The notes beneath the pieces were generated by a model. It did no database searches, was not told where the DNA came from, and saw only the letters and a list, made by a program, of their open reading frames with translations. From the NCBI GenBank assembly GCA_031267295.1, contig JAIRZI010000071.1, forward strand, positions 1 to 32,535: a DNA stretch of 32,535 nucleotides. The letters are read 5' to 3'. Origin of the DNA: Propionibacteriaceae bacterium. Its GTDB lineage: Bacteria; Actinomycetota; Actinomycetes; Propionibacteriales; Propionibacteriaceae. The position numbers and the translations under genes were made by a program. Below, in pieces: positions 1-32,535 of the stretch (position 1 is the first letter of the stretch; every line of letters begins with the position of its first letter).

Positions 1-219
1 TGCCACATATTATTTACTCAGACACAAACCGTCTAAGCTGTTCAAAAGAATACCACGCTTTTTCATAACCGACCCTACCGAAAACCACCTCACGTTACAC
101 ATATCGGTTACAAAGAACCCCCGAAAACACTTTCCGCAACGACAGACGACAAGTACTCACACACGGGCGAATATATCCCCACAACGTGCAACAACCCACG
201 ATGAATAACACTTAAATAA
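1..219. other. Non-coding stretch, nothing recognised
   Basis: I see no reading frame with protein-like composition on either strand here. The two ORFs in the track that reach into this area (157-411 and 284-541 on the minus strand) are translations of the repeat array that follows. The sequence shares short phrases with the repeats downstream but holds no clear full unit. Confidence 0.5.
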
Positions 220-257
220 CTGGATTGCTTCGTCGCTTACACTCCTCGCAATGACGG
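220..257 (+). repeat. Dispersed repeat, copy R1
   Basis: The core reads TGGATTGCTTCGTCGC followed by a CTCCTCGCAATGACGG phrase and then GAGAAACTTAG. The same core occurs at 14091-14127 and 32378-32415 in the same orientation and at 13974-14011 in reverse orientation. The unit has inverted character: GCATTGCGAGGAG-type and TGGATTGCTTCGTC-type ends flank a short variable centre. From memory, closely similar ~35-bp repeats occur in many unrelated bacterial genomes; I could not check this. Confidence 0.75.
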
Positions 258-297
258 AGAAACTTAGGCACGCTACAGCACGATTACTCGTCGTCCA

Positions 298-470
298 CCA
301 CTGCGAAGAACATAAGACAGCACGACGCAACAACATACAACGTATCAAGTCCCCCCACCACTGCAAAGAGCACAAGGCAGCACGACGCAACAACACACAG
401 TAACGTATCAAGTCTCCCCGTCACTGCGAAGAGCATAAGGCGGCGCGGCGCAGTGACGGGCGACGAATAG
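298..470. repeat. Tandem array of three ~60-bp units
   Basis: Three imperfect copies of a unit starting CACTGCGAAGAGCATAAG begin at 299, 359 and 422, so the spacing is 60 and then 63 bases. Copies one and two also share CAGCACGACGCAACAACA and CGTATCAAGT. The third copy diverges after about 25 bases and ends in a CAGTGACGGGCGACG phrase. The extra bases in copy two explain the 63-base step. There are no conserved short repeats with unique spacers, so this is not a CRISPR array. It directly follows repeat R1 and appears to be a degenerate member of the same family. Confidence 0.7.
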
Positions 471-510
471 TGTAGTCGACCACATTTTCCGCAACACATG
501 ACTAGCTTAG

Positions 511-693
511 AAATACGTCCATTACAGCCATTGTGAGACACCGGAATACCGTTATAAGACGGCGCATTTGGGGATTGATACTGGTAGGAGTATCACGGAT
601 GTTGCTCGCAGTATCAATGTTGGGATTTACCCCACACCCGCCGTAAAGGTGGTAGTGAGCGCACTATTACCTGAAGAAACGGCGAGTATGTAA
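511..693 (+). pseudogene. IS3-family transposase OrfA remnant
   Basis: This frame has no start codon of its own and is open from a TAG at 508 to a TAA at 691, about 60 codons. Its middle translates to PEYRYKTAHLGIDTGRSIT followed by DVARSINVG. This is the typical N-terminal helix-turn-helix of IS3-type OrfA proteins (pattern S-P-E-F-R ... R-L ... D-T-G-R-S-I ... V-A-R-E-L-G-V). After the INVG residues the family match stops and the rest looks unrelated, which suggests truncation or frameshift. No OrfB, terminal inverted repeats or target duplication are visible. It lies between the repeat array and the toxin-antitoxin pair, marking this end as a site of past insertion. The identification rests on motif recognition only. 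Confidence 0.6.
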
Positions 694-748
694 CAGAGTC
701 TCGGCGCTAGCAAGAGCATCACCATCCAAGAAGACAAGCAAGAAGTTA

Positions 749-1180
749 TTAACCAGCGTCCCCATAAGGATTCACTATACGTAACCCAACTCCGACGAAA
801 TCTTTCACATTCCTTGTTGCCAAAGTAGCTTTTGCACAAAATGCGATGGCTGCTATCTGTGCGTCAAGCACAGCGATAGGCAACCCTTTTCGACGGCGGG
901 CATCCATGATGAGTGCATACCTATCGGCAGCGGCATTATTGAAAGGGAGCGTGTATTCGCTCATACCAGATACGAAAGCTGCAACAGCATTGGCAAGCAT
1001 TGTTTTGCGGTGTCCATCTGGAAGCCTATGAACCCCCGCTGAAATCTCGGCCCGAGTTACCGCAGTTATATAAATCTGAGTGGGCGATGTCGCGGCGAGC
1101 CACTCGGAAAGCAGCAAAAAATCGTGATGAACTTCACCTTGCAGGAGCACCGATGCGATGTTTGTGTCGCAGACGATCAT
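749..1180 (-). CDS. vapC: PIN-domain toxin, FitB/VapC family
   Basis: The 143-residue product is a typical PIN-domain ribonuclease, the toxin half of a type II toxin-antitoxin system. The acidic residues expected of the metal-dependent active site are visible: D5 in MIVCDTN, E45 in VTRAEIS, D106 in VLDAQIA and D127 in TRNVKDF. The C-terminal LRIVNPYG resembles the NPW-type ending of FitB proteins. Family members cleave RNA (often tRNA or mRNA) and are silenced by the partner antitoxin. The start ATG overlaps the antitoxin stop by four bases (ATGA), a usual sign of translational coupling. All key residues are present, so the toxin is probably intact. The RNA target cannot be predicted. Confidence 0.88.
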   Translation of the reverse strand: MIVCDTNIASVLLQGEVHHDFLLLSEWLAATSPTQIYITAVTRAEISAGVHRLPDGHRKTMLANAVAAFVSGMSEYTLPFNNAAADRYALIMDARRRKGLPIAVLDAQIAAIAFCAKATLATRNVKDFVGVGLRIVNPYGDAG

Positions 1181-1422
1181 GTGTGGAAGATTTCTCGCTC
1201 ATATTCGGGGAGAGACATAGGTATGTCGAACTGTTCTTCCCCCTTAAAGAACGCATGTGCTTCAGCCATGACGGCAGTTAATCCGCGCGGCTCAGAATCC
1301 GTCACTGCTTCTAGAATTGCCCGGATTTCAGCTTCCATAGAGCGACCGTGCGCCAGCGCCCGATGTCGCACACGATTCTTTGCTTCATTCGACAAGTTAC
1401 GAATTGTGATAACACTAGCCAC
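1177..1422 (-). CDS. vapB: FitA-like ribbon-helix-helix antitoxin
   Basis: I place the start at a GTG at 1422, giving an 81-residue protein that begins MASVITIRNLSNEAKNRV and continues HGRSMEAEIR. That is the FitA-type ribbon-helix-helix DNA-binding domain followed by a short C-terminal tail that would wrap the toxin. A strong ribosome-binding site (GAGGAGG, six bases before the GTG) decides this start. The ORF track's ATG at 1554 adds 44 residues of basic, non-family sequence and has no such site. In this family the antitoxin binds the toxin and, with it, represses its own promoter. It is the first gene of the pair and is translationally coupled to the toxin. Confidence 0.87.
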   Translation of the reverse strand: MASVITIRNLSNEAKNRVRHRALAHGRSMEAEIRAILEAVTDSEPRGLTAVMAEAHAFFKGEEQFDIPMSLPEYEREIFHT

Positions 1423-1470
1423 CGTAACCCTCCTCTTTGCACGAACCATGTTATCACGACATTTAATTAG

Positions 1471-1488
1471 TGCATTCATTGCATTCAC
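1471..1488 (-). promoter_or_regulatory. 9-bp direct repeat upstream of antitoxin gene
   Basis: On the plus strand TGCATTCAT is followed immediately by TGCATTCAC, a tandem 9-base repeat about 50 bases upstream of the antitoxin start. Position and repetition make it a candidate autoregulatory operator for the ribbon-helix-helix protein. FitA-type operators are usually inverted repeats, so this is a weak guess. Confidence 0.2.
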
Positions 1489-1617
1489 ATCTCTACGACG
1501 TTTCCGATTTAGTCGCTGCCGGGATATTTGCCACTCTTGACGGCCAACTGCCACATTGTACTAGTCAGTGTTTCCCCAGCTTCTCGCCAGAATAAAGCTT
1601 GCGGAGTGAGATCGTGC

Positions 1618-2169
1618 TCAAGGCAGAACGTTGGCAGTACCGGCAAGTAGCAACCGCACACCATGACGGAACCCCGCAGTATCAAGCGGGTCGGTGTTGC
1701 TGGGTAACACTGCGGCAACGATTAGTCGCTTTCGGGCTTGCTCTGCGGCCACATGCCCTAACACAAAACGCGCCATAGCAGCAGCAGACCAACGAGCGTC
1801 AAGTTCACTCCACCCGGCGGCCTGCAATACCGCACGCGGAGCCGTCGTCGGGTCAACGGTAGTTAACCCGGAAGCTAATGCGGCGCTCACTAGCTCGGCA
1901 GCATCGGTGTGCGCCAGCAGCACAGCGCGCAACTGCTCCATCCAACTACGCACCGCCAACCCCCAGCCGCCAGTAGGCAATGCGGGAGCATCGCTCAAAA
2001 TTGCATCGGACACCGCCGCTAGCAGCGCCGTCTTGTTCGGATAATGCCAGTAGATAGCGCTGGCTTTCACCCCCAATGCAGTAGCCAAGTGACGCATCGA
2101 AAGTTCAGCCAAACCCTGCTCGTCCAAAAGAATAAGCGCAGCGGCAGCGATACTGGCCTTGTCAGCCAC
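1618..2169 (-). CDS. TetR-family transcriptional regulator
   Basis: The 183-residue product starts at a GTG at 2169 that has AGGAG seven bases upstream; the ORF track's start at 2373 lies inside pheT and is not credible. The N-terminal helix-turn-helix is clear at about residues 20-45 (ELSMRHLATALGVKASAIYWHY, slightly abbreviated as the TetR signature L-A-x-x-L-G-V-x-x-x-A-[IL]-Y-x-H). The C-terminal part is helical and resembles the ligand-binding domain of TetR proper. It lies only 10 bases after the pheT stop on the same strand, so it is probably co-transcribed with pheST. This is an unusual partner for a tRNA synthetase operon. No drug-efflux or other obvious target gene is adjacent, so its regulon and ligand are unknown. 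Confidence 0.85.
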   Translation of the reverse strand: MADKASIAAAALILLDEQGLAELSMRHLATALGVKASAIYWHYPNKTALLAAVSDAILSDAPALPTGGWGLAVRSWMEQLRAVLLAHTDAAELVSAALASGLTTVDPTTAPRAVLQAAGWSELDARWSAAAMARFVLGHVAAEQARKRLIVAAVLPSNTDPLDTAGFRHGVRLLLAGTANVLP

Positions 2170-2179
2170 GACAATACTC

Positions 2180-4687
2180 CTACGCCCGCAACACCGCGCC
2201 GGTCGCAGCGGTGGCGGCAGCCACAGCAGCATCCCGAGCAGCGGTGGCTTCCGCTTCGGTGAGCGTGCGCTCCGCGTGACGGAATCGCAAACTATACGCA
2301 AGACTCTTCTTGCCCTCTCCCAACTGCGCGCCGCTATACACGTCGAAAAGCGCAAGCGATTCCAACAGATCACCCGCCCCAGCTAACAAAGCGGACTCCA
2401 CCGCAACGGCAGGCGTGGCGGTATCAACCACCAGCGCCACGTCTTGCTTAGTGAGCGGAAACTGTGACAATGCTCGCACTTCACTGGCATGTGGAGCTTG
2501 CATCAGCAGTTCATCCAAGTTCAGTTCGACGGCGCACGCTCTAGTAGGAAGCCCTAACGTCTTCACCACATCAGGATGTAGTTCACCGGCATACCCCAAG
2601 GTGACGAACTCGCCATCAGAAGAAAACACTCCTAGCTCTGCGCAGCGCCCGGGATGCCACGGTGTCACCGTAGCGGCGCGACGCACCAACTCGATTCCCA
2701 AAGTCGTTGCGGCCACCTCGGCAAAGCGCAGCGCGTGCGTCCAATCCGCAGGTACCGCTGGAGTTTGCCAAGAGGGAGGCACCCAAGCTCCGCAGAGCAA
2801 CGCGGCCAACATATGCGGTTGGGCAGGCAAAGATTGGTACAGTGCAGTGATTTCAGCATCCGACGGACGTCCACTCACTCCCGGAAGCGGTGTCGGTGCA
2901 GTGGAGGTGTCCCAGAACACCGCGCCGGATTCAAACAGTGCCAGATCGTCCAAGGAACGTGAAGTATTGCGATTAGCGGCCGCAACTAACCCGGTAAGTA
3001 ACGTGGTGCGCAGATATGCCTGTTCCTCCGAGAGTGGGTTGGCAAGCCGTACTGCGCGATAGCGCACATCTCCAGCGCTAATATGCAACCCGGAAAGTTC
3101 CGCTAACCCGACGAACGGCAAAGTAAGCACTTCAGTGAACCCTGCGGTAGCCACTGCATGAACCACTGTGCGACGTAGCGTCTGCTCCCGAGTGAGTCCG
3201 CGTCCAACGTTCGCCTGTGGTGTCACCACTGGAATCGAATCGTAGCCGATCTTCTGGGCAATCTCTTCGACATAATCGTAAGAATCAATCAAATCGCGCC
3301 GCCAAGTGGGGGGGGCGCAAGTTAAGGTCTCATCGGAAAATGTCACCGTCACCCCAGAGGCGGACAGAATGCTCAACACCTTGTCGATAGAGATTTCTAC
3401 CCCCAAAATGTTAGACGGTAGCGTTGCAGGGAAAGAACACGTCGGCGGTGTAGTCACCTCCCCAGCCACAGTATACGCAGCATCAATGACACCACCAGCT
3501 AACTCACGCAACAGTTCAGCACACCGTAACCCCGCCGCGAAACCAACCCCCGCATCAACACCACGTTCGAAACGACGCGACGCTTCACTAGCCAGCGCCA
3601 ACCTCCGGTAGGTACGCCCTAAAGTAATCGGGTCAAACTGGGCGGCTTCTATAAGAATCTCGGTAGTTTTCCCCACGTCAAGTTCGGTAGTGAGACCACC
3701 CATCACTCCCGCCAAACCGATAGGACCAGAGTCGTCGGTGATCAATAGATCGTCGGGAACAAGTGTACGAGCTATGCCATCTAGCGTGGTGATATGCTCC
3801 CCTGGAACCGCTTGTCGCACCACAATAGAACCCACTAGTTTGCTGGCATCATAACCATGAATCGGTTGACCAGACTCATACATCACATAGTTAGTGACAT
3901 CAATAGCAAGCCCCAATGAGCGGGTGCCGCAAGCAGCAAGTCGGCTAACCATCCAATCTGGAGTTGGCGCGTTTGGATCAACTCCATGTACGGAAAGCGC
4001 GCTAAACGTCGGACAATTCGATGACGCAAGCAACACCGGATAACCCGCCTGAGTGGCTGGCGGCACTGGGGTAGCGTACGGGTCACGAAACTCTAAACCG
4101 AAAGCCTGCGCCGCCTCACGCGCCAGCCCTCTAATAGATAAGCAGTATCCCATGTCTGGCGTAACGTCGATTTCAAACACCGATTCGTAAGCTCCCAAGA
4201 TACTCAGCGCGTCTTGTCCGAGCAGTGTTGCGGCCAACGTGGCATCGAGAACCATGATGCCCGAATGGTCGCTGCCTAACCCGAGTTCATCTGCTGCGCA
4301 GATCATCCCGTCGGAGATATGGCCGTACGTTTTACGCGCAGCGATCTCAAACCCTCCCGGCAACACCGCCCCAGCGAGCGCCACTGCCACATAATCACCG
4401 GCAATAAAGTTAAGTGCGCCGCAAACGATACCCCGCGCCGGAGCGCCCATCGGGTTGTGCGTACCCACATCCACCTGGCACCATCGAATAGTTTTACCAT
4501 TTTTCTGCGGTTCTTCGACGAAGCTCAACACTTGGCCTACTACCACCGCTCCGGTGATGGCATCGGCGGGAGTATCGATACGCTCCACTTGCAAGCCAAC
4601 CCGGGTGAACTCCGCAGCGAGCTGTTGCGCAGTGACATCACTTGGTAAACCCGCCAACTCTTGAATCCAAGAAAAAGGTGCTTTCAT
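2180..4687 (-). CDS. pheT: Phenylalanine-tRNA ligase beta subunit
   Basis: The 835-residue product is the beta chain of the heterotetrameric cytoplasmic enzyme that charges tRNA-Phe. Length and order of domains fit the bacterial family: an N-terminal region with an EMAP-II-like tRNA-binding fold at about residues 40-150, the B3/B4 region (with LGLAIDVTNYVMYESGQP) that carries editing, the B5 domain, the catalytic-like core (LRTTLLTGL) and a C-terminal FDX-ACB anticodon-binding domain (LSQFPLTKQDVALVVD). It starts at an ATG that overlaps the pheS stop by four bases, so the two subunits are translationally coupled. A TetR gene follows after 10 bases. Several long ORFs on the opposite strand are shadows of this gene. 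Confidence 0.97.
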   Translation of the reverse strand: MKAPFSWIQELAGLPSDVTAQQLAAEFTRVGLQVERIDTPADAITGAVVVGQVLSFVEEPQKNGKTIRWCQVDVGTHNPMGAPARGIVCGALNFIAGDYVAVALAGAVLPGGFEIAARKTYGHISDGMICAADELGLGSDHSGIMVLDATLAATLLGQDALSILGAYESVFEIDVTPDMGYCLSIRGLAREAAQAFGLEFRDPYATPVPPATQAGYPVLLASSNCPTFSALSVHGVDPNAPTPDWMVSRLAACGTRSLGLAIDVTNYVMYESGQPIHGYDASKLVGSIVVRQAVPGEHITTLDGIARTLVPDDLLITDDSGPIGLAGVMGGLTTELDVGKTTEILIEAAQFDPITLGRTYRRLALASEASRRFERGVDAGVGFAAGLRCAELLRELAGGVIDAAYTVAGEVTTPPTCSFPATLPSNILGVEISIDKVLSILSASGVTVTFSDETLTCAPPTWRRDLIDSYDYVEEIAQKIGYDSIPVVTPQANVGRGLTREQTLRRTVVHAVATAGFTEVLTLPFVGLAELSGLHISAGDVRYRAVRLANPLSEEQAYLRTTLLTGLVAAANRNTSRSLDDLALFESGAVFWDTSTAPTPLPGVSGRPSDAEITALYQSLPAQPHMLAALLCGAWVPPSWQTPAVPADWTHALRFAEVAATTLGIELVRRAATVTPWHPGRCAELGVFSSDGEFVTLGYAGELHPDVVKTLGLPTRACAVELNLDELLMQAPHASEVRALSQFPLTKQDVALVVDTATPAVAVESALLAGAGDLLESLALFDVYSGAQLGEGKKSLAYSLRFRHAERTLTEAEATAARDAAVAAATAATGAVLRA

Positions 4688-5811
4688 AACACGCCTCCTG
4701 CGAACTGAGCGTCGAAACGCACGTCTCCTTCGACGAACTCGCGCAGATCACCCGCACCAGCTTTGAACATCACCGTACGATCTACCCCCATTCCGAACGC
4801 GAATCCAGAGTACTGTTCGGTATCTATACCGCACGCCGCTAACACTTTCGGGTTGACGATGCCACAACCCCCCCACTCAATCCAGCCTTCTGAACGGCAA
4901 GTGCGGCAAGGATGCTCGGGGTTGCCGACAGATTCGCCGTGGCACACGAAACACAACAAATCCACCTCGCCGGAAGGCTCAGTAAATGGGAAATAGTGCG
5001 GACGCATCCGGGTGCGAATATCAGCACCGAACAAGGCTTGCGCCAACTGGTCAAGCGTGCCGCGCAAATGCGCCATAGTGATACCTTTATCTACCGCTAA
5101 CCCCTCTAACTGATGGAACACCGGTAGATGAGTGGCATCGTACTCATCGGCACGAAACACCTTGCCAGGGCTGACTACATACACTGGAAGTTCGCGTTCC
5201 AACAACGCTCTGATCTGCACTGGAGAAGTGTGAGTACGCAGTAATTTATGGCTACTCAGCGGGTCTATGAAAAGCGTGTCAGACATAAAACGCGCCGGAT
5301 GATAAGGCGTGAAGTTCAGCGCATCAAAGTTCAGCCATTCCGCTTCCAACTCTGGGCCTTCGGCAACTTCCCAACCCATAGCCACAAAAATATCAGCCAT
5401 TCGCTCCAACATTTGAGTGATGGGGTGTAGCGCTCCGGGGCGGTGTCCGGGGGTGGGAAGCGTAACATCAACGGTCTCCGCATGGAGCTTGGCGGCCAAC
5501 TCGACGGCGGTGATCTGGGTGGCGCGCTCGGTAAACGCTGCCGCTATTTGACTACGCGCTTGACCAATCAACTGTCCGGCGGCTCTGCGTTCATCCGGTG
5601 GCAGATTTCCGATAGCGCCGTTAGCCATAGCTAGCGGAGATTTATCACCGGTGTGCTGATACTTCGCAGCCGCCAACGTCGCAGAATCGTTCGTTGCTGC
5701 GATAGCTTGCAGCGCGGCATCCAGTAAGGTTTGCACCGTCGCCGCATCCGGTACTACTGATGTATCTGGTGCCATAACTACGTCTGGCACTGTATTTTCA
5801 GGGAAACTCAT
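4684..5811 (-). CDS. pheS: Phenylalanine-tRNA ligase alpha subunit
   Basis: The 375-residue product is the catalytic alpha chain of phenylalanyl-tRNA synthetase. It has an N-terminal coiled-coil arm (about residues 20-110) and a class II synthetase core. Recognisable core phrases are FHQLEGLAVDKG (motif 2 region) and GFAFGMGVDRTVM near the C-terminus (motif 3, ATP binding). A TxxHTSPVQIR phrase typical of PheS is present as RTHTSPVQIR. It starts at an ATG with only a weak purine-rich sequence upstream (GAAGTTGAGAG). The 253-base gap to the upstream methyltransferase gene could hold a separate promoter; TATATT occurs about 65 bases upstream of the start without a convincing -35. I saw no T-box or leader-peptide attenuator. 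Confidence 0.97.
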   Translation of the reverse strand: MSFPENTVPDVVMAPDTSVVPDAATVQTLLDAALQAIAATNDSATLAAAKYQHTGDKSPLAMANGAIGNLPPDERRAAGQLIGQARSQIAAAFTERATQITAVELAAKLHAETVDVTLPTPGHRPGALHPITQMLERMADIFVAMGWEVAEGPELEAEWLNFDALNFTPYHPARFMSDTLFIDPLSSHKLLRTHTSPVQIRALLERELPVYVVSPGKVFRADEYDATHLPVFHQLEGLAVDKGITMAHLRGTLDQLAQALFGADIRTRMRPHYFPFTEPSGEVDLLCFVCHGESVGNPEHPCRTCRSEGWIEWGGCGIVNPKVLAACGIDTEQYSGFAFGMGVDRTVMFKAGAGDLREFVEGDVRFDAQFAGGVL

Positions 5812-6064
5812 CTGGCTCTCAACTTCTTTTCAACTTCCATAGCAGCAGCACTACGCAATATATAACGCTATCGACGGGGCGGCAGACGAACTGCTTAGTG
5901 AAACTAGCTGCTCAAGTCTACGCCGCAGGTTAGAGATGCACTTAGCCCAACCCACGAATGTTGCAGTTCAGGTTAGCCGATGGCCTTAACGGTGCATTGT
6001 GAACAAGACGATTAACGAATCAAACTGAAATCGCTCAATTCAGCACCTCATACGCAATGTGCAA
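5812..6064 (-). other. Intergenic gap between methyltransferase and pheS
   Basis: This 253-base stretch has no gene I can support. On the minus strand it contains GTTATATATTG at about 5857-5867 as a possible -10 region for pheS, but I could not find a matching -35. No Phe-codon-rich leader peptide, no T-box consensus and no terminator-like hairpin were evident by eye. Confidence 0.35.
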
Positions 6065-6961
6065 CTAACCAGTTCGCTGTGCCGTCGCGGTGGCGAAGAG
6101 ACACACTGCGGCAGCAGCAGCGACGTTCAATGATTCCGCCTTGCCAAACATTGGCACTGAAACAACCGCATCAGCTTGCGCTAACACATCAGGGGGGAAC
6201 CCCCAAGCCTCATTACCGAATACCCATGCCGTCGGAGTATCGAGCCGAGTCGTGGTGAGTAGTTGCCCATCAGCATCCGCAACCAGCACTTGCAGAGCGT
6301 TGCCGCGCGCCCAAGCGACAGCCGTAGCGAAGCTAACCCCCTGTACAACTGGCAGATGAAACAAGCTACCCACCGAAGCCCGCACTGTTTTAGGGTTCTC
6401 CGCTTCGACGCTACCGGTGGTGAATACCACCGCATCCGCACCAAAAGCATCAGCCGTACGAATGATAGTGCCGGCGTTTCCAGGATCACGCACTGCGGCG
6501 CAGATCGCAACTAACTTGGCGCCGCTCACGCTCGTCAACTCGGGACGCTGCCTAGTACAGAGTGCGAAGACACCCGGCGATGTCACCGTATCCGATAGTT
6601 GTTTGTCTGCTACCGCACTGATACTTACCACTTCGATAGCAAGCCGTTCAGCGTCGTAAAGTAGCTGCGTTAATGCTGCTAACTGCGACGCAGCTACTAC
6701 TTGCGGCGCAGCTAGCTGTGATGCACCTGCTAGCTGTACCGCAGTTCCCGGTTTCCACTGGTCGAGTGCAGCTAATAATGGTTCCGCTATCAGCAGCGTA
6801 TGGGCACCACCGTAGCGCACTGCTTCTCGCGTCGCCTGCACTCCATCTACTAAAAATTGGTCTGCTGCTGCGCGCCCTTGTTTGAGCATAAGACGACGAA
6901 CCGAACTTAGCCGGGTTCGAGAAATCGGACGAACACCCGCCAAGTTCGGCTCACCGTTCAT
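6065..6961 (-). CDS. SpoU/TrmH-family RNA 2'-O-methyltransferase
   Basis: The 298-residue product has the three SPOUT knot motifs in the C-terminal half: RDPGNAGTIIRTADAFGA (motif 1), WVFGNEAWG (motif 2) and VPMFGKAESLNVAAAAAVC (motif 3). The N-terminal third is a substrate-binding domain of the RlmB/TsnR type (VDGVQATREAVRYG). Family members use S-adenosylmethionine to methylate a ribose 2'-OH in rRNA or tRNA, acting as knotted dimers. Its place between rplT and pheS is the usual one for actinobacterial 23S rRNA methyltransferases. It begins 16 bases after rplT without an obvious ribosome-binding site, suggesting coupled translation. The exact target nucleotide is not determined by sequence alone. 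Confidence 0.92.
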   Translation of the reverse strand: MNGEPNLAGVRPISRTRLSSVRRLMLKQGRAAADQFLVDGVQATREAVRYGGAHTLLIAEPLLAALDQWKPGTAVQLAGASQLAAPQVVAASQLAALTQLLYDAERLAIEVVSISAVADKQLSDTVTSPGVFALCTRQRPELTSVSGAKLVAICAAVRDPGNAGTIIRTADAFGADAVVFTTGSVEAENPKTVRASVGSLFHLPVVQGVSFATAVAWARGNALQVLVADADGQLLTTTRLDTPTAWVFGNEAWGFPPDVLAQADAVVSVPMFGKAESLNVAAAAAVCLFATATAQRTG

Positions 6962-6977
6962 AGCGCGATACTAACCG

Positions 6978-7340
6978 CTAAACGGTAGACTGATTGGCTT
7001 TAGACAGTGCCACCAACTTGTTGAACGCTGTACTATCAGTGATCGCCAAGTCAGCAAGGATTTTGCGATCTACTTCGACACCAGCCACCTTAAGACCATT
7101 TATAAAACGGTTATAGGTCATGCCTTCCGCGCGCGCCGCAGCGTTGATGCGCTGAATCCAGAGCGCTCGAAAATCGCCCTTCTTCGCCCTGCGATCACGG
7201 AATGCATACACTCCAGAGTGCAACAGTTGTTCTTTAGCCTTGCGGTACAGTCGAGAACGCTGTCCCCGGTAGCCAGCCGCTTGTTCCAAAACCTCACGGC
7301 GCTTCTTTAAGCCGTTCACCGCACGCTTCACTCGTGCCAT
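6978..7340 (-). CDS. rplT: 50S ribosomal protein L20
   Basis: The 120-residue product is L20 (bL20), a basic protein needed early in assembly of the large subunit. The N-terminus [18 protein letters not shown] and the phrases [16 protein letters not shown] and [19 protein letters not shown]-like segment are diagnostic. Length matches the family. The ATG has a good ribosome-binding site (GGAGAG, four bases upstream). It is third in the infC-rpmI-rplT cluster. In other bacteria L20 represses this operon by binding its leader RNA, which makes the structured leader upstream of infC relevant here. Confidence 0.98.
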
Positions 7341-7373
7341 TTCTCTCTCCTTGCCTTGAAAAGCTGGTAGTGC

Positions 7374-7568
7374 TCAGATGCCCAACAGACGACGAGCTTT
7401 TTTCGCTTCGCCACTGGGCAATACAGTATCGACGGACAGCCTGCGGCTGCGTTTGGTCGGCTTGCTCTCATTGTGGTGAGCCGTACCGGAACGTTTGTGA
7501 ACCAACTTGCCACTGCCAGTTACCTTGAACCGTTTTTTGGCACCAGAGTGCGTCTTCATCTTCGGCAT
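7374..7568 (-). CDS. rpmI: 50S ribosomal protein L35
   Basis: The 64-residue product is L35 (bL35), a small, very basic large-subunit protein. MPKMKTHSGAKKRFKVTGSG is the standard N-terminus and the C-terminal KTRRLSVDTVLPSGEAKKAR-type region fits. The ribosome-binding site is GAAGGA about eight bases before the ATG. It lies between infC and rplT, 33 bases from rplT, in the conserved order. Confidence 0.98.
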   Translation of the reverse strand: MPKMKTHSGAKKRFKVTGSGKLVHKRSGTAHHNESKPTKRSRRLSVDTVLPSGEAKKARRLLGI

Positions 7569-7609
7569 CTTATTTATCCTTCTCGTTAGTTCTCGTAACC
7601 TGCGTAAGG

Positions 7610-8305
7610 TTACAGGTCAATATCCGGGTCCATATTGTCGGCTGGGCCACGTTTTTTCTTGGGAGTTTCTTTCGCTTTTTCAACGGCAGCGCTTCTAAGT
7701 TCTGCTTCTAACGCCCGGGTAGCTTCGGCATTAGCAACTCGCTCAGCCATCTTGGCTTCTTTAGCTTTCGATGCCTCTACCCGCGCTTCGTTCTTTTTAC
7801 GGGTGGGGGCTAATACCAAATGCATGTTGCGTCCCTCTTGTCGGGGAGCTTGCTCTACGATGCCATCGTCAACCACATCATCGGCGAGTCGTTTCAACAA
7901 CGCCATACCAAATTCTGGACGAGACTGTTCGCGCCCCCGGAACATGATGGTGATTTTTACCTTGTCACCATCCCTCAAAAACCTGACCACATGACCTTTC
8001 TTAGTTTCGTAGTCGTGGTCGTCGATTTTCAGGCGGAGTTTCATCTCTTTGATCTGGGTGTTCGACTGGTTCCGGCGCGATTCGCGCGCTTTCTGCGCCG
8101 CTTCGTACTTGAACTTTCCGTAGTCCATGAGTTTAGCGACCGGCGGGCGTGCTTCCGGTGCCACTTCCACTAAGTCAAGGTCGTGATCACGCGCCAAACC
8201 GAGCGCCTGCTCAATACGAACAATGCCGATCTGCTCACCATTGGGGCCCACCAGACGCACTTCAGACGTGCGTATCCGATCATTTATGCGAGGCTCGATA
8301 GCGAT
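7610..8305 (-). CDS. infC: Translation initiation factor IF-3 with probable ATC start
   Basis: IF-3 binds the 30S subunit, keeps it apart from 50S and checks the start codon-initiator tRNA pairing. The track begins at an internal GTG (8260), but the frame is open 15 codons further upstream and encodes [19 protein letters not shown], the conserved IF-3 N-terminus. The frame is closed by TAA at 18-20 bases upstream of codon ATC at 8303-8305, and no ATG, GTG or TTG lies between. A strong AAGGAGG sits five bases before that ATC. I therefore choose ATC as the start, giving 231 residues. This agrees with the known use of AUU/AUC/AUA starts in infC for autoregulation. The C-terminal tail after about residue 185 is a low-complexity Lys/Ala/Glu-rich extension ending DNMDPDIDL, as in other actinobacterial IF-3 proteins. 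Confidence 0.93.
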
Positions 8306-8538
8306 TGTTTCCTCCTTAAGTTACGAACAAAAACTTCTTTTGAAACGAGAAAAGCCCCCGTGATAAAACACGAAGGCAGTTAAGCACTTTCGTCCTTCCC
8401 GTACGACGGTTCCCGTCGCACGCGGACTGCTGTGCCCGCTCCGACCCAGCCGACCATAGCCTGCTCGGGTGGAAAGCTTAGCCACCTAACGGTAGCCCGC
8501 CCTCACTTCATCACGATTCACGATTCTGCGAATCAACC
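8306..8538 (-). promoter_or_regulatory. Structured 5' leader of the infC-rpmI-rplT operon
   Basis: Between the predicted transcription start (about 8538) and infC lies a ~230-base GC-rich leader with several possible stems. Visible ones (read on the minus strand) are GATTC-GCA-GAATC near the start, GGTGG-ctaagcttt-CCACC at 8468-8486, CGACGG-GAA-CCGTCG at 8404-8418, and a terminator-like hairpin at 8354-8377. No reading frame fits this region. Such a leader, ending in a terminator-like hairpin before the infC ribosome-binding site, suggests transcriptional or translational control by a ribosomal protein (L20 in other phyla). I do not recognise it as a named RNA family. Confidence 0.55.
8354..8377 (-). 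terminator. Terminator-like hairpin inside infC leader
   Basis: On the minus strand GCCTTCGTG pairs over nine positions (two or so G-U pairs) with CACGGGGGC across a six-base loop, and is followed at once by TTTT. This is the form of an intrinsic terminator, but it sits about 45 bases before the infC ribosome-binding site, so it would act as an attenuator. An equally simple reading is a terminator left from the remnant gene upstream, but the infC promoter candidate lies upstream of the hairpin. Confidence 0.55.
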
Positions 8539-8544
8539 TTGACG

Positions 8545-8574
8545 AGTATAGCGCTCGCGCACTCAATCCGCCAA
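8545..8574 (-). promoter_or_regulatory. Predicted promoter of infC operon
   Basis: On the minus strand TTGGCG (8569-8574) and TATACT (8545-8550) are separated by 18 bases. Both hexamers are close to the housekeeping sigma consensus. It points at the structured leader and the infC operon, about 240 bases upstream of the infC start. Confidence 0.6.
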
Positions 8575-8592
8575 GAAATACGAGTAAACAGC

Positions 8593-8733
8593 TCATAGCA
8601 GTTCAGCAAATTCCGTTAACCGTTCGTGTACTTTATGAGCTTTTGCTACCAGTAACGCGGCTGGCCCAGCAACGTGAACCGTAACCGACTCAACCGGGTC
8701 ATCAATAGTTGAGAGTATTTTTAAGTGGCCTTT
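8593..8733 (-). pseudogene. Remnant of AbiEii-like nucleotidyltransferase gene
   Basis: This 46-codon frame has no usable start: it is open from a TAG (8734-8736) to a TGA (8593-8595). It encodes DDPVESVTVHVAGPAALLVA followed by KAHKVHERL. In my recollection this matches the VAGPAALLVAKLHKIHER phrase of actinobacterial nucleotidyltransferase-like (AbiEii-type) hypothetical proteins. Such proteins are several times longer, so this is at best a truncated C-terminal piece. Composition is protein-like and unlike the surrounding non-coding DNA. No antitoxin or N-terminal half is nearby. It ends just before the infC promoter. Confidence 0.45.
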
Positions 8734-8793
8734 CTAATCTGCGCATTCGCGCGGCACAACTCCCATCGCACTTTCAGCAACTATGCTGTAGCC

Positions 8794-9363
8794 ATGCTTC
8801 CAGTACAAATACCGTGGAGTCTCACTGCGACGACTATCACCGCTACAGCGCTGCTCAGCACTATCGGTTCTGCATATTTACTGTTTGGTTGGTTACGCAA
8901 ACGCAGTTGGCGAGTGTTGCTGCGTGGTATTGGGTTCGTACTAATGCCAATCGGATGCTATCTCTTAGGTGGAATGAACGTCGCCTACCGTGGGGTAAAT
9001 GCGTTCTTCACTTGGGCGAACGCCACTTATCTTGACTCTAAACTGCTAACGGCCATCATCATCACCGGAGTCGGTCTCACGGCCTACGTCATCGGTAGCT
9101 GCTGGCCGCAAGTGCTAGGTGCAGAAGCAAAAACCCGTCGTACCATGCTCACCGAACGCCGCGAAACAAAAAAGGCCGGAATCGGTGTCATTTCCGGAGC
9201 AACCACACCCCCCAATAACCCCGCCACCCTCGGCCTGAACGGCACTCTACCACTCACTCCCGGCACTACTCCCGGCTGGAGCAGCCCCACATCATCACTA
9301 GAACCGTCATCCGCCACCGAAGACGAAATAGATGCCATCCTGCGCCGCCACGGTATCCAGTAA
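8794..9363 (+). CDS. Small membrane protein, three predicted TM segments
   Basis: I do not recognise a named family. The 189-residue product (from the ATG at 8794) has three hydrophobic segments at about residues 8-34, 43-62 and 83-105, then a soluble tail of some 80 residues. The tail is rich in Pro, Thr, Gly and Ser and ends EDEIDAILRRHGIQ. The track's start at 8725 adds 23 residues that do not resemble a signal. I chose the ATG because TATGCT, a plausible -10 box, lies six bases before it, and no ribosome-binding site is visible for either start; the mRNA may be leaderless. It is convergent with hisG and divergent from the infC operon. No function can be assigned. Confidence 0.7.
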   Translation: MLPVQIPWSLTATTITATALLSTIGSAYLLFGWLRKRSWRVLLRGIGFVLMPIGCYLLGGMNVAYRGVNAFFTWANATYLDSKLLTAIIITGVGLTAYVIGSCWPQVLGAEAKTRRTMLTERRETKKAGIGVISGATTPPNNPATLGLNGTLPLTPGTTPGWSSPTSSLEPSSATEDEIDAILRRHGIQ

Positions 9364-9413
9364 CCCACTGCTCAATTCGTAGTTGCGTAAGCGTTGGAGG
9401 TTGCTTTTGAATC

Positions 9414-10274
9414 TCACAGTCGGCAGGCGGATAGTTCGGTAATTAGGATTCCTCTGGCACCTAGTTCGTAGAGGGAATCCATAAGTTGATGTTGCTGGAC
9501 TCGCGGCACCAACGCTCGCACCGCCACCCAACCGCTACGAGTGATCGGCGACACCGTGGGAGCCTCAATTCCGGGAGTCAGTTCAGCCGCCTGCGCCACT
9601 AAAAACTCTGGAATGTCATAATCGATAAGCACATAATCACGAGCCACCATCACCCCGGAAAGTCGTGCTTGCAGTTGCCGGAACGCAACCTCGTCAACAA
9701 CTGAACCCAGACGACGAATCAAAATAGCTTCCGACACCAGCAACGGATCACCCACCAACTCCAACCCCGCCTTGCGTAACGTAGTGCCAGTATCCACCAC
9801 ATCAGCAATAGCATCCGCTACCCCTAAACGCACCGCCGACTCAACAGCACCATCAAGCTTAATAACCCGAGCATCACAAACATGATCCGCTAAATAACAC
9901 CGCAACAAACCAGGATAAGCGGTAGCAATTCGTTTGCCGCTAAGATTAGCGACGTTCAACCCAGAACCCACTGGAACCGCGAACCGGAAACGCGAGCTGC
10001 CAAAACCTAACGCCATGATCTCCTGAGCATCGGCACCGGAATCAATCAGCATATCTCGCCCAGTGATACCCAGATCAAGCGTGCCCTCTCCCACATACAC
10101 CGCAATGTCGCGGGGTCGCAAGTAGTAGAACTCTATGGCGTTCTCGGCATCAAATAACACCAATTCTTTAGAGTCGCTGCGTTGCCGATAACCCGCTTCA
10201 CGCAGAAACTCGGCGGCGGCATCCGCCAAAATACCTTTGTTTGGTACCGCGATCTTCAACACATTTTCACTCAT
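9414..10274 (-). CDS. hisG: ATP phosphoribosyltransferase, long form
   Basis: The 286-residue product catalyses the first step of histidine synthesis, joining ATP and PRPP to form phosphoribosyl-ATP. The length and the C-terminal regulatory domain (about residues 210-286, with SGWVAVRALVPRVQQHQLMD) mark it as the long HisG form, which is feedback-inhibited by histidine and needs no HisZ. Catalytic-domain phrases include KIAVPNKGIL near the N-terminus, GEGTLDLGITGRDML and the PRPP-binding ADVVDTGTTLRKAGLEL. I use the ATG at 10274, which has GGGAGGA five bases upstream; the track's earlier start adds 11 residues without such a site. It follows hisE on the same strand after 74 bases, forming the usual hisE-hisG pair. 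Confidence 0.97.
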   Translation of the reverse strand: MSENVLKIAVPNKGILADAAAEFLREAGYRQRSDSKELVLFDAENAIEFYYLRPRDIAVYVGEGTLDLGITGRDMLIDSGADAQEIMALGFGSSRFRFAVPVGSGLNVANLSGKRIATAYPGLLRCYLADHVCDARVIKLDGAVESAVRLGVADAIADVVDTGTTLRKAGLELVGDPLLVSEAILIRRLGSVVDEVAFRQLQARLSGVMVARDYVLIDYDIPEFLVAQAAELTPGIEAPTVSPITRSGWVAVRALVPRVQQHQLMDSLYELGARGILITELSACRL

Positions 10275-10348
10275 ATTCGTCCTCCCAATAGCAGTAACTA
10301 GCGACAACCTTGAACCCGCTTAACCTGATTCGCTTTGTTTTCCCGCGC

Positions 10349-10615
10349 TCACAAGTAGCGATAGACATCTTCGAGAGTTAACCCTTTAGCGATCATCATG
10401 GTTTGCACATGATAAAGCAACTGCGAAATCTCTTCGGCGGCGGCAGCGTCTGACTCATACTCACACGCCATCCACACCTCGGCGGCCTCTTCAACAATCT
10501 TCTTACCGATAGCATGAACTCCAGCATCCAAACGTACGACGGTGTTACTACCGACCGGACGCGATTGCGCAATATGGCACAGTTCGTTCCAAAGTTCTTC
10601 AAACGTCTTACTCAC
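10349..10615 (-). CDS. hisE: Phosphoribosyl-ATP diphosphatase
   Basis: The 88-residue product hydrolyses phosphoribosyl-ATP to phosphoribosyl-AMP, the second step of histidine synthesis. It is a stand-alone HisE of usual length in the MazG-like all-alpha family. The metal-binding helix signature is visible as [18 protein letters not shown], with [10 protein letters not shown] forming the next helix and LEDVYRYL the end. The start is a GTG with a weak TAGG upstream. The downstream gene is hisG. The later pathway genes are not in this window, so the pathway is split in the genome or continues elsewhere. Confidence 0.95.
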
Positions 10616-10721
10616 GAACCTAGAGCCTAATGCACCAACTCGCTATCGTCTCACCACACTCTCCAACTAAGCAAGATGCGCCCAAGCAGTTAGTTATCGC
10701 CGCGCTGGGAAAACCGTAAAG

Positions 10722-13082
10722 TTACCCGGCTAAACGTTGCCAAAGGAATCCGAACTGTTTAGCGAATGCTTGAGCGGTCTGTAAACCAGTAGCTGAACCG
10801 GCATGTCCGCCCTCTGTCGTCTCAAAATAGTTGACATCTTTACCAGAATCCTCCAGTAACGCCGTCATTTTGCGGGCATGTCCCGGGTGAACCCGATCAT
10901 CTTTTGTTGATGTCCAGATGAGAATTGACGGGTAATCGTCACGGGCGGCATCGAATAAATGATACGGCGAAAAAGTGCGGATAAACTCCCAATCTGTTGC
11001 TAAATCCGGGTCGCCAAACTCGGCCATCCACGATGCCCCAGCGAGCAGGTGCGAATAGCGCAACATATCGAGCAGTGGCACTCCGCACACCACGGCAGCA
11101 AACAGTTCTGGATATTTGGTATACATCATGCCCATCAGCAAACCACCATTAGAGCGTCCTTGAGCGCCCAAATGAGCCGACGTAGTGATGCCAGACGCTA
11201 CCAGATCACGCGCGATGGCGGAGAAATCCTCATAGGCATGGTGTCGCTTTTCACGCAACGCGCTGTGATGCCACACTGAGCCATACTCACCGCCGCCCCG
11301 AATGCAAGCCGCCGCATACACGCCACCACGCGCCAACCAGGCAGCGCCAACGACGGGGTTGTATGCCGAGAGTACCGCGATCTCGAAACCACCATAACCC
11401 CAAAGTAGCGTTGGCTGTACTCCAGCACTCCCCGATAGCTGGTCTGGACATCCTACCAACCAGTACGGCACTCTGGTGCCGTCAACAGAGTTGACAAAAC
11501 GTTGTTCCACCGTAAGTCCGGTACTGTCGAACAACTCTGGGGCTGTTTTGCGCACCGTAGGACTGCCACCGGTAACTGAAATGCGAGTTAGGGTCGGCGG
11601 GGTGAGAAATCCAGTGGTAGTAACCCAGATGTCATCAGAATCGAAAGTATCTACTGCCGCTATCTGCACGCTGACGTACGGATCGCCAATATCAAGATAA
11701 ATAGCAGAACACTGATTGCTACTGTGCTGCTGGTGAGTTGCACAGTTGGGGGCTGCTTGCGTTATAGCTGCTAGGTTTCCGGCGTGAACCGTAAAGCCAC
11801 CAGAGTGCTCGATTTGATTCCCCACCGGCAGCTTCGATTCAAGCAACATTTCCCCACCCCATCGGTCTGAACCATTATTCGGCACGGCGATCACCTGCAC
11901 CCGGCTTTTCACATCGTCCAGCAAGTTCAGTACCAGATGTTGCGCCGTCCAGACATAAGCGTCTAGTGAAACGGTTTGTGTCGGCTCGAACAATACTTGA
12001 AAAGAACCGGTTCCAGCCAGCAGGGCATCCACTGGAATGACTAACAATGACCCAGCGCGATAACTGTACTTAGCTGTTGTCCAATCGTCGCGGAGCCGCA
12101 CCGTGACCCAGGCTTTATGAAACTCCACTTCGGCGGTGTCCGGCACGTCGATACGAGTGAGACTCTGTTGCGCGGTACCGACAGCATCCACCAAATAAGT
12201 TTGGCTGCTGTAGAAGCCGATACGGCGCTCCACAACGTCACGCTCAAAACCGGAATCAGTGAGCCGGAACGCACCGACGGCCATGTCGCTTACTTCACCC
12301 TCAAATACGACAACTGCCTCAGCAAGCGCTACGCCGCGCGGCCAATATTTAACGATACGCGGATAACCGGACGGAGTCATGGAATCCGCCCCAAAATCGG
12401 TGTAGACGAACACCGCGTCTGACCCCGCCCAAGCCAAACCACCTTTAGATTGCGCTCGCTCGAAACCACCTGCGGTAGCTGGCACGAAACGCAGTGTCAA
12501 CATGTCGAATTCGCGGGTGATGTCAGCATCGTTGCCGTCGGGCGATAGTGCGATAAGCGCGCGAGAATACGCCACCCCATCAACCGGTTCGCGCTGTATG
12601 GCGGCACCATGCCACACATAACCAACGTTTTCCGCTACCGATAACGCATCGAGATCAAGTAGCGGCTCCCACTGCGGGGTGGCGGTGGCGTACGATTCTG
12701 GAGTGGTACGCCGCCATAGCCCACGGGGATGGGCGCGATCTGTCCAGAAGTTGTAGTACGCACCAGCAATCAGCTCCACCACTGGAATACGTTCATCAGA
12801 ATCCAACACTTGCGCCAACTCAGCGATCAACTCCCCTTGATCGCCTAAAAGTTCATCAGTTTTTGCGGTGCGAATAGCCGCCCACTCCAACGCTCGCGGG
12901 TCGTCAACCTCCTCTAGCCAAGCGTATGGGTCTGGTTTTCTCGGATCGAGCGGGGTTTTAGGAACACATTTCTTAACATTAAGTAGCTGTTGCGATGAAC
13001 AAGACGGTAGCCCGGTTTGCGCTGCTACTAATGTTGCTTGTTTGCTTAGTGCTTTCGGGTAAATGCCCCCGTCATTATTCAT
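10722..13082 (-). CDS. Prolyl oligopeptidase family serine peptidase (S9A)
   Basis: The product (786 residues from the ATG at 13082) cleaves short peptides after proline in related enzymes. An N-terminal beta-propeller domain begins near DPYAWLEEV and is followed by an alpha/beta hydrolase domain. The nucleophile is in GRSNGG (Ser 644), the acid in STKDDRVHPGH (about Asp 729) and the histidine in EGGHAGS (His 760). No signal peptide or membrane segment is visible, so it is probably cytosolic. The track's start at 13286 adds 68 residues of basic, non-family sequence without a ribosome-binding site. Even from 13082 there are about 50 residues before the conserved core, longer than usual, so the true start may lie further in. 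It is transcribed away from dps. Confidence 0.9.
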   Translation of the reverse strand: MNNDGGIYPKALSKQATLVAAQTGLPSCSSQQLLNVKKCVPKTPLDPRKPDPYAWLEEVDDPRALEWAAIRTAKTDELLGDQGELIAELAQVLDSDERIPVVELIAGAYYNFWTDRAHPRGLWRRTTPESYATATPQWEPLLDLDALSVAENVGYVWHGAAIQREPVDGVAYSRALIALSPDGNDADITREFDMLTLRFVPATAGGFERAQSKGGLAWAGSDAVFVYTDFGADSMTPSGYPRIVKYWPRGVALAEAVVVFEGEVSDMAVGAFRLTDSGFERDVVERRIGFYSSQTYLVDAVGTAQQSLTRIDVPDTAEVEFHKAWVTVRLRDDWTTAKYSYRAGSLLVIPVDALLAGTGSFQVLFEPTQTVSLDAYVWTAQHLVLNLLDDVKSRVQVIAVPNNGSDRWGGEMLLESKLPVGNQIEHSGGFTVHAGNLAAITQAAPNCATHQQHSSNQCSAIYLDIGDPYVSVQIAAVDTFDSDDIWVTTTGFLTPPTLTRISVTGGSPTVRKTAPELFDSTGLTVEQRFVNSVDGTRVPYWLVGCPDQLSGSAGVQPTLLWGYGGFEIAVLSAYNPVVGAAWLARGGVYAAACIRGGGEYGSVWHHSALREKRHHAYEDFSAIARDLVASGITTSAHLGAQGRSNGGLLMGMMYTKYPELFAAVVCGVPLLDMLRYSHLLAGASWMAEFGDPDLATDWEFIRTFSPYHLFDAARDDYPSILIWTSTKDDRVHPGHARKMTALLEDSGKDVNYFETTEGGHAGSATGLQTAQAFAKQFGFLWQRLAG

Positions 13083-13212
13083 AACATCCGACTTTACTCG
13101 CCCCCGCTGATCGCATCGGGATGCCCACACTCCAGCTAGAAGCGCAACACCTGTCTTGATGTGTATCGAACTACCAAAAGCGTGAGGAGTCGAATGCCCT
13201 ATCCTTACTTTT

Positions 13213-13253
13213 TTGACGCGCTTATACACGCTCGCAAAACTTGGGAATATCCC
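13213..13253 (+). promoter_or_regulatory. Possible dps promoter with palindrome
   Basis: TTGACG at 13213 and AAAACT at 13236 are 17 bases apart and point at dps, although the -10 is weak. Overlapping the expected transcription start is a perfect 11-base palindrome, GGGAATATCCC at 13243-13253, which could be a repressor site. The region lies between the divergent peptidase and dps genes, so it might control both. Confidence 0.3.
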
Positions 13254-13346
13254 GACTTTAATTTGTGTTTTTCTAAATATGAGCAACGCATTACGCTAAA
13301 GGTGGGCGCGTTGCCACCTATCCGCTCAACCGCAAGGAGTTAAATC

Positions 13347-13781
13347 ATGTCCCCTAAGAGCATCCCCGCATTGCAAGCTACCCTCACCGACCTCATTGAC
13401 CTAGCGCTTATCACCAAGCAGGCACACTGGAACGTGCACGGCACCAGCTTCCGCGCAGTACATCTACATCTCGACGAGTTAGTGGAACAGATTCTCGATT
13501 GGCAAGACGAGATTGCGGAGCGCATCGTTGCTATCGGCGGTAGCCCTGACGGTCGGAGTTCCGCAGTTGTCAAGAACACTCGGGTTGCTCCGATAACTGA
13601 AGGGGCAATCAGCGACGCAGCAGTGGTTAAGTACTTCGCTGAGCGGCTTACCGCCCTATCGCAAGCCACCCAGGCCACTTTCGGCGACCTTGAAGACGAT
13701 CTGGTGAGCCAAGACGTGCTCATCGGCACGGTAGCCGGGCTTGATAAAGCCGCTTGGATGTTCCGCTCCCAGATCGGATAA
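13347..13781 (+). CDS. dps: Dps ferritin-like DNA-protecting protein
   Basis: The 144-residue product belongs to the Dps family of mini-ferritins. These form dodecamers that oxidise and store iron, using hydrogen peroxide, and in some species bind DNA. The inter-subunit ferroxidase ligands can be placed by pattern: H27 in KQAHWNVHG, H39 in RAVHLHLD, D43, D54 in WQDEIAERI and E58. The N-terminal tail is short and has a single lysine, so direct DNA binding is uncertain. An AAGGAG seven bases before the ATG supports the start. It is monocistronic and followed by a strong hairpin. Confidence 0.95.
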   Translation: MSPKSIPALQATLTDLIDLALITKQAHWNVHGTSFRAVHLHLDELVEQILDWQDEIAERIVAIGGSPDGRSSAVVKNTRVAPITEGAISDAAVVKYFAERLTALSQATQATFGDLEDDLVSQDVLIGTVAGLDKAAWMFRSQIG

Positions 13782-13807
13782 CATCACCTGCAACCGCATA
13801 GTGAGGG

Positions 13808-13833
13808 GTACCTGTAGCGTTTGCTACAGGTAC
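13808..13833 (+). terminator. Strong hairpin downstream of dps
   Basis: GTACCTGTAGC and GCTACAGGTAC form a perfect 11-base stem with a four-base loop (GTTT), 27 bases after the dps stop. There is no T-run after it, so it is either a non-classical terminator or an mRNA-stabilising 3' hairpin. A weaker stem, CCCTG/CAGGG, follows near 13913-13931. Confidence 0.5.
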
Positions 13834-13973
13834 GTGGGCGCGGTGTCGATTGTTTCGGTAATACTCCCGAGTTTTCCCTTTTTAGTATGGAAGTGGTTAT
13901 GGTGGTGTAAACCCTGGGCTTAAATCAGGGCTATTCAAAGTGGTGATATACATCACGCGATTACTCATCGTCA
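13834..13973. other. Intergenic sequence before repeat cluster
   Basis: Nothing gene-like is visible. The only structure I see is a short stem, CCCTGggcttaaatCAGGG, at about 13913-13931. The stretch is followed by the repeat cluster that extends to the uppP stop codon. Confidence 0.35.
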
Positions 13974-14011
13974 GTCACTGCGAGCGAGCAAAAGGACGCG
14001 AAGCAATCCAG
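13974..14011 (-). repeat. Dispersed repeat, copy R2 (reverse orientation)
   Basis: The sequence GTCACTGCGAGCGAGC, then GCGAAGCAATCCAG, is the reverse complement of the R1/R3 core with a few changes in the centre. With R3 (14091-14127) it makes an inverted pair about 150 bases long, so the region could fold as a large cruciform or behave as a small element with inverted ends. Confidence 0.7.
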
Positions 14012-14090
14012 CCATAAAAGTGCCACATATACGAAACTTTCCAACTCGGATTCACTGAACAAAAACCTCTTTTACTCAGTAACTACCTTT

Positions 14091-14127
14091 CTGGATTGCT
14101 TCGTCGCTACGCTCCTCGCAATGACGG
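14091..14127 (+). repeat. Dispersed repeat, copy R3
   Basis: CTGGATTGCTTCGTCGCTAC followed by GCTCCTCGCAATGACGG is the cleanest copy of the repeat in the window. It is itself a near-palindrome (GTCGCTACGCTCCTC centre). It leads directly into the 65-base tandem duplication downstream. Confidence 0.75.
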
Positions 14128-14140
14128 AGAGACTCGATAC

Positions 14141-14280
14141 GCTACTACACGTCACTACACCGCACCGCCGCTACACCCCCCACAACGACAGAGAAACTTA
14201 GACACGCTACTACACGTCGCTACACCGCACCGCCGCTACACCCCCCACAACGACAGAGAAACTTAGATACGCTACTGTGC
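14141..14280. repeat. 65-bp tandem duplication reaching uppP stop codon
   Basis: A 65-base unit starting GCTACTACACGTC is present twice (14141-14205 and 14206-14270) with only two or so base differences. A third copy starts at 14271 but breaks off after GCTACT. The unit includes CAACGACAGAGAAACTTAGAC, which is the same phrase that follows the core in R1. The start of the third copy contains the CTA that is the uppP stop codon on the minus strand. Confidence 0.8.
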
Positions 14281-15114
14281 AGTTATTACTCTAACTAACA
14301 ACATCATGGCTACAGCGCAACCAGCGCAAACCCGATATAGCACAAATCCAGTGAACCGATTCGATGCCACAAACTTCAATAACCAAGCGATACTGACGTA
14401 GGCCACCACAAAACTCACCGCCGTAGCTACTCCGGTTTGCAACCAACCGACACCGGCACTGATCTCATCCGCAGCCTTGAACGCTTGCAGCACACCGGAA
14501 GCAGTGAGCGCGGGGATACCTAAGAAGAAACTCCACCGGGTTGCCGTGGGACGGTCGATACCTCGGAAAAGTCCAGCTGAGATGGTGGCACCCGAACGAG
14601 ACACTCCTGGTATCAACGCGATGCACTGCGCTAAACCGATCAGCAATCCATCCAGTATCCCCAACGAACTCTCACTACGTAGTTCAGCACGAGAAGCTGT
14701 GTACCTATCAGCGAACCACATCACCACACTCCAAGCTAGCAGCGCCCCAGCAACCACCCATAGGCTACGCAGTGTGGTTTCGATGTACTGCTCAAATAGC
14801 AGCCCAACAACACCAATCGGCACCGAACCGATGATGACCGCCCAACCTAAACGGTAATCGTCATCACGTTTATTCTGATGAAACAAACCTTTGCACCAAC
14901 CAAGCGCAAGCCTAATGATGTCGGCACGGAAGTAGACGATAGCCGCCAGAATCGCCCCCACCTGAATAATGGCGGTGAACGCAGTCACATCCGGGGCATC
15001 AAGTGATAGCCCGAGTAGCTTCTCGGCGACGCTGAGATGTCCAGTGCTCGACACCGGCAGAAACTCGGTGATTCCCTCTACTACGCCAAGAATAATCACT
15101 GCCAACCAACCCAT
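14272..15114 (-). CDS. uppP: Undecaprenyl-diphosphate phosphatase (BacA type)
   Basis: The 280-residue integral membrane protein removes a phosphate from undecaprenyl diphosphate, recycling the lipid carrier for peptidoglycan synthesis; extra copies give bacitracin resistance. The two signature regions are present: EGITEFLPVSSTGH at residues 13-26 and PGVSRSGATIS at 169-179. Length and about eight hydrophobic segments match the family. A good ribosome-binding site (AGGGGAG, four bases before ATG) supports the start. The stop codon lies in the first bases of the repeat array, so the last residues may have been altered by repeat insertion. It is transcribed in the same direction as the beta-propeller gene upstream, 147 bases apart. 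Confidence 0.97.
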   Translation of the reverse strand: MGWLAVIILGVVEGITEFLPVSSTGHLSVAEKLLGLSLDAPDVTAFTAIIQVGAILAAIVYFRADIIRLALGWCKGLFHQNKRDDDYRLGWAVIIGSVPIGVVGLLFEQYIETTLRSLWVVAGALLAWSVVMWFADRYTASRAELRSESSLGILDGLLIGLAQCIALIPGVSRSGATISAGLFRGIDRPTATRWSFFLGIPALTASGVLQAFKAADEISAGVGWLQTGVATAVSFVVAYVSIAWLLKFVASNRFTGFVLYRVCAGCAVAMMLLVRVITAQ

Positions 15115-15261
15115 GTGTCTCCCCTAACGAATCCTCACCAGCAACTTACTAATCCTCAATGATGTTAATCGCGAAAGGCAGATTCCATCGCATCGCAGTG
15201 CGACGAAACTTACTGTGCGTCACAGTTTCCCCAGCAAACTTGTAGCGATAACCGAATAAGT

Positions 15262-17403
15262 TCAGTTCACTTCCACAGTGGCAAGCGTATCGAAGTTGTC
15301 AGTAGTGAACACCTTGAGCGTTATGCCGTCATACAGATACAACTCTTGCTCAATGAGCATTCCACGTATCCGATAGGATTCAGGAGGGAGCGGAATACTG
15401 GCAACTAGCTCAAAAATGCCCGTGTCACGATAAACCAGATACGCAGCGTCGGTGGAAAAATCTGCACCCCCCTTATCGGAGTAACTGATCGCTGGAAAAG
15501 CTACTAGCCTAAGCATTTCGTCTGCCAGCACAGCATGATGGTCATACCCTGCCTCGGAGTAGTCGCAGTTAAGTAACAGCGCCTGTAACTCACTAACTGC
15601 AAACGGGTCGCTGATGTCAAAAACCGAAAGTTTCATGCCCCGGGTGATGCCATTCGCGTCACCTTGAAAACCTAAACCAAGCAGACGATCAACACCCCAG
15701 GGATGCAGATACGAACTGAACCCGCTCAACTGTAGTTCACTAGTAACATGCGGATTAGCCGGATTGGCAAGATCAACTACGAACAGCGGGTCTGTTTGCC
15801 GGAACGTCACCACATAGCCGACAGCTCCGACGAAACGCACCGACTGCACCGACTCATCAGCGATGAGCGGATCAATCGAACCGATGATCACTAGGTCAGG
15901 GTTCAGCACATACAGCGCCGAGTTGGCGCTCCAATCCGCCCCTTCGGTAGTGGTGGCTATCCGCAGATTACCCTGATACTCATCAAGCGCGAACTGCCCC
16001 ATCACCACACCGGGAACTTTGCCGTGCGCCGCAATATCAAGAAAGCCGTCTAAAAGGCTTATCCGCACTAGGTTGGTTTCAGGAGAGTTCGTTTGAAAAA
16101 TAACCCGGCTAGTTTTCGGCGTAGCAGTAACAGCAGTATCTACCGTAGTCGGCTGCGGAATAGCTGTTTCGGCAATTTCCGGTTGATCAATTATTGATGT
16201 AGGGGGGACAGCAGTAGCGATCGCGGTCGGCTGCGCAGTAGCCGTTTCAACGAACCCCTGCTGATCAATCACCATCACATATGTGCTGCCAGCGAAGTAG
16301 AGATTCTCAGTACTCATATAGGTGGTATCACTAGCACCGAGCACCGCTTTCTGGTCAATACGGGTGCCTTTAGCCATATCAATAGAACTGACGATCACAT
16401 ATCCGGGGTTGCTGGGTCCAGGGCAGATACCAATATCATTTGGGGATATAGCCCGAACATCACCAGCTACAGTTATGAGCGGCGCAAACGTGGTTGGGGT
16501 GTTAGCCAGCACATCATCCACCGGAACAACAAGGTAGTAGTTGCTCACCAGATATAACACGCCGTCACTCAATCTAGCTGCATTGAAACTTCCACTTTGC
16601 CCCAGACTGGTAGTGAACTGCGGATATGCAGGATCGCTCACGTCGTAGAGCAACGCTTCGGTGAAACACTCCTGTGGCGCCCAAATCTCAACGCCGAATT
16701 CGTTATTCGACGGCTTACTGGAAGTGCAGCGATCGACGATGACAGCCAAAGTGTCATCGTAGAGCAGCATATCGAGTGGCCATAAGGTGGATTCTGTATT
16801 GGTTCCACCATCCATCTCGGGCAGAGAGAATCGGGCAATTTCGCGAGTGGTAGCACCTTCAGGAGCCAACACCACCACCTCGGCATAGGTGAGAATATAG
16901 ATCGCATCGCCGTCGGCTTTTATGATGTCAGCTTCGTCGATTCCCGCAACCTGCACATTAGTGCCACTGCTGTCACGTCCTACACCCTGTTCCGGCGAGT
17001 TGCCAGCGCCCGGGACACCCGATCCCGGCACACTTACATCGACGGTAAAATCACCTGTTTCAGCAACACTGTTGAGCAAAATTGTTATTGTTTGGTACAG
17101 ATCGTGGTAATCATCAGCCACTTGGTTAATGAAGCTGGTGGGCAGAATCGGTGTCAGTTTACCCCAGTACGCTCTGGTACCCAGCAACCCCGCTACTAAC
17201 AAACTCACGGTGCATATCCCCACCGCTAATAGCACCGCCACCCTGCTGTTTCGTGGCTTAGTGATGCCCGGTGGCGCAATATCTTCCTCCCCGGGTGGCC
17301 GCCAAACGATACTGGTTTGGGCACTGAGCGCCGCCAGCAACTCGTCACTTGGCTTCATCTGTTCCACCATATCGGCGAAAATGTCCCCAATTCCTTTATT
17401 CAT
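15262..17403 (-). CDS. Membrane-anchored beta-propeller domain protein
   Basis: The 713-residue product has a cytosolic N-terminus of about 53 residues ending in KPRNSR, one membrane segment (about residues 54-75) and a large extracytoplasmic part. The phrase TNVQVAGIDEADIIKADGDA is the hallmark of the secreted beta-propeller family described from archaea and bacteria (Pfam Beta_propel). The positive charges before the membrane segment indicate an N-in orientation. An insert near the middle is a Thr/Pro/Ala-rich stretch with repeated ETAxxQPT and TAVxxTP phrases. The ATG overlaps the end of the ECF sigma gene by eight bases, the typical place of an anti-sigma factor. No zinc-type anti-sigma motif (HxxxCxxC) is seen in the N-terminal part, so that role is an inference from context. 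Function of this family is unknown. Confidence 0.85.
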   Translation of the reverse strand: MNKGIGDIFADMVEQMKPSDELLAALSAQTSIVWRPPGEEDIAPPGITKPRNSRVAVLLAVGICTVSLLVAGLLGTRAYWGKLTPILPTSFINQVADDYHDLYQTITILLNSVAETGDFTVDVSVPGSGVPGAGNSPEQGVGRDSSGTNVQVAGIDEADIIKADGDAIYILTYAEVVVLAPEGATTREIARFSLPEMDGGTNTESTLWPLDMLLYDDTLAVIVDRCTSSKPSNNEFGVEIWAPQECFTEALLYDVSDPAYPQFTTSLGQSGSFNAARLSDGVLYLVSNYYLVVPVDDVLANTPTTFAPLITVAGDVRAISPNDIGICPGPSNPGYVIVSSIDMAKGTRIDQKAVLGASDTTYMSTENLYFAGSTYVMVIDQQGFVETATAQPTAIATAVPPTSIIDQPEIAETAIPQPTTVDTAVTATPKTSRVIFQTNSPETNLVRISLLDGFLDIAAHGKVPGVVMGQFALDEYQGNLRIATTTEGADWSANSALYVLNPDLVIIGSIDPLIADESVQSVRFVGAVGYVVTFRQTDPLFVVDLANPANPHVTSELQLSGFSSYLHPWGVDRLLGLGFQGDANGITRGMKLSVFDISDPFAVSELQALLLNCDYSEAGYDHHAVLADEMLRLVAFPAISYSDKGGADFSTDAAYLVYRDTGIFELVASIPLPPESYRIRGMLIEQELYLYDGITLKVFTTDNFDTLATVEVN

Positions 17404-17974
17404 CGAACATTCCTCCCAGCATTGTGTCGCGCATCATGTTCCGGGCGCGCGAGAGGCGCATCTTTACCGCCCCCTCAGCTAGCTCTAAAACTTGCGCTAT
17501 CTGCGCTATCGGCAGATTCTCAAAGTAGAACAGATGCAGCACGCTGCGGTATTGTTCCGGCAGTTCAGCTAGCGCCGCAAACACCGCGTCCTGCATCTCG
17601 GTACGGAAGGAAAACACCGCGGGGGCCAACCGGTCAGCGTCCTCAGGTCTCAGGGGAACGACCCGAGTACGCCATGATGTCGATGCCTGGTGCCGCGCAC
17701 AGTTCAACGTAGCCGTAATGAACCATGCTTTGCACTGTTGTTCAGTGCCGAACACCGGATGACGGCGGTGGTACGCCAGAAACACGTCCTGGAACACATC
17801 ATCTGCATCGCCAACGCAGCGGGTATGCGTGAGTGCGATGCGATAGACCAGTCCTTGATAACGAGCGATCACCTCATCGGTTGTGAGATCAGCTATAGAT
17901 GCCGAGTCATACTCGCTGAACTCTTGAGCAGCATCAGTTACAGCTTTATCTGCTGTTTCTGGTACTCCTCGCAT
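17396..17974 (-). CDS. ECF-type RNA polymerase sigma factor
   Basis: The 192-residue product has region 2 (about residues 35-105, with GDADDVFQDVFLAYHRR and WFITATLNCARH) and region 4 (about 130-185, with LPEQYRSVLHLFYFENLPIA and a helix-turn-helix ending AVKMRLSRARNMMR). There is no region 1.1 or 3, so it is an extracytoplasmic-function sigma factor. I use the ATG at 17974, which has a GAGGGGG stretch just upstream; the track's start 37 codons earlier reads through sequence with no family match. Its stop overlaps the start of the membrane beta-propeller gene, so the two are made together. Its target promoters are unknown. It is divergent from the copper transporter gene. Confidence 0.92.
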   Translation of the reverse strand: MRGVPETADKAVTDAAQEFSEYDSASIADLTTDEVIARYQGLVYRIALTHTRCVGDADDVFQDVFLAYHRRHPVFGTEQQCKAWFITATLNCARHQASTSWRTRVVPLRPEDADRLAPAVFSFRTEMQDAVFAALAELPEQYRSVLHLFYFENLPIAQIAQVLELAEGAVKMRLSRARNMMRDTMLGGMFDE

Positions 17975-18085
17975 GGAACCCCCTCGGTGTAATCCTTCCA
18001 TATAAGAATGCTGCGAACCGGTAAAAAGGTAACAACGAGTTTGTAGCGCAGGGAAAAACTCATAGGTTACTCTAATCAAAGTCAT

Positions 18086-18247
18086 AGGGTTTTGCAGCTA
18101 AAACTCCTTTACATTGATCCCTGTGAACCACGGAAAAATCACCTTACATCTTGAAGCTATCAGCGTTCAGAACTTGGTGAACTGCACCACCGATCTAACG
18201 CCGCCGCATGGTTCGCCCTCCGATAAGCGATCATCAGATAATCAGCT
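18086..18247. other. Divergent intergenic region, sigma factor / copper transporter
   Basis: This gap holds the control regions of two divergent units. A GATAAT at 18237-18242, five bases before the transporter ATG, is a likely -10. TGGTG-aactg-CACCA near 18175-18190 is a small inverted repeat that could bind a regulator. I saw no clear copper-box of the CsoR type and no clear ECF promoter for the sigma gene. Confidence 0.3.
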
Positions 18248-19669
18248 ATGAGCACAGCCCATAAACAGCCGCTACTGCGCGTCGTGCCGATAGTTGGTAT
18301 GACTTGCGGAAACTGTGAGGCTTTAGTAGGGCGCGAACTGCGTAAACTGTCCGCCGTGCAGCAAGTCAAGGTGTCGGCACGCACTGGCACCGCGGAAATG
18401 ATGCTGCGCTTTCCGGTAGCTGACACCGCCATAGCGGCAGCTATTGAACGCGCTGGGTACCAGCTAGGAACCGGGGAGCCGCGCACTTGGTTCACAACAA
18501 ATCCTATCGTCTGGCGTGACGTAGCGCTTGGCATCGCTATAGTTGCGACGCTGCTGCTAGTATTCGTAACCACTGGCCTATATAACAAAATTGGAACATT
18601 ATCGGCAGCTTTCACCGGTGACAATCTGGGAATGGTTGTGATTTTAGGAGTGGCGGCCAGTCTATCGAGCTGCATGGCGCTGACTGGTGGCTTGGTTATG
18701 TCGCTGTCCGCCAGATTCTCAGCCACCCATCCGAACACCTCAGTAATCGGACGGATTCGACCACAGTTGTGGTTCAATGTGGCACGCATTATCGGATTCA
18801 CGGTATTGGGGGCGCTGCTCGGCGTGGTGGGGAGCCTGTTTCGCTTCACTTCCGAACTGAGCGCCGTGCTGATGATCGTTGCCGCGCTGGTTATGGGAGT
18901 ACTTGGGGTGTCATTAAGCGGCATATCTCCAAAGTTGTCCAGTGCCAGCTTCCACTTACCGGGAAAGTTCGGGGAATGGCTCAGCGGAACGGCTACAAAC
19001 ACCACCGCCGGTTACACCGACTGGCATACCATTGTCCTTGGGGTGGCAAGTTTTCTGTTACCGTGCGGGTTCACGCAAGCGGTGCAGGTGTACGCCGCAT
19101 CCACCGGCTCTCCCGGGCGTGCCGGGTTAATCATGGGGTTGTTCGCACTCGGCACTGCACCTGGACTGTTGACGGTAGGAACGCTTGCTTCCTTGGCTAA
19201 AGGCAAGTTCGCTACCCACAGTTATCGAGTGCTCGGAGTAATCGTCATCGCATTCGCCGCCTTGAACCTAACCAGCGCAGCATCGACAATATTCAACAGA
19301 TTCGAGCCAGCTACGTTAATTAACTCTAACGAGACGTTGACTAGCAACGTCACTCTTAGCGACGGAGTGCAACTCGTGAGCACCAAAGTACAAAACGGTT
19401 ACTCCCCCACAATCAGCAACATTTACGCAGATATGCCGGTAAAGTGGACGCTCAGCGCACCTTATCTCGGCTGCGATTCCTGGTTAGATTTGTCGAGTCT
19501 CGGGCTGGGAAGACTCATGTTGGAACCCAACAAACCGATGGATGTGGAGTTCACCATAACTGAACCGGGGGACATCCAGTTCGGTTGCGCTATGGGAATG
19601 TATCACGGATATTTTCACGTCATTCCACAACCCATAACACCTCAGCCGGGTGAAAAGTCGGAGCGCTAA
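18248..19669 (+). CDS. HMA - TauE/SafE transporter - cupredoxin fusion
   Basis: The 473-residue product joins three modules. Residues 10-75 are a heavy-metal-associated domain with the GMTCGNC metal site (C20, C23). Residues about 90-345 are a polytopic membrane domain of the TauE/SafE-like (DsbD-related, COG2836) type, including PCGFTQAVQVYAAS. Residues about 360-465 form a C-terminal cupredoxin-like domain with FGCAMGMYHGYFHV, whose Cys, Met and His are the expected copper ligands. Such fusions are thought to move or sequester copper across the membrane. The gene is followed by copA, supporting a copper role. No ribosome-binding site is visible; a GATAAT five bases upstream suggests a leaderless transcript. 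The direction of transport and the exact cargo are inferred. Confidence 0.88.
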   Translation: MSTAHKQPLLRVVPIVGMTCGNCEALVGRELRKLSAVQQVKVSARTGTAEMMLRFPVADTAIAAAIERAGYQLGTGEPRTWFTTNPIVWRDVALGIAIVATLLLVFVTTGLYNKIGTLSAAFTGDNLGMVVILGVAASLSSCMALTGGLVMSLSARFSATHPNTSVIGRIRPQLWFNVARIIGFTVLGALLGVVGSLFRFTSELSAVLMIVAALVMGVLGVSLSGISPKLSSASFHLPGKFGEWLSGTATNTTAGYTDWHTIVLGVASFLLPCGFTQAVQVYAASTGSPGRAGLIMGLFALGTAPGLLTVGTLASLAKGKFATHSYRVLGVIVIAFAALNLTSAASTIFNRFEPATLINSNETLTSNVTLSDGVQLVSTKVQNGYSPTISNIYADMPVKWTLSAPYLGCDSWLDLSSLGLGRLMLEPNKPMDVEFTITEPGDIQFGCAMGMYHGYFHVIPQPITPQPGEKSER

Positions 19670-19772
19670 CCCAGCTAAACAACAAAAAAGGGATGATATT
19701 CGGGCGTTGCGATGTTTTAACCAGTAGCGCATAGCTGATAAGTTTCCCAGCAGGTCAAGAAGGAGAAATCTC

Positions 19773-22202
19773 GTGAGCCTACCTAGCAACCCAGCAGCGA
19801 CGACAACAGCAACGTCAACTACCACTTTGGACGCTCAACTTCCGCACGAAGTGAACGTATGCACCACCACTATCCCGGTGGGCGGAATGACTTGCGCATC
19901 TTGCGTTAAACATGTAGAAAAAGCGGTGGGGCGAGTTCCGGGGGTTTCCAGCGTGATGGTGAACCTGGCGAGCGAGAAAGCCACCATTTCTTATGACGGA
20001 GCTTCACAAACGATGGCTAGTATCCGTGACGCCATTACGCGAGCGGGTTATCAGCCTGGTGAAGAACCGAGCGGCGACCCAGTGGACGAAGATCGGTTGC
20101 GCAAGCGGCGCGAAATTCGAGTGCTCTGGACAAAGTTCGTAGTGGCGGCAGTATTAACTGTTCCGTTGCTGTATATCGCTATGGGTCCAATGCTGGGTTT
20201 GGGGTTGCCGTTGCCGGAAGCGTTGCATCCGATGAAACACCCACTCGCCTATGCGTTAGCGGAGTTAGCGCTAGTACTGCCAGTGATCGCAGTGGGGTAC
20301 CGGTTTTATGTGGTGGGGTATGCGGCGCTGGCTAGACGTAGCCCCAATATGGATTCACTGATCGCAGTAGGAACGAGCGCCGCTTTCGGGTATAGCTGTT
20401 ACAACGTATGGCGCATCTCCGCCGGAGATATGGCCGCAGTAGATGCACTGTATTTTGAAACTGCCGGAGTGATAATCACCCTAATTTTGCTTGGTAAATC
20501 ATTGGAAGCATTGACGAAAGGCCGCACCAGTGACGCGATCAAAAAACTACTGGGGTTGACCCCGAAAACGGCGTTTATCATAAAAAATGATGTTGAACTG
20601 GAGGTACCACTTGCCCAAGTGCAAGTCGGCGACCTAGTGCTCGTCAAACCCGGAGCAAACATCCCGGTTGACGGAGTGGTAGTAAACGGACACAGTTCCG
20701 TAGATGAATCAATGCTGACTGGGGAATCATTACCTGTGGATAAACTCCCTGGCAACCAAGTGTTTGCCGCGACCAGCAACACCACTGGAGCGTTAACTTT
20801 CCGAGCGGAGAAAGTAGGCGCAGACACCGCTTTAGCTCAAATTGTGCAACTCGTCGAAACTGCGCAAGGATCAAAAGCCCCTATAGCGGCGCTTGCAGAC
20901 AAAGTAGCTGGGGTGTTCGTACCTATCGTATTCGCAACTGCGCTGCTTGCCTCAGTGACTTGGTTGCTAGCCGGCTATGACATGCAATTTGCGCTCACTA
21001 TCTTCGTGAGTGTGTTAGTCATCGCCTGCCCGTGCGCCCTCGGCTTAGCTACCCCTGTCGCCATCATGGTAGGTACCGGCAAAGGCGCAGAACACGGCAT
21101 CCTCATCAAATCTGCGGCTGCCATAGAAGCTGCGCACACGGTGGATACTGTGGTTTTTGATAAGACGGGAACGATCACCGCCGGTAAACCAAGCGTTACC
21201 GATATTGTGTTAGCAGACGGTGCCGTGCTCCCGCTGGACCGTCTCGAAGTTACGGTAGGAAAACACAGCACTGCGCTTACACAACAAACTTCGTTTGAAC
21301 TACTGCGGCTAGCCGCCAGCGCAGAACAGAACTCAGAGCATCCGCTAGGACAAGCTATTGTAAAAACCGCTAAGGATTATGGGTTGGAACTCAGCGTAGC
21401 GGAATCTTTCGACTCGCTAACCGGTCGCGGAGTGGAAGCGACGGTTGCTGGCCGTCAGGTGTTGGTAGGCAATCCGGCACTGTTGGACGAACGGAAAGTT
21501 TTTTACAGCGAATTAGCTGAGGCCGCTACCAACTGCGCGAAAGACGGCAAAACACCAATGTATGTCGCCATTGACTCACAGGTGGCGGGCATTATCGCAG
21601 TAGCGGACGTTGTCAAGCCGTCTAGCCGAGAAGCTATCGCGCTGCTTAAAAAATCTGGAGTGCGCGTAGTCATGGTGACCGGCGACAACAAGCTCACCGC
21701 CGCAAGCGTGGCACGACAAACCGGGGTGGACGAAGTGCTAGCAGAGGTGCTCCCACAAGACAAAGCTGCCGAAATCTCAAAACTACAAACAACCGGACAT
21801 AAAGTTGCGATGGTAGGCGACGGCATCAACGACGCACCAGCACTCACCCAAGCCGATGTCGGAATCGCCATCGGAAGCGGTACCGACATCGCCATTGAGA
21901 GCGCCGATATTGTACTGCTGCGCCCAGAACTCACCGCAGTGGCCGATGCCATCCAACTATCTCAGCAAACCATCCGCAATGTAAAACAGAATCTCGGCTG
22001 GGCTTTCGGCTACAACATCATCGGCATACCCATAGCGGCAGGAGTGCTCGCCACCTTTGGCGGCCCACTACTGAACCCCATCTTTGCGGCCGCCGCAATG
22101 AGCCTAAGTTCAGTTTCAGTACTCCTGAATGCACTGCGTTTAAAACGCTTACGTTTAAGAAACGAAGTTTCCGTGCCCCTCAAGCCGCCCAGCGGTGCCT
22201 AA
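19773..22202 (+). CDS. copA: Cu(I)-exporting P1B-type ATPase
   Basis: The 809-residue product pumps cuprous ions out of the cytosol at the cost of ATP. One N-terminal metal-binding domain carries GMTCASC (C41, C44). Further landmarks are TGES (from about T316), the membrane CPC site (C419-C421), the phosphorylation motif DKTGT (D463), SEHPLGQAI for nucleotide binding and GDGINDAP (from about G682). GYNIIGIP and [15 protein letters not shown] in the last two membrane segments provide the YN and MxxSS residues of the Cu(I)-specific P1B-1 subgroup. It starts at a GTG with AAGGAG seven bases upstream. It lies 103 bases after the HMA-TauE/SafE-cupredoxin gene, the likely functional partner. No CsoR or CueR regulator is in the window. 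Confidence 0.96.
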
Positions 22203-22208
22203 ACGCGC

Positions 22209-22231
22209 TAGCCGTCGCCGAAACACGGCTA
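22209..22231 (+). terminator. Hairpin after copA
   Basis: TAGCCGT and ACGGCTA form a seven-base stem around a nine-base loop, six bases after the copA stop codon. No T-run follows, so termination here is only a possibility. Confidence 0.3.
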
Positions 22232-22331
22232 CTAAAAAGGCTACTTAGTAGGAGCTTGTCAGCCCACTCGCTTCATCCAAACCTTTGTCGTTAAAAACCA
22301 CAACTCCTTGTAGCGCGGTAAGGTGGTCATC

Positions 22332-24488
22332 GTGAGTACACTTTCGACACTGTCCGCCGACCGCTACTCCGACCGCGAACTATCATGGTTAGCTTTCAAT
22401 AATCGTGTGTTGGATCTTGCGCGAGACGCTGAGCGTATCCCCCTGCTGGAACGAGTGCGCTTCTGTGCGATTTTTTCGTCTAACCTAGATGAGTTTTTCA
22501 GTGTGCGCGTCGCAGGGTTGAAGCGGCGCATTGAAACAAAAGTAGCAGTTCGCACCATCACCGGTAAACGCCCCAGCGAACTGCATGATGAAATTTTGGA
22601 GTTAGCTCACGAACTCATAGCCACCCAACAACAGCTAGTGCATCAGGTGTTATTGCCCGCATTAGATGCCGCTGAAATCCATCTACTGCGCTGGGAGCAA
22701 CTCAGCGCCGTTGAACAATCCGCTATGTCACGCCTTTTCGACGAGCGATTGTATCCGGTGCTGATTCCACTTACCGTTGACCCAGCGCATCCATTCCCGC
22801 TAGTCAGTGGCTTATCGCTCAATATCGGATTACTGCTACGCAACCCGGAAACCGACCAACAACGCTTTGCTCGGGTTAAAGTGCCCGACATCGTCGCCCG
22901 TTTCCAGCCACTAGGTAACGGACGATTCGTCGCCGTTGAAGAAATCATCATCCACAATCTCGGTCAAGTGTTCACCGGAATGCACATTGAGACGGTTACC
23001 CTATTCCGAGTTACGCGCAACGAGGATATCGAAGTTGAAGAAGACGACGCCAACAACTTGTTGTCCGCATTGGAAGCCGAGTTAGCGTCCCGCCGAAAAG
23101 GTCGCACTCCGGTACGGCTAGAGGTAGCTGACACTATTGCGCCGCAACTACTCGACTTGCTTATGGACGAGTTCGACGTGGGCGAAAAAGAAGTGTTCCG
23201 ATTGAGTGAACCTCTCGACCTCAGCGCGCTCGCCGACTTACACTCACTCAAACGTGAAGACCTCAAGTATCCCGGCTTCTTACCCAAAACCCATCCCCAC
23301 CTGGCGCGCGTCGAAACCTCTAACCCCGCCGATATGTTTGCCGCTCTACACCGCCGTGACGTGCTGTTACAGCACCCCTACGATTCTTTCGCCACCAGCG
23401 TGCAGCGATTCATTGAACAAGCTGCAGCCGATCCGGCGGTACTGGCCATCAAACAAACTTTGTATCGCACTTCCGGCGATTCACCGATTGTAAAAGCATT
23501 GATAGACGCTGCCGCTTCCGGTAAGCAGGTTCTTGCCGTAGTGGAGGTCAAAGCGCGGTTTGACGAACAAGCAAATATCGATTTCGCTAGAATGCTAGAG
23601 CGCCACGGTGTGCATGTGGTGTATGGCGTGGTGGGGTTAAAAACCCACTGCAAACTGTGTTTGGTGGTGCGTGATGAAGGGGATGAGTTGCGCCGTTATG
23701 CCCACATTGGCACCGGCAACTACAACCCCACAACAGCTAGAACATACGAAGATTTCGGATTACTGTCAGCCGATCTGGAGATCACCGAAGACGTGGCACG
23801 GTTGTTCAATCACCTATCCGGCTTGTCACAGGAGCGTGGTTATCGCCGAATGTTGGTAGCGCCCGAATCGGTGCGTACTGGCATCATCGGCCATATTCAT
23901 CACGAAATCGCCAACAAAGCCGCCGGATTGCCTGCCCGGATTCGTATCAAGGTAAACGGCCTAGTGGACGAAGCAATCATCGACGCGCTGTATGAAGCGT
24001 CTGCTGCGTCAGTTCCGGTACAGTTATGGGTGCGCGGCACTTGCGCACTGCGCCCCGGAATACCAGGGCTATCTGAAAACATTCAAGTGGTGTCGATCGT
24101 GGGACGCTTCCTAGAACACTCCCGGTTGTACTGGTTCGAGGATGCCGGACGACCAACCGTAGGTATCGGTAGCTCCGATCTGCTGCACCGTAACCTAGAT
24201 CGCCGAGTTGAAGTGATCGTGATGCTTACCGACCCAGCTAAAACTCAACAAATCGACGAACTGTTCAATTTGGCGTTCCATCCCGGTACCGTCGCTTGGC
24301 ATCTGAAAGACGAACAATGGCGCGAAGTGAGCCGTGATGCTGCCGGAAAACCACTTACCGATATGCAGGAATATCTGATTGAAGCAACCGCCCGACGGCG
24401 TTACGAACCCAGCGAAAACACCTTGATGCTAGATATTCGTCCGTTGTTAACGGAACTATCAAGTGAACAACCGGGGGATCAATCGTGA
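22332..24488 (+). CDS. ppk: Polyphosphate kinase 1
   Basis: The 718-residue product makes long-chain inorganic polyphosphate from ATP, reversibly, at the inner side of the membrane. N-terminal (SSNLDEFFSVRVAGLKRR), head (HPFPLVSGLSLNIGL) and two phospholipase D-like C-terminal domains are present. The phosphorylated histidine is H439 in GLKTHCKL, and the second conserved histidine is in HIGTGNYN. KQTLYRTSGDSPIV is another signature. I use the second GTG (22332), which has AAGGTGG five bases upstream, rather than the one at 22323. Its stop overlaps the next gene by four bases (GTGA), so it is coupled to mutT1, a common actinobacterial arrangement linking polyphosphate and nucleotide-pool cleaning. 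Confidence 0.97.
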   Translation: MSTLSTLSADRYSDRELSWLAFNNRVLDLARDAERIPLLERVRFCAIFSSNLDEFFSVRVAGLKRRIETKVAVRTITGKRPSELHDEILELAHELIATQQQLVHQVLLPALDAAEIHLLRWEQLSAVEQSAMSRLFDERLYPVLIPLTVDPAHPFPLVSGLSLNIGLLLRNPETDQQRFARVKVPDIVARFQPLGNGRFVAVEEIIIHNLGQVFTGMHIETVTLFRVTRNEDIEVEEDDANNLLSALEAELASRRKGRTPVRLEVADTIAPQLLDLLMDEFDVGEKEVFRLSEPLDLSALADLHSLKREDLKYPGFLPKTHPHLARVETSNPADMFAALHRRDVLLQHPYDSFATSVQRFIEQAAADPAVLAIKQTLYRTSGDSPIVKALIDAAASGKQVLAVVEVKARFDEQANIDFARMLERHGVHVVYGVVGLKTHCKLCLVVRDEGDELRRYAHIGTGNYNPTTARTYEDFGLLSADLEITEDVARLFNHLSGLSQERGYRRMLVAPESVRTGIIGHIHHEIANKAAGLPARIRIKVNGLVDEAIIDALYEASAASVPVQLWVRGTCALRPGIPGLSENIQVVSIVGRFLEHSRLYWFEDAGRPTVGIGSSDLLHRNLDRRVEVIVMLTDPAKTQQIDELFNLAFHPGTVAWHLKDEQWREVSRDAAGKPLTDMQEYLIEATARRRYEPSENTLMLDIRPLLTELSSEQPGDQS

Positions 24489-25381
24489 GGGCAGCAGTAA
24501 AAACTATCCAAGCAGCAGGCATCTGCGCTCTCCAACAAGGCGCAAACGAAATGCAAGTGTTGCTGGTACACCGCCCCCGTTACCAAGATTGGGGTTTACC
24601 GAAAGGCAAACTTGACGCTAACGAACTCGCCCCACTAGCAGCGATACGTGAATTCCATGAAGAAACTGGGCTTAAAGTAAACCGGTTATCTTTGCCGCTA
24701 GGCATCGGACGCTACCATGTGGGAATCCGTCCCAAGGTTGTGCGCTGGTGGCTAGCAGATGTCACCGACACATCTCCCTGTCGACCGTTAGACCTCGGTG
24801 AGATCGATCAAGCCAGTTGGCTGCCGGTGACTAAAGCCGCTAACCTGCTCGCTCATGCAGATGAACGGCTGGTGCTGCAACGGGCTTTGGCTACCCCAAC
24901 CACTGTGCCCTTGCTGATAGCGCGCCATGCCAAAGCCGTTGATCGAGCAAAATGGGTGGGGGCAGACACGCTACGCACTCTCTCCCCCAAAGGATACCGA
25001 CAAGCCAACATTTTGCGGAGGTTATTGGCGGCCTATGGCGTAGGTGAGTTGGCTTCTTCCTCTTCGCTACGTTGCCTAGAAACATTCACCCCTTACTCCG
25101 TCGCCACTGGGATTAACGTTATGGAGTTTCCCCAACTTTCAGAGGATGGCGCATTAGCAGACCCGAACGCTGTCTTACAAACAATGCACCGCTTGCGTGA
25201 TCGCACGCTAACCACCGGCGTATCACTTGCTGTCTGTGGTCATCGTCCGGTGCTACCAGCGATGATAGCGGCACTTAACCTATCTTATGACCCTATGAAA
25301 CCCGCCGACACCATGGTTGCTCACTTGAACCCGATTGATGGCACTCTCGTCGCTACCGAACGTCACCACTTAGTCGGCTAA
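24485..25381 (+). CDS. mutT1: MutT1-type NUDIX hydrolase fused to histidine phosphatase
   Basis: The 298-residue product has an N-terminal NUDIX domain and a C-terminal histidine-phosphatase (SixA/RHG) domain. The NUDIX box is complete: G-KLDAN-E-LAPLAAI-RE-F-HEE-T-GL. The phosphatase domain begins with LLIARHAKA, where RHA replaces the usual RHG, and has a later CGHRPVLPA providing the second histidine. The same fusion in mycobacteria (MutT1) hydrolyses 8-oxo-GTP/8-oxo-dGTP and diadenosine polyphosphates. The GTG start is coupled to the ppk stop. Function is transferred from the family, as both active sites look intact. Confidence 0.93.
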   Translation: MRAAVKTIQAAGICALQQGANEMQVLLVHRPRYQDWGLPKGKLDANELAPLAAIREFHEETGLKVNRLSLPLGIGRYHVGIRPKVVRWWLADVTDTSPCRPLDLGEIDQASWLPVTKAANLLAHADERLVLQRALATPTTVPLLIARHAKAVDRAKWVGADTLRTLSPKGYRQANILRRLLAAYGVGELASSSSLRCLETFTPYSVATGINVMEFPQLSEDGALADPNAVLQTMHRLRDRTLTTGVSLAVCGHRPVLPAMIAALNLSYDPMKPADTMVAHLNPIDGTLVATERHHLVG

Positions 25382-25385
25382 ACTT

Positions 25386-25979
25386 GTGAGCGTGCCAACA
25401 GTTCCCGGACAACACCGCTCATTCCAACCACTCCCCCGCTCTGCGCGTCCCATCGTGGTACGCCGCGCCACCAGATTGATTGTAAAAACTAATGAACGTA
25501 TCTTTTTAGAACACGACTCTGACCCCGGCGCACACGCCACTTGGTGGATGACTCCGGGCGGTGGTGTTGATGGCGACGAAACGTTTGCCGCAGCCGGAAT
25601 ACGGGAGTTATTTGAAGAAACTGGTTGGGTTATCCAACCCGATGACCTTATCGGCCCAGTAGCGCATCGGGTAGTGACTCATGGTTACTCTGACGAAGTA
25701 CTGGTACAAGAAGAACAATTCTTTGTCGTCAACTTCGATGCCCCTCGCAAAATTGACACCTCTGGGTTCACCGCCGAAGAACAAGTGACGATGCTGGGAG
25801 CCGCCTGGTTTACCACAGACGAGCTAGCGAACATCAACGTGTACCCGCCCGACATCTTTCGTTTTCTAACCACTAATGAGACACCTTTCATAGAGTACGG
25901 TCTCATCGACGAATCCATCGTCTCACTAGACGAGCGGTTCGTCCCTGGCTTCGTAGAACAGCTACTAGCTAAACTGTGA
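25386..25979 (+). CDS. NUDIX hydrolase
   Basis: The 197-residue product has a central NUDIX fold with a complete box, G-GVDGD-E-TFAAAGI-RE-L-FEE-T-GW at about residues 58-80. WWMTPGGG just before it is also typical. Substrates of this subgroup, probably nucleoside diphosphates linked to another group, cannot be told from sequence. It starts at a GTG four bases after the mutT1 stop, without an obvious ribosome-binding site, and so probably belongs to the ppk-mutT1 transcript. It carries no phosphatase domain. It is distinct in sequence from its neighbour and not a recent duplicate. Confidence 0.9.
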   Translation: MSVPTVPGQHRSFQPLPRSARPIVVRRATRLIVKTNERIFLEHDSDPGAHATWWMTPGGGVDGDETFAAAGIRELFEETGWVIQPDDLIGPVAHRVVTHGYSDEVLVQEEQFFVVNFDAPRKIDTSGFTAEEQVTMLGAAWFTTDELANINVYPPDIFRFLTTNETPFIEYGLIDESIVSLDERFVPGFVEQLLAKL

Positions 25980-26067
25980 GTTTTTCAAACAACCCGGTCA
26001 TTCGTCGTGGCAGCTCCACTCTTTCCCGCAATCAATGAATCGGCGCATCGCGGATGAAACTTATGTT

Positions 26068-26976
26068 TTAGTAGCCCTGACGTTGTTTGGTTTGCGCCAT
26101 ATATACCGCAACTGGAGTACCTACAGCAGCAATGATGCACAGTAAGCGGAACAATGTACTCGGTAGCGTGTAGTCCCAGTCAAGCACTCCAGAGATGATC
26201 GCTTGGTTAGCCATCCAGAGCGCAAACGCACTCAGCATTAAACCAGCAAACAATTTGCGCACATATTGGGTACCTACCGTTATGCGCGCGCTGAGAATGA
26301 ACGCCAGCCCTAACGAAAGCATCGCCAATGCAGGTTCGAATATTCCTATTGCCAACACTACGAAGAAAGGCCAACCAATGATGCGCCACCAGTTCTGCTG
26401 TATCGGAAACTGCGGAGCCAACGGAGCCAACTGCGGCTGTTGCGGGCTTGCGACTCTCTGGTTCCAGCTAGGCATCGTCTGACTCCAAGCTGGCGCTCCC
26501 GGCACTCCACTAGGCGCAGCTATACTTCCGGGGTTCCAGACTGGCGCTCCCGGCGCAGTTCCGTGTGAATCTAGCTGTCTTATTGGTGGAAGCATCACAT
26601 GATCAGGTTTGCTAACTGCTACTGGCAAACCTGTAGGAGGTGCAAAATCTGCGTACCCACCGGAGTTTTCCGTAGCACTCCAAGTATCAGCGGACGGTAT
26701 CGGAGCGTGTGGATCCCACGGTGGCACGTCACTAACGTCGTCGGCATTGAAACGGCTGAATGGTTCCGCCGGATTACGCGGCGTTTCGGGAGCCGGAGCT
26801 ATTTTTTCTAGCGGTGGTGAAACCACATCCGACGACGGCTGGTACCCCACCGGTTTTCCCGCACTGGGTTGAAGTGGTTCCAACCAAGCAGCACCGACTG
26901 GCGGTTCAAATGACGGGGCATCGCGAGGAGCTGCGAACCCAAACGGGTAGCCAACATCCTCCAGCGGTTCATCCAT
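26068..26976 (-). CDS. Proline-rich membrane protein of unknown function
   Basis: I do not recognise a family. From the ATG at 26976 the product has 302 residues. The first ~195 are hydrophilic and rich in Pro, Ala, Ser and Trp, with repeats of the type GAPVWNPGS and GAPAWSQTM; four hydrophobic segments follow between about residues 197 and 295 (starting WWRIIGWPFFVVL). The topology suggests a disordered cytosolic tail on a small four-helix membrane domain, as in several actinobacterial envelope proteins. The track starts at 27033, but a TTACTT-17-TACACT promoter lies just upstream of 26976, seven bases from the ATG, pointing to a leaderless transcript. It is divergent from the cold-shock gene. 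Confidence 0.75.
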   Translation of the reverse strand: MDEPLEDVGYPFGFAAPRDAPSFEPPVGAAWLEPLQPSAGKPVGYQPSSDVVSPPLEKIAPAPETPRNPAEPFSRFNADDVSDVPPWDPHAPIPSADTWSATENSGGYADFAPPTGLPVAVSKPDHVMLPPIRQLDSHGTAPGAPVWNPGSIAAPSGVPGAPAWSQTMPSWNQRVASPQQPQLAPLAPQFPIQQNWWRIIGWPFFVVLAIGIFEPALAMLSLGLAFILSARITVGTQYVRKLFAGLMLSAFALWMANQAIISGVLDWDYTLPSTLFRLLCIIAAVGTPVAVYMAQTKQRQGY

Positions 26977-26983
26977 AACCAAT

Positions 26984-27012
26984 AGTGTACGATGCATAGG
27001 GCTAGTAAGTAA
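26984..27012 (-). promoter_or_regulatory. Predicted promoter of proline-rich membrane protein gene
   Basis: On the minus strand TTACTT (27007-27012) and TACACT (26984-26989) are 17 bases apart. The -10 box ends seven bases before the ATG at 26976, so transcription would start at or next to the start codon. Confidence 0.4.
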
Positions 27013-27143
27013 CGCACTCACTTCATTCAACACAGCTATGAATATTGTCTTGCCGCTGGCGATACTGCGGTATGCAAGCTAGGCTTGTCACAATAGAACC
27101 GGGTGCTTCGGCAACCCTGAACCTCCAAGAAAGTAGGCGGACC

Positions 27144-27527
27144 GTGCCGACAGGTAAAGTGCGTTTTTACGACGCGGAGAAAGGTTTCGGCTTCATCACC
27201 AAGGATGACGGCGGAGACGTTTACGTGCGAGCGCAGGCATTGCCTGCTGGTTTACCACTGCTAAAACCCGGGCAGAAGGTGGAGTTTGGGGTCATCGAAG
27301 GGCGCAAAGGCGAGCAGGCATTATCGGTGTCTATCATCGAAGCTCCAGTCAGCCTATCGAAAGCGCAACGTAAGCCGCCAGAGACATTAGCGGTGATGTT
27401 TGAGGACCTCATTAAACTGCTCGATAACATCGGCAATGGTTACCGCCGAGATCGTTACCCCGATCCGAAGCTCGCCACCAAGGTAGCTTCCATGCTACGA
27501 GCTGTCGCCGACGAACTGGAACTATGA
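27144..27527 (+). CDS. Cold-shock domain protein with C-terminal extension
   Basis: The GTG at 27144 gives a 127-residue protein starting MPTGKVRFYDAEKGFGFI, the standard start of the actinobacterial family; the track's start at 27045 adds 33 unrelated residues. AGGCGG lies shortly before the GTG. The first ~68 residues form the nucleic-acid-binding cold-shock barrel with RNP1 (KGFGFI). RNP2 is DVYVRAQAL, where the usual histidine (VFVHxSA) is replaced by arginine. The remaining ~60 residues are a helical extension (MFEDLIKLLDNIG, MLRAVADELEL) found in this subfamily. It probably acts as an RNA chaperone. It is followed four bases later by DUF3027, a conserved pairing. Confidence 0.93.
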   Translation: MPTGKVRFYDAEKGFGFITKDDGGDVYVRAQALPAGLPLLKPGQKVEFGVIEGRKGEQALSVSIIEAPVSLSKAQRKPPETLAVMFEDLIKLLDNIGNGYRRDRYPDPKLATKVASMLRAVADELEL

Positions 27528-27531
27528 CCTT

Positions 27532-28308
27532 ATGTCACTAGTAGCGAACAAGCCGGATGCCACTATCGCCGAAGCTGTAGCACAGGCTTACGATGCCGCC
27601 CATGCGACAGCCGCCGACTTTGGTGTGGGCGCTCATCTGTGGTGTAACGCCGATAGTGAACGGATTGCTACCCACTATTTTGCCTGCACTCACCGCGCCT
27701 ATCCAGGTTGGGCGTGGGCGGTCACTATGACGCGAGCACCACATGCTAGGTCGGCCACGGTTGACGAAGTAGTGCTATTGCCCGCTGAGGAAATGGTACT
27801 GTTAGCTCCGCCTTGGATACCTTGGAGTGAACGCCTACAGCCGGGCGACATCGCCCCAGGTATGTTGCTACCAACCCCCGACAACGACCCACGATTGGAA
27901 CCCGGTTTCACTGGGGGCGAACTACTGCCTGATGACGACCCCGCCGAATGGTCGCTCACTAGAACACTGATCGCCGAGTTGGGGCTAGGGCGCGAACGGT
28001 TACTATCAGTTGATGGTCGAACACAGGCCGCACAGCGGTGGCTCGCTGGACAAAATGGCCCTGATAATCAAATCACTCGCCTTGCCCCTAGTAACTGCGT
28101 AACATGCGGCTTTTTCTTGCGGCTTTCTGGAACCCTTGGGCGCGTTTTCGGAGTATGCGCCAACGAGTACTCTCCATTCGACGCGCGCGTCGTCTCACTA
28201 GACCATGGTTGCGGCGGCCACTCTGATGTCGTAGAAGAAGAACGTGAGATTACCACCCCGGCTCCGATATACGACACCATCGGAATAGATAAAAACATCT
28301 TCGACTGA
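27532..28308 (+). CDS. DUF3027 family protein
   Basis: The 258-residue product matches the actinobacterial DUF3027 family, whose function is unknown. N-terminal phrases include the PHARSATVDEVVLLPAE region and WIPWSERLQPGDIAPGMLLP; the latter is strongly characteristic. The C-terminal part contains CVTCGFF and GVCANEYSPFDARVV then HGCGGHSD, a set of cysteines and histidines that could bind zinc. The order of cold-shock gene then DUF3027, only four bases apart, is typical in this phylum and suggests a linked role in RNA biology. The start ATG at 27532 follows the neighbour closely and needs no separate promoter. Confidence 0.9.
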   Translation: MSLVANKPDATIAEAVAQAYDAAHATAADFGVGAHLWCNADSERIATHYFACTHRAYPGWAWAVTMTRAPHARSATVDEVVLLPAEEMVLLAPPWIPWSERLQPGDIAPGMLLPTPDNDPRLEPGFTGGELLPDDDPAEWSLTRTLIAELGLGRERLLSVDGRTQAAQRWLAGQNGPDNQITRLAPSNCVTCGFFLRLSGTLGRVFGVCANEYSPFDARVVSLDHGCGGHSDVVEEEREITTPAPIYDTIGIDKNIFD

Positions 28309-28352
28309 ACCTTAAACACATATTTTCAACACAGCAGTAACTCTTCAAATAA

Positions 28353-28581
28353 GGAAACGCTGATTTTCTCGGTGTGCATCACTGGGGCGATAAGGCGGAA
28401 TAAGATTCTTCTACTTGTGTCTTGTGGGCGGACTGGATGTCCCTTACAAAATACACGTAGAAGAAGAGCGCCCGATTAAGCAAGCTCTAGGCGAAGAATC
28501 CGCACGCTATGACCCCGCCGTAGAAGAAGAGCGCCCGATTAAGCAAGTTCCAGGGGCTATGCAGAGAAAATCAGCGTTTCC
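28353..28581. mobile_element. MITE-like element with perfect 18-bp inverted ends
   Basis: GGAAACGCTGATTTTCTC at 28353-28370 is the exact reverse complement of GAGAAAATCAGCGTTTCC at 28564-28581. The 229-base unit is too small for a transposase and has the form of a miniature inverted-repeat element or a strongly deleted IS. Inside are a 33-base direct repeat (starts at 28457 and 28520, 63 bases apart) and the inverted pair TTCTTCTAC / GTAGAAGAA. No clear target-site duplication is seen; flanks are AAATAA and CTAAGC. A partial third copy of the end, CTGATTTTCAGCG, lies at about 28672. The family of the parent element is not recognised. Confidence 0.7.
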
Positions 28582-28585
28582 CTAA
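28424..28585 (+). CDS. Possible small ORF with repeated VEEERPIKQ motif
   Basis: Inside the MITE-like element a frame of 53 codons runs from a GTG at 28424 to TAA at 28583-28585. It encodes VEEERPIKQ twice, 21 codons apart; the 63-base repeat is thus in frame. No ribosome-binding site is visible, and the last nine codons are made of the terminal inverted repeat. It could be a decayed piece of a longer gene or chance; I give low weight to it being translated. Confidence 0.2.
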   Translation: MGGLDVPYKIHVEEERPIKQALGEESARYDPAVEEERPIKQVPGAMQRKSAFP

Positions 28586-28784
28586 GCATTTCAAACGGTT
28601 CACCCCCCAGGGAGGGGATGGCTTATTTTCGGGATACATTCCACCATATGGAGTATCGGCATCGGAGATCTCTGATTTTCAGCGAATATATCTCTTTAGC
28701 ACAAAATACACGTTCAAAAATCCCAAGGGGGTACAGATGGACATCCGTATTTGAAACGGATATGGCTTAAGTAACATTCATATC
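28582..28784 (+). other. Upstream region of purine permease gene
   Basis: This 203-base stretch has no gene I can support. It holds a C-rich/G-rich stem near 28603-28619, a partial copy of the MITE end at about 28672, the 13-mer ACAAAATACACGT (28701, also inside the element at 28446) and a hairpin ATCCGT-atttgaa-ACGGAT at 28743-28761 about 24 bases before the ATG. I looked for a purine riboswitch core (TATA...paired loops) and did not find it. Confidence 0.35.
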
Positions 28785-30362
28785 ATGTCAAAGACTGCTT
28801 CCAAACCGGCGGGGAAACCCGCCACTGCAAATAATAAAACTGCAACCCCGGTGCCACAGCCCACTTCGGGGAAGTTCACTATCGACGGCTGGTTTGGCAT
28901 CAAACGTCACGGCTCCACACTCAACCGTGAAGTGCGTGGCGGTTTGGTTACCTTTCTGACGATGGCTTACATCATCGTCCTCAACCCCATCATCATCGGT
29001 ACCGCCACCGATATTGAAGGCCGCTTAGTAAACGGTATGTTGCCCGCCGAAGAAGGCGCAGTCGGTGCGTCTATGGGCGCGGTTGCCGCCGCTACCGCGC
29101 TCGTTGCCGGAGTGATGACAATTCTGATGGGTATCGTAGGTCGCTACCCAGTCGCGCTGGCTACTGGTCTGGGCATCAACTCGATGGTCGGATATGTGCT
29201 AACCAACTTCATGCCATGGAAAGCCGCTATGGGTGTTGTGGTATGGGACGGCATTTTGATCACCATTTTGGTGTTCACAGGCTTTCGCGAGGCGGTGTTT
29301 CGTGCGGTGCCAAAAGCACTGCGGTTCGCTATCTCGGCCGGTATCGGTTTGTTTATCGCTTTCATCGGTTTAGTGGATGCCGGTATTATCCGTACTGGTT
29401 CTGGCACCATCACCTCATTTGGTATCTCCACGTCAATTGACGGCTTCCCGATGCTGATCTTCGTACTTGGATTCTTCGTGTTGCTCGCGTTGCACACCAA
29501 GAAAGTGCGCGGCGCTATTCTGATCGCCATTGTCGGTGCCACCGCCGTTGCAATCATCGCTCAGAGCATTCATCCGATTGGCACCCAGGCGGGAGGTGAC
29601 GTTACCGGGTGGTCGCTCAATGTGCCGCAGTTATTGGATAACTTCGGTGCGCCTGACCTTTCGCTACTCGGTCGTATAGACCTGTTTGGTGGTTTCAAGA
29701 GTTGGACGTTGAACGCTGAGGGTACGGCTATGGCTGGTTCGTTCAGCTTCGCTAGCATTATCACTGGCGTGATGTTCGTTTTCTCACTGCTGCTCGCAGA
29801 TTTCTTTGACACTATGGGCACTGTGGTTGCCATCGGCACTGAAGGTAATCTGCTCAACGATGCTGGAGAACCTGAGCATCTGCGAGAAATCTTGCTAGTT
29901 GACTCTTTGGGCGCTATCGCCGGTGGTGCAGCGTCTGTGTCGTCGAACACTTCGTATATCGAATCAGCTTCCGGTGTCGGTGATGGTGCTCGCACCGGCT
30001 TTGCCAACATAATCACCGGTGTGGCGTTCCTAGCAACCGTGTTCATTTCACCACTCACCAACATGGTGCCGTCCGAGGCGGTGGCTCCAGCATTGGTGTT
30101 TGTCGGTTTCCTGATGACCACTCAGCTAGGCGAAGTGCCGTGGAAAGAACCAACGCTGGCAATTCCAGCGTATGTTATCGCAATTCTTATGCCTTTCGGT
30201 TACTCCATCACAGTAGGTATCGGTGGCGGTTTTATCACTTATGTGTTGTTGCAAATCGTCTCCGGTAAAGCTAAGAATGTGCATCCGATCATGTGGCTTT
30301 CCGCAGCTATGTTCGCGCTGTACTTCGCACAAGGCCCGCTACTGCGGCTGATTACCGGCTAA
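28785..30362 (+). CDS. NCS2-type purine permease (AzgA-like)
   Basis: The 525-residue integral membrane protein belongs to the AzgA branch of the nucleobase-cation symporter-2 (NCS2) family, which imports guanine, hypoxanthine or adenine with protons. Signatures include FLTMAYIIVLNPIIIG near the start, GLGINSMVGYVL (usually GMGLNAFFAY), LLADFFDTMGTVVAIG and SSNTSYIESASGVGDGARTG. The first ~30 residues are a hydrophilic tail rich in Lys, Thr and Pro. About 12-14 hydrophobic segments follow. No good ribosome-binding site is visible before the ATG; the small hairpin upstream may play a role. Which purine is carried cannot be decided. Confidence 0.93.
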   Translation: MSKTASKPAGKPATANNKTATPVPQPTSGKFTIDGWFGIKRHGSTLNREVRGGLVTFLTMAYIIVLNPIIIGTATDIEGRLVNGMLPAEEGAVGASMGAVAAATALVAGVMTILMGIVGRYPVALATGLGINSMVGYVLTNFMPWKAAMGVVVWDGILITILVFTGFREAVFRAVPKALRFAISAGIGLFIAFIGLVDAGIIRTGSGTITSFGISTSIDGFPMLIFVLGFFVLLALHTKKVRGAILIAIVGATAVAIIAQSIHPIGTQAGGDVTGWSLNVPQLLDNFGAPDLSLLGRIDLFGGFKSWTLNAEGTAMAGSFSFASIITGVMFVFSLLLADFFDTMGTVVAIGTEGNLLNDAGEPEHLREILLVDSLGAIAGGAASVSSNTSYIESASGVGDGARTGFANIITGVAFLATVFISPLTNMVPSEAVAPALVFVGFLMTTQLGEVPWKEPTLAIPAYVIAILMPFGYSITVGIGGGFITYVLLQIVSGKAKNVHPIMWLSAAMFALYFAQGPLLRLITG

Positions 30363-30374
30363 CATAACTGGTTT

Positions 30375-30431
30375 CGTGATGATAGCTCTTGTCGTCTGGA
30401 TACTTTTCAGATGGCAAGAGCTATCATCGCG
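30375..30431 (+). ncRNA. Long perfect hairpin between permease gene and serC
   Basis: GATGATAGCTCTTG (30378-30391) and CAAGAGCTATCATC (30415-30428) are perfect reverse complements. Adding CGT/GCG outside (one G-U) makes a 17-base stem. A short inner stem TCTG/CAGA surrounds a nine-base loop. It begins 13 bases after the permease stop and ends 16 bases before serC. There is no T-run, so it is not a standard terminator; it may block read-through, protect the permease mRNA 3' end, or be an RNA element. The type is a guess. Confidence 0.5.
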
Positions 30432-30447
30432 TGAAAGAATCTTGCAC

Positions 30448-31566
30448 ATGGATAGCATCACGATTCCGGCTGAGCTGAAACCCCGCGATGGGCGCTTTGG
30501 TTCCGGGCCTGCGAAAGTACGGCCAGCGGCGCTCGCCGCTTTAGGCGCGGCTCACGATTTGATGGGCACTTCGCACCGCCAACAGCCAGTCAAGAATCTG
30601 GTGGCTTCCGTGCAGGAACAGCTCTCCGAACTGTATTCAGCTCCAGCGGAATACCAAGTGGTGCTCGGCAATGGCGGGCCTACGCTGTTTTGGGAGTTGG
30701 CCACTTGCTCTCTCATTGAGCATCGGGCGGCATGTGGGGTGTACGGCGAGTTCAGTCGCAAATTTGCCGCCGGAATAGCAGCCGCACCTTTTCTAGCCCC
30801 TCCGGTATTACAAGAAGTGGCACCGGGATGCTCGATAGTTCCAGTAGCCGCTCCCGATTGTGACGTATACGCCTGGACACAGCATGAAACATCCACCGGT
30901 GCTTGCGCCGCTGTACAGCGCCCGGATGGTATCGGGGATGCGCTAGTGTTGCTAGACGCAACCAGTGCTGCCGGGGGTATGGACGCCAAAATAACCGCCA
31001 CCGATGCTTACTACTTCGCACCTCAGAAGAACCTCAGTTCTGATGGCGGGCTGTGGATAGCGTTCTGTTCTCCCGCTGCACTGGAACGCGCGGCGCAACT
31101 CAAGGCTGCCAATAATCGTTGGATTCCACCGATGCTCGATCTGACTTTGGCTGCTGAGAACTCCGCACAACATCAGACATACAATACCCCGGCGATCGCC
31201 ACTTTATTTTTGCTCGATCAGCAACTGCAATGGATATTAGCTCAAGGCGGTATGGAGTTCGTCGTCGCACGCACCAGACGATCATCATCACATATTTATG
31301 CTTGGGCGGAAAGTACCCCATTCACTACTCCGTTCGTCAGCAACCCGGCGGTGCGTTCCCCCGTCGTCTGTACTATTGATTTCGACCCCAGCATTGACAG
31401 CAAACTACTGCTTAAGACGCTGCGAGCAAACGGTATTGTGGACGTTGCGCCGTATCGTTCTCTGGGACGTAACCAACTGCGCATCGGGGTGTATGCCGCC
31501 GTCGAACCTGATGACGTGTACGCACTCACCGCCTGCATCGACTATGTCGTGGAACGAATCAGTTAA
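30448..31566 (+). CDS. serC: Phosphoserine aminotransferase
   Basis: The 372-residue product (from the ATG at 30448, MDSITIPAELKPRDGRFG) is the actinobacterial type of SerC. It transfers the amino group of glutamate to 3-phosphohydroxypyruvate in serine synthesis, using pyridoxal phosphate. RDGRFGSGPAKVR and GTSHRQQPVKN near the N-terminus are family hallmarks; the cofactor lysine is in YYFAPQKNLSSDGG. LRIGVYAAVEPDDV near the end also fits. The track's earlier ATG (30376) lies inside the 17-base hairpin and adds 24 non-family residues, so I reject it. No clear ribosome-binding site precedes 30448; GAATCT is five bases upstream. Confidence 0.95.
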   Translation: MDSITIPAELKPRDGRFGSGPAKVRPAALAALGAAHDLMGTSHRQQPVKNLVASVQEQLSELYSAPAEYQVVLGNGGPTLFWELATCSLIEHRAACGVYGEFSRKFAAGIAAAPFLAPPVLQEVAPGCSIVPVAAPDCDVYAWTQHETSTGACAAVQRPDGIGDALVLLDATSAAGGMDAKITATDAYYFAPQKNLSSDGGLWIAFCSPAALERAAQLKAANNRWIPPMLDLTLAAENSAQHQTYNTPAIATLFLLDQQLQWILAQGGMEFVVARTRRSSSHIYAWAESTPFTTPFVSNPAVRSPVVCTIDFDPSIDSKLLLKTLRANGIVDVAPYRSLGRNQLRIGVYAAVEPDDVYALTACIDYVVERIS

Positions 31567-31569
31567 TAC

Positions 31570-31601
31570 TTCCGGTACCCTTAATTCAGCAGATACCGGA
31601 A
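31570..31601 (+). terminator. Inverted repeat after serC
   Basis: TTCCGGTA and TACCGGAA pair over eight bases around a 16-base loop, directly after the serC stop codon. No T-run follows, though an AT-rich stretch does. It may end the serC transcript. Confidence 0.35.
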
Positions 31602-31621
31602 TACTGGCGACATCTAATTAG

Positions 31622-31650
31622 TTATATATTAAATAACACTGCGGTATAAC
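31622..31650 (+). promoter_or_regulatory. Possible thioredoxin gene promoter
   Basis: TTATAT (31622-31627) and TATAAC (31645-31650) are 17 bases apart in an AT-rich stretch, about 20 bases before the thioredoxin start. The -10 is good and the -35 is weak. Confidence 0.35.
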
Positions 31651-31670
31651 CCAGCAATCGAAAGGACATC

Positions 31671-32039
31671 ATGGCAACCATCACCATAGGGCAAGACAAC
31701 TTCATTGCCGCTGTCAACGATAACAATTTATTGCTGGTGGATTTTTGGGCACCATGGTGCGGCCCATGCCGTCAATTCGGGCCTATCTTTGAGACGGCTA
31801 GTGAAAAGCACGCCGATTTCACATTCGCCAAAGTGAACACCGAAGATGAGCAAGAATTGGCTGGCGCGTTAGAAATCAGAGCTATACCCACCTTGATGGC
31901 TTTCAAAAATAGTGTGTTGGTGCATATGGAATCCGGTGCGTTACGCGCTAATGAACTGGATCGGTTGATTGCAGAAATCCGTGTTGTCGATGAAAAAGCT
32001 GTTGATACAAAAGATGCCGCGCCACACCGTATTAAGTAA
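31671..32039 (+). CDS. trxA: Thioredoxin
   Basis: The 122-residue product is a cytosolic thioredoxin that reduces disulfides in target proteins. The active site WCGPC (C30, C33) lies in VDFWAPWCGPCRQFGP, and the cis-proline loop is present as IRAIPTLMAF. The core fold covers about residues 1-105; the C-terminal 15 residues are an extra hydrophilic tail. AAAGGA four to five bases before the ATG supports the start. No thioredoxin reductase gene is nearby, so it appears as a stand-alone gene. Several thioredoxin-like copies may exist in the genome, so the symbol is tentative. Confidence 0.93.
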   Translation: MATITIGQDNFIAAVNDNNLLLVDFWAPWCGPCRQFGPIFETASEKHADFTFAKVNTEDEQELAGALEIRAIPTLMAFKNSVLVHMESGALRANELDRLIAEIRVVDEKAVDTKDAAPHRIK

Positions 32040-32111
32040 TTTATTGTTTGCGGAAACTACTGCTTTGAAGCCGCAGTAAAACTGTCGGTGCCGCACGGTA
32101 GCGTTTTGACT

Positions 32112-32411
32112 ATGGAAACTCGCACCGAACACCAGCCGCTCACTGCACAAGAACAAACCATCCTTGATCTGGAGGCGCATTTTTGGCAAAGTCATACGCC
32201 GAAGTCGGCGCAGATCAACGCACTTGGGCTTAGCGCTACTCGTTATTATCAACTGTTGGGTCGTCTTATTGACACACCGGCCGCTTACCTGCATAACCCG
32301 ATGTTGGTAAAGCGTCTACTTAGGATTCGAGAACATAAACGCTCTTTCGCAACCAAAACCGTAACGCCGGTTTATAACTGGATTGCTTTGTCGCTATGCT
32401 CCTCGCAGTGA
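32112..32411 (+). CDS. DUF3263 family protein with repeat-derived C-terminus
   Basis: The 99-residue product (from the ATG at 32112) matches DUF3263, a small actinobacterial helical family that looks like a DNA-binding domain. LTAQEQTILDLEAHFW, LSATRYYQLLGRLIDTP and NPMLVKRLLRIREHKR follow the family pattern (usually SATRYYQ-LN-LID-PEAL, DP-LVKRLRRLR). After HKRSFATKTV the frame enters the dispersed repeat, and the last 11 residues, NWIALSLCSSQ, and the stop are encoded by it. The usual basic C-terminus is thus cut or replaced. The track's GTG at 32088 adds eight residues. TAGCGT lies seven bases before the ATG and may give a leaderless mRNA. Confidence 0.85.
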   Translation: METRTEHQPLTAQEQTILDLEAHFWQSHTPKSAQINALGLSATRYYQLLGRLIDTPAAYLHNPMLVKRLLRIREHKRSFATKTVTPVYNWIALSLCSSQ

Positions 32412-32535
32412 CAGGGAAACTCCTACGCCGCGCCCTCCACATCGACCACGACCCGCTATGCTCCTCTCGATGACGGGGAAACTCACTACATTACTGTGCG
32501 TTGTTGCGCTGTGCTGCCCTACACTCCCCGCAATG
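32378..32535 (+). repeat. Dispersed repeat, copy R4, with decayed further units
   Basis: CTGGATTGCTTTGTCGCTAT followed by GCTCCTCGCAGTGACAGGG is a copy of the same core as R1 and R3, with the same ATAA before it as R1. Related phrases follow at about 32455-32484 (GCTATGCTCCTCTCGATGACGG then GGAAACTC) and at the very end (CTACACTCCCCGCAATG), so the array continues beyond the window. The first copy overlaps the 3' end of the DUF3263 gene. Confidence 0.75.

Follow-up and report, generated by a model that had tools for sequence, protein, structure and literature searches.

A short cytosolic module tied to an ECF sigma factor precedes an exported PF09826 beta-propeller in Propionibacteriaceae: a putative membrane anti-sigma system

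The analysed window is the whole 32,535-nucleotide stretch of contig JAIRZI010000071.1 from a Propionibacteriaceae bacterium, and all coordinates refer to it. On its minus strand, an open reading frame for an ECF sigma factor runs from an ATG at 17974 to a TAA at 17396. It is followed by a second open reading frame, with its ATG at 17403 and its final base at 15262, which encodes a 713-aa protein carrying a beta-propeller. The features of this operon are the following:

18007..18034, minus strand: predicted autoregulatory ECF promoter (-35 at 18034-18025, -10 near 18011-18006), reading TGTTACCTTT-N13-GCATT, an element conserved in relatives
17396..17974, minus strand: ECF sigma factor of 192 aa (Pfam, TIGR02937, Shine-Dalgarno sequence)
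17396..17403, minus strand: 8-bp overlap of sigma stop and propeller start, ATGAATAA (ORF coordinates, relatives)
17242..17403, minus strand: predicted cytosolic N-terminal module, residues 1-54, putative anti-sigma domain (conserved motif, predicted helices)
17179..17241, minus strand: single predicted transmembrane (TM) helix, about residues 55-75 (hydropathy; AlphaFold2 helix 57-75)
15262..16968, minus strand: predicted extracellular PF09826 beta-propeller, residues 146-713, putative sensor (PF09826 E = 1e-121; AlphaFold2)

The sigma factor matches Sigma70_r2 (E = 1e-8), Sigma70_r4_2 (E = 3e-15) and TIGR02937. It consists of regions 2 and 4 only, joined by a short linker in the Pfam analysis, as in ECF (group 4) sigma factors. 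The best Foldseek matches were likewise ECF sigma factors, and SigL was the closest PDB sequence. A Shine-Dalgarno sequence (GAGGGGG) is found 5' of the ATG. An alternative, longer in-frame start exists at 18085, but an open reading frame beginning there would enclose the promoter, which makes 17974 the probable start. The 8-bp overlap with the propeller gene is kept identically in most relatives, group-A Clostridia included. Since the propeller gene is the single PF09826 gene of the window genome (a 1.69-Mb assembly in 97 contigs) and the junction recurs across the family, the arrangement reflects more than chance. The gene uppP/BacA (undecaprenyl-diphosphatase, 14272-15114) lies immediately downstream on the same strand; this and other downstream genes were rejected as parts of the system because they are not conserved beside the operon in relatives. 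The divergent upstream genes (18248-22202) have a copper-handling look from their translations only, with a heavy-metal-binding membrane protein and a P-type ATPase.

The PF09826 match of the second protein is nearly full-length (residues 146-703, covering model positions 2-494 of 495), and no further Pfam match was found in this protein beyond the propeller. A hydrophobic helix was detected by hydropathy at about residues 55-75, preceded by K/R/R. We infer that the N-terminus lies inside the cell and the propeller outside. The N-terminal module carries the motif DIFxxMxxQMxPSxELLxxL, and residues 1-54 gave no match in a Pfam profile search that included RsgI_N. In the full-length AlphaFold2 model, two N-terminal helices (5-15 and 20-28) were predicted with modest confidence (pLDDT about 60-70), and the propeller was all-beta with pLDDT mostly about 90. 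Class I anti-sigma domains (ASDs) often carry a zinc HxxxCxxC motif; the 54 N-terminal residues contain neither His nor Cys and therefore no zinc motif. A sequence-only reading of this DNA had described an ECF sigma gene joined by an 8-base overlap to a gene for a protein with about 53 cytosolic residues, one membrane helix, a large outer propeller and no zinc-type anti-sigma motif, and this description was borne out. We also modelled the sigma factor and the N-terminus as one joined chain with AlphaFold2. To obtain this chain, the two frames were merged at the 8-bp overlap by translating four letters, ATGT, as a single M, purely for modelling and with no implication of frameshifting. The resulting model had a pTM of 0.45 and N-terminal helices at pLDDT ~65-70, from an alignment without homologous N-terminus rows. 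No solved-structure relative of PF09826 was detectable by sequence. Foldseek searches with the propeller returned only low-TM, generic propellers (DDB1, IFT-A), which therefore give no ligand clue.

PF09826 is present in 46 of 199 genomes of the family Propionibacteriaceae. Of these 46, 42 could be tested for pairing, the others having the gene at contig ends (G439, G490, G507) or broken (G358). A sigma gene lies directly upstream of the propeller gene in 40 of the 42, with a sigma of the window type in 39 and one from another ECF clade in the last (G435, locus L054). In two genomes (G506, G517) the propeller gene is split across contigs, with the sigma gene and the propeller N-terminus at the contig end. 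The two genomes without pairing, G492 (L309) and G505 (L301), carry propellers that have neither an upstream sigma gene nor the N-terminal motif and whose TM helix begins about 12-22 residues in; L301 retains the promoter despite the loss of the sigma gene. Within the family type, sigma and propeller distances correlate with r = 0.70, a value reached in 0 of 2,000 permutations, which still includes the shared species history.

The reverse search, for the window's sigma type across the family genomes, revealed two further kinds of partner. In G514 (L302, 2298-3179, minus strand), a second window-type sigma has a partner that keeps the N-terminus (MDDKIFRTMADKMGPSREVHDRLL) and the TM helix, followed by a discoidin/CBM-like ectodomain with weak Pfam matches below the cut-off. 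In G005, which belongs to the window's own genus (L303, about 1170-1480, plus strand), the partner of a window-type sigma is a protein of ~104 aa, made of the same N-terminus, the TM helix and only about 25 extracellular residues. Because the module is kept in L302 and L303 and is lost together with the sigma gene in L301 and L309, the N-terminal module travels with the sigma factor and the ectodomain is exchangeable. The reverse search thus gives the strongest evidence that residues 1-54 would form the sigma-facing part of the protein.

We then considered PF09826 genes beyond the family. Among 80 named loci, 25 are paired with a sigma gene, 2 of them from actinobacterial MAGs and 23 from Bacillota, almost exclusively gut-type Clostridia. 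This is a pattern-chosen, size-limited, non-random sample whose paired fractions are not rates, for Clostridia included. The Bacilli, archaea and others sampled among these loci have no adjacent sigma gene. Few pairs were found in other Actinomycetota (L015, L023, L041, L186, L203, and L193 indirectly). Most PF09826 members elsewhere in this phylum are unpaired and carry signal peptides or lipoboxes, so pairing is not a general trait of PF09826. The sequence-only reading had proposed pairing across Actinobacteria as a check and had named a lack of co-occurrence as a refuting result. Pairing in the family excludes that outcome and passes the check strongly; across Actinobacteria, the expectation held for the family and a few other lineages, but not for most members elsewhere. 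In all, the sigma/propeller pairing recurs in gut and environmental bacteria.

The length of sequence preceding the TM helix separates the two groups without overlap, with a median of about 55 residues in paired propellers (all at least 28, n = 56) and about 6 in unpaired ones (n = 47), as measured from the hydropathy maximum with a crude choice of start in a named, non-random sample. Every unpaired propeller of that sample has an ordinary signal sequence. In a tree with some weak supports, the paired sigmas fall into several clades with unpaired ECF sigmas between them, and other ECF groups are paired with the propeller in gut Clostridia and other Actinomycetota. As the paired sigmas belong to different ECF groups, the propeller was likely recruited to ECF sigmas repeatedly. 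Adjacency alone is no proof, given the arrangement of the actinobacterial locus L193, in which an ECF sigma gene is followed by another reading frame (MTDVIHHLREL...) and then by a propeller gene whose product carries an ordinary signal peptide; this is possibly a split version of the sigma/propeller system. That the two genes are unrelated and share a neighbourhood by chance or passively could be argued from the many PF09826 genes with no adjacent sigma (most of those elsewhere in Actinomycetota, all sampled Bacilli and archaea). The pairing counts obtained for the family already refute this explanation, and with the conserved overlap, the concordant loss, the module swapping and the recurrence with different ECF clades set against it, it is hardly credible.

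Upstream of the sigma gene, the element TGTTACCTTT-N13-GGAGTTA is found in more than 30 related genomes, and operon promoters score 20-38 bits, versus at most 6 in shuffled sequence. The presence of this sigma-specific promoter before the sigma gene suggests that the operon is autoregulated, the sigma factor itself acting there. In the window genome, the only exact match is the operon promoter. With one mismatch allowed, matches in the 199 genomes lie almost only at the sigma operon and the reversed control gave none. With two mismatches, the 43 propeller-bearing genomes show few off-operon sites, versus a similar count of control matches. Off-operon sites of the window genome, each with two mismatches, were chance-like and were rejected as targets. 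The operon being the chief detectable target of the motif, the propeller could merely be its main product, with the N-terminus a plain membrane anchor and the sigma factor controlled otherwise. We consider this very unlikely, since the helical motif before the TM helix is kept where the ectodomain is swapped or lost and is gone where the sigma gene is gone.

Some sites occur ahead of other exported proteins. In two genomes of different genera (G491, G506), the promoter element lies about 100 bp 5' of a serpin lipoprotein gene; the serpin-linked sites are at L255 (site 1251), L257 (minus strand, about 200 bp before the serpin match) and L298. A universal role of the serpin as target was rejected, as the promoter is missing from most serpin genes of propeller-bearing genomes and present at two. 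The serpin hints, on the basis of these two genomes, at proteases. In G027, three sites (L183, L241, L243) precede exported or membrane proteins, and the small proteins behind them gave no clear Pfam families. Clostridial pairs have promoter elements of their own, TGAAACC..GTGTTAT-like in the relatives of the window sigma and TGCAACA..CACTCTAATA-like in a second Clostridial group, both read by eye.

Known systems offer several points of comparison. CnrY of Cupriavidus metallidurans, a class II ECF anti-sigma factor and partner of CnrH, has a two-helix cytosolic N-terminus and one TM helix (PMC4598750, PMC7406223). The window protein shows this layout in its predicted helices 5-15 and 20-28 (pLDDT about 60-70) followed by the TM helix at 57-75, and has an ECF partner, a likeness in architecture; unlike it, CnrY lacks a large sensor ectodomain, metal being sensed by CnrX. 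Class I (ASDI/ZAS) anti-sigma domains have three to four helices and average about 101 aa (PMC7406223), whereas the window protein has 54 residues and two predicted helices there. In the SigI/RsgI systems of Clostridium thermocellum, an intracellular sigma-binding N-terminus and a TM segment are combined with an exchangeable outer sensor (CBM, GH10, PA14, others) (PMC12203970). The window protein would share this order of an intracellular sigma-facing domain, a TM helix and an exchangeable extracellular sensor, but its partner is an ECF sigma factor, which SigI is not, its sensor is PF09826, RsgI_N is absent in the Pfam search, and no autocleaving periplasmic domain was identified. The exported domain of RsiV, the ECF anti-sigma factor of SigV in Bacillus subtilis, is a lysozyme receptor that triggers proteolysis (PMC4598750); the propeller may similarly act as receptor, although the ectodomain is different, the only Pfam match of the window protein being the propeller. 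ECF57 sigma factors also associate with propeller-type repeats, as WD40-like C-terminal extensions (PMC8999054), but these are fused to the sigma factor itself, whereas here they belong to a separate membrane protein. The PF09826 proteins without sigma partners (Bacilli, archaea, other Actinomycetota) share the propeller and its export, but have a signal peptide, a lipobox or a short anchor, and neither a cytosolic module nor a neighbouring sigma gene was found for them.

Taken together, the protein is most likely, by analogy, a membrane anti-sigma factor that combines a CnrY-like two-helix cytosolic domain with an outer sensor open to exchange, in the manner of RsgI. We give a probability of roughly 85% to a bicistronic, autoregulated transmembrane module of this kind. 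Its inner end very probably keeps the sigma factor off, sequestering it at the membrane, and the propeller is the probable sensor of a signal from outside the cell or from the envelope. Regulated proteolysis would be the likely way in which the sigma factor is set free, after which it would transcribe the operon that encodes it and, in certain species, genes for exported proteins, the serpin among them. The sequence-only reading, with the propeller as sensor and the short N-terminus holding the sigma factor, thus gains support from comparative genomics, in which the module follows the sigma factor and not the propeller.

The inhibitory direction is suggested by architecture and by known membrane regulators. 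FecR-type regulators are membrane partners needed for sigma activity. By such precedents, the N-terminus could bind the sigma factor while the membrane protein acts as a positive partner or tether and not as an inhibitor; the comparative evidence points to a sigma-linked module and is neutral on the sign of regulation. We regard a positive role as improbable, because short cytosolic helices, one TM helix, an exported sensor, a shared operon and an autoregulated promoter form a common negative layout. The anti-sigma reading would assign a function to PF09826, a large uncharacterised secreted family, in several lineages, and would extend ECF signalling by another sensor fold and by an anti-sigma module of very small size. 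No description of PF09826 as an anti-sigma factor was found in the open-access literature, a scope that does not extend to the tables of the main ECF classifications. Since the promoter is defined and a candidate target is named, the signal, the binding and the regulon are directly testable. As a tentative and rather doubtful extension, PF09826 may have been captured several times and independently, in Actinomycetota and gut Clostridia, as the sensor ectodomain of short two-helix ECF anti-sigma factors; with the sensor as the sigma's main target in the family and the serpin as an extra one, the signal would be extracellular proteolysis and the response a self-contained sensing and inhibition of proteases.

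A separate observation concerns three loci (L306, 912-1724; L307, 2412-3251, minus strand; L308, 629-1687) in which another ECF type is accompanied by a membrane protein whose sequence begins with (M)KNDQIIAAWDTVNPDAGTRTRML. The ectodomain of these partners had no significant Pfam match, and the arrangement resembles a further anti-sigma system of the short kind.
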